DNA from: Bacteroidota bacterium
GTDB taxonomy: Bacteria; Bacteroidota; Bacteroidia; UKL13-3
NCBI GenBank assembly: GCA_027487835.1
Contig: JAIYCU010000012.1
Coordinates: 147,718 to 211,717, forward strand
Reading direction: 5' to 3'
DNA: 64,000 nt
Below, piece by piece: positions 1 to 64,000 of the stretch (the stretch's first letter is position 1; every line of letters starts with the position of its first letter). A program made the translations under genes and the position numbers. The notes beneath the pieces are model-generated. The model searched no databases. It had not been told where the DNA came from and saw nothing but the letters and a program-made list of their open reading frames with translations.

Positions 1-2160
1 GGTGGTGGGATTATTAGTGTAAATACCAAAGGAATTCCCGATGAAAATTTCAATTCTATTAACATCAGTTTGGGTTATAATACCTTAACAACCTTCCAAA
101 ACAAAACTACCTACAAGGGTGGAAAGTGGGATTGGTTGGGTTTTGATGATGGCACAAGAGGTGTACCAGAAGGTTTACCAGGTTTAAATGAATGGCCAGC
201 TTCAAGGGATGAAAAGGCAGAGTTAGCAAAAAAAATGCCCAATGATTGGGGAACTTTTAATAATAAAAACTTCTTACCCTCAGGCAGCTTGCAATTTACA
301 ATGGGCAGGGTTTTCAAGAAAAAAGATATTGATAAATTTGGTTTCTTGTTCTCCTTAACTTACAGCAATTCCCCAACTAGATTTAACCAAAAATTATATG
401 ATTTTGATGAGGCTGCAAATTTTCAATTACAAACCGACCTAAGTGACGAGAATTATGTTGACAGAATACTTGGTGGAAGCATGTTAAATTTCTCCTACAA
501 ACCAAGCAATAAATCAACAATTAGTTTTAAAAACATATTTAGTATTAATACAGAAAATAGAGTTGTAAGCAGAATTGGAGGTTTTAATTTGAACCAATTA
601 GAACCATTAAATACAAAAAGTAACTTATATTGGTTCACTTCTAATGCAATCATATCAAATCAAATACAAGGAGACCATTTTTTAACTAAAACAAAAACTA
701 AACTTAATTGGGTAGTTTCTAATAGTTATGTGCAAAGATTGATGCCAGGCATGCGTCGTTTGCTTTATTCTCAAGTTGAGGGTCAACCAAGTATTGCAAA
801 TATTGCAACTAATGCAGATTTTTCTCCTTCAACAGGGGGTACATTTTTGAACACAATCAATAATGAAAACATCAGAAGCGCTCAAATTGACCTTTCTGAA
901 AACATTGACATCAGTAAGCGCTTTAAAAATGCCGTAAAGTTTGGATTTTCAATTCAAAAACGTGAGCGGGAATTTAAGGCGCGTAAAATGAATTTTGCTA
1001 AAATACAACAAGCCGGTGGTGGTATTTTGTTTGATGATTCTTTGTTAATACTGGACGATCATGAAATTTTTGACCCTTCTAATATGGGTATTCAACCTAA
1101 TGGAAAAGGAGGATTTATGCTTGAGCAAATTGTTAATCCATATGACAAATATGATGCTTCTTCCTTTACTTATGCAAGATATCTAATGGTTGATTCCAAA
1201 GTTGGAAATAGGTTTAGAGCAATTTATGGCTTAAGAATGGAGTCTTTTTATATGAATTTACAATCAACAAGAGACGATAGAACACCAGTGGATATTAATA
1301 CTGTAGTTGTTGATTATTTGCCTTCCTTAAATATTATACAATCTTTAAACGAAAAACAAAATTTAAGGTTTTCATATTCAAAAACGCTAAATAGACCCGA
1401 GTTTAGAGAACTTGCACCCTTTGTCTTTTATGACTTTACCAATAGATTTACTTATTCTGGAAATGATACCATTCAAAGGTGTGTTATACATAATTTGGAT
1501 TTACGATATGAAATTTTTCCAGGTAAAAATCAAATATTATCCGGGAGCATCTTTTATAAAAGCTTTATAAACCCTATCGAACAAAGAAGTAATCCAAACG
1601 CAGCAAGAGAGGTAACTTATGTGAATGCTGAAAATGCTAAAAATTATGGGGTTGAGATTGAATTTAGAGCCCTTTTATCAAGCTTATTCAATAGAGATAC
1701 CATTTCATGGTTGGATTATTTAACTGTATACTCAAATTTAGCAATTATCAATTCTCAAGTAATCCTATCTGAAAAAAACAAAGCTATAGAGGCTGATAGA
1801 CGCTTGCAAGGGCAATCAAATTATGTATTTAACGCTGGTATTCAATATCAAGATTTTAAATCAGGTTTTTCCGCAACATTAAGTGCAAATCGTGTCGGTG
1901 ACAGAATTTCAATTGTAGGAAATGTGATAGAACCTGATTTATGGGAAAAAGGTAGAACAGTTATTGATCTTCAAATTGGAAAAAACTTTTTTAAAAACAG
2001 ACTTGATGTAAGATTAAACATCAAAGACCTTTTAATTCAAGATCAGGTTTTTTACAATGACATGGACAAAAATCAAAAATATAATGCTGATAAAGATTAT
2101 ATTATTATCTCTAGAAACTTCGGAAATGAAGTATCAATTAGTGCTACTTTCAAATTTTAA
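1..2160 (+). CDS. TonB-dependent outer-membrane receptor (5' end outside window)
   Basis: Frame 1 is open from base 1 (GGGIISVNTKGIPDENFNSINISLGYNTL, plug/barrel junction style) into the 70..2160 ORF; beta-barrel C-terminus ending ...VSISATFKF. Confidence 0.85.
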   Translation, partial: GGGIISVNTKGIPDENFNSINISLGYNTLTTFQNKTTYKGGKWDWLGFDDGTRGVPEGLPGLNEWPASRDEKAELAKKMPNDWGTFNNKNFLPSGSLQFTMGRVFKKKDIDKFGFLFSLTYSNSPTRFNQKLYDFDEAANFQLQTDLSDENYVDRILGGSMLNFSYKPSNKSTISFKNIFSINTENRVVSRIGGFNLNQLEPLNTKSNLYWFTSNAIISNQIQGDHFLTKTKTKLNWVVSNSYVQRLMPGMRRLLYSQVEGQPSIANIATNADFSPSTGGTFLNTINNENIRSAQIDLSENIDISKRFKNAVKFGFSIQKREREFKARKMNFAKIQQAGGGILFDDSLLILDDHEIFDPSNMGIQPNGKGGFMLEQIVNPYDKYDASSFTYARYLMVDSKVGNRFRAIYGLRMESFYMNLQSTRDDRTPVDINTVVVDYLPSLNIIQSLNEKQNLRFSYSKTLNRPEFRELAPFVFYDFTNRFTYSGNDTIQRCVIHNLDLRYEIFPGKNQILSGSIFYKSFINPIEQRSNPNAAREVTYVNAENAKNYGVEIEFRALLSSLFNRDTISWLDYLTVYSNLAIINSQVILSEKNKAIEADRRLQGQSNYVFNAGIQYQDFKSGFSATLSANRVGDRISIVGNVIEPDLWEKGRTVIDLQIGKNFFKNRLDVRLNIKDLLIQDQVFYNDMDKNQKYNADKDYIIISRNFGNEVSISATFKF

Positions 2161-2169
2161 AAACACCTT

Positions 2170-2197
2170 GTTAACCTAAATTTAAATTTAAGTTAAC
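2170..2197. repeat. 28-bp AT-rich inverted repeat GTTAACCTAAATTTAAATTTAAGTTAAC
   Basis: Two 14-bp arms with one mismatch, in the TonB receptor / T9SS cargo intergenic gap. Confidence 0.7.
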
Positions 2198-2258
2198 TTG
2201 AATCTTTCTTAGTGGTAATCTACACATTGTTTATTTGAAGTACATTCAAATAAAACAA

Positions 2259-5200
2259 ATGAAAAAAATCTCAACTTTATTATTTGCACTTTTGCTAACG
2301 GGTTTAGCATTTGCGCAAACGCGCACACTTCAACCTGTTACGTACAGGGGTGCATTCGAACCAAATGCTGCAAGATGGACTGATGGCTGGACCAATTTCG
2401 CTCCAAATGCGGTTAAGTATGATTCTATCCAAGCCACCAGAACCACAACTACTGTGTCTGCTTCTATTACAAAAAACACTACTTGGTTAGCCAGTCGTGT
2501 TTACATTTTAAATGGCCCTATTTATGTTAAAAATGGCGCTACACTTACAATCCAACCTGGATGTATCATCAGAGGTAATGCTAATGTTTCTAACTCATGC
2601 CTAATTGTATCTAGAGGTGGAAAAATTAATGCAGTTGGTACTACTAGCAATCCAATCGTTTTTACTTCTTCAAAAGCTGATGGACAAAGAAACCTTGGAG
2701 ATTGGGGTGGTATAATTATTTTAGGTAAAGCTAGAATAAACGCTGTTGGTGGTGTTTCAAATATCGAGGGTTTAGCTGCTTCTTCTGATAATGAATTTGG
2801 TGGAACAGATGACGAAGATAATTCAGGTTCTTTTGCTTATTGCAGAATTGAGTTTGGTGGATATATATTTTCACCAGATAAAGAAATCAACGGTTTAACT
2901 ATGGGTGGTGTTGGTCGTAAAACTAGAATTGACCACGTACAAACTTCATTTATTAATGATGATGCTTTCGAGTGGTTTGGTGGAACTGTTAATTGCTCAC
3001 ATTTAGTTGCTTACCAAAATTTAGATGATGATTTAGATACTGATTTTGGTTATAGTGGAACTGTTCAATTTGCTTTAGTAGTTAGAAATAAAATCTATTT
3101 TGACCCTTCTAATAATTCAACTTCTGAAGGTTTTGAGTCAGATAACGATCCTGATGGAACATCAAATAGTATTACTCCAAGGACAAATGCTATTTTTTCT
3201 AACATTACTTTAGTTGGTCCTTACAGAAACGACACGACTTCTATTAGCTCTAAATTTCAAAGAGCATTGCGTATTCGTAGAGCATCAAATTTAAGAGTAG
3301 TTAATTCCGTATTTACAGATTTTCCTAATGGTTTGCATTTTGATGGAGATCGCGCTGCAGAAAACTCTATTGCAACTGACCCTAATGGTGCAAGCGCTGC
3401 TTGCCGTTACAATGTTTTTGCAACAATCAAAAATAAGAGTGGTGCCACTCCATCAGCTTCGAGAAGACCTATTCAAACTAATAGCAGATACTCAGCATTA
3501 ATTGGTACAATATCGGCAGATAAATTGGATTCATTATTTAATGCTTGGAATAATACAGACTTTGGTTATAATTCAAATGGTTTATTTGCTGATAATATTA
3601 CCTCATCAAATTTTGACATGGATTACCGTCCAGGAGCAAGCTCTCCTTTAGCTACAGGTGCAAATTTTGTTGACGCTTTCATTGAGCCTCGCACTAGAAT
3701 TGGTTTAGGTGCGGTTAACATCAACCAAGATACTATCGAAATTGGAAATGTTTCATCTGCTACAGCAGTGGTATTAACTGTAGGTTCAATTGCAAACGCT
3801 GATTTTTATAATTGGACTGTACCAGTTGGAGTTACAATTGTAAGCGGTCAAGGCACCACTTCGTTAACAGTTAACTTTAATGATCCAGCTAAGTTTGCTT
3901 CTACAATTGCAAAACCAGCTAAAATCTATTGCCAAGCTAGAAATAATGCTTCTTTAACTTTGTCTACTTTGGATTCAGTTCGTATTGCTAAAACTAAACC
4001 TAGTTTTTCAATTCTTGCTTTAACTTCTAATGCTAATAACAATTTAGGTGATGGTTACTGGACTTCAACTGCTACAGCTTCTGCAGCTTCTCAAAGAATA
4101 GTTAATGTTGCTAGTACTGCAAACCTAAGAGTAGGTGCAGTTGTTAAAATCATTCCTGGAACTGGCGCTGGAGCTATCGGAACTAATAATACTGTTGATT
4201 CAATTATTAACGGAACCTCATTTAGATTAAGAAGTAACATTACAACGGCTATCGTTGCTGGTGTAGTTTTAAAAGCATACTATTTCCCACAAGGAACTTC
4301 AACAGTTTACCGCTCTGGAACTGGTGCTACTAGCGCTTCTGCTGGCACATTAACGGTAATAACTGTAGATTCTACAACCAAAGTTAACAATGGTAGTATC
4401 AGAGAAGGTATGTTAGTAGTAGTTACTGCTGGAACTGGTGTATTAAGAGCAGGTACTGTTGTTACTAAAGTTCTAAGCAACACTCAGTTCATTATTTCAT
4501 TGAATCCTACAGTTGCCTTAAGTAATAATGCAGTTATATCAGGTTACCCATTACCTATTAATACATGTCCAATTGCTGTAAGTACAGGATTGACATCAGA
4601 AATTGATTTCACAGTGGTTGCGCCAACCGCTTCAAACATCCTAGGATACAGATTTGATGCCCCTCCTACTGGTAGAATTTCTAGAGTTGGTTCAAACCTA
4701 CAAACAGATTATAAAACTAACCGTTTAGGATTTGTATTAACAAGTGCAAACAATGTTGGTATGGTATTAGATTCAACCTTTACTTCTGGTACTATTAAAG
4801 TTACTCCATATAATAATGCAGGTTTAGGTAGAGCATTTAGTATAAAAATAAGCAGAATGGCTACTGGTATTTTTAAAGTAACAAGTAACGCTGCGGCTAT
4901 TAAAAATACAACTGTATTATATACTGCACAATTATCTAATGGTGATGCGGCTACTTCTTACAAATGGACCATCCCTGCTAATGTTACTGCTTTAAGTGGT
5001 TCAGTAGCTGGAACGGTAGTTACAACTACTACTGATACTTTATCTTTGGCTTTTGGTAATTTATTCAAATCTGGTAGTTTAAGAGTTGAAGCAGTTAATG
5101 CTTGTGGAACTGGAAAAGCTTCAACATACTCATTGAATGCTACTGGTCCTTTAACTAAAAATGGCACTTTTGAATTAGTTGAAGAAAATTCAGAAATTGA

Positions 5201-5453
5201 ATTAGATTATTCATTAAATGTATATCCTAATCCAAGCAATGGTTCATTCAAAGTTGCTGTAAACACTGAAAGTACTTCAAACGCTACAGTTTCTGTATTG
5301 AATTTATTAGGTCAAGTTGTTTATACAACTGAAGTTGAAAATAACAATGGTTTAATCTATACTGAAATTAACAAAAACTTCGAAAAAGGAGTTTACTTAA
5401 TTAAAGTTGAGATTGAAAATGAAACTAAAGTTAATAAAATGATTGTTGAGTAA
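2259..5453 (+). CDS. Large secreted protein with T9SS type A C-terminal sorting domain
   Basis: ORF 2235..5453; the ATG at 2259 gives signal peptide MKKISTLLFALLLTGLAFAQ; C-term LNVYPNPSNGSFKVAVN...GVYLIKVEIENETKVNKMIVE. Confidence 0.85.
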   Translation: MKKISTLLFALLLTGLAFAQTRTLQPVTYRGAFEPNAARWTDGWTNFAPNAVKYDSIQATRTTTTVSASITKNTTWLASRVYILNGPIYVKNGATLTIQPGCIIRGNANVSNSCLIVSRGGKINAVGTTSNPIVFTSSKADGQRNLGDWGGIIILGKARINAVGGVSNIEGLAASSDNEFGGTDDEDNSGSFAYCRIEFGGYIFSPDKEINGLTMGGVGRKTRIDHVQTSFINDDAFEWFGGTVNCSHLVAYQNLDDDLDTDFGYSGTVQFALVVRNKIYFDPSNNSTSEGFESDNDPDGTSNSITPRTNAIFSNITLVGPYRNDTTSISSKFQRALRIRRASNLRVVNSVFTDFPNGLHFDGDRAAENSIATDPNGASAACRYNVFATIKNKSGATPSASRRPIQTNSRYSALIGTISADKLDSLFNAWNNTDFGYNSNGLFADNITSSNFDMDYRPGASSPLATGANFVDAFIEPRTRIGLGAVNINQDTIEIGNVSSATAVVLTVGSIANADFYNWTVPVGVTIVSGQGTTSLTVNFNDPAKFASTIAKPAKIYCQARNNASLTLSTLDSVRIAKTKPSFSILALTSNANNNLGDGYWTSTATASAASQRIVNVASTANLRVGAVVKIIPGTGAGAIGTNNTVDSIINGTSFRLRSNITTAIVAGVVLKAYYFPQGTSTVYRSGTGATSASAGTLTVITVDSTTKVNNGSIREGMLVVVTAGTGVLRAGTVVTKVLSNTQFIISLNPTVALSNNAVISGYPLPINTCPIAVSTGLTSEIDFTVVAPTASNILGYRFDAPPTGRISRVGSNLQTDYKTNRLGFVLTSANNVGMVLDSTFTSGTIKVTPYNNAGLGRAFSIKISRMATGIFKVTSNAAAIKNTTVLYTAQLSNGDAATSYKWTIPANVTALSGSVAGTVVTTTTDTLSLAFGNLFKSGSLRVEAVNACGTGKASTYSLNATGPLTKNGTFELVEENSEIELDYSLNVYPNPSNGSFKVAVNTESTSNATVSVLNLLGQVVYTTEVENNNGLIYTEINKNFEKGVYLIKVEIENETKVNKMIVE
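4689..4698 (-). repeat. Dispersed motif GGTTTGAACC (top strand GGTTCAAACC)
   Basis: Exact 10-mer; coding (GSN). Confidence 0.9.
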
Positions 5454-5470
5454 TCAACATTCTATTCAAA

Positions 5471-5513
5471 CAAAAAAGGCTCGCCATTTGGTGGGCCTTT
5501 TTTGTTTACCTGA
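5471..5513 (+). terminator. Rho-independent-type terminator
   Basis: AAAAAAGGCTCGCCA-ttt-GGTGGGCCTTTTTT hairpin with T run just after the T9SS cargo stop. Confidence 0.75.
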
Positions 5514-5542
5514 AGTTAACAATCAAAACTCATATTGCAAGT

Positions 5543-6280
5543 ATGAAACGATTATTGATTTCTTTTTTCCTTTTTACTATAGTAATTTCTTGCAAAAAAG
5601 AAACTAATAAACCTATTGTAAAGGTTCAAAATAAAATCCCAACCTATCCTTGGCGAGTTAAAGAACATTGGGTGGATGAAAGCACTTGTAGAAAGTATAT
5701 TTATACTGCTAATAACCGGCTATCACAAATAAAAATAAGTCAGAATGACGAAGAAATCGAAACCATCACCTACGCATATTCTGGCAACAAGGCAATAATT
5801 ACAAGCAGCAAAAACAATAACCAATATACCTATTTCTTAAACCTAAAAGGCTTAGCAGATAGTTGTGAATTTGTGCTTCCAGGATATGTTTATATCAAAA
5901 GAATTTTTTTATATAACTCGGAAAATAAAATCATCAGAAAGTTAGAATCAGGTAGCATAGTTTCGGTGCCATTTCAACAAAGAACAGAATATTATTATGC
6001 TGGTTTGAACCTAATTAGAGAAAAAATATATGAGGAAGAAAACGAAACAATTGTTGATTATGAATATGATGATGCCTTGGTCAACAAGCTTCAAGGAACT
6101 GAATTTTTAGAAACATTTATTTCGGTTCAACCAAAATTACTAACTAAAACAATTTTTGGAGTAGAGGAAGAAAATACATATTCCTATGAGATTGAGTCAG
6201 ATTCTGTAATCATACGAAATGACAGTTATTCAAATGGAACTATAAGTTCTAATAGATATGTTTTGGAAATTGTTAAATAA
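5543..6280 (+). CDS. Hypothetical lipoprotein
   Basis: MKRLLISFFLFTIVISCKKE lipobox-like signal; no family recognised. Confidence 0.7.
   Translation: MKRLLISFFLFTIVISCKKETNKPIVKVQNKIPTYPWRVKEHWVDESTCRKYIYTANNRLSQIKISQNDEEIETITYAYSGNKAIITSSKNNNQYTYFLNLKGLADSCEFVLPGYVYIKRIFLYNSENKIIRKLESGSIVSVPFQQRTEYYYAGLNLIREKIYEEENETIVDYEYDDALVNKLQGTEFLETFISVQPKLLTKTIFGVEEENTYSYEIESDSVIIRNDSYSNGTISSNRYVLEIVK
6002..6011 (+). repeat. Dispersed motif GGTTTGAACC
   Basis: Exact 10-mer; coding (GLN). Confidence 0.9.
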
Positions 6281-6339
6281 TAACTAATAATTAATATTTA
6301 GAATATAGTTAATCTGCATATTGCCCCTGAAATTTAATT

Positions 6340-7029
6340 ATGTTTAAACAAATCCTTCTTTGGTCAGTCCTATTAATTAGCTTTAATGCAAAAGCAATTT
6401 CAGTTACTGGAAATGATTCTCTTTCGCATAAATTTAATTTAGCATTTTCTATCAATCAAGGCTCAACAGGTTTTGGTGCTGAATTACTTTCAAAACCTTT
6501 AAAGCAGTTTGGTTTTAGAATTGGACACTATACTGGTACTTTTGTTGGTACATATTACACTATTTTTGATAATAAGGAGATTTTAGTTGATGGCAAAATT
6601 AAATTCTCAATGTCTAATCTCTTTTTGGATTATTTTCCTTTTAAATCCAATACTTTTAGAATTTCAACAGGCATTTCATTCAATCAAAATAAATATCAAA
6701 CGACTTTATCTCCTGGTGAAGCACAGAAAATTGGATATATATTTTATAGTCCAGAAAAACTAGGCAATGTAATTCTAATAGCCAAAGGAAATCAATTTAG
6801 TCCCTATTTAGGAATTGGCTTTGGAAATAATAAACCAAAGTATCGAGTAGGTTTAGGCGTTGATTTAGGATTATTTTACCAAGGTAAGCCCAATTTTACT
6901 GTGATTGGAAATGGAAGTTTTAAACCCAGCGGAACATCCGAAAATGAGCAACTTCTTGAAAATGCATTTCGCAATTTTGTAGTTTATCCTTTTGCTAATT
7001 TTAGCCTTAGATTCAGAATAAAAAAATGA
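6340..7029 (+). CDS. Hypothetical outer-membrane beta-barrel-like protein
   Basis: Signal peptide and alternating beta-strand sequence ending NFSLRFRIKK. Confidence 0.6.
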   Translation: MFKQILLWSVLLISFNAKAISVTGNDSLSHKFNLAFSINQGSTGFGAELLSKPLKQFGFRIGHYTGTFVGTYYTIFDNKEILVDGKIKFSMSNLFLDYFPFKSNTFRISTGISFNQNKYQTTLSPGEAQKIGYIFYSPEKLGNVILIAKGNQFSPYLGIGFGNNKPKYRVGLGVDLGLFYQGKPNFTVIGNGSFKPSGTSENEQLLENAFRNFVVYPFANFSLRFRIKK

Positions 7030-8993
7030 GTAATCTAGTCAAAATTTTATTTGCAGTAGCAACTTCACTTGTGCTTCTATGCTTATCATCCTGTAAATTC
7101 CCGAACCAGGAGGTAAATGAATTTAAATTGAATATTGATGGCTCACTTGTAAATCCATTAATACAAATAAAAATTGCTACAGAAGATTCTGTATCAGCCG
7201 AAAAGCTCATACTTTTTATTACAGGAAATGACGCTAAATGGTTCTACGATTTAGAAGGAAAAACTAATTACAATGCAGAGGGTGGTACTTTTTATCTTGT
7301 TTTACATCCAGATGTAAACCCCTCACAAATTAATCCTTTAAAAATCACCTTAAACCTAAATAAGGAAGGTTATATCCCAATTAAGCAAGATTTATTTGTA
7401 ATTTCTAAAACGCAGAAGCTAACCTTTAACCTAACACTTAGAAAATTATCAAATGCACCTACAGGGCTTTTTTCAAAATCCATATTATTAAATTTTCTAG
7501 GCAAAAAAAGAACAGATACAGTAAGTTTCAGCTTTTTGCGTCCAGATGGAATCAATTTTAATTTTAAAATGCCTACTAAGGGCCTAGTTTTTTTGAGGAG
7601 TTCCAATTTTAAATTTTTACCCCAAACTAGCAATAAATCATTATCAGAAGTACTTCCAGACAAGGCAATCTATGAATTAGATTTACCTAATAATCCTTAT
7701 AAAAATATATTAAGCATTGTTAGAAATCAAATTAATGGTTTGGCTGATCCAAAAGAAACCACAAGTGAAATACCCATTGCTTCTGGAACTTATATTTCAA
7801 ATTCATTGGTTGCGTATTTAAAATCTGATTTAAGTCCAATTGAAGAAACAAGGTTAACTTTTGATACAATTTCATTGACCAATGTTCGGGTTCAAATTGT
7901 TTCAAGCCCGACCGCTAGGCAATTTAACTTTGTAGATGAAAACGGAATTTTTCAACCCAATTTATTCATCTTTGATGGTGACTTGATAACAGTTCCAGAA
8001 ATTACTTTTTATGACGCAAGAACAGGAACACCTATCACCCCCTATTATCCAAAAGGAGATAATGGTATTTTAACAGAAATAGATTTGCCTGCAAACAATT
8101 ATAAACTATTTGTTGAAGGTATTGGATACAGCAATGTTATAGATAATCCATTTTTATTAAGAAGGTCTGTTACTTTGAACCAAAGTAACTTTACACCAAA
8201 TGATTTTGGAGGCTATACGATAAGATTTTCGAACAATTTACTAAGAAGCAATATTTTCTTTTATAAGTCCACTTCTCTTGGTTGCGATTCAAAAATTTTA
8301 ACCATAAAGGCACCTAATATCCCTTTAAATTCTGGCTTTAGCGGAAGTGTAGAAATAATTCAAGGGAATTTAACTTTAAGTGCAGAGTTGCTTTTTACTT
8401 CTCCTGAAGTTCAAGTTCCGGTAGCATCTGCCTTAGCTGTTACTTCACAGATTATTGGAAAGGTAAACCATACTTACCAATCTTGTCAGGGAAGTGTAAA
8501 GCTGTTTGACCAAAATATAGACAACGTAAAGATTTGTGATGACATTAATTTGCAAAGAGATGTTGTAATCCCATTTGATGGAATTAGTTATTTAAACGCC
8601 ATTCCTAAGCTTGAATCAGTTAAAGCAAGTGCAAAAATATTATGTCCGTCTGGAAATTACATCTTACCTCCTACCTTAGATTTCAAATTTTGGAAATTAG
8701 GATGTTCTCAAAAAAACCTAGTAAGAATCGAAGGAGGGCAATTCTATGCTAATAGTTTCATAGAAAATAACACGAGCTATGTGATGCAATATGATAGAAT
8801 TTCATCAGCTGGAAAACCAACTACCGTATATGATACTTTGTTTTTTGATCCGAATATTCCAAATAAAATAATTGCTGATGAAGTAAGAAATTATTGGTCT
8901 GGAACCCTTAACTATTCAGTTCAAGAAGGTTATTCAATTGATATTATTCTTGACAATAAGAAGGTGAAATATCCTATTCCTAATTGCAATTAA
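7026..8993 (+). CDS. Hypothetical lipoprotein
   Basis: MSNLVKILFAVATSLVLLCLSSCKF lipobox; overlaps the previous gene stop by 4 nt. Confidence 0.7.
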   Translation: MSNLVKILFAVATSLVLLCLSSCKFPNQEVNEFKLNIDGSLVNPLIQIKIATEDSVSAEKLILFITGNDAKWFYDLEGKTNYNAEGGTFYLVLHPDVNPSQINPLKITLNLNKEGYIPIKQDLFVISKTQKLTFNLTLRKLSNAPTGLFSKSILLNFLGKKRTDTVSFSFLRPDGINFNFKMPTKGLVFLRSSNFKFLPQTSNKSLSEVLPDKAIYELDLPNNPYKNILSIVRNQINGLADPKETTSEIPIASGTYISNSLVAYLKSDLSPIEETRLTFDTISLTNVRVQIVSSPTARQFNFVDENGIFQPNLFIFDGDLITVPEITFYDARTGTPITPYYPKGDNGILTEIDLPANNYKLFVEGIGYSNVIDNPFLLRRSVTLNQSNFTPNDFGGYTIRFSNNLLRSNIFFYKSTSLGCDSKILTIKAPNIPLNSGFSGSVEIIQGNLTLSAELLFTSPEVQVPVASALAVTSQIIGKVNHTYQSCQGSVKLFDQNIDNVKICDDINLQRDVVIPFDGISYLNAIPKLESVKASAKILCPSGNYILPPTLDFKFWKLGCSQKNLVRIEGGQFYANSFIENNTSYVMQYDRISSAGKPTTVYDTLFFDPNIPNKIIADEVRNYWSGTLNYSVQEGYSIDIILDNKKVKYPIPNCN

Positions 8994-9003
8994 GGAAGCT
9001 TTG

Positions 9004-9930
9004 TTAGCTTGTTTTAAAATCATTCAAAGGCGGCTCTCCTAGCATATACAATATCTTTAGGATGTCTTGCTGTTTTTGAGACTTGTTTTGCTTTTCATAG
9101 GCTGAAGAAAGGTTTCTCAATATCCTTTTTACGATATCAAGGTTGGAGCAAGGAACAAGAAAATCTTGGCGTGACTCAATATTTATTTGTGTTAAAAATT
9201 GTTGAAGATTGCTTTTAGTGAAAATTGCACCACCATTAAATGCATTAATATAAAAAAGCACTTTCCCTTTATTGGTATTAAATAACTCTTCTATATCATT
9301 AAAACGCATTTCAATATTACTCCTGCTTACTTCTTCTGTATAAGCCAAAACAAAATGCTGGGGCAAATTCACCCCGTAAACAGGAATGTTTAGCTTCTGT
9401 GCAATTAACATATATACAACTGCCAATAAAATTGGATTGCCCCTTTTACTTTCCAATACCTGGTTCAAAAATGAGTTAGAAGGATCATGATAGTTATCTA
9501 CATTTCCTTTGAAACCATGCACTTGGTATAATATATAGTTTAGGATTCTTATCTTTTCGTAGGGACTTAATTCATAATTCATTTCGAGCCAAACATCCAA
9601 TCGTAATTTCTCAATTACACTTAAAATACTTTGCTTTTCTAGTTCTGGAAACCTGTATCTGGCTATTAAATAAACACCTTCCAATAAATCTTGGTCAACT
9701 GATTTGAACCAATTCTCAAAAAGTATATATAATTCATTAAAATGCAACTGATGAATGATATTTTCAACACGGCTTTGGTGCTCTAAATCATTAATGTCGC
9801 CCCACTCTGCTTCCAAAAAAGGAATAATTTGGGTACCTAATGAAAGTAATTTCGACTGGATGTGTTCAAAAACCTCACTGTCATTATCATCCAACAGTGC
9901 AATCAATGATTTTAATTCAGCCTCATTCAT
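9004..9930 (-). CDS. SirB1-type transglutaminase-like domain protein
   Basis: SKRGNPILLAVVYMLIAQKLNIPVYGVNLPQHFVLAY motif. Confidence 0.75.
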   Translation of the reverse strand: MNEAELKSLIALLDDNDSEVFEHIQSKLLSLGTQIIPFLEAEWGDINDLEHQSRVENIIHQLHFNELYILFENWFKSVDQDLLEGVYLIARYRFPELEKQSILSVIEKLRLDVWLEMNYELSPYEKIRILNYILYQVHGFKGNVDNYHDPSNSFLNQVLESKRGNPILLAVVYMLIAQKLNIPVYGVNLPQHFVLAYTEEVSRSNIEMRFNDIEELFNTNKGKVLFYINAFNGGAIFTKSNLQQFLTQINIESRQDFLVPCSNLDIVKRILRNLSSAYEKQNKSQKQQDILKILYMLGEPPLNDFKTS

Positions 9931-9943
9931 TTTAAATGCATTT

Positions 9944-9953
9944 GGTTCAAACC
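9944..9953 (-). repeat. Dispersed motif GGTTTGAACC (top strand GGTTCAAACC)
   Basis: Exact 10-mer; intergenic topA/SirB1 gene. Confidence 0.9.
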
Positions 9954-9958
9954 GAAAA

Positions 9959-12337
9959 CTATTTAGCTTTTTTCTTGGCAGCTATTTTTTTAGCAGGTGC
10001 TTTCTTAGCTGGCGATTTTTTAGCAGCAACTTTCTTTGCAGCCGTTTTTGTATTCTTACTTTCTGCTTGAATTATTTGCATAACTGCCTCAAAACTCAAG
10101 TCATCCGCTTTTTGTCCTTTTGGAATTCTATAATTTTCTTTTCCCTTTGCAATATATGGGCCCCATCTTCCATTTAGGATTTTAACCTCTTCATCCTCTG
10201 GAAAAACTTTCACCAACTTATTGGCATCAGAAATACGCTTGGCCTCAATTAACTCAATGGCACGAGTTTCATCAATGGCAAAAACATCATCTGTTTTGGG
10301 TATGCTGATAAATTTACTATCATGCACTAAGTAGGGTCCAAATCGTCCAATAGAAGCCTTAATATCTTTTGTTTCAAATTGCCCAACTACCCTTGGCAAC
10401 TTAAATAAATCTATCGCCTCTACTAGTGAAATAGTCTCTATTAACTGACCACTCCTTAGGTTGGCATATCTTGGTTTTTCTTTTTCATCATCAGAATTTT
10501 CGCCAATTTGAGCGTAAGGGCCATATCTGCCTATTTTTGCATAGATATTTTTACCAGATTCTGGATCAACTCCCAACAATCTTTCTGCATTTTGTCTTTC
10601 TGCTGTGGCACTGGTATTGGTTACTGTGGTATGAAATGGGCCATAAAATTTTTCAATCATTTTATTCCATTGCAATTGTCCACGTGCAATTTTGTCAAAC
10701 TCTTCTTCTACACTTGCTGTAAAACCAAAATCCATGATTTGCTCGAAATGTTTTCCGAGAAAATCTGTTACAATCATTCCAATATCACTTGGAAATAACT
10801 TAGACTTTTCACTGGCATATTTTTCTGCCTTTACTTCTCGTCCGATATTTTCCTTCTCTAAGGTTAATTGAACAAAATTTCTTTCTTTTCCTTCTCTATC
10901 TTCTTTAACTACATAACCTCTTTTTTGAATCGTAGAAATGGTTGGAGCATAGGTAGATGGCCTACCAATACCTAATTCTTCCATGCGTTTCACTAAAGCT
11001 GCTTCAGTATATCTAGCGGCTGGTCTTGTAAACTTTTCAGTTGCTTGAACTTGGATTAGATTTAGACTTTCACCCACCTTTAAAGGAGGCAACATTTTAC
11101 TACTCTCGTCATCTTGTTCTTCATCGGTACTTTCAAGATAGACCTTTAAAAAACCATCAAATTTTAAGACTTCACCGGTTGCCACAAGTATTTCGGGAAT
11201 ACCAGATACACTGATGTTAGCAATTGTTTTTTCTATTTGGGCTTTTGCCATTTGAGAGGCAATGGCACGCTTATAAATTAAATCATATAAACGTTTTTCT
11301 TGATTGGTACCTTCTATTTCTACATTTTCAAAGTAAGTTGGCCTAATGGCCTCATGCGCTTCTTGAGCACTATCATTTTTGGTAGTGTAGCGTGTTGGTC
11401 GGCTATAATGCGCACCAAAGTTTCCAGAAATATAGTTTTTTGCTGCATCAATGGCTAATTCAGATAGGTTTACGCTATCTGTTCTCATATAAGTAATTAA
11501 TCCATGCTCGTAAAGCTTTTGGGCAATGCTCATGGTAGTGCTTACACCATATCCCAATTTTCTGCTAGCTTCTTGTTGTAAGGTTGAAGTTGTAAATGGA
11601 GGTGCAGGAGATTTTTCACTTGGCTTTACCTCCAAATTCTGAATGGTAAAAGAAGCTCCCTTACATTTTTCTAAAAAGGCTTGGGCATCTGCTTCTTTTT
11701 CGAAGCGTTTTCCCAATTCTGCTTCCATTACTTTTCCACCAACATTAAACCTGGCTATTACCCTAAATGCAGAGTTATAGTTAAATGTATTGATTTCCCT
11801 TTCACGATCAACAATTAACTTAACTGCAACTGATTGTACCCTGCCTGCACTTAAATTAGCTTTCACTTTGCGCCAAAGAACAGGAGAAAGTTCAAAGCCA
11901 ACTAATCTATCTAATACCCTTCTTGCTTGTTGGGCATCTACTAAATTCTTATTAATACCGCGCGGATTTTCAATTGCTTTTAGGATTGCAGGTTTTGTAA
12001 TTTCATGAAAAACAATACGTCTTGTTTTCTTTTCATCTAAATTTAAGACCTCACTTAAATGCCAACTTATGGCCTCCCCTTCGCGGTCCTCATCGGAAGC
12101 TAACCATACAAGTTCTGCATCCTTACTCAACTTCTTTAATTCTGCAACGATGGCTTTCTTATCATCGCTAACCTCGTAATGTGGCTTAAAATTATTGGCT
12201 ATATCTATTGCTTCATCCCCTTTTGCTAAATCTCTAATATGCCCAAAGCAGGACTTTACAGTATAATCTTTACCCAAGAATTTCTCAATGGTTTTTGCCT
12301 TTGCAGGCGACTCTACAATTACTAAATTCTTACTCAT
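9959..12337 (-). CDS. topA: DNA topoisomerase I with Lys/Ala/Pro-rich C-terminal tail
   Basis: MSKNLVIVESPAKAKTIEKFLG, LITYMRTDSVNLS, GIGRPSTYAPTI; tail AAKKVAAKKSPAKKAPAKKIAAKKKAK. Confidence 0.97.
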   Translation of the reverse strand: MSKNLVIVESPAKAKTIEKFLGKDYTVKSCFGHIRDLAKGDEAIDIANNFKPHYEVSDDKKAIVAELKKLSKDAELVWLASDEDREGEAISWHLSEVLNLDEKKTRRIVFHEITKPAILKAIENPRGINKNLVDAQQARRVLDRLVGFELSPVLWRKVKANLSAGRVQSVAVKLIVDREREINTFNYNSAFRVIARFNVGGKVMEAELGKRFEKEADAQAFLEKCKGASFTIQNLEVKPSEKSPAPPFTTSTLQQEASRKLGYGVSTTMSIAQKLYEHGLITYMRTDSVNLSELAIDAAKNYISGNFGAHYSRPTRYTTKNDSAQEAHEAIRPTYFENVEIEGTNQEKRLYDLIYKRAIASQMAKAQIEKTIANISVSGIPEILVATGEVLKFDGFLKVYLESTDEEQDDESSKMLPPLKVGESLNLIQVQATEKFTRPAARYTEAALVKRMEELGIGRPSTYAPTISTIQKRGYVVKEDREGKERNFVQLTLEKENIGREVKAEKYASEKSKLFPSDIGMIVTDFLGKHFEQIMDFGFTASVEEEFDKIARGQLQWNKMIEKFYGPFHTTVTNTSATAERQNAERLLGVDPESGKNIYAKIGRYGPYAQIGENSDDEKEKPRYANLRSGQLIETISLVEAIDLFKLPRVVGQFETKDIKASIGRFGPYLVHDSKFISIPKTDDVFAIDETRAIELIEAKRISDANKLVKVFPEDEEVKILNGRWGPYIAKGKENYRIPKGQKADDLSFEAVMQIIQAESKNTKTAAKKVAAKKSPAKKAPAKKIAAKKKAK

Positions 12338-12433
12338 TTTTCTTCCTTCCTAATCCCAATTTTAAAAACTGCCAAACACAAATACCCCATTTTGGGCTCA
12401 CAATATCCTAATTCCTAATGGTAAAAAAAACAA

Positions 12434-12455
12434 AAAGCCGCAAAGCTGCGGCTTT
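12434..12455 (-). terminator. Hairpin terminator
   Basis: AAAGCCGCA-aagc-TGCGGCTTT between topA start and M43 protease stop; A-run on + (T-run on -). Confidence 0.7.
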
Positions 12456-12474
12456 CTTTATTAAAAGTATGAAA

Positions 12475-14316
12475 CTATTCTACTAGTAACTTATGAAGAA
12501 ATCTGCCGCTTTCAGCCTGCATCTCAACAATATAAAGGTTTTGAGGTAGGCCTTCTAAAGAAACTCTTAATTCTTGTTGGCCAGCATTCATTCTTTCATT
12601 TGCAATTTCTTTTACCACTCTTCCTTGCAAATCCTTTAATACAATATTGATATTTTGCGTTTTTTCAAGTTCAAAACTTAAATCACAATGAGTTTTAGCT
12701 GGATTAGGATAAGCAATAAATTTCATTGCCGACTTCAATACCTCTTCTACACTAGTTGGCTCCGATATCGTAAAATCATCAAAATAAATATTATTACCTC
12801 TTAAGGATTGTAATTCAAATCTAATTCGACAATTGGTATAAGACTTATACGGTGTTAAATCTATGCTATACTTTTTCCATTGTGTTCCAGTTGGTATGAA
12901 ATCGCTGGCTGATGCAGTGCTTGTTTCCATTTCATTTGCAGTAAGTGTTCTTACTAATATTTCTGACCTTCCATAGCTATTCGAAATAAATACCCTCACT
13001 CTATCACCACTAGCAGTTGACCTTTTTGAATATGCAATTTGAAAGGTTAAACTAGGTGCAGACAAAGTAGAAATATCTATATCTGGCGAACAGAAAGCAT
13101 TTCTAATATTAGTGCGCCAGTTTTTTAAATTCAAGGCTGCCATGCACCCAGGTGTTCCGCCCATTGCAGAAATTGAAGAGTTGTATTGCCATCCACTATC
13201 TCCCGGACTCATATAATTTTCTAATCTCCAACCTGTGCCAGATAAGGCTGTATTAAAGTTAAAAACATAAGGTGCCTTTCTTGTAGAAGGTGTTAAAGTT
13301 TTATAGGATCCATCTGCATTAACACCTGCTGCACTAAGGTTATTTGTGCTATAAATATTGGCGCGGTAAAAAGCCATTTGGCCATCTATTTTTGTTTTTT
13401 GACCTGGAGTATACATATTCATGCAATTGCCATCAGCATAATCCATGTAGTTTCTTATTAAATCTGGTTTGTCATTAGATTCGGTGCATGAATTCCTGCT
13501 ATTTGGACAACCATTAGTGGCACTTGCTACAGGTGGTGTATCACACACTTCATCTCCTTGTGTTGCACAAGTGGCCGCTGTTAAACCTGCACAACCATTT
13601 TGAAAGGGATGATATAAACCTAGCCAATGTCCCGCCTCATGGGTAAAAGTTCTTCCTGCTTGCGCCACACTAGCCATTTCAATGATGCCCATTTGGTCGG
13701 CACGGCACAAAACGCCATCTGTTGAGGTACTCGAATTAATTTGAAAAGGAAATTGCGCATATCCTAAAATGGTACTATTAGGATCATTATCTGCAATATT
13801 ACTTACTACCCAAACATTAAAATATTTTCTTGCATCCCAATAGCTAAGGCCTTTCTGACTATTACCTGCATTATCGGTACCAATATTATAAACTCTATTA
13901 ACACCATTTGAAGGTTGTCCATTTGGGTCAAACTGAGCCAACCTAAATTCATATTCCATATCGGCAGCTAATGGGTCTGTACTTGATCCGCCATTTGTGC
14001 CAGCCAATTTTCGAAAATCTTCGTTTAAAATTCTAATTGCGTCATTTACCTGTGTTTGAGAAATATTTTCTAAGCCATTCTTATGAATAACATGAAACAC
14101 CACAGGAATGTATCTTACTACCCCTTTCTTTTTCAAATCTGGCGTAAAGTTTAAACCAACTTGTGTAGCTTCTTCTCTTTGCTTAAGTAGCGTTGGATCT
14201 AGCTTTACAGCTTCTAAATACAGTTCATCTGTTTTGCAAGGAACAATGATTTGACTCTTTGCTATCAATTGAAGAAAGGCAAAAGTTATAAGTACAAAAT
14301 ATTTTTTCATTCGCAT
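12475..14316 (-). CDS. M43 (pappalysin-like) zinc metalloprotease with T9SS C-terminal domain
   Basis: HEAGHWLGLYHPF zinc site; YMDYADGNCMNMYTPGQ Met-turn; AYPNPAKTHCDLSFELE sorting domain. Confidence 0.88.
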   Translation of the reverse strand: MRMKKYFVLITFAFLQLIAKSQIIVPCKTDELYLEAVKLDPTLLKQREEATQVGLNFTPDLKKKGVVRYIPVVFHVIHKNGLENISQTQVNDAIRILNEDFRKLAGTNGGSSTDPLAADMEYEFRLAQFDPNGQPSNGVNRVYNIGTDNAGNSQKGLSYWDARKYFNVWVVSNIADNDPNSTILGYAQFPFQINSSTSTDGVLCRADQMGIIEMASVAQAGRTFTHEAGHWLGLYHPFQNGCAGLTAATCATQGDEVCDTPPVASATNGCPNSRNSCTESNDKPDLIRNYMDYADGNCMNMYTPGQKTKIDGQMAFYRANIYSTNNLSAAGVNADGSYKTLTPSTRKAPYVFNFNTALSGTGWRLENYMSPGDSGWQYNSSISAMGGTPGCMAALNLKNWRTNIRNAFCSPDIDISTLSAPSLTFQIAYSKRSTASGDRVRVFISNSYGRSEILVRTLTANEMETSTASASDFIPTGTQWKKYSIDLTPYKSYTNCRIRFELQSLRGNNIYFDDFTISEPTSVEEVLKSAMKFIAYPNPAKTHCDLSFELEKTQNINIVLKDLQGRVVKEIANERMNAGQQELRVSLEGLPQNLYIVEMQAESGRFLHKLLVE

Positions 14317-14356
14317 TAATTAGGTGTGATAATAGATATAAAGTCAACCAAAGGTA

Positions 14357-15445
14357 CTAAAATAGTTGTATTTGGTTAGGTAAGTTTCGCAAATAATGGT
14401 CAACTAGCACTAAAGCTGCCATTGCCTCTACTATAGGAACTGCGCGCGGCACAACGCATGGATCGTGCCTTCCATCGATTTTTAATTTTACATTTTCCTG
14501 ACGCTCATTCACCGTTTGCTGCTCAGTTTTAATACTAGCAACCGGTTTAAAGGCTACTTTAAAATAAATAAGTTCTCCATTGCTTATGCCTCCTTGAATG
14601 CCTCCACTATGGTTTGTAATCGTTTTTATTTCGTTTTGAACCAAATGAAAAGCATCATTTTGCAAGGAGCCCATTGAGCGAGCAGCCTTTACCCCTTCTC
14701 CTATCTCGAAGGCCTTTACAGCATTTATGCTGAGCATGGCTTTCCCTAAATCGGCATGAAGTTTATCAAAAACAGGTTCGCCCCACCCTACCTTTACACC
14801 TTTACAAACACAGGTAATTTGGCCTCCTAAACTATCCCCTTGAGTTGATGCGATTTCTATTAGTTCTTTCATTTGTGGCTCAAGAGTTGGGTCGGCACAC
14901 CTAATTAAACTATTCTCAGCCATTTCAAAATTAATGGATTCAGGGGCAGTATTACTTTCTAATTCACCAATGCCTGTTACACTTGCCTGCACTTCAACCC
15001 CTAAAGCTTTTAAAATCATTTTGGCAAAACTTCCTGCAATTACACGGGCTACTGTTTCTCTTGCCGATTGCCTTCCGCCGCCTCTATAATCTCTAATTCC
15101 ATATTTAGCTTGGTAAGTATAATCTGCATGTGAGGGCCTATAAACCTCAGCAAGTTTTTCATAGTCTTTAGAATTTTGATTGGTATTTCTAACAATCACG
15201 GCAATGGGTGTACCTAGTGTTTTACCTTCAAAAACACCACTTAGAATTTCAAAAATTTCAGGTTCATTTCTGCTCGTTGTGTAAATAGATTGCCCTGGCT
15301 TTCTGCGCTGCAAGTCTGTTTCAATTAAGTTTAAATCAACCAACATATTGGGCAAACACCCATCTATAACTACACCAATGGCAGGCCCATGGCTTTCTCC
15401 AAAGCTGCTAATTTTAAAGATTTCTCCAAATGAGTTTCCTGCCAT
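14357..15445 (-). CDS. aroC: Chorismate synthase
   Basis: MAGNSFGEIFKISSFGESHGPAIGVVIDGCLP; GGGRQSARETVARV; GRHDPCVVPRAVPIVEAM. Confidence 0.97.
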   Translation of the reverse strand: MAGNSFGEIFKISSFGESHGPAIGVVIDGCLPNMLVDLNLIETDLQRRKPGQSIYTTSRNEPEIFEILSGVFEGKTLGTPIAVIVRNTNQNSKDYEKLAEVYRPSHADYTYQAKYGIRDYRGGGRQSARETVARVIAGSFAKMILKALGVEVQASVTGIGELESNTAPESINFEMAENSLIRCADPTLEPQMKELIEIASTQGDSLGGQITCVCKGVKVGWGEPVFDKLHADLGKAMLSINAVKAFEIGEGVKAARSMGSLQNDAFHLVQNEIKTITNHSGGIQGGISNGELIYFKVAFKPVASIKTEQQTVNERQENVKLKIDGRHDPCVVPRAVPIVEAMAALVLVDHYLRNLPNQIQLF

Positions 15446-15456
15446 AATTTGTTTAT

Positions 15457-15993
15457 TTAAGATTCGATATTTGCCTTTGCAGCTAACTTACCCTTGGCAA
15501 AATCGGCGGCAAAATCAATAAATACTTTATAGGCTTGCGTAAATGAAAATTTACCATCCCCATTTCTATCAACGATGTTCCTTCTTGCTAAGGTTCTTAT
15601 AAAATCTCGTCTAGATTCACCACTGCGCAATTGATTATTGCTGGCTATTAATTCTGCATAGGCACTGTTCTCAAAATAGCTATCCAGTTTTTCATGCTCA
15701 AAATCTGCATACTGAATTTCTTCTAAGAAGTTCTTTCCGTCTTTATCTAATTCATAGCACAAGATGGCAAAAAACATGCAAATGTCTCTGCTCAACATTT
15801 CACCTGTTTCGTAGCTTAATAAGAAAGCAAAATCACTTTTAAGCTCCATTTCATAGCCAAAGCTTTCCTTAAAAAACTTTTCATAAAAGGCTAAATTGTC
15901 TTTTAAAGATATAAACTTTTGGTCGCTGGCAAGGATAAACTTCCCACTCATCAAATCGCCCACTATTTCTTTATGGTATCTAGGATATTCCAT
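15457..15993 (-). CDS. KITE/MksE-like small condensin subunit (putative)
   Basis: 178 aa, third gene of an operon with a kleisin-like and an SMC-like gene; assignment from gene order, size and winged-helix-like composition. Confidence 0.5.
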   Translation of the reverse strand: MEYPRYHKEIVGDLMSGKFILASDQKFISLKDNLAFYEKFFKESFGYEMELKSDFAFLLSYETGEMLSRDICMFFAILCYELDKDGKNFLEEIQYADFEHEKLDSYFENSAYAELIASNNQLRSGESRRDFIRTLARRNIVDRNGDGKFSFTQAYKVFIDFAADFAKGKLAAKANIES

Positions 15994-17173
15994 ACTTCAT
16001 TATTTTTAATTTAGGTACTCTTAATGTCATTTGATTGGTTTGAATTAATTGCCTATCATTTTCATTGTCTAATTCAACGCTTATTCCATCCTCAAACAAT
16101 AATGTAGTTAAGGCAAAAAACTTATCCGTCTCAATATATTGATAATCCGATTTTAGGGTCAAACCGCACCATTCAAAAAAACTGTTAACTGGCAATGCTG
16201 CTAGGAGCCGGTTTTTGTACAAATCTTTGTTAAAAATCCACTTGTCTGTTAGCTGTTGTGGGTCTTCTAAAATGATGGTTTCATCTACTGCAAACTGTTC
16301 TAGGTATTCTTTTGCATTCAAATACATATCATTGCTGTAAGGATATACGCGCTCCACTTTAAATACCCTTGGTAAAGGTGCTTTATTAGGTGCTTTTAAA
16401 AATTCAATCCAACCTGTTAAAATTAAAGATTCAGTTCTTATGCGCTCAATTAATGGTAATAGTTCATTGGTAAGTAGCTTGCTTTGCTTTAATAAGTCGT
16501 CGTTGGTTTGAACCAAAAAGTTATATAACTTCTCAAATTGCAATCGTAGGTGTTCCTCGTCAAAATTGAGCCTCCTTACATTTACATACTCAGAAATATC
16601 AAAGAGTTTATTGGTAATCGAATCTTGGTGGTTAATATCAAGAATATTATTAAGTGGAGAAATATAATAATCAATCCAAAAGCTTGCTTTTCGCACTTTT
16701 TCTTGATAGTCTAACTTCTCTACATTAGATTTTAGTTCTCGAGTTTCGTTGAGTAAGCGAATGGTATTTTTTTCTACGGCTTCACTAAATTCTTTAATTT
16801 CATTGTATAAATCTGTAACCCGTTGACCTAAAATCAATTTATCCTTATTAATTCCTTCTCTTATCTTCTTAAACAAAATCCCAATAGATTGTTCATACTT
16901 TTGGATGGTCTCTGGCAATAAGGGACGAAATTCATTTAAAATAAATTCAAATAACTTAAAATACGTATCCCTAAATTCAAAGTCATCGCCAAGTTTTCTA
17001 ATTATTTTATACTCGAGTAATTGAGGTAATATTTCATCCCCTTGGTTGGCAAATATCTCTTGAAGGATTTCTTTTCTAATAATGCTTTCACGTGTTTGAA
17101 CTTCAAAGATATCTTTGATTGTATCAAAGTAAGTAGCTAGGAAATTGAGTATGGTTTTTGGTTCTGCCTTCAT
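15980..17173 (-). CDS. Kleisin/MksF-like condensin subunit (putative)
   Basis: 397 aa helical protein between SMC-like and KITE-like genes; overlaps the downstream gene by 14 nt. Confidence 0.5.
   Translation of the reverse strand: MKAEPKTILNFLATYFDTIKDIFEVQTRESIIRKEILQEIFANQGDEILPQLLEYKIIRKLGDDFEFRDTYFKLFEFILNEFRPLLPETIQKYEQSIGILFKKIREGINKDKLILGQRVTDLYNEIKEFSEAVEKNTIRLLNETRELKSNVEKLDYQEKVRKASFWIDYYISPLNNILDINHQDSITNKLFDISEYVNVRRLNFDEEHLRLQFEKLYNFLVQTNDDLLKQSKLLTNELLPLIERIRTESLILTGWIEFLKAPNKAPLPRVFKVERVYPYSNDMYLNAKEYLEQFAVDETIILEDPQQLTDKWIFNKDLYKNRLLAALPVNSFFEWCGLTLKSDYQYIETDKFFALTTLLFEDGISVELDNENDRQLIQTNQMTLRVPKLKIMKYGIS
16505..16514 (+). repeat. Dispersed motif GGTTTGAACC
   Basis: Exact 10-mer; coding on - (VQTN). 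Confidence 0.9.
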
Positions 17174-17184
17174 CTAAATTCTCC

Positions 17185-19833
17185 TTAGTTAGCGTTGGCA
17201 TTGCGTTCGCCATACATGGCATTTACCTTTTCATTGATGTTTATCTTACCCGCATTTGGGTAAATAAAATAGTATTTCCCAAATCCTGGCACTGCATCTG
17301 GTGCTGCAAAAATTGGAATAAAATTATGCTCTTTACAGAAACGTACCAGCTCAGGTCTATTTTGTTTATCAATGGTTGCTACCTCATCAATAAATAAAGC
17401 AATTCTATTTTCATCGTCAAAAATGGCCAGGCGATTGATGATGGTCATAATGATAATTAATCGAATCATCTTATCTGTTCCATCCGATTCTATTTGTTCA
17501 TTCAAATCCACCTGCTTAGTGCTTCCTTTCCTAGTTAGGTTTAGGCTTATATCAAATAAGTCATCAAACTCAATTTTCTTGGCATTATCCAAATAAGCAT
17601 CTAATACTTTTAAGTTTTCGGAATGGTCAAACTCAAACATCAATTGGCCACGTACTTGTTGAATTTGGCTAATTTTCTTCACTTCCTCCACCAATTTTTT
17701 ATTGTCCATCAATTCAATGGTCAATGATTCAATATCAGAAATTCTGGCTTGCGAAAGTTTTGAGTTAAACTTGTTATAAACAAACTCTTTAAACTCTTCA
17801 TAGCGTTTAAGCAAAGTATAAGCGGGATTTGCAAACTGAGCAGAAATACTTTCAAGTAAGCTAGAAACAGAACGCTCTTTATCCTCTAACAATGAAATTT
17901 CTTCCTCTACATACTTAATAAAGTCCATTTCATCTGCAAAAGTAGATTGCAATTTATCTCTTAACTTCTCAAACAATTTATCTTTACTCGCTTTCAAATC
18001 ATGCCTATCAGACATATTTATCTGCACTTTTTTATAAAGATTATCCAAGTCATCTGCACTATCAAATTCCTCGCCTACTAAACCAAACTGGGCTAAGTTT
18101 TGCTTATATTCTTGTATTTCTCTTATTCTTCTTTCTCGTTTATCTTTATCCACAATCAGCTCTTGCACATCTAGCTGTTTTTTAGCAATATCTTTTGCTA
18201 ACCTTGCTTGTTCTGTCTCTATTTTTTGCTTTTCTTCATTTAACAATTTTAGGTCGACTTTAAGTTTATCAATTGCTTTTTGTAGCGTTGGTTTGGATTT
18301 TATTTTATGGAGCTTAGTTCTAATAATCTCAATTTCTGAGTTAATTGCATGAAGATCTTTTTGCGACTTTTCTAAATCACGGGCAACCTCAAACAAAGCT
18401 TCCTGACTCTTCAATTCAAGCTTTATGCTATTTAATTCTTCTTTGATTTCTTCAATGGTTTTAAAATCCTTTAATTCTAAGTTTTTAGAAATATCAATCT
18501 CTCCATCAAAAATACTTAGCTTATCGGTTACCTGATGAATAGCTTTAAGTACTTGGTTGCCTGGCAGACTTTTCACTTGTTCACTCAAAATAGCATTGAG
18601 TAATTTACGGTTCTCCTTGTTGCCAGATATTTTGTTAATCAATAAATTACCATAATTTTCAACTTGGTTTTCATTCCTCAATATTTGAGATTTAAGCTGT
18701 AGAATTCTTTGCTCAATTTGCTGACTATTGAGTCGCTGAATTTCAACCATTGTAATACGTGATTCAACTTCTTTTCTGCGCTTATCATAATTTTCTAAGG
18801 CTTCGTTAAGAAATTCTAGTGGTTCAAAAGCATTGATAATACCTAAATCTGTTTCCTTTTCATTTAACAACTCAGCCTTGCTATTGATTTCGGTTTCTTT
18901 GTTACCAATTTTTCTGTCAAAATCTGCTTTCTGTGGAATAAGGTTTTCATTAATCTCAGTATTAATTTTTGCAATGTTTTGATTGCGTTCTGCTAACTGG
19001 CTCTGAAGCGTTGGTAACGTTGTATCATAATTCTGAGAAAAGGCATAATACAATTGGTTTATAATTCTTGCTTTTGCATTGTATTGGCTCATTACTTCTC
19101 TAAACTCGTCAAACTCGTTTTTAACTGATTTAAGATTCCGTATTTCATTATTTATTTTCCTTAAATCAATGATGTCTTTCTTGTTTTTCTGCGAAAAATT
19201 TAAGGTTTCGTTTTCTCTGTTGTCTGCAACAATTAAAGCTTCTTTGAGGTTCTTATTGGTAATTAGTTTGGTATTAATTAGGTAGCGATAAATCCTTGAG
19301 AAATTATTACTTAAACCTTCCGATTTAACATTATCGTCTAGCCAAACAACCCCTTGATTTCTTTTTCCACGTTGGTAAACCGTGTTAAATACCTCACGTT
19401 TATCTTTAAAAGGAATCAGTTCTAAACCATCCATTACCAAGGCGGCTTGCACCTCTTCAAACTTTAGTAATTTCTTGTTTTCATCTACAAAAAAATGCTC
19501 TTTATACTCCGAGTTAAATTGGTAATACTCCAATTCCGAATCCCCATTGCGCTTAACCAAGATGCAATAGTACGACTTCTTAAAAACCTCAAAAACGATA
19601 TAACTTTGGTTGGGATTAGGGAAATAATGGTGCAAGGTTTCCTTATCCCCTCTTCTTTGCCCACTAAAAGTCATTTTATTTCCATCAATTATAAACAAGA
19701 AGTTTAGGGCATAAATGAGGGTGCTTTTCCCAATATTATTTGGGCCAACCAATTGCAGACTATCGCAATCATTTAAGCGAATTTCTGCCTTACCGTAAAC
19801 TTTAGAATTTAATATCGTGAGTGATGTTAACAT
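17185..19833 (-). CDS. SMC-like coiled-coil ATPase (MksB/MukB/JetC-like)
   Basis: N-terminal Walker A LVGPNNIGKSTLIYALNFLF, long central coiled coil, C-terminal ESDGTDKMIRLIIIM signature-like and Walker B RIALFIDEVATID. Confidence 0.75.
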   Translation of the reverse strand: MLTSLTILNSKVYGKAEIRLNDCDSLQLVGPNNIGKSTLIYALNFLFIIDGNKMTFSGQRRGDKETLHHYFPNPNQSYIVFEVFKKSYYCILVKRNGDSELEYYQFNSEYKEHFFVDENKKLLKFEEVQAALVMDGLELIPFKDKREVFNTVYQRGKRNQGVVWLDDNVKSEGLSNNFSRIYRYLINTKLITNKNLKEALIVADNRENETLNFSQKNKKDIIDLRKINNEIRNLKSVKNEFDEFREVMSQYNAKARIINQLYYAFSQNYDTTLPTLQSQLAERNQNIAKINTEINENLIPQKADFDRKIGNKETEINSKAELLNEKETDLGIINAFEPLEFLNEALENYDKRRKEVESRITMVEIQRLNSQQIEQRILQLKSQILRNENQVENYGNLLINKISGNKENRKLLNAILSEQVKSLPGNQVLKAIHQVTDKLSIFDGEIDISKNLELKDFKTIEEIKEELNSIKLELKSQEALFEVARDLEKSQKDLHAINSEIEIIRTKLHKIKSKPTLQKAIDKLKVDLKLLNEEKQKIETEQARLAKDIAKKQLDVQELIVDKDKRERRIREIQEYKQNLAQFGLVGEEFDSADDLDNLYKKVQINMSDRHDLKASKDKLFEKLRDKLQSTFADEMDFIKYVEEEISLLEDKERSVSSLLESISAQFANPAYTLLKRYEEFKEFVYNKFNSKLSQARISDIESLTIELMDNKKLVEEVKKISQIQQVRGQLMFEFDHSENLKVLDAYLDNAKKIEFDDLFDISLNLTRKGSTKQVDLNEQIESDGTDKMIRLIIIMTIINRLAIFDDENRIALFIDEVATIDKQNRPELVRFCKEHNFIPIFAAPDAVPGFGKYYFIYPNAGKININEKVNAMYGERNANAN

Positions 19834-19977
19834 GCCAATTCTTTAAAATATTGAGGCAAGATAAGCAGCCCTATTTGCAAGAAACCCACATCTAATTCAC
19901 AGTATCCCGACAGATTTGAAGGGACTCATAATCCATGGGTTATAGCTTAATTTGCTTTTTTTGCTGGTTTTTTTAAA

Positions 19978-19985
19978 TATTTTTG
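19978..19985 (+). promoter_or_regulatory. Possible Bacteroidota -7 element (TAnnTTTG): TATTTTTG
   Basis: Matches TAnnTTTG 15-22 bp before ATG at 20000; TTTG at 19951-19954 as a possible -33. Confidence 0.35.
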
Positions 19986-19999
19986 GCTAAAGTAATGAA

Positions 20000-21637
20000 A
20001 TGAAGAAGTTAGTAAGTTTTGAACCAAGTGTTTATACGCTAAGAAATCTAGCACTTTCCTTTGACCCAAATTCCCAACAGGATTTACTTCATAACTTACA
20101 ATTAATAAAGAAGCTAAAACACTTTAATTTAGTTCACTTAGCAACGCTGCAAGCAGATTTACTATTTATTAAAACGCATGCGTCTCATCCAAAAATGCTT
20201 GAAGCTTGCGAAGCAGCAATTAAAGCCATAAGTCAGTATTTAAAGAAATTAGGGTCAAACCAAAAAGAAAAAATTAAGGATACTTTTTTACCCTTTTCAA
20301 GCACTAGTCTGATTTTTTCATATACTTTAATCAAATGGCTTTCAACACAAAACGATTGTCGAATTAGCTTTGATGGACTTGAGGCCGACTCATCCCAACT
20401 TAATTCCCTGTTAAAAATTAGTTTACCAAATCCAGAAAAAGATTTGTGCAGCATAGGTTACGCTGCACTAGATCTGTTTAAAGCCTTAAAAATAAAAAAA
20501 GGGAAAGAACTAGAATTCATATTACAAGCCTTTGATAGCCTTCAAGACTCACCACATACCAAAGATCATTTGTGGGATTCGCTCAAAATATGGGTGAAAA
20601 TTGAAAGTGAAAAACCAAGTTTTTCAAGGCTTTCCAATCGCTTTGATAGGGAAAGTTATTTTTATCATGATAGCATTTTAAAGCGGTTTGAACCAAGGGA
20701 GTTAATTGAAAGAAAACTTCCAGCAGCTACCCAATTGCGCAGGTCAGAACAAATTCAACTTATTGAGGTCATCCGAAAAGCAATGGTGCATACTATGCGC
20801 GAAACTGACCCTGCCACTTATATGCAAGAAGATTCATTGCGTTGGTATAATTTAGAACGAGGAATTTCTATTGCACTTTTCGATGTAGTTGCAGAAAGAC
20901 AGCTTCCTTATCAATCTTATATTGGCTATACCCTATTTAAAAATGGCTATCCAATGGCATATGGGGGCAGTTGGATAATTGGCGAAAAAGCACATTTTGG
21001 AATAAATATCTTTGATGCGTTTAGAGGCGGTGAATCAGGTTTTGTGATGTGCCAGTTATTGCGAACCTATGTACAGTTGTTTAATTTAAAAAGCATTGAG
21101 GTAGATGCTTACCAATTTGGGAAAAATAATGAAGACGGAATTAAATCTGCTGCCTTTTGGTTCTATTATAAATTTGGGTTTGAACCCATCGATAAATCTC
21201 TTAAAAAGCTTGCAGCGTATGAGTATTCAAAAATCAAAAAAACACCAAGTTATAAAACCAAAGCAAGCACTTTAAGAGCCTTAGCTGAAAGCAATGTAAT
21301 CCTTCATATTGGCGAATGTAATCAATTAGATTATGCCAAGGTAACTGCCCAAATTACAAAGACAATAGCCAACAAATTTTCAGGAAATAGGTCATTAGCA
21401 ATTGTTCAATCAAAAAAATCCATGCCAATCAAGTTAGAGGCACCCCTTGGGTTCAACCCGAAAAATTTAATTGCTTTTGATGAATTTTCACTCTTATGGA
21501 TAGCCTTTGAAAAGCAATTAGAACATTATACAATAACTGAATTTTTAACATTGATTCAGCTTAAAACCAAAGATTATGTTGCCTATCAGGCTGGCCTTGC
21601 CAAATTACTTAAAGAGTTAGCACAAAAATCTACTTAA
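20000..21637 (+). CDS. Uncharacterised protein with GNAT-like C-terminal half (putative)
   Basis: 545 aa; GYTLFKNGYPMAYGGSWIIGEKAHFGINIF...AFWFYYKFGFEP resembles acyltransferase-type core. Confidence 0.6.
   Translation: MKKLVSFEPSVYTLRNLALSFDPNSQQDLLHNLQLIKKLKHFNLVHLATLQADLLFIKTHASHPKMLEACEAAIKAISQYLKKLGSNQKEKIKDTFLPFSSTSLIFSYTLIKWLSTQNDCRISFDGLEADSSQLNSLLKISLPNPEKDLCSIGYAALDLFKALKIKKGKELEFILQAFDSLQDSPHTKDHLWDSLKIWVKIESEKPSFSRLSNRFDRESYFYHDSILKRFEPRELIERKLPAATQLRRSEQIQLIEVIRKAMVHTMRETDPATYMQEDSLRWYNLERGISIALFDVVAERQLPYQSYIGYTLFKNGYPMAYGGSWIIGEKAHFGINIFDAFRGGESGFVMCQLLRTYVQLFNLKSIEVDAYQFGKNNEDGIKSAAFWFYYKFGFEPIDKSLKKLAAYEYSKIKKTPSYKTKASTLRALAESNVILHIGECNQLDYAKVTAQITKTIANKFSGNRSLAIVQSKKSMPIKLEAPLGFNPKNLIAFDEFSLLWIAFEKQLEHYTITEFLTLIQLKTKDYVAYQAGLAKLLKELAQKST
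20685..20694 (+). repeat. Dispersed motif GGTTTGAACC
   Basis: Exact 10-mer; coding (FEP). Confidence 0.9.
21177..21186 (+). repeat. Dispersed motif GGTTTGAACC
   Basis: Exact 10-mer within GGGTTTGAACCC; coding (FEP). Confidence 0.9.
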
Positions 21638-22652
21638 CCCTACTTAAAGACTCTTGATACAAGCTATTTTGGGGGTCTAAAGCAAGTGCTTCTTTATAAT
21701 GTTTTAAGGCATTCTTTTTGTCTTTACTTTCCTCATAAAGCAAACCTTTCATAAACCATGCTTTGGCATAGGTAGGGTTTAATTTAAGGGTTATATCCCA
21801 ATTCTCCATAGCAGATTGCAGGTAACCCGATTCATAATTAATATAACCAACATTATAAAAAGCCAGAAAATTAGTTGGGTCAAGCGTAATTACCTTCTTA
21901 TAAACCACCATTGCCGAGGCATAATTTGCGCTTTGTTGTAAGAAAACACCTTTTGCAAAATAAGGTTCGATGCTTTGGGGTTTTAACTTAATGGCAGCAT
22001 CAAAATAACCTAAAGCCAATTTATTTTTTTGAGCAGCTAATAAATTGGCAATATAAAGTGTTGAAGCATAATCTGTAGGATCTGTCTCAATAGCCGTTTG
22101 AAAATGATAAATAGCCCTTGCGGTATCGCCGGTTTCTTTATAATTCATTCCCAACATGTGGTATAGGTAAGGGTTTGTCTTATCGGCTTTCAATAATTTA
22201 TTTAATAAGTCCAAGGATTTTTGATGCTCCCTCACTACAAAATACAAATCGGCTAATTTTAGGCTGGCTTCCTTGTTCTCGGGATTCAGTAAAATTGCCT
22301 TTTCGTAGGATTGCGCGGCATTTTTTGTCTCATTCATGGCATATTGCGTCCTTCCTAATGTAAAAAAATACTGGTCGTTGGTAGAGTCTAATTGAATGGC
22401 AGATTGCAAATCAGCTTCTGCCCTTGATAAGAATTTACTATTAATATAAACCTGTGCCCTTTGGTAAAAATTCTCAGGATTGGCGGGGTCTGCATCAATT
22501 TCCTTGCTAATTTTCCGAGCCAAGGTAGCATTAGCCGTGCTATCATTTGGGTCGGGTAAATTGGTGTTTTTAGGATTGTCTTTACAGGCTATTAAAAGCA
22601 AAAGACTAATAAAAATCATTTTTTGAACTGAGGCAATCAGATGCATTTTCAT
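21630..22652 (-). CDS. TPR-repeat lipoprotein
   Basis: Multiple TPR units (e.g. AIYHFQTAIETDPTDYASTLYIANLL); signal MIFISLLLLIACKD. Confidence 0.85.
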   Translation of the reverse strand: MKMHLIASVQKMIFISLLLLIACKDNPKNTNLPDPNDSTANATLARKISKEIDADPANPENFYQRAQVYINSKFLSRAEADLQSAIQLDSTNDQYFFTLGRTQYAMNETKNAAQSYEKAILLNPENKEASLKLADLYFVVREHQKSLDLLNKLLKADKTNPYLYHMLGMNYKETGDTARAIYHFQTAIETDPTDYASTLYIANLLAAQKNKLALGYFDAAIKLKPQSIEPYFAKGVFLQQSANYASAMVVYKKVITLDPTNFLAFYNVGYINYESGYLQSAMENWDITLKLNPTYAKAWFMKGLLYEESKDKKNALKHYKEALALDPQNSLYQESLSRVK

Positions 22653-22697
22653 ATTTTTGAGGGTTCAAACATAAGACAACCAAAATTAAAATTAAGT

Positions 22698-23855
22698 ATG
22701 CCATTTTACTACAGATTAGGAAATATTCCGCAAAAAAGACATACCCAATTCAGAAAAGAGGATGGGAGTTTGTATGCAGAAGAGTTAATTTCTACTGAAG
22801 GTTTCAGTAGTTTATATTCTTTAGTATACCATTGCCACCCGCCCACTTTGGTTAAAGAGGTGGAAACCGCAATTAATGCAGAGCCGGTTGCTGCAATGCC
22901 TAAGAACCTGCTCAACAGAAGTTTCCTAACCTTTAAAACTACCCCTAAAGACGACTATCTTGAGTCCCGCGTGATTATGCTATACAACAAAGATGTATAC
23001 CTTACCTGCGCGGCGCCTAAGAAAAGCATGACCGAATACTTTTATAAAAATGCAGATGCAGATGAAGTTATTTTTGTGCATGAAGGCAGCGGGATATTAA
23101 AAACTCTGTATGGCGAAATTCCATTTGAGTATGGAGATTATTTAGTAATACCTAGAGGCATTATTTATCAGTTACATTTTAACGACGAAAACAATCGCTT
23201 GTTTATTACTGAAAGTTTTTCCCCTATTCGTCCGCCTAAGCGCTACCTCAATTCATTTGGCCAATTTTTAGAACATTCTCCTTACTGCGAAAGAGACTTA
23301 AAACTGCCCCAAAACTTAAAAACGCATGATGAAAAAGGTGATTTTAAGGTAATGATAAAAAAGCAAGACCTTATTTATCCATTTATTTATGCCACACATC
23401 CATTTGATGCCATTGGTTGGGACGGTTATCAATATCCTTATGGTTTTAGTATCCATAACTACGAGCCAATTACAGGCCGGGTGCATATGCCACCTCCCAT
23501 ACATCAAACCTTTGAGGGCCATAATTTTGTAATCTGTTCATTTGTGCCTAGGTTATATGATTACCATCCGCAATCTATTCCTGCCCCATACAACCATAGC
23601 AATGTAGATAGTGACGAGGTTTTGTATTATGTAGATGGTGATTTTATGAGCAGAAAACATGTAGAACGAGGTATGATTAGCCTACATCCAAAAGGAATTC
23701 CACATGGCCCACACCCTGGTACGGTAGAAAAATCAATTGGTAAAAAAGAAACAAAAGAATTGGCAGTAATGATAGATCCTTTTTATCCGCTAATGATTAC
23801 ACAAGCTGCATTGGATTGCGAAGATCCTAAGTATTATAAAAGCTGGGTAGAATAA
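22698..23855 (+). CDS. hmgA: Homogentisate 1,2-dioxygenase
   Basis: MPFYYRLGNIPQKRHTQFRK; EVIFVHEGSGIL; DEVLYYVDGDFMSRKHVERGMISLHPKGIPHGPHPG; ATG at 22698 avoids overlap with the - strand gene. Confidence 0.9.
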   Translation: MPFYYRLGNIPQKRHTQFRKEDGSLYAEELISTEGFSSLYSLVYHCHPPTLVKEVETAINAEPVAAMPKNLLNRSFLTFKTTPKDDYLESRVIMLYNKDVYLTCAAPKKSMTEYFYKNADADEVIFVHEGSGILKTLYGEIPFEYGDYLVIPRGIIYQLHFNDENNRLFITESFSPIRPPKRYLNSFGQFLEHSPYCERDLKLPQNLKTHDEKGDFKVMIKKQDLIYPFIYATHPFDAIGWDGYQYPYGFSIHNYEPITGRVHMPPPIHQTFEGHNFVICSFVPRLYDYHPQSIPAPYNHSNVDSDEVLYYVDGDFMSRKHVERGMISLHPKGIPHGPHPGTVEKSIGKKETKELAVMIDPFYPLMITQAALDCEDPKYYKSWVE

Positions 23856-23884
23856 AGGCTTTGGTTCAAACCGAAACCTTTATT
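23851..23884. terminator. Convergent bidirectional hairpin built around the GGTTCAAACC motif
   Basis: AATAAAGGCTTTGGTTCAAACCGAAACCTTTATT; 16-bp arms with one mismatch and one T-G pair; spans both converging stop codons. Confidence 0.75.
23863..23872 (-). repeat. Dispersed motif GGTTTGAACC (top strand GGTTCAAACC)
   Basis: Exact 10-mer at the apex of the convergent hairpin. Confidence 0.9.
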
Positions 23885-24368
23885 ATTCTTCAAACATTTT
23901 TTTGGCGCGCTGCAAGTTATTATAATAAGTTGCAGCGTTTCCTGTTTTATAATGGCAATGATTACTGATGGTGCCAGTTTCTTCGCACTTACAAGCCACA
24001 ATTTTATTATTCTCTAAAAAGAACCTGCAATTTTCACAGGCTACAGCAGAACACATTTTAAATTGAGCCGCATCTGTTAAGTAAAAATATATACCTTCCA
24101 TGTCTAGGTCTACTGCAGCAATTCTTTTGCGACCTTGGTACACACAAGTTGCAACCAAAAAATACGTTTGTTGCATTTGCTCAATGTGCATTTCTGTTAC
24201 TTTGGTGCCGTCTCTAAAGGTCCACTCAAAGGCTTTACTTAGATTTTTCTCGCTTTCGGTAAGTTGGTAAACCCCATTGTTTATTTGCCCAACCTGTACC
24301 TTGGTATCTTGAGAAAACCCAATATGCGAGAGTAAAATAAAAATTGTTACGAGTAGTTTTTTAATCAT
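23883..24368 (-). CDS. Hypothetical secreted protein
   Basis: MIKKLLVTIFILLSHIGFSQ signal peptide; several Cys residues; no family recognised. Confidence 0.65.
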   Translation of the reverse strand: MIKKLLVTIFILLSHIGFSQDTKVQVGQINNGVYQLTESEKNLSKAFEWTFRDGTKVTEMHIEQMQQTYFLVATCVYQGRKRIAAVDLDMEGIYFYLTDAAQFKMCSAVACENCRFFLENNKIVACKCEETGTISNHCHYKTGNAATYYNNLQRAKKMFEE

Positions 24369-24441
24369 TCAATGCATTTTATTGAAACAAATGTAAAGAA
24401 GCAGAATCAATTCTGCAATTTGTTGTAAATTTGTGACCCAT

Positions 24442-25389
24442 ATGAAGGCATTAGTAACAACCAATTTTACATTTCCTAATCAAAAAAGTTTTTACAGAGG
24501 GAAAGTTAGAGATGTTTATAATATCAACAACAACTACTTAGTAATGGTTGCCTGCGATCGTATTTCTGCATTTGATGTGGTACTTCCTAAACCCATCCCT
24601 TTCAAGGGTCAGGTATTGAATCAAATTGCTGCACATTTTTTAAACCTAACCAAAGATATTGTTCCAAATTGGTTATTGAGTAGTCCTGACCCAAACGTTA
24701 GTATTGGTTTATGTTGCGAACCCTATAAAGTAGAAATGGTTATCAGGGGATATTTAAGCGGGCATGCCTGGCGTGAATATAAATTAGGCAAAAGAATTAT
24801 CTGTGGCGTTGCCATGCCAGATGATATGAAAGAAAATGACCGCTTTCCTACGCCTATTATTACGCCTACAATCAAAGCAGTTTCTGGACATGATGAAGAC
24901 ATTACGAGAGAAGAAATTATTAGAACTGGCTTAGTGGATGAAGCGGATTATATCGTTCTTGAAAATTATACCCGTAAACTTTTTGAGTTTGGCAGTGAAT
25001 ATGCCTTAAGCCAAGGATTAATTCTGGTTGATACCAAATATGAATTTGGCAACTACAAAGGCGAAGTTATGTTAATGGATGAAATTCATACCCCTGATTC
25101 TAGTCGCTATTTCTATGCAGATACTTACGCTGAAATTCAGGCAAAAGACCAACAACAAAGACAATTATCAAAAGAATTTGTAAGACAATGGTTAATAGAA
25201 AATGGGTTTCAAGGATTAGATGGACAAGAAGCACCTGTATTTCCTAACGACTTTATTGAATTAGTAACCGAGCGATATATTGAATTATTTGAACGCATTA
25301 GCGGCAAAACCTTTGTAAAACAAAATTACGATTCGGTTGAAAAAAGAGTGGAAGCCCAAATAGAAGCGTCAATTAATCAATTGGTTTGA
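24442..25389 (+). CDS. purC: Phosphoribosylaminoimidazole-succinocarboxamide synthase
   Basis: FYRGKVRDVYNI; MVACDRISAFDVVLP; VIRGYLSGHAWREY; ILVDTKYEFG; DEIHTPDSSRYF. Confidence 0.95.
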   Translation: MKALVTTNFTFPNQKSFYRGKVRDVYNINNNYLVMVACDRISAFDVVLPKPIPFKGQVLNQIAAHFLNLTKDIVPNWLLSSPDPNVSIGLCCEPYKVEMVIRGYLSGHAWREYKLGKRIICGVAMPDDMKENDRFPTPIITPTIKAVSGHDEDITREEIIRTGLVDEADYIVLENYTRKLFEFGSEYALSQGLILVDTKYEFGNYKGEVMLMDEIHTPDSSRYFYADTYAEIQAKDQQQRQLSKEFVRQWLIENGFQGLDGQEAPVFPNDFIELVTERYIELFERISGKTFVKQNYDSVEKRVEAQIEASINQLV

Positions 25390-25392
25390 ACC
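25383..25392 (+). repeat. Dispersed motif GGTTTGAACC
   Basis: Exact 10-mer spanning purC stop / EamA start. Confidence 0.9.
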
Positions 25393-26225
25393 TATTCCTC
25401 TTTTCAATTGGCATAAATACAGCCTATTTTCTAGCCGATTTATTCATCAAGCTAGGCAGTAATCAGCGCTCTGCTGGTAATTTGGTTTATCACCGTTCGG
25501 TGTATACAGTAGCCATGACTTTTCTATGGTTACTCCTCTCAGGTTCAATAGAAAACCCACCTCAGTTAACAGAAAGCTTGCAGTTGATAGGTTGCGGCAC
25601 CTTTTGCGTTTTGGGACTCTATTTTTATGTTAAAGCCTTGCAAGGTTTGCATTTTGTCAATGTTTCGGTGGTTGGAATTACAGGTGCATTAATTCATTAC
25701 CTACTTGGGGTATTTATAAATAATGAAAATTTTAATGCTTGGTTTTATGTAGCAGCCCTTTTATGCATTGTAGGAATAGCCATACAATGGCGCAAGCAAA
25801 GTCAACACAAAGGTATACTAGCAGCTTGTTTAAGCGCTGTATTTTGGGGCTTTGGCTATGCACTACTCAATATTCCTTTGCAAAAAGCAGATGCAGTTTG
25901 GGGTGCATTTATCCTTGAAGTTTGTGCCTTAATACTTTCAGGTGCTTTTATATTTCGGTTTGAACCAAGCTTTAAATTAAGGAAGTCGATTCAGTACGAC
26001 CACCACCTTCTTTTGGTGGCTTTTTTTACAATACTTGGATCTGTTTGGATTAATTATGCCTATCAAAAGTTTAACCTAAGTGCCTTAGGATTTATGCAAT
26101 TAGCCTTTTTTCCCTATGCAATGCTGGCGGGTTATTTTATATTTAAGGAAAGACTATCTAAGCTAGAATGGATTGGAAACAGCTTAGTAATGGCCGGGCT
26201 AGCTGTGTATTATGTCTTTATTTAA
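25386..26225 (+). CDS. EamA/DMT-like multi-TM transporter
   Basis: About ten hydrophobic segments; TTG start overlapping purC stop. Confidence 0.65.
   Translation: MNLFLFSIGINTAYFLADLFIKLGSNQRSAGNLVYHRSVYTVAMTFLWLLLSGSIENPPQLTESLQLIGCGTFCVLGLYFYVKALQGLHFVNVSVVGITGALIHYLLGVFINNENFNAWFYVAALLCIVGIAIQWRKQSQHKGILAACLSAVFWGFGYALLNIPLQKADAVWGAFILEVCALILSGAFIFRFEPSFKLRKSIQYDHHLLLVAFFTILGSVWINYAYQKFNLSALGFMQLAFFPYAMLAGYFIFKERLSKLEWIGNSLVMAGLAVYYVFI
25957..25966 (+). repeat. Dispersed motif GGTTTGAACC
   Basis: Exact 10-mer in TTTCGGTTTGAACCAA; coding (FEP). Confidence 0.9.
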
Positions 26226-26886
26226 CCGCAATGGCCCAATCAAAAATCTGGTCATTTAATACCAAGTGATATCCCTTTTTATCTGATAAAGCGGCATTAA
26301 TCAAAGCCTTGGCAACTGTTTCTCCCTTTATAGCTTTGTACAACTTTAATGGGCCTACAAAGGCAGGATTCAACACACGCATTAAATATTGAGAAATGGT
26401 TTCTAAGGGTCTTGACTCTGATCTATTGCCTAAAAGCAAGGAAGGCCTTAAAATAAACGTATTGTCAAACCCAATTTGTTGAATGGCATATTCTAACTCC
26501 CCTTTTAATCGACTATAAAATATTTTAGAATTTGTACTCGCACCCATTGAACTAACCAATAAAAAACTTTCCGCGCCATTTTTAAATGCAATTTGGGCAG
26601 TTTTTAAAGGGATTTCAAAATCTATACGCCTGTAATTATCTTGATTGGGAGTTTTGGCGCTGGTTGAACCCATGCAACAGAAAATATGATTCGCATTTAT
26701 CTGGTCTGAAAAGTTATCCAATTGATTAAAATCCAGCATAATTTGCTTAAACTTTTCATGCTTTATCACCATGTCTCTTCTTACCAAAACGGTTACCTGA
26801 GAATAATGCGGACTCTTTAATAATTCAAAAACTAAGTTTCTACCAATTAGACCAGTAGCGCCAATAACAAGTGCTGTTTTTTGCAT
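26218..26886 (-). CDS. NAD(P)-binding oxidoreductase (short-chain/NmrA-like)
   Basis: MQKTALVIGATGLIGRNLVFELL Rossmann motif. Confidence 0.8.
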   Translation of the reverse strand: MQKTALVIGATGLIGRNLVFELLKSPHYSQVTVLVRRDMVIKHEKFKQIMLDFNQLDNFSDQINANHIFCCMGSTSAKTPNQDNYRRIDFEIPLKTAQIAFKNGAESFLLVSSMGASTNSKIFYSRLKGELEYAIQQIGFDNTFILRPSLLLGNRSESRPLETISQYLMRVLNPAFVGPLKLYKAIKGETVAKALINAALSDKKGYHLVLNDQIFDWAIAVK

Positions 26887-26888
26887 GA

Positions 26889-27536
26889 TTAAATGTCTTT
26901 AGGTAAAAATTCCTTGCGGGAAGATTCATCATTTACAGCTGCGAATACCATTTTTTCGGCTAGAATATTTGCAGGGGTGGTAAACATTCTATCATAAAAG
27001 CCTAAACCAATCTTATTTAAAACTCCTCCAAAAGTCTTTTTAACATCATAGGCATTGCTATCAATTCTCACCGAACTGCTGATTCCGTTTACTTTAAAAA
27101 CATATAGTTTAGTAAAGGGTAATTTTTCAATTTCTTGTTGTAACTGACCTCTTAACTTAAATACAGCATTTTCTGATTGATGATGTGCTTTGGTATTATT
27201 CAATAAGAAAAAGTTCTTCACCCCTGCTTCATTGGCCATTTTAGAAATAGCCAATGGCACATCATACTCAAATTGGTCAGCATCCTTTAAACCAGTTGTA
27301 TTAATAAATTCTCTTCCTAATAAACAGAAGACATCATCTACCCCTTCAAAAGCATATTTAAAGTCTTCAAGTCGAGAAAAATCTACCAAAACACTTTGGG
27401 TATGTATATTTTTAAACCTTCTGCTTTCCCTACGGGTAAGGATAACAACTTTTTTGTAGTGCCTATTATTAAGCAAGTTTTCAAGTAAGGCTTGACCAAT
27501 TGAGCCTGAGATTCCAACGATTAAAGCATTACGCAT
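26889..27536 (-). CDS. NAD(P)-binding oxidoreductase, paralogue of neighbour
   Basis: MRNALIVGISGSIGQALLENLLNN; same architecture as 26218..26886. Confidence 0.75.
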   Translation of the reverse strand: MRNALIVGISGSIGQALLENLLNNRHYKKVVILTRRESRRFKNIHTQSVLVDFSRLEDFKYAFEGVDDVFCLLGREFINTTGLKDADQFEYDVPLAISKMANEAGVKNFFLLNNTKAHHQSENAVFKLRGQLQQEIEKLPFTKLYVFKVNGISSSVRIDSNAYDVKKTFGGVLNKIGLGFYDRMFTTPANILAEKMVFAAVNDESSRKEFLPKDI

Positions 27537-27646
27537 AGTTTCGAATTAAGGGAAAATCCTGAGAAATTACAAGTTATTAAATTTTTAAAATTGGAAGTTC
27601 ATGTTTTTTCTTAACCTAAATTAAGGTTTTGGATAATCTACAGTTG

Positions 27647-27654
27647 TATTTTTG
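27647..27654 (+). promoter_or_regulatory. Possible -7 element TATTTTTG upstream of YceI gene
   Basis: Matches TAnnTTTG, 18-25 bp before ATG 27672; preceded by an AACCT..AGGTT inverted repeat at about 27611-27630. Confidence 0.4.
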
Positions 27655-27671
27655 TATCAAAATTTAATACT

Positions 27672-28202
27672 ATGAGCACAACAGGAACTTGGGTTTTAGA
27701 CCCAACCCACAGCGAAATTCTTTTTAAGGTAAAACACTTAATGATTACCAATGTTAAAGGTGAATTCAGAAAGTTTTCAGCCAATATTTTAGGCGAAGAC
27801 TTTACCACAGCGCCAATTGAAGTGAGCATTGATGCCTCTAGCATTTTCACCAATGAAGATAATAGAGATGGTCATTTAAAAGGAGCTGATTTTTTTGATG
27901 TAGAAAACCACAAAGAATTAACCTTTAAAAGCACCTCAGTAAGCAAAGTTGATAGCGAAAACTACCTTTTAAATGGTGTATTAACTATCAAAGGCATAAG
28001 CAATAATATTAGCTTAAACGTAGAATTTGGTGGTGTTAACAAAGATCCATGGGGCAATCAAAAAGCAGGATTTTCTGTAAATGGAAAAATTAATAGAAAA
28101 GACTGGGGCTTAACTTGGAATGCGCCTTTAGAAACAGGCGGATTACTGGTAAGTGAAGAAGTAACTTTGATGGCAGAAGTACAATTTGTAAAACAGGCAT
28201 AA
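27672..28202 (+). CDS. YceI-family protein
   Basis: WVLDPTHSEILFKVKHLMITNVKGEFRKF; DPWGNQKAGFSVNGKINRKDWGLTWN. Confidence 0.93.
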   Translation: MSTTGTWVLDPTHSEILFKVKHLMITNVKGEFRKFSANILGEDFTTAPIEVSIDASSIFTNEDNRDGHLKGADFFDVENHKELTFKSTSVSKVDSENYLLNGVLTIKGISNNISLNVEFGGVNKDPWGNQKAGFSVNGKINRKDWGLTWNAPLETGGLLVSEEVTLMAEVQFVKQA

Positions 28203-28224
28203 TTGGGTGAATTGATAAAGAATC

Positions 28225-28258
28225 GCTGTCATAGAGCAATCTATGGCAGCTTTTTTTT
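28225..28258 (+). terminator. Rho-independent terminator after yceI-like gene
   Basis: GCTGTCATAGA-gcaa-TCTATGGCAGC followed by TTTTTTTT. Confidence 0.9.
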
Positions 28259-28287
28259 GCTTAGAACTTTACCTTTTCAAACATTAG

Positions 28288-28607
28288 CGCCGAGCCTTAT
28301 TGATGACAAATTTTATCTTATTGATAACCCGCTGAGCCTTATTGATGACAAATTTTGTCTTATTGATGACTTGCTGAGTCTTATTGATGGCAAATTTCAT
28401 CTTATTGATGACTCGCCGAGTCTTATTGATGGCAAATTTTGTCTTATTGATGACCCGACGAGTCTTATTGATGGCAAATTTTGTCTTATTTATGACCCGC
28501 GGAGCCTTATTGATTACAAATTTTGTCTTATTGATGACTCGCCAAGCCTTATTGATGTCAAATTTTGTCTTATTGATGGCAAATTTTGCCTTATTGGATG
28601 ATAAGGC
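28288..28607. repeat. 42-bp tandem array (7 units plus partial), composed of 21-bp-phased CTTATTGAT half-units
   Basis: Units start at 28288, 28330, 28372, 28414, 28456, 28498, 28540; e.g. cgccgagtcttattgatggcaaattttgtcttattgatgacc; ends in GCCTTAT-tggatg-ATAAGGC (28588-28607). Confidence 0.95.
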
Positions 28608-28613
28608 AAAAAA

Positions 28614-28638
28614 AAAGCCCCGAAAAATTCGGGGCTTT
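28614..28638 (-). terminator. Terminator of tRNA-Arg transcript
   Basis: AAAGCCCCGAA-aaa-TTCGGGGCTTT with A-run on + (T-run on -). Confidence 0.88.
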
Positions 28639-28640
28639 GG

Positions 28641-28714
28641 TGGTCTCGACAGGATTCAAACCTGTAACCTTCTGATCCGTAGTCAGATGCTCTATTCAGT
28701 TGAGCTACGAAACC
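28641..28714 (-). tRNA. tRNA-Arg (anticodon ACG)
   Basis: Reverse complement ggtttcgtagctcaactgaatagagcatctgactacggatcagaaggttacaggtttgaatcctgtcgagacca folds as a cloverleaf; anticodon loop ctACGga. Confidence 0.95.
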
Positions 28715-28758
28715 ATCTTTGATGGGGTGCAAATATAGGAATAGCTATTAAAAACACA

Positions 28759-28791
28759 AAGGCGACTGCAATTTTTTTTTGCAGTCGCCTT
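28759..28791 (-). terminator. Hairpin terminator downstream of peroxiredoxin gene
   Basis: AAGGCGACTGCA-attttttttt-type loop-TGCAGTCGCCTT. Confidence 0.7.
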
Positions 28792-28810
28792 AATTATTTA
28801 CTTAATGCTT

Positions 28811-29278
28811 TTACAATGAGGCCAATGTTTCATTGATAGCAGCAAAATTTGGCAACTCTCCTGCATTTTCTAACACTTCAGCATATTTAATCGTTCCTTC
28901 TTTGTCAATCACAAAAGCAGATCTTTTGCTCACCCCTTTTAATCCTAAAATCCAATCTTCATAAATGGCACCATAACTTCTAGAAGCTTCTTTGTTAAAA
29001 TCTGAAAGTAAAGTGAAGTTAAGGTTTTGCAATTCTTTGAATTTACCTAAAGTAAAAGGCAAATCAACCGAGATGGCTACTACTTCGCAAGTGTCATTAT
29101 GGTAAAGGCTAATGGCATCACGAACGGTGCAAAGTTGTGTGGTACATACGCCAGTAAAGGCAGCTGGAAAAAAATGAACAATCAGATTTTTTCCAGAGAA
29201 ATCACTTAATGAAACTTCTTTTTTGTCTGAATCAATTAATTTGAAAGCGGGTGCTTTGTCTCCAATTTTTAAACTCAT
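28811..29278 (-). CDS. Peroxiredoxin (AhpC/TSA family)
   Basis: MSLKIGDKAPAFKLIDSDKKEVSLSDF; FFPAAFTGVCTTQLCTVRD. Confidence 0.92.
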   Translation of the reverse strand: MSLKIGDKAPAFKLIDSDKKEVSLSDFSGKNLIVHFFPAAFTGVCTTQLCTVRDAISLYHNDTCEVVAISVDLPFTLGKFKELQNLNFTLLSDFNKEASRSYGAIYEDWILGLKGVSKRSAFVIDKEGTIKYAEVLENAGELPNFAAINETLASL

Positions 29279-29332
29279 AGTTTTGATATTTATTTTATAT
29301 ATTATGATAACCTTTTGTAAGTAATTATGTTT

Positions 29333-30106
29333 TTACCAATATCGTCTGATGGTGCGCAATACATGCGTATGCTTATTGCGTTCGGCATTAAAAATCCCAA
29401 AACTATCTAAAGTATCTAGCCTAACTTTCCCAGCAGCATGAATTATTTCTCCCGACCCTAAGCCAATTCCTACATGGGTAATTTTCTCTGCCGTATCTCC
29501 AAAGTAAACCAAATCACCAGGTAAAATCTCTTCTACAAAGGTAATGGCCGTTCCCAAACTAGCCTGCTGATAGGCGTCTCTTGGTAATTGAATATTCATG
29601 CACTTAAAAACAAGTTGAGTAAATCCTGAACAATCAATACCCATAACACTTTTACCTCCCCAAAGATAAGGAACATTTAAAAATTGTTTGGCAAGCGTTA
29701 TGGCTTCTTCATGGGTTAAAAAGTTAGGTTTGAAGTTTTCGGTTTGAACCAAATATTCCTGCCCTTGATGCTTAAAACAAACCTGATTATTTTGAAGGAA
29801 ATTATCCGTTAAAACAGCGCCTATTGGCACAAAAAATGTTTCATTACTTTTTAAACCTTGTGCCTTCACAAAAGGAAAAACTGTTTGGATAATAGGTTGA
29901 ATAGGTGCCTGCAAAAGCAATTCCATTTGAAGCTCGTTTATCCAACCTTTATAAGTGTCGGCAGCATTTTCAATGAAATACCACTCCTCCCTTTTTTCCA
30001 GAATCGTATAAACTTCACCAAACAAAAGCTGAGAAACCATTTCACTTTTCGAGGTGGGTTCAGCCCGTAATGGCAATAAACTTAAGGAACAAATGCCTTG
30101 ATTCAT
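29333..30106 (-). CDS. NlpC/P60 (C40) cell-wall peptidase with SH3-like domain
   Basis: FLNVPYLWGGKSVMGIDCSGFTQLVFK; GDLVYFG; ITHVGIGLG; start placed at MNQGICSLS. Confidence 0.9.
   Translation of the reverse strand: MNQGICSLSLLPLRAEPTSKSEMVSQLLFGEVYTILEKREEWYFIENAADTYKGWINELQMELLLQAPIQPIIQTVFPFVKAQGLKSNETFFVPIGAVLTDNFLQNNQVCFKHQGQEYLVQTENFKPNFLTHEEAITLAKQFLNVPYLWGGKSVMGIDCSGFTQLVFKCMNIQLPRDAYQQASLGTAITFVEEILPGDLVYFGDTAEKITHVGIGLGSGEIIHAAGKVRLDTLDSFGIFNAERNKHTHVLRTIRRYW
29741..29750 (+). repeat. Dispersed motif GGTTTGAACC
   Basis: Exact 10-mer in TTTCGGTTTGAACCAAA; coding on - (VQTE). Confidence 0.9.
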
Positions 30107-30167
30107 TGTGAGAATGTTTTGCGCAAGTAACAAGATTTTTTTGTATAGTTGTAGTGAATTTATCATT

Positions 30168-30515
30168 ATGGCTAACAACATAGATTTAAGCTACTTACAA
30201 GAAATCTCAGGTGGAGATTCAAGCTTTATTAAGGAAATGCTAGCGCTTTATGTGAACACTACAGCGCAAGAAGCGTCTCATTTTACAGAACTTTTTAACA
30301 ATGGAGATGTCGATGGCATTGGTCATTTGGCGCATAAAATGAAAGCGCCCATCCAAATGCTAGGCGCTAGTGAATTATTCGAAACCATTCGCACCCTAGA
30401 ACAAATTGGAAAAACGGGTCAAAACACAGGTCAAATCAAAGACTTGATAGACAAAGCGCAAACTTTGGTAAATGAATCAATTGAAGAAATACAACAAATA
30501 TTAGGCACCTTTTAA
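30168..30515 (+). CDS. Stand-alone HPt phosphotransfer protein
   Basis: MANNIDLSYLQEISGGDSSFIKEMLALYV...GIGHLAHKMKAPIQMLGASEL with conserved His. Confidence 0.8.
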   Translation: MANNIDLSYLQEISGGDSSFIKEMLALYVNTTAQEASHFTELFNNGDVDGIGHLAHKMKAPIQMLGASELFETIRTLEQIGKTGQNTGQIKDLIDKAQTLVNESIEEIQQILGTF

Positions 30516-30539
30516 GCCTTTTACTAATTCCATTTTACT

Positions 30540-31346
30540 TTGGCATTTAGAGATACGAGCAGTAAGATTATTATTAAAACAATCGAGCAAATCGAAGGGA
30601 TTAGGGCGAGTTCTATTTTAGCTTCTCAAGCCCTTAAAGAAATTGAACCATTCGTAAAGCCAGGTGCAAGTACCGAATACTTAAATTCTATTTGTGCCCA
30701 ATTTATAAAAGACAATGGTGCTATTGCCGCAACGCTAGGCTACCATGGCTATCCAAAAGAAACATGCATTTCTGTAAATGATGTTATTTGCCATGGGATT
30801 CCGGGCAAATACGAATTACGCGACGGGGATATTGTTAACATAGATGTTACCACCATTTTAAAAGGTTATTTTGGAGATACTTCGAAAATGTATTTGGTGG
30901 GCGAAGTGCCAGAACATGCCCAAAAACTTGTAAAAACCACTAAAGAATGTTTAAACATTGGCATTCAACAGTGCATAGAAGGGAACTCCTTAAATAATAT
31001 TGGCTATTATATCAATAAACATGCAGTTGCCAATGGCTATAGTACCGTGTATGAATTTTGCGGACATGGCGTGGGTATTAAATTTCATGAAGAGCCTGAA
31101 ATCTGCCATATCGCAGAAAAAGGAACAGGGCCTTTGCTTAAACCAGGAATGATATTTACCATAGAACCTATGATAAACGCCGGTAAAGCAAGGTCGAAAG
31201 TAGATCGAAAAGATGGCTGGACAGCCAGAACAATTGATGGTAAACTTTCTGCCCAATTTGAACATACCATTTGTATCACTAAAGGCGAACCGTATGTACT
31301 CACAGACATCGAGCATGCCTATCCAATTCCTACTGATATATTTTAA
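30540..31346 (+). CDS. map: Methionine aminopeptidase type I
   Basis: ISVNDVICHGIPG; DGDIVNIDVTTI; FCGHGVGIKFHEEPEI; PGMIFTIEPMIN. Confidence 0.95.
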   Translation: MAFRDTSSKIIIKTIEQIEGIRASSILASQALKEIEPFVKPGASTEYLNSICAQFIKDNGAIAATLGYHGYPKETCISVNDVICHGIPGKYELRDGDIVNIDVTTILKGYFGDTSKMYLVGEVPEHAQKLVKTTKECLNIGIQQCIEGNSLNNIGYYINKHAVANGYSTVYEFCGHGVGIKFHEEPEICHIAEKGTGPLLKPGMIFTIEPMINAGKARSKVDRKDGWTARTIDGKLSAQFEHTICITKGEPYVLTDIEHAYPIPTDIF

Positions 31347-31353
31347 ATAACAT

Positions 31354-32241
31354 ATGAAATTTTATAATCATAAAAAGAATTTTTTAGCCATTGAAGACGA
31401 CAGTCTTTATAGTTTAGAAAATGCAAAATTTGTAATTCAGTCTGCGCCATATGAATACACTTCCTCTTATGTTAGTGGCTCAAAAAAAGGACCTGAAGCC
31501 ATTTTAAAAGCCTCTCATTTTGTTGAGTTTTATGATGAAGAACTCGACCAAGAGACCTTTAGAAAAGGTGGTATTTGCACCCTTCACCCAATGGATTTTG
31601 AAGGCAAAACCAACGAAAAGGCGGTTAAACATATCGAAAAAAACACCTTAAAACTGCTCTCTCAAAATAAATTCCCAATCACTTTAGGGGCAGAACACAC
31701 CATAACTTACGGAACAGTTAGGGCTGTTAAGCAATTTGTGCCAGACGTTCACGTATTGCAAATAGATGCACACAGCGATTTAAGAATGGAATATCATGGC
31801 AATCCATATTCACACGCTTCAGTAATGGCAAGAGTGCACGAACTAAATGTACCCCTTACCCAAATCGGAATTAGGGCACAATGCATCGAAGAATCAGCGT
31901 TAATAAAAAGTAGTCCAATCATTCATACCTTTTATGCCCACCAAGTAAGAAACAATCCTAATTGGGCAAAAGAAGCCTTGGCAACACTTGGCGAAAATGT
32001 ATACATCAGCATTGATGCAGATGGTTTTGATCCTTCTATAGTGCCTGCAGTTGGCACCGCAGAGCCTAATGGCATGTTATGGCAAGAAACCTTAGACTTT
32101 TTAAAATCTGTTTTTGCAAATAGAAATGTGGTTGGGTTTGATGTGGTTGAAATTGCCCCAGTAAAAAACAATATTCTTACCGAATTCACCATGGCCAAAT
32201 TGGTATATAAGTTAATCGGATTTCAAACCTTAAAATCATAA
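31354..32241 (+). CDS. speB: Agmatinase/arginase-family ureohydrolase
   Basis: ITLGAEHTITYG; VLQIDAHSDLR; VYISIDADGFDPSIVPAVGTAEP. Confidence 0.88.
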   Translation: MKFYNHKKNFLAIEDDSLYSLENAKFVIQSAPYEYTSSYVSGSKKGPEAILKASHFVEFYDEELDQETFRKGGICTLHPMDFEGKTNEKAVKHIEKNTLKLLSQNKFPITLGAEHTITYGTVRAVKQFVPDVHVLQIDAHSDLRMEYHGNPYSHASVMARVHELNVPLTQIGIRAQCIEESALIKSSPIIHTFYAHQVRNNPNWAKEALATLGENVYISIDADGFDPSIVPAVGTAEPNGMLWQETLDFLKSVFANRNVVGFDVVEIAPVKNNILTEFTMAKLVYKLIGFQTLKS

Positions 32242-32242
32242 G

Positions 32243-33382
32243 ATGAAAGTATATTTAGATAATGCAGCCACTACTCCTTTAGATTTAGAAGTAGCCAAAG
32301 AAATGTACAAGGTAATGTGCGAGGATTTTGGGAACCCATCCTCCACACATGCGCACGGAAGAGTGGTTAGAACCATTATAGAAGAGGCACGTAAAAAAGT
32401 AGCGCAAATGCTTAATTGCGCCCCTGGCGAAATCTTTTTCACCAGTGGAGGCACAGAGGCAGATAATATGGCCATTCGTAAATCTGTAGCTGATAAAGGC
32501 GTTAAAAATATTATAACCTCTGCCATTGAACATCATGCAGTAAGCCATACCATTGAAGAATTAGCGCATCAAGGAAAAATTAAAATGCATTTGGTTGATA
32601 TACTTCCTAATGGGCATATTAACCTTGCTCATTTAGAAGAATTGTTGGCCGAAAATCAACAGGCCTTGGTGAGTTTAATGCATGCAAATAATGAAATTGG
32701 AAATCTACTAGATATTGAAACTGTTGGCAATCTTTGCAAACAATACAATGCCTTGTTTCATTGTGATACGGTTCAAACCATTGGGCATTATCCATTTGAT
32801 TTGCAAAAGTTAAAAGTTGATTTCTTGGCTTGTGCAGCCCATAAATTCAATGGACCTAAAGGGGTTGGATTTATTTATATTCATCACGCCTCGCAAATAC
32901 ATCCCTTTATTACGGGCGGCGCGCAAGAAAGAAACATGCGAGGGGGAACAGAAAATGTATATGGAATTGTAGGTTTAGCCAAAGCAATGGAAATTGCCTA
33001 TGCACACCTCGAGGAAAAAACAACACACATTTCTGATCTAAAGTCATATATGACCCAGCGCTTAAAAGAACTAGTTCCAGGAATAAGTTTCAATGGAGAC
33101 GCAGAAGGGAATTCACTTTACACTGTTTTAAACGTTAATTTTCCTCCTACACCAATTGGAGAAATGATTCTTTTTAAACTAGATATTGCAGGTATTTCAG
33201 CCTCTGGCGGCAGTGCCTGCTCATCAGGTTCCAATGTTGGTTCACATGTGTTAGCTGCCTTAAAAGTAGATCCTAACAGGCCAAGTGTACGGTTTTCTTT
33301 TGGTAAACAAAATACACGTCAAGAACTAGACTATGTTTTAGAACAACTTGAAAAAATGCTCGGATTAACCCAAACTGCTTAA
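32243..33382 (+). CDS. Cysteine desulfurase (NifS/IscS-like)
   Basis: MKVYLDNAATTPLD; FTSGGTEADNMAI; FLACAAHKFNGPKGVGF; SGGSACSSGS. Confidence 0.93.
   Translation: MKVYLDNAATTPLDLEVAKEMYKVMCEDFGNPSSTHAHGRVVRTIIEEARKKVAQMLNCAPGEIFFTSGGTEADNMAIRKSVADKGVKNIITSAIEHHAVSHTIEELAHQGKIKMHLVDILPNGHINLAHLEELLAENQQALVSLMHANNEIGNLLDIETVGNLCKQYNALFHCDTVQTIGHYPFDLQKLKVDFLACAAHKFNGPKGVGFIYIHHASQIHPFITGGAQERNMRGGTENVYGIVGLAKAMEIAYAHLEEKTTHISDLKSYMTQRLKELVPGISFNGDAEGNSLYTVLNVNFPPTPIGEMILFKLDIAGISASGGSACSSGSNVGSHVLAALKVDPNRPSVRFSFGKQNTRQELDYVLEQLEKMLGLTQTA
32770..32779 (-). repeat. Dispersed motif GGTTTGAACC (top strand GGTTCAAACC)
   Basis: Exact 10-mer; coding (VQTI). Confidence 0.9.
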
Positions 33383-33387
33383 AATCT

Positions 33388-34305
33388 ATGAAGATAAAAA
33401 AAACAATTGCAAGCTGCCTATTTATGCTACTAGTTGTTGCTGGCTTTGCACAAACCGATACAAGCACGATTCAAAAACCAAGAAAAGTAAAACATAATTT
33501 TCAAGCTGGGTTCAACCTAAACCAAGCCACTTTTAGTGATAATTGGAAAGGTGGCGGTTTAAATAGTTATGCCTTTGGTGGATTTACCAACTATTTGGTA
33601 AAATATAAAGGAAATCACTGGGATTTTAACTCCGACCTTCAATTGCAAATTGGTTTTCAAGAAATCCAAAATGATGGTGTTAGAAAAAATGCAGATCGAA
33701 TTTTTTATGATTTTAAAGCAGGTTATATCATCAATAAAAAATGGAACTTCTTTGCTTCTATGAACTTCCTATCGCAATTTATTGAAGGATATGATTATAA
33801 AACAAAAAGTAAAGTTGAGCCTACAAAAGATTCCCTCATCTCCACTTTATTTGCACCCGCCTATTTAACTTCTTCCTTAGGATTTGAATACAAGCCACTC
33901 GAATATCTTTGGATGCGTTTTGGTGTTGGAACTTTAAGGCAAACATTTGTCTTAGACGAGCGCATTTCAAATGCAGGATTATACGGTTTAGAAAAACCAG
34001 GTGATAAACTTAGAAACCAAGCGGTATTACAATTTATTGCTAATTTTGATAAAAACTTAGCCAGTAATGTAAATCTAAAAATGCGTTACATGACCAATTT
34101 AGACTATATCAAGGCAACACAATCAGGTGGAGGAATGAACATGGCAATGGTGCATATTTTTAATACTAATCTTACCCTTAAGGCAACAAAATATATTAGC
34201 ACCAACTTACAAATAAATGTGATTAAAGACCCTGATCAGGATAAAACTACCCAATTCTCTCAAATACTTTCCCTCGGAATTGTTTATAGTTTATCAAGAG
34301 AATAA
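33388..34305 (+). CDS. DUF3078-type protein
   Basis: Signal peptide; GFNLNQATFSDNWKGGGLNSYAFGGFTNY pattern. Confidence 0.78.
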   Translation: MKIKKTIASCLFMLLVVAGFAQTDTSTIQKPRKVKHNFQAGFNLNQATFSDNWKGGGLNSYAFGGFTNYLVKYKGNHWDFNSDLQLQIGFQEIQNDGVRKNADRIFYDFKAGYIINKKWNFFASMNFLSQFIEGYDYKTKSKVEPTKDSLISTLFAPAYLTSSLGFEYKPLEYLWMRFGVGTLRQTFVLDERISNAGLYGLEKPGDKLRNQAVLQFIANFDKNLASNVNLKMRYMTNLDYIKATQSGGGMNMAMVHIFNTNLTLKATKYISTNLQINVIKDPDQDKTTQFSQILSLGIVYSLSRE

Positions 34306-34327
34306 TTATTCAGAAACTAATTTTTAT

Positions 34328-34373
34328 AAAGGCTGTTAATATTGTTACTTGCAATCATTAAACAGCCTTTTTT
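34328..34373 (+). terminator. Hairpin AAAGGCTGTT...AACAGCCTTTTTTT ending at the next start codon
   Basis: Complementary arms 34328-34337 and 34361-34370 with T-run reaching ATG 34374. Confidence 0.65.
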
Positions 34374-34928
34374 ATGTCTTTTAAAATTTATACCAAAACC
34401 GGTGATGCCGGCGAAACCTCATTAATCGGAGGTGTTAGGGTCTTAAAATCTCACTTACGTATAGAAAGTTATGGAACAGTAGATGAGTTAAATTCTTACT
34501 TAGGTCTTATAAAAGACTCCATACAAATATCGCATGCCAAAGAAATTATTTACGAAATTCAGGATAGGTTATTTACCATAGGTGCAGTATTAGCTAGTGA
34601 TCCAGAAAAATCTAAAATGAAAGTTCCAGACCTTCACGAAAGCGATTTAGTCTTGCTAGAAAAAGAGATGGATGTAATGGATGCCCAACTTCCTTCCTTA
34701 AAAAACTTTGTATTGCCAGGTGGAAATGTGACTGCTTCTCATTGTCACGTAGCTAGATGCATTTGCAGAAGAGCAGAAAGAATTGTGGTTCACTTATCGT
34801 TAGATTCAGAAGTCCCAGATATTATTATAAGATACCTTAATAGATTAAGTGATTATCTTTTTATGCTTTCAAGGTATATTGTGCAGCAAGCAAATGCAGA
34901 AGAAATCTTATGGCGTCCACGCGCTTAA
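34374..34928 (+). CDS. PduO-type cob(I)alamin adenosyltransferase
   Basis: FKIYTKTGDAGETSLIGG; FVLPGGNVTASHCHVARCICRRAERIV; YLNRLSDYLFMLSRY. Confidence 0.93.
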   Translation: MSFKIYTKTGDAGETSLIGGVRVLKSHLRIESYGTVDELNSYLGLIKDSIQISHAKEIIYEIQDRLFTIGAVLASDPEKSKMKVPDLHESDLVLLEKEMDVMDAQLPSLKNFVLPGGNVTASHCHVARCICRRAERIVVHLSLDSEVPDIIIRYLNRLSDYLFMLSRYIVQQANAEEILWRPRA

Positions 34929-36184
34929 AAAGCGGCGTAAATCCAAACCATTTTACCATCAGCCTTTAAGTTATCGGCTAACTTTTGAGCTTGCCCCATT
35001 TTAGATTTCCGTGCAAAGGCAGCTAAGTGAAATGGATAAGTTTCTGGCTTAAGGGTAATGGATTGTTTATACCCTTTTGAACGCAGGTTTTGCACTTGGT
35101 TAGCAGCATTATCTTCGCTTTTGAAAGCACCTGCAATAACATAAAATCCTTTAGGAATTAGATTTTGTTCAGCATTGGCTTTTAAAACTTCCAATTCGGT
35201 GTCTTCAATAGAAATTGAAGTTGCAGTAGGTGAAATTCCACTTTCTAAAGATGGCAACGCTTCATTTACATCCAAAGTAGCGGCCGGACTAGCTTCTAAA
35301 GTTTCGGTTTGAACCAATTCGATGGCTAAATAACTTGTACTATCAAAATAGAAAGAATCCTTTTTTAGGGATAAACCAATATGATTTGTTAATTCAGAAT
35401 AATTAATTGTTGAACTTGAAGGTTCAATTATAACAGGCTTAACCGTGTTTAAAGTTTCGCGAGCATTCTTTTCAATCACCTCAACTGTTTGACCAGAGAT
35501 ATCCATTTTTGCTACCTGAGATTTGATATTCTCTACAGGTCCTGAATATAAAAACAAGCCAAGATTTACTAACAAAATTAAAGTTAAGGCAGTAGCTATA
35601 ACAGGGAATAAATTGTTACTTTTTTTAACAGTTGTGCTTTCAGAAATTTTAGCGTGATCCAGCATTACCTTTAGCTCTTTTAACGCAGATTCACGCATTT
35701 GAACCAAAGCTTCATCCTCATCCTCTTCCGCACTAAACTCTAAACGTTTTACTTTTAAAAGATTGGCAGCAAAATGAATGGGTTTAAGTCCAAAAGAAGC
35801 CTTTTCAATACTAACCTCACGCAAAGGTTCAAAATCTAATTCTCCTAAAACATTGAATTTAAAATATCCAAACCCATCAATCTCTAATCGTTTGCCTGGT
35901 AAAATAGCTGATCGTAAAGATAATCCCAAAGATTCAATCCTATTTGAGATTTCATTTAATTGTGAATGCGCAGCTAAGAAATCAATAAAGGCTGGTGTGG
36001 TTATAAAATCCCCTTGAGAAAAGTTAATCTTCTTCATACAAGGAGATATTATCTTAGCAACAGGATCTACAATATAATCCACTTCTTCACAAACAAAACG
36101 ACCTACACCTGCAAGGCATAATTCATTATGAGCATATAGATAATGCTTAATAAAGTGTACTATTTTTAAATCAGAACTCGTCAC
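34925..36184 (-). CDS. CCDC81-like HU domain / SPOR domain membrane protein
   Basis: N-terminal IVHFIKHYLYAHNELCLAGVGRFVCEEVDYIVDP; one TM segment; C-terminal SPOR-like repeat GFYVIAGAFKSEDNAANQVQNLRSKGY. Confidence 0.82.
   Translation of the reverse strand: MTSSDLKIVHFIKHYLYAHNELCLAGVGRFVCEEVDYIVDPVAKIISPCMKKINFSQGDFITTPAFIDFLAAHSQLNEISNRIESLGLSLRSAILPGKRLEIDGFGYFKFNVLGELDFEPLREVSIEKASFGLKPIHFAANLLKVKRLEFSAEEDEDEALVQMRESALKELKVMLDHAKISESTTVKKSNNLFPVIATALTLILLVNLGLFLYSGPVENIKSQVAKMDISGQTVEVIEKNARETLNTVKPVIIEPSSSTINYSELTNHIGLSLKKDSFYFDSTSYLAIELVQTETLEASPAATLDVNEALPSLESGISPTATSISIEDTELEVLKANAEQNLIPKGFYVIAGAFKSEDNAANQVQNLRSKGYKQSITLKPETYPFHLAAFARKSKMGQAQKLADNLKADGKMVWIYAAF
35306..35315 (+). repeat. 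Dispersed motif GGTTTGAACC
   Basis: Exact 10-mer in TTTCGGTTTGAACCAA; coding on - (VQTE). Confidence 0.9.
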
Positions 36185-36274
36185 TATATACTATCAATTA
36201 ACACAAAGTAAACAAAAACAAGCAAGTAGCTATCCACAAGCTTTCCACAAACCTATGAAAAAAAGGCATAAAAA

Positions 36275-36303
36275 AAAGGCCATTCTTTCGAATGGCCTTT
36301 TCT
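36275..36303 (-). terminator. Terminator after gldN
   Basis: AAAGGCCATTC-tttc-GAATGGCCTTT with A-run upstream on +. Confidence 0.8.
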
Positions 36304-36318
36304 ATAAAATTATTACTA

Positions 36319-37155
36319 TTAGTATTCCCAGAAATCATGCTCTTTTTCAAAAAGCTCTTGCTTAATTCTTTCGCCTTCTAGCAAGGCAGCAACACCGTTG
36401 TCTTTGTATTCCGCATATTGACGAATATACATATCCTGCTGGTTAGCTTCTTTAATAATGTAGCCATTAAACAATCGTTGTTCAAACCAATCATCATAGG
36501 TTAACCTAGCTGCATCATTTTGCCTATTAAATACTTCAAAATTAATTAAGAAATGCCTTAAATCATTTCCATCTTTTGAGTGGTATTTAAACACACATAA
36601 ATCTTGTTCACCCAAATCAACACCTCCTAAAGTAACACGGTATTGTGGCGAAATAGAAACAATGCGCACAAACATTTGTGAATGCTTCTTGTCAAAAATC
36701 CAATCTTCTACAATTCTGAATTTGGTAATTCTTAATTCAGGAATCATAGGATTAACAATGGTATCTAACTTGGTAAAAGTAGGATCTTCAGGATCAATTG
36801 GAACTTCAACATATTCTGTATCTGTACCCAAGGCCAAGAACTCCTCAATTGACATTTGTGTAGCCAATGAATCATCACGGTATGGAACTAATTTACCTTC
36901 CTTTACAGCATTGTATAAAACAATACTTAATGGATTTTTAGGCCATGCCATAGGCTGATTGGTTTTTTCTCTAACGTCAATCATTCTAACTACACGCTTA
37001 GCATACATTACATCTGCTTCACGCAAGTAAGGCCATGGAATAACCTTACGCTCAGATACTGCTTGTCTATTGTATATAAAATCATCATATACACCTTGTG
37101 CCATTGATGGCAAAGCCAGTATAACCAAAACTAAGATTCCTACTATTCTTTTCAT
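36319..37155 (-). CDS. gldN: T9SS ring component GldN/PorN
   Basis: Position after gldM; ADVMYAKRVVRMIDVREKTNQPMAWP; TKFRIVEDWIFDKKHSQMFVRIVSISP. Confidence 0.93.
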   Translation of the reverse strand: MKRIVGILVLVILALPSMAQGVYDDFIYNRQAVSERKVIPWPYLREADVMYAKRVVRMIDVREKTNQPMAWPKNPLSIVLYNAVKEGKLVPYRDDSLATQMSIEEFLALGTDTEYVEVPIDPEDPTFTKLDTIVNPMIPELRITKFRIVEDWIFDKKHSQMFVRIVSISPQYRVTLGGVDLGEQDLCVFKYHSKDGNDLRHFLINFEVFNRQNDAARLTYDDWFEQRLFNGYIIKEANQQDMYIRQYAEYKDNGVAALLEGERIKQELFEKEHDFWEY

Positions 37156-37173
37156 TGCTTACAAAAATTTCAA

Positions 37174-38727
37174 TTAATTTCTAATTTCTACTGCTAGAGA
37201 ACCTGGTACAGGCACAACTCCTGCAGGACCTTTAGCTTTAATACCCATTAAGATATAAAGATCGCCTGGTCTAGCAGAATTTAACATTGTTTTAGCTCTT
37301 GGTGTTAATTGTTCGCTATTACCTTTTTCTACAGATGCTTGACCATTTTTAGGCTTGTAAACTAAACTCCATTCAGTTGGAGAGTATTTAACACCTTCAA
37401 ATACGAAGTCTTTCAATACAGTTAATACAAAGTTTGAAGATTTAATTTGACCCATAGTAGCTGTAGGAGATGATCCATCAATAGAACCTAATACGATAGT
37501 TGGCTTAGGAACCTGACGAACACGGTATTCTTTTATACCCATTGTTTTACCATCAACAGAAGCCGTTATCGTAATGGTACGTTGAGAACCATCAACCAAT
37601 AAATCAAATTCACCATCCTTTTTCTTTTTCAACGTTCCACCTGCAGTACAAGTAACATTTACTTTATTAGCTCCAACACCAGGTACAGAAACAGCGATAG
37701 GATTTTCTAAACCAATATAAACAGCGTTCATTTTGGTTGCAGATATTACCGCAATTGGCGCCAATGCAAAGAATTCACCTTCCTTTTCGTAGGTTTTTCT
37801 TTGACCGCTACTATTTACAGTTGAAATAACTGCTTTAAACTTATTAACACCTTCTCTAGTTGCAGTCATAGTATACTTACCAATACCTTTTTCTGAAGGT
37901 ATTTTATTTCCACCTACCGTAATATCAGCTTCACTTCTGCTGCTTGAGGCAGCTAAGAAAATTTGAGCCTCATACTTATTACCAAGTGTAATATAAGTGC
38001 CGCTAATTGGTATAATTTGTGCTTCGAAATCGGTTACAATTTGAACATCATCTGTTAAAGAACCTTTCAACATATCTAATATTTGAGATTCTGTGTTTTT
38101 GATGTCATTTTGGGTTTTAGCCATTAAGGCTACAACTGCTGCAAGAGGCGTGTGCTCAAACATTTCAGACTCCCAAGATTGCTTACCATCTTTAGGATCA
38201 TCTGCTTTTAAGTCAGATTTAACATCTTTTCTTTTATCAGCAGGTAAAATCGCAAGCATTTGCTCTCTTAATTGATTGATTTTAGCTTTTACTTCTGCAC
38301 CTTTACCTTGGTTAATCATCAAATTGGCATGCAATTCGATATTAGAAGCTTGAGACAATTCTTCTTTAGGGTCACCTTCTGGAAACTCTTCAGTAGCCTT
38401 ACGACCACCTGCAGTTTTAATAAGTTCATCCTTTAACGTTTGAAAGTACTTTACTCCTTCTTCAGCAATCTTCTTCAATTGAATAGATTTGTTGTAAGCC
38501 TCTGTACCTTTTGTATCATTTGGAAGATCTGTATGAAACTTTTCAATTTGTTTCATTGTGTTAATATTCTTTTCATCAATGTTGCGGCCAGCACTATCCA
38601 TGCTTACCTCAACCATATGAAAAGACTTCAAAATTTCAGCAGACACATTTAGCGCTAACAATGCTGTTAGTACCAAATACATCATGTTGATCATTTTTTG
38701 CCTTACTGTTAATTTACCACCAGCCAT
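37174..38727 (-). CDS. gldM: T9SS motor component GldM/PorM
   Basis: MAGGKLTVRQKMINMMYLVLTALLALNVSAEILKSF. Confidence 0.96.
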   Translation of the reverse strand: MAGGKLTVRQKMINMMYLVLTALLALNVSAEILKSFHMVEVSMDSAGRNIDEKNINTMKQIEKFHTDLPNDTKGTEAYNKSIQLKKIAEEGVKYFQTLKDELIKTAGGRKATEEFPEGDPKEELSQASNIELHANLMINQGKGAEVKAKINQLREQMLAILPADKRKDVKSDLKADDPKDGKQSWESEMFEHTPLAAVVALMAKTQNDIKNTESQILDMLKGSLTDDVQIVTDFEAQIIPISGTYITLGNKYEAQIFLAASSSRSEADITVGGNKIPSEKGIGKYTMTATREGVNKFKAVISTVNSSGQRKTYEKEGEFFALAPIAVISATKMNAVYIGLENPIAVSVPGVGANKVNVTCTAGGTLKKKKDGEFDLLVDGSQRTITITASVDGKTMGIKEYRVRQVPKPTIVLGSIDGSSPTATMGQIKSSNFVLTVLKDFVFEGVKYSPTEWSLVYKPKNGQASVEKGNSEQLTPRAKTMLNSARPGDLYILMGIKAKGPAGVVPVPGSLAVEIRN

Positions 38728-38755
38728 GTTTTAGATTAATTTAATGAATTTGAAA

Positions 38756-39550
38756 TTAGTTGCGAACGTTCATAGCAGCAAGCATGTTGCCGTATACGCT
38801 ATTTAACGAAGAAATGTTCTTATTTAGTTTATCCATTTCTCCTTTAAACTGATCCGCATTTGAAGAAGTTTCATTTAAAGTATTTACTACTTTAGATAAA
38901 CCATTCACAAATTCATTTATTGATTTCAAGTGGTTGTTTGATTCAGCAATTTCTAATTCGTAGATTGAGTTTAACGATGAAAGATTCTTAGTCATTTTCT
39001 CAATTTGAGCACCATATTCTCTAGAACCTTCAGATGCATTAACTATACCTTCCATTGCAACAACAGCCTTAGAATAAGAAGTATTGATTCCTGTTAATGA
39101 ATCAGCAGCTTGCTGTACATTTTTTGTATAATTGTCTGTTGCAACAGCAGCTGTAGAAAGATCTTTCATGCTAGTTACATTTTCACTTAAAGTGCGCATA
39201 CCATTGCCTAAGCTGCTAATTAAGTCTGGACCAATCTTAGCATCTTCTAACATTTTATCTAATTGTTGAGTAATAGAACCTTTGTTTGAAGTAACTTTCT
39301 TTTCTTTAGACTCTAATCCAGCTAATTCTGGATAAACTAATGTCCAATCTGGTTCTGCATGAGGTGGTTCAAATGCAGAAATAAAGAAGATAGCGGCCTC
39401 TGTTAATAGACCAACCATTAACATTAAGTCGGCTCCAGGCCAGTGTAGAATTTTAAATAAAGCACCAATAATTACGACTGCGGCACCGATACCGTAGGCT
39501 TTTGCCATAAATGACTTAAAGCCTTTGCTTTCCATAAAACTGTTTTTCAT
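38756..39550 (-). CDS. gldL: T9SS motor component GldL/PorL
   Basis: KAYGIGAAVVIIGALFKILHWPGADLMLMVGLLTEAAIFFISAFEPPH. Confidence 0.96.
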   Translation of the reverse strand: MKNSFMESKGFKSFMAKAYGIGAAVVIIGALFKILHWPGADLMLMVGLLTEAAIFFISAFEPPHAEPDWTLVYPELAGLESKEKKVTSNKGSITQQLDKMLEDAKIGPDLISSLGNGMRTLSENVTSMKDLSTAAVATDNYTKNVQQAADSLTGINTSYSKAVVAMEGIVNASEGSREYGAQIEKMTKNLSSLNSIYELEIAESNNHLKSINEFVNGLSKVVNTLNETSSNADQFKGEMDKLNKNISSLNSVYGNMLAAMNVRN

Positions 39551-39595
39551 TGTTAGGATTGTTTAGTTAGTTAGTTAGTTGATTTTGATTGATTC

Positions 39596-40885
39596 TTATT
39601 TTTTATCTCTATTAGAGCGACCTACATAACTCATTACACAACGGAAACCTGTGAACGAGTTACAACTGTCTTGGTATTCATAAGTTCTTGAGCCATTGCT
39701 AATATAATGTGCAATATCTTTCCAAGAGCCACCACGAATTACTTTTCTTTTTAAGGTTTCAGACTCTTCATCCTTTGCATCATATTGATAATCTGAATTC
39801 AAGTCATGTGAAAATAAGTGACCAGATTCTGCAAATGCAGTAACTGTCCATTCTGCAACGTTTCCACTCATATCATATAAACCATAATCATTAGGGAAAT
39901 AAGAACCTACACGGATTGGATAAACACCGCCATCCGCACCATAATCACCGCGTCCTGGTTTGAAGTTAGCCAATGCACAACCTTTGGCATTACGCACATA
40001 AGGTCCACCCCAAGGATACATTGTTTGATCACGTCCACCTCTCGCTGCATATTCCCACTCATACTCCGTTGGTAATCTATATGCTGTAACTAAGTTTTCA
40101 CCATTTTCTGAATAGAATGCATTTAAATGGAATGTTCTCCAATGGCAAAATGCACGCGCTTGTCTCCAGTTTACACCTACTACAGGATAGTCATCGTATT
40201 TTGGATGCCAGTAGTACATCGTAGAAATAGGCTCATTATAAGCGTATGTAAAATCGCGCATAAATACCAAAGTATCTGGATAAACTTCTACTACTTCTTC
40301 TTTCTTAAATTCAGCTCTGCTATGCTTGTAGGCATCTTGTTTGTGCAATAAAGCAGCAGCACGATAATCAATATAATCGTAGCGATACTTTAATTTTCTA
40401 ACATCTACCTGCTTAGTGCGGTAATAAACCTCATTGCCTTGATAGTATAAGTCATTGATTTCTCCGCTCTTTAAATCTTCGGATTCAATCTTTAATTTAT
40501 AATCTATAGCATGACCTTCCATTTCCTCTTCGGTAATTGGATCAATAAGCGGCACATAAAACTTATCGCCTAATTTCTCGCGAACGATTGAGTCCAAAAT
40601 CTCATCTACAAATTGACGGTATTCGTTATTTGTAATTTCGGTATCATCCATGTAGAAAGCTGTAATGGTGACTTGCTTATTAGGCGCAATCATCGCATTA
40701 GGAACATCTTGTTCATTTGCCCCAACATGAATGGTACCAGATGGAATGTAGACAGTCCCATAAGGCTGCGGATGGAACCATGCGCTGCGCCCAGGGACAC
40801 CATTTAATTCTCCTTTATCGCTGCTTAGACAACTGCTTAATACAGTTGCAAGAGAAAGGAAGAAAAACCACTTAAATTGCTTCAT
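39596..40885 (-). CDS. gldK: T9SS lipoprotein GldK/PorK (FGE-sulfatase fold)
   Basis: FYMDDTEITNNEYRQFV; YRLPTEYEWEYAARGG; YDMSGNVAEW; RKVIRGGSWKD. Confidence 0.94.
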   Translation of the reverse strand: MKQFKWFFFLSLATVLSSCLSSDKGELNGVPGRSAWFHPQPYGTVYIPSGTIHVGANEQDVPNAMIAPNKQVTITAFYMDDTEITNNEYRQFVDEILDSIVREKLGDKFYVPLIDPITEEEMEGHAIDYKLKIESEDLKSGEINDLYYQGNEVYYRTKQVDVRKLKYRYDYIDYRAAALLHKQDAYKHSRAEFKKEEVVEVYPDTLVFMRDFTYAYNEPISTMYYWHPKYDDYPVVGVNWRQARAFCHWRTFHLNAFYSENGENLVTAYRLPTEYEWEYAARGGRDQTMYPWGGPYVRNAKGCALANFKPGRGDYGADGGVYPIRVGSYFPNDYGLYDMSGNVAEWTVTAFAESGHLFSHDLNSDYQYDAKDEESETLKRKVIRGGSWKDIAHYISNGSRTYEYQDSCNSFTGFRCVMSYVGRSNRDKK

Positions 40886-40996
40886 CGTATTGTTAAATAT
40901 TAGTTACGCTAATGTGGCAAAATTATGATTTCGTATGAATAAACCAAGTTTTGCCAAATATTTTTATGTAAAAACGGGATTTTTTTAAATTTATTA

Positions 40997-42016
40997 TTAC
41001 ATGAATCTAGGTGTATATCTAGATCTCAAAGGTTTTGGGTCTCTTGGTGGGATTTTAACACCAAAACAATATCTCAATACAATTTCATGAGAACCTGAAG
41101 AGTAGTTGAGAATGCGAGTAGTCGTTAAGTCATAAGAATAACCAGCAAACAAGCCTGGCACTCCCCTTGGAAATTCATATCCAGCCAAAAATACAACTGC
41201 ATCCATTGGTCTCCAAGTTAAACCAGCTCTTACGCTTTGGTTAAAAATTGCCATACAGTTTAAATCAGCTTGAATTTTTCCTGGATCTTTCTTGATTAAA
41301 ATATTGGGGTTCAAAACTAAACCACCACCCAAATCATAATCAGCGCCTGTCATGAAGTAATAGTGCAATTTAGAATCTATAATGGTTGATCCACCTGGAT
41401 AATCATATTTAATTTGATTTTGATTAAGGTGTGTAGCTGAAAAACCAGCGTAGAAATTATCTACCAATCCAAGCAAGTTAGCTTGTGTATAGTATAAACC
41501 AAAATCTAAATCTAATGCAGTACCTGAAACTAAACCTTTAGGAATCTTTGGATCATCAGGCTCATTGGCAGATAATTTTGCGCCATCTAAAGACCTTTGC
41601 ATTTGCCCCACTCCTATTCCAAAGGCTAAATTGCCGCCAGAACCAATTGGTTGACGATAAGATAATGCACCTCTAATAACTAAGGTTTGTTCAAAACCTA
41701 ATTCATCATTTACAATGGTTGCTCCTAATCCAATTCTTTGTCCTTTACCAATACTTGTATTAATAGAACCAACTAAATTGGTTGGTGGATCACCTTGCGC
41801 CAAATTATTAACTGTTTTGCCACCGAAGCCTACCCATTGGTTGCGATTTAAAAGACTAACGCAAATCTTTCCATCTGTTGCTCCAGCATACCCAGCATTG
41901 AATAGTAGTTTATTATACATAAACTGACTGTAATGCGGATCTTGTTGAGCCTTTGTAGTAGCCGCTGCAAGTAGCAGAACGGATGCAAAAATAATTCTAG
42001 TAAAAGGTATCTTCAT
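40997..42016 (-). CDS. PorP/SprF family type IX secretion membrane protein
   Basis: QQDPHYSQFMYNKLLFNAGYAGATD; C-terminal barrel SGSHEIVLRYCF. Confidence 0.93.
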   Translation of the reverse strand: MKIPFTRIIFASVLLLAAATTKAQQDPHYSQFMYNKLLFNAGYAGATDGKICVSLLNRNQWVGFGGKTVNNLAQGDPPTNLVGSINTSIGKGQRIGLGATIVNDELGFEQTLVIRGALSYRQPIGSGGNLAFGIGVGQMQRSLDGAKLSANEPDDPKIPKGLVSGTALDLDFGLYYTQANLLGLVDNFYAGFSATHLNQNQIKYDYPGGSTIIDSKLHYYFMTGADYDLGGGLVLNPNILIKKDPGKIQADLNCMAIFNQSVRAGLTWRPMDAVVFLAGYEFPRGVPGLFAGYSYDLTTTRILNYSSGSHEIVLRYCFGVKIPPRDPKPLRSRYTPRFM

Positions 42017-42128
42017 TCCAAAAAATCGTTTATTCGTTAGTAGTATCGAATTACGAATTTAGAAAATATCAGCAATAAAAGAAGCCTTGTGTAAAATTTA
42101 AGAAAAATTATACATAATTGGACACTCT

Positions 42129-42899
42129 CTAAATGCCTTTATTATGCGCATCTATATGTTTATCGATGGCAGTAATCATGGAAGGAGTTTGTGGAGTTGG
42201 GGCTTGTACATTTGCTGTCAAACCCGCGTCTACCATAGCTTTTATAGTGGTAGCACCAAAGCCAGCTATTAAAGTTTTATTTTGTTTAAACTCTGGGAAG
42301 TTCTCATATAAGGAGCGAATATCGGCTGGACTAAAAAATGCAATAATATCGTAATTAACATGGGTTAAGTCGCTTAAATCAGAGGATTTTATACGATAGA
42401 AAAAGCCTTCTTTGAATTCGATTTTACTCTTCTTCATGAATTTTTCAATGTCTTGCTTTCTCCAATCGCTGCAAGCAAACAGATATTTTTCGGCAGGATG
42501 ATTTTTAAACAATGGCAAGAGCTCAATTTCTGTTCCTTTACCAACAAAAATTTTACGTTTTCTAACTTGAATGTATTTAGCTAGATAATTTGCTATACTT
42601 TCATTTACGCAAAAGTATTTCATTTCTGCAGGCATTTCTTGCTTCATCTCTGTGCACATCCTAAAAAAATGGTCAACAGAATTTCTTGAATTTAAAATAA
42701 TTGCAGTATAATCTAAGATATTAATCTTTTGCTGCCTAAACTCTTTCGCATTGATAGGTTCAACCTGTATAAAAGGTCGAAAATCCATTTTAAGCTTGTA
42801 CTTTTTCTCAAGTTCAAACCATGGAGATTTCTCACTCTCAGGACGCGGCTGAGAGATTAATATACTTTTTATTTTTAACGCTTTTACACTACCTGCCAT
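42129..42899 (-). CDS. Uroporphyrinogen-III synthase-like protein
   Basis: KIKSILISQPRPESEKSPWFELEKKY; ILNSRNSVDHFFRM; TLIAGFGATTIKAMVDAGL. Confidence 0.82.
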   Translation of the reverse strand: MAGSVKALKIKSILISQPRPESEKSPWFELEKKYKLKMDFRPFIQVEPINAKEFRQQKINILDYTAIILNSRNSVDHFFRMCTEMKQEMPAEMKYFCVNESIANYLAKYIQVRKRKIFVGKGTEIELLPLFKNHPAEKYLFACSDWRKQDIEKFMKKSKIEFKEGFFYRIKSSDLSDLTHVNYDIIAFFSPADIRSLYENFPEFKQNKTLIAGFGATTIKAMVDAGLTANVQAPTPQTPSMITAIDKHIDAHNKGI

Positions 42900-43815
42900 T
42901 GATAAACAACTTTAACAAAATTAGCCAAGGCACAATTTCCAAGCTGCAAAGGTACAAAATAATGTATATTAATTGTTCCTTCCCAGCTTGCAAACTCATT
43001 AATACATTTTTAATGGAACGAAATATGATGGCAACAAAGATAAGAATTAGAATTACAGACTCAACAAAAACAAGGGCTTCAGGAGTTGGTATGTATAGAT
43101 AAAATAAGTTTAAAAATACAAGCAATAAACCTAAAAAATTATTTACAACCAAGGTATTATATAAAAATACACGAGAATAGATTTTCATTTCAAGTATATA
43201 TCCTACCAATACCCCAAAAATGGTTTTACCCAAATACATCGCAAATAGTATCCCAACCTGCTGCCATAATCTTAGCGAGTAATTAATGTTTTCCTCTAAA
43301 CTATGATATTCGATATAGGTAATCCAAAACAAAGATAAAGACACCAAGAAATTGGCAAACAAGGCCACGTGATTAAATAAATAACTGCCTGTTTTTTCGG
43401 TAGTAAATTTTAAGTCGATTGAAAAATCGGCGGCTGTCAGTAGCTGCTCATCAAACCGTTTAATGTTAGATAACCTTATAAATGCTAAGAAAAATAGGGA
43501 AGCTACAATAACCCAAAATTTCCAATTTTCTTTTTTGGGTAAACGATATCGAATTGACTTTAACCTTGGGAAATCTCGGGTTTGTTCTGAAGTTGCTATT
43601 TGAATGGCTTCGCCCTTTATATTTTCATTTAGGAAAAACAATTTTCGGAGTCGTTCTTCTTTTCCTAGGCTGTCTAAGAATTCAGATCCTGTTGTTTTTT
43701 CGGTTTGAACCAACAAAGCGCTTGAATCGGTAACTGCAATAGTTGTATCGATTTGCGCTTTTGAATTATTGGCAAAGAATAAAAGAAATAAAAGTATGTA
43801 AACGGTTTGCTTCAA
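42889..43815 (-). CDS. DUF4271-type membrane protein
   Basis: Signal peptide, several TM helices, adjacent to the HemD-like gene. Confidence 0.72.
   Translation of the reverse strand: MKQTVYILLFLLFFANNSKAQIDTTIAVTDSSALLVQTEKTTGSEFLDSLGKEERLRKLFFLNENIKGEAIQIATSEQTRDFPRLKSIRYRLPKKENWKFWVIVASLFFLAFIRLSNIKRFDEQLLTAADFSIDLKFTTEKTGSYLFNHVALFANFLVSLSLFWITYIEYHSLEENINYSLRLWQQVGILFAMYLGKTIFGVLVGYILEMKIYSRVFLYNTLVVNNFLGLLLVFLNLFYLYIPTPEALVFVESVILILIFVAIIFRSIKNVLMSLQAGKEQLIYIILYLCSLEIVPWLILLKLFINGR
43702..43711 (+). repeat. Dispersed motif GGTTTGAACC
   Basis: Exact 10-mer in TTTCGGTTTGAACCAA; coding on - (VQTE). Confidence 0.9.
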
Positions 43816-43816
43816 A

Positions 43817-45445
43817 TTAAAAAAAGTTCAATAGCCCAAAATGAATTTTAGCATTTCGCCAAACTAAGGGATTTCCTTTTTGACTGCCCAGCGCATAATA
43901 TAAAGAGAATAGTCCAGCGCCGGTTTCCAAATTCATTCCCGCGCCAAAGCCCCAAGGCCAATCCGAAATTGGTTTTGGCCCTACCCTATTTTCATAATAT
44001 GCACCATTGGCAAATAAGAGAAAGCCTGAATTTTGTTGAAACAAATATTTCATTTCTACATTTATCATGGCAAATGTACTCGCAAAAATGCTTTGTTCAT
44101 CAAAGCCTTTCAAGGTTTTTATTCCACCAATCCTATATAATTCATTCAAAAAGAGCTGAGAATTGTACACCCATCCTGATTTGAGTTGGTTTACCCATAC
44201 CCAGTTTTTACTAATTGGAACATACAAACTCGCTTGTAAATTTGTTTTATACTGGAGGGAAGATTTTTGAAGGGAATCATAAATTCCATATTCAAGACCT
44301 TCCTTATTTTGAAAACGTATTTCTTTTATAGCATTATTTTCAATGATTCTTTTAAAGCCTGTGGCCAGATCAAACTCTAGAGAGTATCCGCGTCTTGGGT
44401 TCAAACCGTAATCTAGTTTTACTAATTTAAGGCCAATGCCATAATAGGAAGTTTTTACATCTGAAAAGTTGGGAAGCTTGCCCGTTTGCCTCACATACAA
44501 AGTATCTGCGCTAAGCATATTTACTTGTTGTTGCTGGTAAAATAATTTAACATAATTACTTCCATTGATGGCATATTGCAATCCAATATCATTAAATAGT
44601 TCTAGATAAGTGCTATCAAATCTTAGTAGTTTAAAGGTATAATCGAGACCAAGTTTGCTTTTGAGTAAGTAAGGCCAAAAAAACTGCACTTGTAAATCTT
44701 GTGAACCACTTAAAAAACTTTTAAAAGACAAACCAAGGTTTTTTCCGCTTCCGGCTAGGTTCATTAATTTTAGATTAACATCTCCGGTTAAGACCAATTT
44801 ATTGTTTAACTGACTATTTGGGGCAAAGCCAATGATACCATCAAAAGAACTGGCTTTTTTATTTTCTAAATAAATATAAGGTTTTGCTTTATTACCCGCA
44901 AAATAAACCCCGCTGGGTCGAGTGATTTTGAGATAAGGCAATTCACTTATTCGCGCATCAATTAATCGAATAAGCTTTTCATTATAAGGCTCGTTTATTT
45001 TAATACCTAGGTATTGGTGTAAAAAAGCCTTTGTGATTTTTGCAGTTCCTCCTAAATCAATGCTATCAAAATATATAACTGGACCTGGTATCAAGTTTAA
45101 ATTAATAAATAAACCATTACTATCAGCCAGCAAAGAATCTAATTGAAACATGGCAAAGGGATAACCTACATTTTCTAGCTGATGGAGGTTCTTATCTATT
45201 TCAAATAGAAGTTCTTTGACAGTCTCAACCTTTTTTACTGAAGCATACTTAGGGAATTCAACAACTTCGGCATTGCGTATACCAAGGTTTATCTTAGTAA
45301 TTTTGAGCTTATCATCGATTTGTGTTAGTGTGTCTTTAACGTTTTGACTACCTGCCTTACTACCTATTAACAGACAAAAAAATAAAACAAGGAAAAATTG
45401 TTTTAAGCCATAAAAACGGTATTTAATCTTGTTATTTTGCGACAT
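43817..45445 (-). CDS. BamA/TamA-family outer-membrane protein
   Basis: POTRA-like N-terminus; C-terminal LYRIGGIKTLKGFDEQSIFAS and GFGAGMNLETGAGLFSLYYALG. Confidence 0.8.
   Translation of the reverse strand: MSQNNKIKYRFYGLKQFFLVLFFCLLIGSKAGSQNVKDTLTQIDDKLKITKINLGIRNAEVVEFPKYASVKKVETVKELLFEIDKNLHQLENVGYPFAMFQLDSLLADSNGLFINLNLIPGPVIYFDSIDLGGTAKITKAFLHQYLGIKINEPYNEKLIRLIDARISELPYLKITRPSGVYFAGNKAKPYIYLENKKASSFDGIIGFAPNSQLNNKLVLTGDVNLKLMNLAGSGKNLGLSFKSFLSGSQDLQVQFFWPYLLKSKLGLDYTFKLLRFDSTYLELFNDIGLQYAINGSNYVKLFYQQQQVNMLSADTLYVRQTGKLPNFSDVKTSYYGIGLKLVKLDYGLNPRRGYSLEFDLATGFKRIIENNAIKEIRFQNKEGLEYGIYDSLQKSSLQYKTNLQASLYVPISKNWVWVNQLKSGWVYNSQLFLNELYRIGGIKTLKGFDEQSIFASTFAMINVEMKYLFQQNSGFLLFANGAYYENRVGPKPISDWPWGFGAGMNLETGAGLFSLYYALGSQKGNPLVWRNAKIHFGLLNFF
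44398..44407 (-). repeat. Dispersed motif GGTTTGAACC (top strand GGTTCAAACC)
   Basis: Exact 10-mer; coding on - (GLN). Confidence 0.9.
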
Positions 45446-45462
45446 AATTTTTGAGCGCTAAC

Positions 45463-46593
45463 ATGGCAGGTATTTACATTCATATTCCCTTTTGCAGAAA
45501 TGCTTGTCATTATTGCAATTTTCATTTTAGCACCACCTTACATCACAAATTAACGCTCTGTGAAGCAATTACAAAAGAAATAATTTTAAGGAAACAAGAA
45601 TTAAACGGACAAAGCATAGAAACCGTATACTTTGGCGGCGGAACACCCAGTATCTTAAATGAATCTGAACTCAACTTAATTTTAACAGCATTGGAATCAA
45701 ATTTCAACTTGTCTGAGGTGAAAGAATTTACCCTTGAAGCCAATCCAGATGATTTAACCGAAAGCTATTTAAAATATTTAAAAACAACACCAATAAATAG
45801 ATTAAGCATAGGCGTTCAAAGCTTTTTACCGCAAGATTTAGTTTGGATGAATAGGGCACATACCGTGTCGCAAGCCACAAATTCTTTGCAGCTGGCCAAG
45901 GCAGTTGGATTTGAGTCTTTCAATTTAGACTTAATGTATGGCCTCCCTAATTTAACAGCGCAAGATTGGATAAACAATATTGAAACCGCTTTAAGTTTTG
46001 AGCCAACTCATATTTCTGCTTACTGTTTAACGGTTGAGCCTAAAACTGCCATGGCACATTCCATTGAGGCAGGTAAAATATCTCCTATTGCAGAAGAAAT
46101 TGCAGAGGAGCAATTTCATATTCTACGCCAAATTTTAAGGAAAGCAGGTTATGTACATTATGAGATTTCTAATTTCTCTAAACCACAAAAAATGGCCTTA
46201 CACAATACAAATTATTGGCGAGGCAAACATTATTTAGGGATTGGTCCTGCTGCTCATAGTTATAATGGAAAACAACGCAGTTGGAATTTTGCAAACAATC
46301 AAAAATACATGCAACTAATTAATTCAAATGCGCTTGCCCTATCTTTTGAAGACCTTACAGAAGCTAATCAATTTAACGAATTTGTGATGACTTCTTTACG
46401 AACTATGTGGGGCATTAATCTATCTATGTTGAATAATAAGTTCGGTTCAAACCGAAGCCAACAACTCCTAAAAGAGGCACAAGTCTATATACAAATAGGG
46501 AAATTAAAACTAGAAGAAGATCATTTAAAACTTTCGCCAGAAGCCCTTTTTTTTGCTGATGGCATAGCTGCAGATTTATTTCAATTGAATTAA
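45463..46593 (+). CDS. hemW: HemW-like radical SAM protein
   Basis: MAGIYIHIPFCRNACHYCNFHFS; YFGGGTPSIL; NRLSIGVQSF; HYEISNFSKP. Confidence 0.93.
   Translation: MAGIYIHIPFCRNACHYCNFHFSTTLHHKLTLCEAITKEIILRKQELNGQSIETVYFGGGTPSILNESELNLILTALESNFNLSEVKEFTLEANPDDLTESYLKYLKTTPINRLSIGVQSFLPQDLVWMNRAHTVSQATNSLQLAKAVGFESFNLDLMYGLPNLTAQDWINNIETALSFEPTHISAYCLTVEPKTAMAHSIEAGKISPIAEEIAEEQFHILRQILRKAGYVHYEISNFSKPQKMALHNTNYWRGKHYLGIGPAAHSYNGKQRSWNFANNQKYMQLINSNALALSFEDLTEANQFNEFVMTSLRTMWGINLSMLNNKFGSNRSQQLLKEAQVYIQIGKLKLEEDHLKLSPEALFFADGIAADLFQLN
46444..46453 (-). repeat. Dispersed motif GGTTTGAACC (top strand GGTTCAAACC)
   Basis: Inside 16-mer TTCGGTTCAAACCGAA; coding (GSNR). Confidence 0.9.
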
Positions 46594-47481
46594 TTATTTT
46601 AGGGTATAAGTAAGTCCAAGCTCTACACTATCAGCCAAGTTAAGAGTATTTATTTGTAGGGCATTACCCTTGAAATTACTGGCAAGTTGGTTATAATAAT
46701 GCGGGTAAGATTGTTTAAAAATACAAGTACCCATGCTATCAACTAATAGCAATTCCGATTGTTCCTGAATTCTTGGCGATAAGGCTAAAACTGCCAAATA
46801 TTTGAAATTTGGCAAAGGCAAAACATATAATTGCTCAACTGGATTTATTAACACAGGAACATGAAATGAAAACCCATTTGTTGGGTTTACAAAATTAATT
46901 TTTTGGTTTTGATACCTAATTACTAGAGAATCATATAGCTCTGCAGGCATGGCTACAGCCTGACTTATCAAGGTATCCATTGGAACAAGCGTAATTTGTT
47001 TTACATTAATTTCTTTTGGTTTTGGCGCAGGAGCATGGTAGCTAAGTACACGTTCAAACGTTATTTGCATAGGTTGAACTAACAGTGTTAAAATTAAGGC
47101 AAATACAATAATTACAAGTGAACTATTTAGCAATTTATAGGTGTAGGGCGCCGCAACTTTTGAGGCTGCAAAATGAATGAGCCATGCACATAAATAACCA
47201 ATAAATGCCGCGAGAAAATTGATTGGGAAAAACCATACTATTTCGCTGTATAAGCCATCATCAATCTTAAAAAAGCTATTCATTGCATTAAGAATAACAA
47301 ATGAAATAGCGGAAATACTATAAAAAATAAAGGCGTAAAAAAACAAGGCATAAGATTTTAAAGAAGGATGTTTGGCGAATCTTACCCGCATGCCAAAAAA
47401 GAAAAAAAGTATACTAATAATTGCAATAACCAATAACCATATATTGGTATGTTGCAGCATTGGTAAGAAATATTTATTCAT
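46594..47481 (-). CDS. Hypothetical membrane protein
   Basis: Several predicted TM segments; overlaps upstream M23 gene by 8 nt. Confidence 0.6.
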   Translation of the reverse strand: MNKYFLPMLQHTNIWLLVIAIISILFFFFGMRVRFAKHPSLKSYALFFYAFIFYSISAISFVILNAMNSFFKIDDGLYSEIVWFFPINFLAAFIGYLCAWLIHFAASKVAAPYTYKLLNSSLVIIVFALILTLLVQPMQITFERVLSYHAPAPKPKEINVKQITLVPMDTLISQAVAMPAELYDSLVIRYQNQKINFVNPTNGFSFHVPVLINPVEQLYVLPLPNFKYLAVLALSPRIQEQSELLLVDSMGTCIFKQSYPHYYNQLASNFKGNALQINTLNLADSVELGLTYTLK

Positions 47482-48529
47482 GTTGGAATATATCGTTTCT
47501 ATTGAGATAAGGCGTGCCAGTACCCGACCAAAATCCGAATCTATTTCTATTTATTTGTTGGAACAAAAATGGCAAACCTAATGCCGTTGAATCATTATAA
47601 ACCGGTTTGTTTTGCATTCTAATATGCAAATGTGGAAAGGTTGAATTACCGCTATTACCTAACTTTGCAAGGTAAGTACCAACGTTTACTGTATCACCTT
47701 CTTTTATAGCAAAATTACCTTTTGACAGATGCGCTAAGAGCACAAACTTGTCATTTGCAGTTTGAATGGTGATATAATTTCCAGCAGTGATCACGGTATC
47801 AGGTCCATCAATTATTTCTTGGTTTGGAATATTATTTACCACTTTAAAAATAGTGCCACTTACAGGTGAAAATATGGAATCTTGAAAGCAAAAGAAATCA
47901 GTATTTTTTTCTCCCAAACCTTCAAAAAAAGCCAAATTATCATTTACCCTAACCATGTCAATGCTATATTTTTGGACAGGATAATTGGCATGGTAATTTA
48001 CCCATGGCTTTTCGCCTGCATGCAGGGCTAACCATTTTCCTTTAACGGGCATTTGAATAACGGTGCAATCTTGCGGTGTTGGATAATTAAAAGTACCCTT
48101 AAATATAAGTGCAGCCAAACCAAAAGATAATAGGCAAAAGACTACCATCAAAAGGAAAACTATTCGTTTAACAAACTGCTGATTTAAGCTTTGTGTTACT
48201 GTAATGCTCAAACAAATCTCCATGATAGCAATAGAGATTAGTATTATTAAAAAGACATTATAAAGTATGGGTTGAACCAAAGGTTTAAAGCTTGCCACAC
48301 TAAGAAACCAAGTGGGTATATCAAGCAAGAAAAACAACATGGTTACTAACCAACCCAATTTAAGAATCCAAACCAGAATAGGTGAATTGGATTTCCAAAT
48401 CCAAGAACGCGATTGTATTTCTTTATTTACATACCATAAACGAAAAAGTAATACACCCAAAAAAATAAGTGCTGCAATCAGGATACCTGACTGGTAGGTA
48501 TCTTGTAAATAACCAAAAGTATTTTTCAT
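47474..48529 (-). CDS. Membrane-anchored M23 peptidase
   Basis: SPVSGTIFKVV; HLSKGNFAIKEGDTVNVGTYLAKLGNSGNSTFPHLHIRM. Confidence 0.85.
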   Translation of the reverse strand: MKNTFGYLQDTYQSGILIAALIFLGVLLFRLWYVNKEIQSRSWIWKSNSPILVWILKLGWLVTMLFFLLDIPTWFLSVASFKPLVQPILYNVFLIILISIAIMEICLSITVTQSLNQQFVKRIVFLLMVVFCLLSFGLAALIFKGTFNYPTPQDCTVIQMPVKGKWLALHAGEKPWVNYHANYPVQKYSIDMVRVNDNLAFFEGLGEKNTDFFCFQDSIFSPVSGTIFKVVNNIPNQEIIDGPDTVITAGNYITIQTANDKFVLLAHLSKGNFAIKEGDTVNVGTYLAKLGNSGNSTFPHLHIRMQNKPVYNDSTALGLPFLFQQINRNRFGFWSGTGTPYLNRNDIFQHE

Positions 48530-48530
48530 T

Positions 48531-49763
48531 TTATTCGAACCTTAACGCTTCAATAGGGTCGAGTTTACTAGCCTTAATGGCTGGGTATAATCCACTTATG
48601 AGTCCAACCAACAAGCAGAGTGTAACACCTCCCATAATCCAAAGCCAAGGAATAATAAAGCCAACTCCAACCAAAGATGTAACAACATTTCCTATGATAA
48701 TGCCTAGAATAATTCCGCCAATGCCACCAATTTGACAAATTACAATTGCCTCTAACAAGAATTGCCTTCTAATTACTTCTTGTGTAGCACCAATTGCTTT
48801 TCTAATGCCAATTTCTCTTGTTCTTTCTGTTACAGAAACCAGCATAATATTCATTAAACCAACAGCTGCCCCTACCAGGGTAATAAAACCAATGACAGTA
48901 GCCGCAATGGTTACGTAACTTAAGTTAGAGATGAGTTCTTTGGCAATATTATCTGATTTATAAATATTAAAATTGTCTTCAGACCTCACTGGAATTCGTC
49001 TTACTTTTCTAAAAACAGAAGTGGCTTCTTCTACAGCAAAATCAAGGGTTTTAATATCATTTACAGCTACTGTAATAACACTGCTCATATTGGGCATTGA
49101 AAACGTTTGATAGGCATTTTGAATTGGGACAATAATGATTCTATCTCCGCCAAAACCCATGCTACTGCCTTTACTTTTAAGTAAACCTACTACCCTAAAT
49201 TTTGTGCCACCAATAAATATATATTCTCCTAAAGGATTATTTTTTTTAAACAATTTAGTTTTGAGTTCAGAGCCAATTAAGGCAACATTAGAAGCCGAGT
49301 TGATTTCTTGCTGAGAGAAGTTTCTTCCATCAGAAACATCATAGCCTGCAACTTTTAGGTAATTAATATCACCACCCATGATCATAATATTTGGGTCTGT
49401 TTTTTTGTTACCGTACTTAATGGTACTATTGAAACTTGCGTTAACAGAAAGTGAAATGGTAGCTGGAAATTTAAAATCAGCCACAAACTTATCGGCTTCT
49501 GATTTTAAGATGGGTTTGTATTTTTTAACGCCTCTTGGTCCACCCGAAAATTTAATGCTTTGCCCTCTGTTTTTAATATTAAAAGTATTAGCACCCATAT
49601 TAGAGAAGGAAGTATTAATACCTGCCTTTATTCCATCAATAGCTGTAAGGATTCCAACCAAGGCCATAATACCAATAGAGATAATTAAAGCGGTAATAAT
49701 AGCGCGCATTTTATTACCTTTAATTGAATCGAGTGAAATGCTAAGGTTTTCGGCAAAGGTCAT
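48531..49763 (-). CDS. ABC transporter permease (MacB-like)
   Basis: [59 protein letters not shown]. Confidence 0.93.
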
Positions 49764-49765
49764 AA

Positions 49766-50077
49766 TTATACAGCTTGGTTAATGGCTTTTTTCTTTTCAA
49801 CAAAATAGAAACCTTTTTTGCCATTGCGTTCTTGAAAATCGATTAGCATGCCTGCAAAAAAGAAAATTTGCCCGGCATTGTAAATAACATCAACTCCTTG
49901 AACCGAGGCGCTTTTATCTTTATCATTGGCTTCATCAAATCCAATAATTAAGCCTTTATCTTGTGCATTTTTTTGTCTAATTCCCACACGCAAAGCGTAT
50001 CCATAAGGAATTTGAAGAGTTTCTTTATAATGTTGAATAGCTGCTAACGCAGATTCTGTAAATTCTATTAACTGCAT
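49766..50077 (-). CDS. HesB/IscA-like protein
   Basis: [35 protein letters not shown]. Confidence 0.72.
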
Positions 50078-50121
50078 AAATTATGGTTTGCAAGTTAGTA
50101 CTTCTTGCTTCAATTTTCATG

Positions 50122-50766
50122 TTAAATGCTACTTAGCTCAATTATTTGATTGTCTGCAATAACGCAAATTTTGTCATGGGGTAAGGATTCAAAATTTGCG
50201 AGTCCGGTAAGGCCACCAAAGGCTGGTAAAATGGTTCGGTTTGAACCAATAACGAAACAAGGGAGTCTTAGCACTTGCCTTGCTTTTCCTCGAAGGGTAA
50301 AACCAGGGTGAATATGACCGCAAATTACATATTCTGGTTCATTGCCACGTGGTTCGTGTATGAGGCAAATGCCATTATTTATGTATTTATGATGTGTTTG
50401 AAAATTTTTCATTTTCAAATGAAAGGCGGGTAAAATATCATGGTTTCCACGCAAAAGAATAAAGGAGGTATTAGGGAAAGAGGCAATAAAATCTTGAAAC
50501 CATATCCATTCACTATTATACTTTGAATGAAACAAATCGCCAATAATAAAAACTTTAGTTGCTTGATGGGTTTCAATCAGATCTTGGAGTAAAGTTAAAT
50601 CTGCTTTGCCGGCAATACTTGGCAAAGGAATGCCATTTTTACGAAAATGAGTTGCTTTACCTAAGTGAATATCACTAAGTAATAAAGCATTTTCATTGAC
50701 CCAAAACATGGCCTTTTGGGGCAATAAAAAAAAATCATTTCCATTTAACACAAATTTTTCAGTCAA
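50122..50766 (-). CDS. pdeM: PdeM-like metallophosphoesterase (ligase-associated type)
   Basis: ALLLSDIHLGKATHFRKNGIPLP; FIIGDLFHS; FILLRGNHDI; YVICGHIHPGFTLRGKARQ. Confidence 0.87.
   Translation of the reverse strand: MTEKFVLNGNDFFLLPQKAMFWVNENALLLSDIHLGKATHFRKNGIPLPSIAGKADLTLLQDLIETHQATKVFIIGDLFHSKYNSEWIWFQDFIASFPNTSFILLRGNHDILPAFHLKMKNFQTHHKYINNGICLIHEPRGNEPEYVICGHIHPGFTLRGKARQVLRLPCFVIGSNRTILPAFGGLTGLANFESLPHDKICVIADNQIIELSSI
50238..50247 (+). repeat. Dispersed motif GGTTTGAACC
   Basis: Exact 10-mer in TTCGGTTTGAACCAA; coding on - (GSNR). Confidence 0.9.
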
Positions 50767-50811
50767 TTTTATTTTTATTTATGCCTTCAAAATAAATTAA
50801 CTTTCGCGATT

Positions 50812-51861
50812 ATGTTAGATTTTTCTCTCTGTTCAATTAAACAATTAGCGGTTCATCAAACTGGTAACAAACAAAATGGCGAGCCCCTTTTACTTTCAAA
50901 GGAGCCAGTTCTTACTATCGACGAAGACCTAGAGGCACATTTGCTTTCTTATTTTTTGAAGCCCTTCCAAACACAAGAATTTTATCATTTAAGTTTTAGT
51001 AGCGATAATCATGAATTAAATCCTTTATTTAATTATGCAAAAGACTTGTTTGAGCGCCCAGAATCCTTTCACATTCAAAGCATTTACCTAGCTAAACATT
51101 TGTATGAAGTAGCCTTACATCCGAATATTTTAGCTGGCGATTTTTATGTTTGTAATTTTGAGGGAATCCAATACAAGGGGACTATGGTGCAAGTTTTAGG
51201 GATATTTAAAGCAGAAACAAAGGACCACTTTTTAAAAGTTAGTAGAACAGGGCAAGCCTATGAACTTGCTGTTGAAAGTGGAATAGCCATTGACAAATTA
51301 GATAAAGGCTGTCTCATTATAAACATCGAGGAAGAAAACGGCTTTAGGGTTTGTGTAACAGATAAAACCAATAAAAGCAGTGAGGCAGCGTACTGGAAAG
51401 ATTTATTTTTAAAAATTAAACCGTGTTCGGATGCCTTTCATTTAACCCAAAACTTTTTACATGTAACCAAAGACTTTTTGACCAAACAGGTTCCTAAAGA
51501 ATTTGAGGTGAGCCGCACAGACCAGATAGATCTCCTTAATAAATCAGTTGCTTTTTTTAAAGAAAATGAAACTTTTAACGAACATTTGTTTGCACAACAA
51601 GTTTTTGAAGGGAATGAAGGATTGGTAACTTCTTTTAAAGATTATAAAAATTCGGTTCAAACCGAATATGAAATAGAATTAAAAGATGGATTTGACATAT
51701 CTGACCAAGCAGTGAAAAAGCAGGCAAAGGTTTTTAAAAGCATACTCAAGCTAGACAAGAACTTTCATATTTATATTCATGGCAATAAAAATATGATTGA
51801 AAAAGGCGTTGACAATGAAGGCAGGAAGTTTTATAAAATTTATTACAACGAAGAACATTGA
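50812..51861 (+). CDS. Nucleoid-associated protein (NdpA/YejK-like)
   Basis: N-terminal LSFSSDNHELNPLFNYAKDLFERPESFHIQSIYLAKHLYEVALHPNI; GYKNSV... region; C-terminal KSILKLDKNFHIYIHGNKNMIEKGVD. Confidence 0.78.
   Translation: MLDFSLCSIKQLAVHQTGNKQNGEPLLLSKEPVLTIDEDLEAHLLSYFLKPFQTQEFYHLSFSSDNHELNPLFNYAKDLFERPESFHIQSIYLAKHLYEVALHPNILAGDFYVCNFEGIQYKGTMVQVLGIFKAETKDHFLKVSRTGQAYELAVESGIAIDKLDKGCLIINIEEENGFRVCVTDKTNKSSEAAYWKDLFLKIKPCSDAFHLTQNFLHVTKDFLTKQVPKEFEVSRTDQIDLLNKSVAFFKENETFNEHLFAQQVFEGNEGLVTSFKDYKNSVQTEYEIELKDGFDISDQAVKKQAKVFKSILKLDKNFHIYIHGNKNMIEKGVDNEGRKFYKIYYNEEH
51654..51663 (-). repeat. Dispersed motif GGTTTGAACC (top strand GGTTCAAACC)
   Basis: Inside 16-mer TTCGGTTCAAACCGAA; coding (VQTE). 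Confidence 0.9.
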
Positions 51862-52565
51862 GTTTTAGAGATACTTTACAGAACCTATTGGTATTAAAAG
51901 CAAAGATTAGTCACAAAGAAGCGAAGGCTTTAATTTTATCTGGCCAAGTTAAGGTAAATCAATTGGTGACTAATACAAATTGTAAGATATCAGAATTGGA
52001 TGCGGTTTGGATACAATCGCAGCAAATACAGGCAGCTAAAGTTTTCAGGTATTATAAGTATTACAAACCTGTAGGGATTGAATGCAGCATGCGCAAAGAT
52101 GATTTGGCCACCTTAGGATCTACCCTACCCTTAGATTTAAAAGGTTTACAAGTATGCGGACGGTTAGATAAAGCCTCTGAAGGATTATTGCTATTAACCG
52201 ATGACGGGAAATTTTTGAACGCTATAACCCAACCTGGAAAATTGCATTGGAAAACCTATTTAATTGAATTAGAAAATGAAGTAAATACTTTTTTAATAGA
52301 AACATTTGAGCAAGGCATGATTTTAAATGGCCAGCAAACCTTGGTAGCAAATGTAAAAGTGATAGGCACTCATCGCTTAGAGGTACAATTGCAAGAAGGC
52401 AGAAATAAGCAAATAAGGCGGATGAGTTTTGCAGCTGGAAATTATGTAACAAAATTGCAAAGAATTGCTATTGGTGAAATCCATCTAGGAAATTTAGTTG
52501 CTCATCAATTTGCACAACTTGAAGGGGCTGAACTTAATTTTGTAAGAAAATTTGTTTCTATTTGA
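51858..52565 (+). CDS. RsuA/RluF-type pseudouridine synthase
   Basis: S4-like N-term; LQVCGRLDKASEGLLLLTDDG; LQEGRNKQIRRMSFAAG. Confidence 0.92.
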   Translation: MSFRDTLQNLLVLKAKISHKEAKALILSGQVKVNQLVTNTNCKISELDAVWIQSQQIQAAKVFRYYKYYKPVGIECSMRKDDLATLGSTLPLDLKGLQVCGRLDKASEGLLLLTDDGKFLNAITQPGKLHWKTYLIELENEVNTFLIETFEQGMILNGQQTLVANVKVIGTHRLEVQLQEGRNKQIRRMSFAAGNYVTKLQRIAIGEIHLGNLVAHQFAQLEGAELNFVRKFVSI

Positions 52566-52608
52566 TTATGAATGCAAAATAATTAGTTTTGATTAAATTA
52601 TTCTACCT

Positions 52609-53172
52609 ATGTTAAAAAGAGCACTCATCATTGCAGCCGTTTTTATAGTTGCAATTGTTATTTTCTTTAATTGGTTCAAAAAAGACACAAAAAAGCATAG
52701 TCCGGCTGCGACTGTTGAATATACAGATGGGCAAACAAAAATTAAAATTGATTATTGCAGGCCATACGCAAAAGGCAGGATAATTTTCGGTGATGAGGCA
52801 GCAGAAGCTTTGCAGCCATATGGAGAATATTGGAGATTAGGAGCCAATGAGGCAACCATTTTTGAAACAAATTCTCCAATCATTTTCAATGATAAAAAAT
52901 TGGAAGCAGGAAAATATTCAATTTATGCGTACCCAGGTGAAAGTGTTTGGACAATATGCATAAACAGTGAGTGGGACAGATGGGGCGCACAAGAAGCAGA
53001 TAAGACAAAAGATGTTTTACGTACAGAAGTACCTTCCATAAATAATGCAAATTTGCAAGAGCAATTTGAAATTAAAATGACAGCGGTAGATTCTAACCAC
53101 ACGGTTAATTTAAATTTCCATTGGGATAAAACCTCAGTAACCGTTCCTATAAAGACCGTTTTAGGAGAATAA
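52609..53172 (+). CDS. DUF2911 protein
   Basis: IKIDYCRPYAKGRIIFG...PYGEYWRLGANEATIFETN. Confidence 0.85.
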   Translation: MLKRALIIAAVFIVAIVIFFNWFKKDTKKHSPAATVEYTDGQTKIKIDYCRPYAKGRIIFGDEAAEALQPYGEYWRLGANEATIFETNSPIIFNDKKLEAGKYSIYAYPGESVWTICINSEWDRWGAQEADKTKDVLRTEVPSINNANLQEQFEIKMTAVDSNHTVNLNFHWDKTSVTVPIKTVLGE

Positions 53173-53901
53173 ATTAAAATTTGCGAGTCCCCATTTTTGG
53201 AGACGAAACATGATGCTGGTTCTTAGCACGCCTAAACCATAAATAGAGCTGCGCTTAAAGTTGATTGAAGATGCTTCTGGAAAGTATTTGGTTGGGCAAG
53301 TTACTTCTGCAATTTCGTAACCTTTCAAGCATATTTGCGCAGTAATTTCATTGTCAAATACAAAGTCGTCACTGCATTTGTCAAATTTTACATCCTTTAA
53401 AACATTGGCATCAAATGCCCTGTAACCTGTATGGTATTCAGAAAGCTTTTGACCCATTAATACATTTTGAAACAAGGTAAGCATGCGATTAAAAATGTAT
53501 TTATACATAGGCATTCCTCCTTTTAAGGCACCCTTTCCTAGAATTCTTGAACCAAATACAACAGGATAAACTCCATTTGCGATGATGCTACTCATGGCCA
53601 AAATTAGTTTTGGGGTATATTGGTAATCAGGGTGCAGCATGATAACTATATCTGCATTTAATGAAAGAGCTTTGTTGTAGCAAGTTTTTTGATTTCCGCC
53701 ATAACCTTTGTTTTTCTCATGTCGAATAACATGTTGTATTCCAATACTTTTCGCAAGTTGAGAAGTTTCATCTCTGCTAGCATCATCAACCAAAATAACC
53801 TCGTCAACAATTTCCATTGGAATTTCGGCGTAAGTTTTCTCTAAAGTTCTTGCTGCATTGTAGGCAGGTAGAACAACTATGATTTTTTTTCCGTTAAGCA
53901 T
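53161..53901 (-). CDS. Glycosyltransferase family 2
   Basis: KIIVVLPAYNAARTLEKTYAEIP; EVILVDDASRDETSQLA; ADIVIMLHPDYQYTP. Confidence 0.92.
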   Translation of the reverse strand: MLNGKKIIVVLPAYNAARTLEKTYAEIPMEIVDEVILVDDASRDETSQLAKSIGIQHVIRHEKNKGYGGNQKTCYNKALSLNADIVIMLHPDYQYTPKLILAMSSIIANGVYPVVFGSRILGKGALKGGMPMYKYIFNRMLTLFQNVLMGQKLSEYHTGYRAFDANVLKDVKFDKCSDDFVFDNEITAQICLKGYEIAEVTCPTKYFPEASSINFKRSSIYGLGVLRTSIMFRLQKWGLANFNLFS

Positions 53902-53917
53902 ATTGAAGCAAAATAAA

Positions 53918-55249
53918 TTAAATAAAGAAGAGTAACCAAACAAGAATTAGTACTGGAAGTAAAATTGGCAAGCTAAATTTGGCGATATACTTTCCAAAAT
54001 CAGGCATTTTGACCCCATTTTGCTCTGCAATTGCTTTAACCATAAAATTGGGACCATTGCCAATATAGGTCATAGCACCAAAAAAAACGGCACCTGTTGA
54101 AAGTGCAATTAATTGGGTGAAATTCTCGCCAGATAGAAACTGTTTTACATCGTCAATTTCATTAATGCTAAGTCCGGATTTAGATAAAATTAAAGTGAGT
54201 ACGTTTAGGTAAGTAGGTGCATTATCTAGCACACTACTAAATATCCCGCTGGTCCAATAAACGATAGAATCTGTGAGTAATAAGCTACTTCCAGCTCCAT
54301 GGGCAAAAGCTTCAAGAAGTTGCAAGGCAGGCATCATACTTAAGAAAATGCCAATAAACAAAAATGCCACTTCTTTGATAGGTTCAAAATCAAAATCATT
54401 ACTTTTAAGTGCTTTTGAGTTGGCAAATGTAAAACTTAAAAAGGCTCCTATAAGTTGAATAGACTCTCTCACGAAGGAGAGTTTTTTTCCATGAAAATCT
54501 ATGTATGGAATAGAATCAAAAATATTAGGATCTAGAAAAACGGAGGCGACAGCTACTAAAAGCCATAAGAAATTTCTTTTACCTGTAATAAGAACTTTAT
54601 TGGTATAATGGACATTGCTATCTACTTCATCTAATTCTTTATTCTTAGTTTCAAAATAATAAAAAATAGCTAAAAGACTAGAAATTGCAACCAGCCAAGG
54701 CTTCCAAAGATGGCTTAATGTCCATTGAAAAGGAACACCTTTTAAAAAACCCATAAACAAGGGAGGGTCTCCAATTGGTGTTAAAGAGCCACCCACATTA
54801 GATACAATAAAAATAAAAAATATGATATGATATGGCTTTAAACGGTAACGATTTAATCTCATAAAAGGACGAATGAGTAAAACAGAAGCCCCAGTGGTTC
54901 CGATTAAATTGGTGAGGATTGCGGCAATAAAAAGAAATAATATGTTAGATAAGGCCTTTGACTCAATATCGACAAAGATATAAATGCCTCCACTGGCAAC
55001 ATAAAGCAAGGTTAAAAGGCTGATGAAAGAAACATATTCAGCCAGGGTTTCGATAGGTAAAAAGGAATTATGCAATAAAAAAACATAATAAACACCCACT
55101 ACAGCTCCAATCAATAAACTAAGTTTTTTATAGTGATGGTGCCAAAAGCTAGGAAAAAAAACGGGGCCAGTGGCAATCATTAATAGCAGAGAAACGAAAG
55201 GAATTATCAACCAATTAGGCGGCAATGTTGCAGTTACACTCAATATCAT
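53918..55249 (-). CDS. NhaD-like sodium:proton antiporter
   Basis: FIVSNVGGSLTPIGDPPLFMGFLKGVPF; DNAPTYLNVL; MTYIGNGPNFMVKAIAEQ. Confidence 0.88.
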   Translation of the reverse strand: MILSVTATLPPNWLIIPFVSLLLMIATGPVFFPSFWHHHYKKLSLLIGAVVGVYYVFLLHNSFLPIETLAEYVSFISLLTLLYVASGGIYIFVDIESKALSNILFLFIAAILTNLIGTTGASVLLIRPFMRLNRYRLKPYHIIFFIFIVSNVGGSLTPIGDPPLFMGFLKGVPFQWTLSHLWKPWLVAISSLLAIFYYFETKNKELDEVDSNVHYTNKVLITGKRNFLWLLVAVASVFLDPNIFDSIPYIDFHGKKLSFVRESIQLIGAFLSFTFANSKALKSNDFDFEPIKEVAFLFIGIFLSMMPALQLLEAFAHGAGSSLLLTDSIVYWTSGIFSSVLDNAPTYLNVLTLILSKSGLSINEIDDVKQFLSGENFTQLIALSTGAVFFGAMTYIGNGPNFMVKAIAEQNGVKMPDFGKYIAKFSLPILLPVLILVWLLFFI

Positions 55250-55291
55250 TGCGCGAATATAGGATAAATATTGAAAGGCAATTAAGGCCAA

Positions 55292-55672
55292 TTATTTATA
55301 ATATATAGGATAAAAAGCATCAATAAAATGGGTGATTTCGGTGATTCCATTGGCATGATTGATTGCAATGATATCAAAACGTATTTCTTTATTGAGCTTT
55401 TTAAAACGCATATAACCTTCGGCCGCTCTTGCGATATGTTGCTGTTTGCTTTTGTTGACGGCAAACTCAGGTTCAACTTTTGCATTATGCCTTGTTTTAA
55501 CTTCAACAAAAATTAGCTTAGCTTCAAATTCGAGGATTAAATCAATTTCATACTTTCCGGATATAAAATTAGAATCTAAGATTTTATATCCTTTTTTCTC
55601 TAAGAAATTAACCGCTAATTCTTCTCCTTTTTGACCAGTAAGCTTGTTATTATTGGCATTTTCTGTATTCAT
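55292..55672 (-). CDS. YraN/UPF0102 family protein
   Basis: GQKGEELAVNFLEKKGYKILDSNF; GKYEIDLILEFEAKLIFVEVKTR. Confidence 0.93.
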   Translation of the reverse strand: MNTENANNNKLTGQKGEELAVNFLEKKGYKILDSNFISGKYEIDLILEFEAKLIFVEVKTRHNAKVEPEFAVNKSKQQHIARAAEGYMRFKKLNKEIRFDIIAINHANGITEITHFIDAFYPIYYK

Positions 55673-55694
55673 AAAGTAAATTAATGCAAATCTT

Positions 55695-55704
55695 GGTTCA
55701 AACC
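55695..55704 (-). repeat. Dispersed motif GGTTTGAACC (top strand GGTTCAAACC)
   Basis: Exact 10-mer in TTGGTTCAAACCAA; intergenic. Confidence 0.9.
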
Positions 55705-55707
55705 AAA

Positions 55708-56658
55708 CTAGGCATTTTTACTAACAAGTACTACTCCCCCAATGGTGAAAACTGCGGCTATTAAAGTATTAATATCCAAAGTTTCATTTAGCCAAAACCA
55801 ACCTAAAAGTATGGCCACTAAAGTGTTAATGTATGCATAGGTTGAAACAATAGTGGCTGGCAAATTTTTGATTACATACATGTAAGCACTATAAGCAAAT
55901 AAAGAGCCAAATAGAATGAGGTAAATGAGCGCATTAACAGCATCTGGTGCTGGGTGCAGATTATTTAATTCGCCACGCATTGCAGCCACTATAAATAATA
56001 ATAAACCACCTGGAATCATTTGTAAACCTGCGGCGAAAAGGGGCGGAACACCGGTTTGATGATTTTTAGAATAAACAGTACCAATTGCCCAAAAAATATT
56101 TGACAAAACAACAGCTGCAATTCCCCATGCATAGATTGGGTTATCAAAATAGGATACTTTGTCTTTAAAAAAGAAAACCTGACCTACCAAGCATAATATA
56201 AACCCTACAATAACTAGCCAAGAAATTCTTGATTTATCACCAGTTAATCGATTTATAAGAACAATCCACACGGGAGTAAGTGCGCAAATTAAGGCTGTTA
56301 AGCCACTTCCAACATATTGCATGGCCCAACTTATAATGCCATTGCCGCCTGCCAACATAAGCAAACCATTTATAGAGAAGGATCGTAAGGCAGTTAAAGA
56401 AGGAATTTTGTAGCCTTTAATTAGAAAATATGAAACTAGAATGATACCAGCAATTGAATGCCTAAAAGCGGCCATAGCAAATGGTGGAAAAGAGCTTACC
56501 CCTATTTTTATGGCAAGAAAGGTGGTCCCCCAAAAAAGAGATACCGCCCAAAAGGCTATCCAAGCGATGGTTTTTGGAGAAAAATTCAAATTGTGAAGAT
56601 TAATTACAAATGTATAGATTGAAACAATATTTAGTAAGTTCGCAGCAAATGAAAACAA
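55708..56658 (-). CDS. EamA/DMT transporter
   Basis: FWGTTFLAIKIGVSSFPPFAMAAFRHSIAG; second EamA repeat; the start codon may be internal. Confidence 0.9.
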   Translation of the reverse strand: MFSFAANLLNIVSIYTFVINLHNLNFSPKTIAWIAFWAVSLFWGTTFLAIKIGVSSFPPFAMAAFRHSIAGIILVSYFLIKGYKIPSLTALRSFSINGLLMLAGGNGIISWAMQYVGSGLTALICALTPVWIVLINRLTGDKSRISWLVIVGFILCLVGQVFFFKDKVSYFDNPIYAWGIAAVVLSNIFWAIGTVYSKNHQTGVPPLFAAGLQMIPGGLLLFIVAAMRGELNNLHPAPDAVNALIYLILFGSLFAYSAYMYVIKNLPATIVSTYAYINTLVAILLGWFWLNETLDINTLIAAVFTIGGVVLVSKNA

Positions 56659-57986
56659 TTCTAATTAAAAATGCCCTTTTAATTAATGAAGGAGAAAAAT
56701 ACCACGCAGATGTATACATCAAAGGTTCTTTTATTGAAAAAATAGAAAAGCAAGGAATCAATATGCCTGCTGATCAAATAATTGATGCAACAGGAAAAAT
56801 ATTAATTCCAGGTTTAATTGATGACCAAGTACATTTTAGAGAGCCGGGCTTAACCCATAAAGGAGATTTATATACCGAACCAAAATCTGCAGTTGCAGGT
56901 GGAGTTACCTCATACATGGAGATGCCTAATACTTCGCCAAGTGCAGTTACAATTGATTTATTGGAAGAAAAGTATGCACGCGCTGCGCAAGTTAGTTTGG
57001 CCAATTATAGTTTCTTTATGGGCACAACAAACCATAACTTAGAAGAACTATTAAAAATTGACGAAACCAAAGTTTGCGGGGTAAAGATTTTTATGGGTTC
57101 GAGTACTGGCGATATGTTGGTAGACGACCCCATTGCCTTGGAAAATGTGTTTAGAGAAGTTAAGACAATAATTGCTACCCATTGTGAAAAAGATCCTTTG
57201 GTAAAAGCAAATCAAGCAGCAGTAATTGCGGCCCATGGCGAAAATATTGATGCGAAATGGCATCCTATCATTAGAAATGAAGAAGCATGTTATTTGTCGT
57301 CAAGTTTTGCTGTTGACCTGGCTAAAAAATTTAATACGCGCTTGCATATTTTACATATCAGCACTGCCAAAGAATTGTCTTTGTTTCGCAATGACATTCC
57401 TTTGGTTCAAAAAAGAATAACTGCCGAAGCTTGTACTCATCATTTATGGTTTAGCGAGGAAGATTATGCAACTAAAGGAAACTTTATTAAATGGAATCCA
57501 GCAGTTAAAACGACTCATGATAGAGATGAGATTATGAAGGCAGTTGTTGATGGAAGAATAGATGTTTTAGCCACTGACCATGCGCCCCATACATTTGAAG
57601 AAAAATCAAACAGTTACTTAAAGGCTCCTTCAGGTGGCCCATTGGTTCAACATACCTTAAATGCCTTGATAGAATTACATAAAAAAGGCAAAATAAGTTT
57701 GGAGAAAATTGTTGAAAAAGCTTGCCACAACCCCGCTATTCTTTTTGAAATTGACCGTAGAGGTTTTATAAGAGAAGGTTTTTTTGCCGATTTAGTTTTA
57801 GTAGATCTGCAAGAAAGTTATATTGTAGAAAAGAGCAATATTTTATATAAATGCGGCTGGAGTCCCTTTGAAGGAACAACTTTTAATTCTAAGGTAACCC
57901 ATACTTTTGTAAATGGCAACTTGGTTTATCAAGATGGAAAATTTGATGAATCAAACCGAGGAATGAGACTAACATTTAACCGATAA
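56649..57986 (+). CDS. Dihydroorotase
   Basis: IPGLIDDQVHFREPGLTHKGDLYTEPKSAVAGGVTSYMEMPNT; VLATDHAPHTFEEK; ATG at 56649. Confidence 0.93.
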   Translation: MKTILIKNALLINEGEKYHADVYIKGSFIEKIEKQGINMPADQIIDATGKILIPGLIDDQVHFREPGLTHKGDLYTEPKSAVAGGVTSYMEMPNTSPSAVTIDLLEEKYARAAQVSLANYSFFMGTTNHNLEELLKIDETKVCGVKIFMGSSTGDMLVDDPIALENVFREVKTIIATHCEKDPLVKANQAAVIAAHGENIDAKWHPIIRNEEACYLSSSFAVDLAKKFNTRLHILHISTAKELSLFRNDIPLVQKRITAEACTHHLWFSEEDYATKGNFIKWNPAVKTTHDRDEIMKAVVDGRIDVLATDHAPHTFEEKSNSYLKAPSGGPLVQHTLNALIELHKKGKISLEKIVEKACHNPAILFEIDRRGFIREGFFADLVLVDLQESYIVEKSNILYKCGWSPFEGTTFNSKVTHTFVNGNLVYQDGKFDESNRGMRLTFNR

Positions 57987-57992
57987 ATAAAT

Positions 57993-58448
57993 ATGAAAAG
58001 TGTAGAAAACTGGTTTTCGGAGTATGGCGAAAGTCATCAAAATCCAACCAATAAGATGGTGCATTGGATTTGCGTACCTATCATATTTTTCAGCATTATT
58101 GGCTTATTATTTATTGTAAAAATCACATTTAATGGCATATCCTTTCATTTGGCAACCCCAGTAATTTTACTTGCAAGTATTTTTTATATTAGGCTTTCAT
58201 GGAAATTAGCTATAGGTACTATAGGATTTGCCTTTTTATGTCATTTGCTTGCTAGGTATTTATATGAAAATAATTACCCATTAATTGAAATCTCTTTGGG
58301 ATTATTTGTAGTGGCCTGGATTGGGCAATTTTGGGGACATAAAATAGAGGGCAAAAAGCCCTCCTTTTTAAAAGATATTCAATTTTTATTGATAGGTCCG
58401 GCTTGGTTAATGGGTTTTATTTACGAAGGAATCGGTGTAGATTATTAG
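57993..58448 (+). CDS. Mpo1-like/DUF962 membrane protein
   Basis: WFSEYGESHQNPTNKMVHWICVPIIFFS; GQFWGHKIEGKKPSF. Confidence 0.9.
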   Translation: MKSVENWFSEYGESHQNPTNKMVHWICVPIIFFSIIGLLFIVKITFNGISFHLATPVILLASIFYIRLSWKLAIGTIGFAFLCHLLARYLYENNYPLIEISLGLFVVAWIGQFWGHKIEGKKPSFLKDIQFLLIGPAWLMGFIYEGIGVDY

Positions 58449-58450
58449 CA

Positions 58451-59188
58451 TTAGGCTTGCATGGGAACTTCCATTAATAAGATTTCGGCTTGATCCGACA
58501 TGGCTGTAAAAGAGATTTCTGAAATATTAGAAATGCCCATTCCATCTCTTGTATCCAGAATAATATCATTGATGTTAAATGACCCACTTAAGACAAATGC
58601 ATAAACGCCATGGGCATTACTTTTTACAAGATGTTTGAGATTTATATCCTTATCAAGTTTTCCAATATAAAACCTAGCATCTTGGTTTATCCAAACTGCA
58701 CTTTCTGATGGTTCTGGTGAAAGAACCAATTGCAATTTGTTGTGTCTATCAGCTATATTTAAAGTCTTTTGGTCGTAACGTGGCGTTACATTTCTTTTAT
58801 TGGGGATTACCCAAATTTGTAAAAACTTAGTTTGCTTATCAGGGTTTCTGTTAAACTCGCTATGGAAAATACCAGTTCCAGCGCTCATAACCTGTATATC
58901 GCCCTGTTTTATAACTGCAATATTTCCCATAGAATCTTTATGTTCTAAATCACCTTCTAGTGGTATTGATATGATTTCCATATTATCGTGTGGATGTTTT
59001 CCAAAGCCCATGCCACCAGAAACAGTATCATCATTTAATACACGAATTGCACCAAAATGGACTCTTTCTGGGTTATGGTATGAACCAAAACTGAAAGTAT
59101 GAAAGGATTGTAACCAGCCAAAATTTGCTTCTCCACGAGAATTAGCTTTATGTATTACGGTTTGCATAGTCATTAAATTTAGGTTCAA
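58451..59188 (-). CDS. Pirin family protein
   Basis: FHTFSFGSYHNPERVHFGAIRVLNDD; GFGKHPHDNMEIISIPLEGDLEHKDSMGN; GTGIFHSEFN. Confidence 0.95.
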   Translation of the reverse strand: MNLNLMTMQTVIHKANSRGEANFGWLQSFHTFSFGSYHNPERVHFGAIRVLNDDTVSGGMGFGKHPHDNMEIISIPLEGDLEHKDSMGNIAVIKQGDIQVMSAGTGIFHSEFNRNPDKQTKFLQIWVIPNKRNVTPRYDQKTLNIADRHNKLQLVLSPEPSESAVWINQDARFYIGKLDKDINLKHLVKSNAHGVYAFVLSGSFNINDIILDTRDGMGISNISEISFTAMSDQAEILLMEVPMQA

Positions 59189-59236
59189 AACTAACCCTAA
59201 AAATAGGCGGCCGCATTGAAGTAGATTAAGAAGTAA

Positions 59237-59836
59237 TTATTTGTTTTTAGATTTCAATTTGGATCTAATTTTGGAAAGGAATTCTGGCGTTATCCCTAAA
59301 TAAGCAGCTATTAAATGCTGAGGAACTCTCTGCACAATAGCTGGATACCGATTAACAAAGGCTAAATATCTTTCTTCGGCAGGCTCACTGTAAGTAGATA
59401 AAAGACGTTTCATTAAGGTTTCGTGAGTTCTTTGTACCATGAGTCTGAACATCCTATCGAAAGATGGAATCTTTTTAAAAAGACGTTCTTTGGCCTCATA
59501 ACTAATAAAAATTAGCTCGGTATCTTCGAGCGTTTCAATAAATAAATTTGAAGGTTTTTGCTGGGAAAAGCTAGCTAAATCACTTACCCACCACTCTTCG
59601 ATACCAAAATACAAATCCACTTCATTGCCATTTGCATTAAGGTAGTAAACTCGGCAGCACCCTTTATTAATAAAACCTTCAAAGGTGCAGACCTCGCCTG
59701 CCGAAAGCAATCTACTTTTCTTTTTATAATTTTTTACAGAAAGTTGCGAATGAAAATAGGCATAATCAGCTTCTGAAAGCATAATGCATCTGGCGATATA
59801 AGCATCAATTGAAGAGAAAATGGAGGGATTTGACAT
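59237..59836 (-). CDS. Crp/Fnr family transcriptional regulator
   Basis: cNMP-binding N-term; HLIAAYLGITPEFLSKIRSK HTH. Confidence 0.88.
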   Translation of the reverse strand: MSNPSIFSSIDAYIARCIMLSEADYAYFHSQLSVKNYKKKSRLLSAGEVCTFEGFINKGCCRVYYLNANGNEVDLYFGIEEWWVSDLASFSQQKPSNLFIETLEDTELIFISYEAKERLFKKIPSFDRMFRLMVQRTHETLMKRLLSTYSEPAEERYLAFVNRYPAIVQRVPQHLIAAYLGITPEFLSKIRSKLKSKNK

Positions 59837-60140
59837 GTAAATTATTAAATTTCTATTAAGTCACAAGTAAGTAATATCAAATTAAAATTTCCAAACAATC
59901 TTCAAAGTAAATTTAATCTTACATCAAATTAAATTAATTCGTATTAAGAAATCGCACTTAACCTGCGCAACACCTGATATTTTTAAAAACTCTTGGCTTG
60001 AAAAAACAGAAAACGCTTACCAGATCTCTTATACAAATCAATCATTAAGAAATATAATTCTATTTGATGTTTGGCATCATTTAGAATTTACTAAAGTAAC
60101 TTTTTAAGTCTCATTTTGGAAATTTTCTGTAAACTTGTAA

Positions 60141-61718
60141 ATGAGAAAATTTACATTCTTAGTTTTAATTTTGATATTTAACTTTCAGTTAAATGCACAA
60201 ATCACCATTGTTAATTCAGATATGGCCCAAGCAGGTGATACCTTGCGCTATTCTGTGGCTTCCTCGCTCAACAATTATGAAAAATCAGGTGCAAATGAAA
60301 TTTGGGATTTTAGCAAAATAGAACCCACCAGTCAAGATGTTCAAAGGTATTTTACACCCACCTCTACGCCATATTTACTTCAATTCTTCTCTGCCACTTA
60401 TGGACTCCCAGAGCAATTAGATTTAGGTCCCGTAGGTGGCGCAGGATTTGCCTCTAATGTTTTTGGATTTTACAGAAGTAACAATGCCGCCTTGGTAAAT
60501 GTTGGAAAAGGTGCAACTGTTCAAAGCCTTCCTCTTGGAATTGTTTATACCCAAAGAGATACCATTTTAAAATTCCCTCTAAGTTATGGCAATGTGAAGT
60601 TTGGATATTTTGAAGGTAGTGCAAGCCTGTTAGGCCTTGGCGCTTTGGTTCAAACCGGAACTAGAAGAACTGAAGTGGATGGCTGGGGAACCATAAAAAC
60701 CCCTTACGGAACTTTTGATTGCATAAGAGTGATTTCTGAAGTGGATGGTGTAGATTCTATTTCGTTTAATGGATTTGGTATTCCAGTACCAAATAGCAGA
60801 ACAGAATATTATTGGTTTGGCAAAAATCAAAAATTTCCATTAATGGAAGTTATCGTTAATAATTTGACCCAAGAAACTAAAATTAGGTATAAAGACATTT
60901 ATAGACCAGAATTATATAAGAGTAATGCAAGATTTACCGCAAGCAGAACAACAGCAAGTACAAAAGATACAATTAATCTTAATAATCAATCAATAGGATT
61001 CCCAACAGGTTATACATGGACAATTACGCCGAACACTTACAGATTTGTAGCAAATACTAATAATAAAAGTGCTAGTCCGCGTGTAATTTTTGATGCACTT
61101 GGTAAATATTCTGTAAGCTTAGCTGTAAATTATAATGGGGGTTTTGATGATACTACACGACTTGAGTATATTTCTATTTCGCAAGGTTTAGAAGTAAATT
61201 TCTTAGCAGATAAACCTACGCCAGCCATAAACGAAATTGTTTCTTTTACAGATGAAACCAAAGGTAATCCAATAGCATGGCAATGGACCTTTATACCCAA
61301 TACAGGTGTTCAGTTTGTTGAAAGTACAAGTGCCTCTAGCCAAAATCCAAAAGTAAAGTTTACACTTAAAGGGAATTATGCGGTTAGGTTAAGAGCTATT
61401 AATGCAGCTGGCGCTGTAACTTTAACTAAAGAAAATTATATTCAGGTTTGGCCAACTGGTTTAACAATTAATTCAGCTAATTTTAGCGGAATTAAGTTTT
61501 TCCCAAATCCTGTAAAAGACTTTGTCCAATTTGAAAACAATTGGAATAATGCAATTAAGGTCAAAATTACTAATCTTTTAGGTGAAGAGATTATGCGTAT
61601 ATCGCTAGAGCCTCTAAGCACTACAAGAATTTCGGTTCAACCCTTACCACCTGGATTGTATATCATCGAAAGTGAAATGGGTGATCATAGCGCTGCCCAA
61701 AAATTGATTATTGAATAA
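60141..61718 (+). CDS. Secreted PKD-like protein with T9SS C-terminal domain
   Basis: Signal peptide; PKD-like SFTDETKGNPIAWQWTF; IKFFPNPVKDFVQFENNWN...GLYIIESEMGDHSAAQKLIIE. Confidence 0.85.
   Translation: MRKFTFLVLILIFNFQLNAQITIVNSDMAQAGDTLRYSVASSLNNYEKSGANEIWDFSKIEPTSQDVQRYFTPTSTPYLLQFFSATYGLPEQLDLGPVGGAGFASNVFGFYRSNNAALVNVGKGATVQSLPLGIVYTQRDTILKFPLSYGNVKFGYFEGSASLLGLGALVQTGTRRTEVDGWGTIKTPYGTFDCIRVISEVDGVDSISFNGFGIPVPNSRTEYYWFGKNQKFPLMEVIVNNLTQETKIRYKDIYRPELYKSNARFTASRTTASTKDTINLNNQSIGFPTGYTWTITPNTYRFVANTNNKSASPRVIFDALGKYSVSLAVNYNGGFDDTTRLEYISISQGLEVNFLADKPTPAINEIVSFTDETKGNPIAWQWTFIPNTGVQFVESTSASSQNPKVKFTLKGNYAVRLRAINAAGAVTLTKENYIQVWPTGLTINSANFSGIKFFPNPVKDFVQFENNWNNAIKVKITNLLGEEIMRISLEPLSTTRISVQPLPPGLYIIESEMGDHSAAQKLIIE
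60647..60656 (-). repeat. Dispersed motif GGTTTGAACC (top strand GGTTCAAACC)
   Basis: Exact 10-mer; coding (VQTG). Confidence 0.9.
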
Positions 61719-61776
61719 AATTTGTTGAAAACACATCACGAACCTAATTACTGAGTAGATATATTTGCAGGCTATT

Positions 61777-63435
61777 ATGCTATTATCACTCAGCATTCAA
61801 AATTTTGCCATCATTTCTGCCACTCAAATTCAATTTGATAAAGGCTTAAATATTATCACTGGAGAAACTGGTGCAGGTAAATCTATACTTATGGGAGCCT
61901 TGGGCCTTATTTTAGGCAATCGGGCAGATACCAAGGATGTAATGCAAGGAAAAGATAAGTGTGTAATAGAGGCCGCATTTTCAATCGATGGATATAACCT
62001 TCAGTCTTTCTTTGAAACCAATGAACTAGATGAAGTAAACCCTTGCATCGTCAGACGCGAGCTTACTTCTAATGGAAAATCTAGGGCCTTTATCAATGAT
62101 ACTCCTGTAACCTTACAATTGCTTAGAACCTTTGGTCTACAATTAATTGACATAGTTTCACAGCATCAAACATTAGAACTTAATGAAAGTAGTTTTCAAC
62201 TGCAAGTTTTAGATGCAATTGCTAACAATCAAGAGGCTTTAACTGACTATAAAGCATCGTTTAAATCCTATAAAAAGGCCCTCAATTCGTTACAAGAATT
62301 ACAACAAAAAGAAGCAAATTCAAGGCAAGATGAAGATTACTTGCGTTTTGTTTTAGGAGAACTTCAAGAACTTAATCTTAAAGAGGGCGAGCAAGAATTA
62401 TTAGAAGTTAAATTAAATGAACTTAGTAATGCAGAAGGAATTCAGCAAGCTGCAAGTTTTGTTAGTGGTCTATTAGAAGGCGGTGAACATGGAATTTTAG
62501 ACCAACTGCGCGAAGGCAGAGCACAATTAGCTGCTGCGGCCAAACATCACTTGGGTTTAAAAGCATTGTTGAACCGTTTGGATTCGAATCTTGAAGATTT
62601 AAAAGATCTTTCTAGAGAATTACAACAGGTGTCAGAGCAAACCCAATTAGACCCTGAATCCTTGCAAGCAGCAGAAGGAAGGTTGCAACAATTCTTTCAT
62701 TTGCAAAAGAAGCATAAAGTTAATAATACCAATGAATTAATTGCCTTAATGCATGAATTTGAATCAAAATTTGAGGCTTTAGGAAGTTTAGAAGTCGAAA
62801 TTGAAGCTGCTAAGAATTTAGTTACTCAAAGCAAGGATAAAATGTTGAAGACTGCCTCAAAATTAAGTAATTTAAGGCAGTCAGCCCTGGCTAATACTAG
62901 TCAACAAGTAAATGCTTTATTAACTCAGGTAGCATTACCCAATGCGGTTTTTGCGATATCACTCAAAGAATTAGAAATAGAAAAATATACCTTAGAAGGC
63001 GCAGAAGAAATTAGCTTTTTATTTAGTGCTAATAAAGGATTTGATCCACAACCCATTAATAAAGTAGCCAGTGGCGGGGAACTAAGCAGATTGATGCTTT
63101 GTCTAAAATCCTTAATTGCAGATAAAGTTCAATTGCCAAGTATTGTTTTTGACGAAATTGATACAGGTATTTCTGGAGAAGCGGCTCAAAAAGTTGCCCA
63201 AGTAATGCAAATGCATGCAAAAAATCATCAAGTAATTGCAATAACCCATTTGCCACAAATTGCAGGAAAAGCACAACAACATTTGTACGTTTATAAAAAC
63301 GCTGAGGGTGCTATTACCCAAACCCTAATAAAATCTCTAAGTACTAGTGAAAGAATAGAGGAACTTGCTCGCATGTTAAGTGGTGAAAATCCATCAGAAA
63401 ATGTGAAGGCAGCAGCTAGAGAATTAATGAATTAA
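61777..63435 (+). CDS. recN: DNA repair protein RecN
   Basis: LNIITGETGAGKSILMGALGLILGNRAD; VASGGELSRLMLCLK; IVFDEIDTGISGEAAQKV. Confidence 0.97.
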   Translation: MLLSLSIQNFAIISATQIQFDKGLNIITGETGAGKSILMGALGLILGNRADTKDVMQGKDKCVIEAAFSIDGYNLQSFFETNELDEVNPCIVRRELTSNGKSRAFINDTPVTLQLLRTFGLQLIDIVSQHQTLELNESSFQLQVLDAIANNQEALTDYKASFKSYKKALNSLQELQQKEANSRQDEDYLRFVLGELQELNLKEGEQELLEVKLNELSNAEGIQQAASFVSGLLEGGEHGILDQLREGRAQLAAAAKHHLGLKALLNRLDSNLEDLKDLSRELQQVSEQTQLDPESLQAAEGRLQQFFHLQKKHKVNNTNELIALMHEFESKFEALGSLEVEIEAAKNLVTQSKDKMLKTASKLSNLRQSALANTSQQVNALLTQVALPNAVFAISLKELEIEKYTLEGAEEISFLFSANKGFDPQPINKVASGGELSRLMLCLKSLIADKVQLPSIVFDEIDTGISGEAAQKVAQVMQMHAKNHQVIAITHLPQIAGKAQQHLYVYKNAEGAITQTLIKSLSTSERIEELARMLSGENPSENVKAAARELMN

Positions 63436-63466
63436 TCTATATAAAAATAGTATATTGCAATCATAC

Positions 63467-64000
63467 ATGAGTTTAAGCTTACAATACAACACCGAAAGAG
63501 GTAAACTGAGGATTTCTGAACATGGAAGAATCATCCAAAAAATGATTGAAGTTGCCATTGATGAACCAAATAGAGAAAGAAGACAAAAAATTGCAGAAGA
63601 AATTATTCGTTTGCTTAACCAGTTTAATCCGCAATTAAAGGAAGTTGCAGATTATAAAATCAAACTTTGGGACCACTTATTTATAATGAGTGATTTTAAA
63701 TTGGATGTTGATTCACCATACCCAATTCCAACTAAAGAAACACTTTCTTCAAGGCCAGAGCCAATGGCTTATCCTCAATCTAGAATTAAGTATAGATTTT
63801 ATGGTAAGACTGTGGCAAAAATGATAGAGAAATTAGCCGAGATGGAAGAAGGTCCGCAACGTACTGCATATATTAATGCAATTGGTTCATTTATGAAAAT
63901 GAGCAGTAAAGCATGGAACTTAGAAATGCTCCAAGATGATGAAGTAATGCAGCATCTTGCCGAATTGAGTAAAGGTAAAATTAGGTTAGAAGAAAGCGAA
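63467..64000 (+). CDS. DUF4290 protein (runs off window)
   Basis: Read directly from ATG 63467: MSLSLQYNTERGKLRISEHGRIIQKMIEVAIDEPNRERRQKIAEEIIRLLNQFNP...; no in-frame stop to 64000. Confidence 0.85.
   Translation, partial: MSLSLQYNTERGKLRISEHGRIIQKMIEVAIDEPNRERRQKIAEEIIRLLNQFNPQLKEVADYKIKLWDHLFIMSDFKLDVDSPYPIPTKETLSSRPEPMAYPQSRIKYRFYGKTVAKMIEKLAEMEEGPQRTAYINAIGSFMKMSSKAWNLEMLQDDEVMQHLAELSKGKIRLEESE

Follow-up and report, generated by a model that had tools for sequence, protein, structure and literature searches.

The window, a 64,000 nt stretch of a Bacteroidota bacterium contig, carries a tandem repeat array in the spacer between a yceI-like gene and a tRNA-Arg gene. The features of this region, with the basis for each call, are as follows.

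27672–28202, + strand: yceI-like gene, upstream of the array (ORF list, orthologue search)
about 28225–28257, + strand: terminator-like hairpin and T-run of the yceI-like gene (sequence)
28288–28295, + strand: CGCCGAGC, a partial G/C-type half-unit or edge-module remnant (GGTCGCCGAGC...) (sequence, array-edge comparison)
28296–28578, + strand: core array, 14 CTTATTGATG-type cores with alternating 11 bp spacers (TRF, core scan)
28579–28608, + strand: degenerate final half-units, ending in the inverted repeat GCCTTAT-TGGATG-ATAAGGC (sequence, fold)
28638–28714, − strand: tRNA-Arg (ACG), a convergent neighbour (ARAGORN)

By TRF, the block at 28288–28578 has a period of 42 bp, 6.9 copies, 89% matches, 0% indels and a score of 428, compared with maximum scores of 37–63 in 20 dinucleotide-block-shuffled windows; it is also called at period 21, with 14.5 copies. 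A core scan allowing up to two mismatches placed the 14 CTTATTGATG cores at an exact 21 bp spacing, followed by a degenerate fifteenth (CTTATTGGATG). The spacers alternate strictly between an A/T-rich type (GRCAAATTTYRY) and a G/C-rich type (ACYCGCCGAGY), and the 42 bp composite unit consists of two 21 bp halves, both with CTTATTGATG. The preliminary description of this DNA had read it in the same way, i.e., as 42 bp units with two cores 21 bp apart, alternating spacers, and a best G/C-rich spacer copy at 28410–28422, where GACTCGCCGAGTC is indeed found. The array had also been placed between a yceI-like terminator and the tRNA terminator, and the sequence and ARAGORN show it between the yceI-like terminator hairpin and a hairpin flanking tRNA-Arg(ACG). 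The yceI orthologues of genomes G009 and G007 keep a similar terminator-like hairpin; the orthologue search found no array 3′ of it in either genome, and the downstream sequence differs.

When the window array was searched against the source genome (3.38 Mb, 46 contigs), 17 matches were found at 12 places, on contigs C7, C15, C20, C23 (the window), C26, C28, C35, C41 (two), C42 (two) and C43. A search for the unit elsewhere in the genome, proposed when the array was first described, thus yields 11 further places. This family, referred to here as family 1, comprises 11 full arrays of 9–19 cores and one short remnant (C7), and ten full-length matches to other loci show 81–89% identity. Alternation of the A/T and G/C half-units is strict across the arrays but for three steps from one A/T half to another, and cores are spaced 21 or 42 bp apart; the sole exception, a 38 bp step in L011, is the site of an inserted edge module, described below. 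By ORF context, all 12 sites are intergenic. Raw counts of neighbour orientation were three convergent, three divergent and six co-directional, and no pattern of gene orientation or gene function was visible. Array neighbours presumably include rpsP, coaE, yajC and rluD, the names being read by eye from translations, and the rpsP, coaE and rluD sites are ordinary chromosomal intergenic sites. A tRNA gene lies directly beside the window array only (a second locus has one at a distance of about 2 kb), and its presence there is incidental. The original framing of the array as tRNA-associated does not hold, and that as iteron-like probably fails too. Lone monomers or cores outside arrays were almost lacking in a sample of about 460 kb.

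No match to the array turned up in 40 relatives, of which 18 belong to the same genus, and scanning 84,980 species for the exact pattern, a scan that may omit the window's own record, revealed the composite unit nowhere else. Absence from relatives, combined with a unit occurring nowhere else, had been put forward as the mark of a simple slippage product. The array is absent from the relatives, but the unit is carried by 12 loci; the suggested mutable minisatellite therefore stands as a minisatellite and falls as a product of local slippage. The GTDB pattern scan returned 27 stretches, most of them single core pairs. Seven (L023, L026, L027, L031, L034, L040 and L044), mostly from Bacteroidota-like genomes, are short or long 21 bp arrays that have only CTTATTGATG in common with family 1, a likeness that could be due to chance as the pattern itself selects 21 bp arrays. 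Examples with the CTTATTGATG core are L044:7075–7532 (a Kapaibacterium MAG), L031:896–1361 and L023:6587–6958 (Flavobacterium psychrotolerans); L044 and L031 also have an adjoining 42 bp array, and the F. psychrotolerans array occurs just once in its own genome. Such arrays in unrelated genomes may reflect either chance or deep kinship. Plasmid and phage collections gave no match to the array, and viral contigs gave one unrelated 21 bp array (L048) and four matches of one identical sequence.

Two other families of tandem repeats, both with 22 bp units, were found in the same clade.

L134:1812–2051 (C27) and L135:1852–2092 (C45), source genome: family 2, GGGTACCCATGTTATACCAAGC unit
L109:1812–1949, L110:4154–4300 and L219:1657–1958, G009: family 2, GGGTACCCATGTTATACCAAGC unit
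L142:635–892 (C10), source genome: third family (AGTAGCTTCGCACC..., AGTAGCTTCGCACCATTTATGG)
L138:536–851 and L233:1798–2224, G007: diverged relatives of the third family

Family 2, made up of 22 bp GGGTACCC repeats, occurs in G009, in G007 and twice in the source genome. In G009 it is part of a MITE-like element bounded by GAGTTTACACA and TGTGTAAACTC, ends that may resemble those of the IS256 type. The word AGAGCAAGAGGGAGGAGAAAGAG, found beside the L138 array, also flanks the family 2 array L135. Heptamer-based arrays (GGTTGGCTTTTAGC, CCATGGTCGATGGT) with periods of 7, 14, 21 and 28 bp were seen in intergenic-looking positions at L136 (C33) and L141:858–945.

The orthologous flanks in G009 were examined for six family 1 arrays, those at yceI, rpsP (L010), L012, coaE (L014), L016 and rluD (L017), and three of these spacers (rpsP, coaE and rluD) were found to hold a 22 bp family 2 array. 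Assuming about six such arrays in some 2000 spacers, the chance of this is about 5e-7. The value is rough, since the loci were picked for conserved flanks in draft genomes, the G009 contigs end in repeat just past the shared-site arrays, and contiguity is limited to one flank. In G007 the rpsP spacer is short and contains heptamer-type repeats and no array. At L107:2660–2720, G009 has a truncated duplicate of the coaE start near a contig end, with a longer coaE on another contig. Certain spacers seem to have taken in unrelated arrays one after another, and the shared spacers look like nests where repeats accumulate. That unrelated array families share sites is the most interesting lead to emerge. 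It might mean that conserved spacers are hot spots in which unrelated phased arrays (21 bp family 1, 22 bp GGGTACCC and 22 bp AGTAGCTTCGCACC) are swapped between species since it is the array form, about 10–19 units of 21–22 bp, and not the sequence that would serve a purpose such as chromosome insulation or organisation, but we regard this as a long shot.

Variation among units was compared over 81 A/T and 75 G/C half-units. Differences within arrays were 2.51 and 2.75 for the two half-unit types, against 2.98 and 3.59 between arrays, and for both types none of 2000 permutations was as extreme. Because units are closer within than between arrays, family 1 shows concerted evolution. Polymorphisms are common to several arrays; unit order is not, and copying of whole arrays in a fixed order was not seen. 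The 154 array-by-position-by-base variants include 48 distinct ones, and despite at least 48 distinct substitutions no internal single-base indel was found in the family 1 arrays.

If each CTTATTGATG core were bound by a nucleoid, partition or regulator protein, with one core per two helical turns and at 12 dispersed intergenic sites, then an exact 21 bp spacing free of internal indels might be expected. There is also near-invariance at core positions 3, 4 and 8 and in the A/T-half AAATTT. A DNA-binding function of the arrays is possible but unsupported. However, a core chromosomal system would not be absent from 18 genomes of the same genus, hardly any lone cores occur outside arrays in the sample, and the 12 sites share no orientation or gene-function pattern. 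The sister families are spaced at 22 bp, a drift of about 34 degrees per unit, and are just as free of indels and of changes in unit length. Fixed length is therefore general to these arrays; we read it as stemming from array turnover, and it does not prove phasing. The two-helical-turn phasing emphasised at the outset is probably beside the point, and protein-binding arrays are an unlikely explanation.

A structured RNA, or a form of transcription punctuation, was also considered. Here each half-unit would form a hairpin of 5 bp with a 3 nt loop, and the array would act as a multi-hairpin terminator or stabiliser. The consensus sequences of both half-units are imperfect palindromes that share a register, and the window array folds better than shuffled versions (z −5.0 and −7.2), but good folding is expected of repetitive palindromic DNA anyway. 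Counts of hairpin pairs across the 81 A/T and 75 G/C half-units equalled the expectation from independent columns, giving no covariation support, and in the G/C half pairs 11–21 and 13–19 were formed in 27% and 44% of units. With pairing at the level of independence and several G/C-half pairs mostly broken, a conserved hairpin was rejected; the inverted-repeat spacers proposed in the preliminary description are not maintained as hairpins across units, and its structured-RNA option is correspondingly weak. Moreover, the genes on either side of an array may be convergent, divergent or co-directional, a terminator-like hairpin is already present 5′ of the window array, and in an Rfam scan the array was below gathering score throughout, with only the tRNA reaching its own. 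An RNA-level role for the arrays is very unlikely.

The period is a multiple of three and forward frame 1 (LIDDKFC-LIDDSPS) is open, with 0 new stops among the variants against 2.2 expected, as would suit a translated repeat. The synonymous share in this frame, however, is 0.26 against 0.25 expected, and no forward open frame is enriched for synonymous change. One reverse frame (p = 0.004) gained more stops than expected, and was rejected as coding. All arrays are intergenic, with no consistent start or neighbouring frame, and the 22 bp units of the sister families cannot hold a frame. Translation of the repeat is thus hardly credible, in keeping with the earlier view that the array is probably not translated.

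Modules resembling GGTCGCCGAGCRGAGYCGAGGCGC flank several arrays, on a single side or on both, and are directly oriented; several array edges show nothing but this module of about 25 bp. A looser pattern of the edge module (GAGCN(2-5)GYCGAGGYG) occurs nine times in the source genome, six of them at array edges. G007 and G009 have five occurrences each, some of them in tandem copies that are not related to family 1, and because it is found outside arrays there the module probably predates the family. Its CGCCGAGC portion is similar to the G/C half, and one may have been derived from the other. An all-against-all BLAST of the 400 bp flanks returned only matches of about 25 bp among L009, L012 and L018 and one 69 bp match between L013 and L018; the sole inverted match was of 30 bp and heptamer-type. 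The family 1 flanks contain no terminal inverted repeats (TIRs) and no long shared leader or tail. Target-site duplications were not found for family 1, and the orthologous spacers of G007 and G009 contain other repeats or other sequence, with no clean empty site. Two Y1_Tnp genes are present in the source genome, neither with the CTTATTGATG core or edge module nearby, and a REP element mobilised by a RAYT was rejected on this ground. Elsewhere, L132:2472–2867 (C27) carries 30 bp and 73 bp tandem hairpin repeats (CCCCTTCGGGGC, CATAGGGTATCGCCCTATG) that are REP-like, in the same 4.5 kb stretch as a Y1 transposase gene match.

The edge module could instead mark a true, BrickBuilt-like MITE with decayed ends, in which GGTCGCCGAGCRGAGYCGAGGCGC would be the remnant terminus of an element mobilised by a resident or lost transposase. 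Its enrichment at array edges fits such an origin, as does the MITE-borne family 2 of the same clade, and 3 of 19 BrickBuilt elements also have neither leader nor tail (PMC4596501). Against this, the module is direct rather than inverted at both ends, it is also present outside arrays in both G007 and G009, and neither Y1 transposase locus carries it or the core. We consider a decayed MITE highly improbable.

The window block is instead likely to belong to a family of dispersed, non-coding minisatellites that is specific to this species and selfish or neutral, and family 1 is most likely a young, species-restricted repeat. The observations above show a unit of fixed length that is dispersed over one genome, always between genes, is more uniform within an array than from one array to another, and is missing from the relatives. 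This reading as a dispersed minisatellite is also supported by the sister 22 bp families, which behave alike, by the three G009 spacers that hold family 2 and by the BrickBuilt analogue (PMC4596501). Arrays would grow and homogenise via slippage or unequal recombination, while ready-made arrays would spread by ectopic recombination or by a non-autonomous transposition route, and land or survive in repeat nests between genes, where insertions are tolerated. Being selfish or neutral, they would require no specific binding protein. The route of dispersal is hypothetical, because TIRs, target-site duplications and long shared flanks were not found for family 1. The absence of indels could also reflect selection on unit length, which counts against a selfish or neutral family.

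A view of one locus is misleading here: the array looks like a binding site, whereas genome-wide it is most likely a young, species-restricted repeat family. Several unrelated families of 21–22 bp arrays, partly in the same spacers, make up a natural system of minisatellite birth, dispersal and replacement, and the same clade also allows one to ask if the array form is selected.

Among known repeats, mycobacterial interspersed repetitive units (MIRU) likewise place tandem arrays of a single unit between genes at many scattered loci, with a unit that is not known to be related in size or sequence to that of family 1. Plasmid iterons are direct repeats of about 20–22 bp in a row, whereas family 1 occupies many loci, several beside housekeeping genes, and no initiator or origin was noticed among the neighbours read by eye. 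A CRISPR-like array was rejected, as the spacers are of two recurring types and not unique. The TAACTGA or heptamer repeats form intergenic direct-repeat arrays that are recorded in Bacteroidetes, are mostly found immediately 5′ of start codons in Beggiatoaceae and, in described cases, are missing from the same spacer in close relatives (PMC4679880). Family 1 shows no placement upstream of start codons, and its unit is not a heptamer.

The nearest described systems are BOX and BrickBuilt. BOX of Streptococcus pneumoniae has definite ends, boxA and boxC, with TIRs that resemble ISSpn2 (PMC3049150). Like family 1, it is an interspersed repeat built of modules, in which end modules enclose a tandem module of variable copy number, but the edge modules of family 1 are on some arrays only and no parent IS was found. 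BrickBuilt, a MITE minisatellite of Porphyromonas gingivalis, has a single 23 bp unit and, in most copies, a leader and tail with TIRs (PMC4596501). Both it and family 1 occupy at least a dozen loci, strictly between genes, with tandem units of about 20 bp whose number varies; both are species-restricted and have units with conserved and variable halves. Family 1 differs in its alternating 42 bp composite unit and in having no TIRs or leader and tail that could be found, and because of these missing ends we do not class it as a MITE. The 22 bp GGGTACCC repeats of family 2 match BrickBuilt better than family 1 does.
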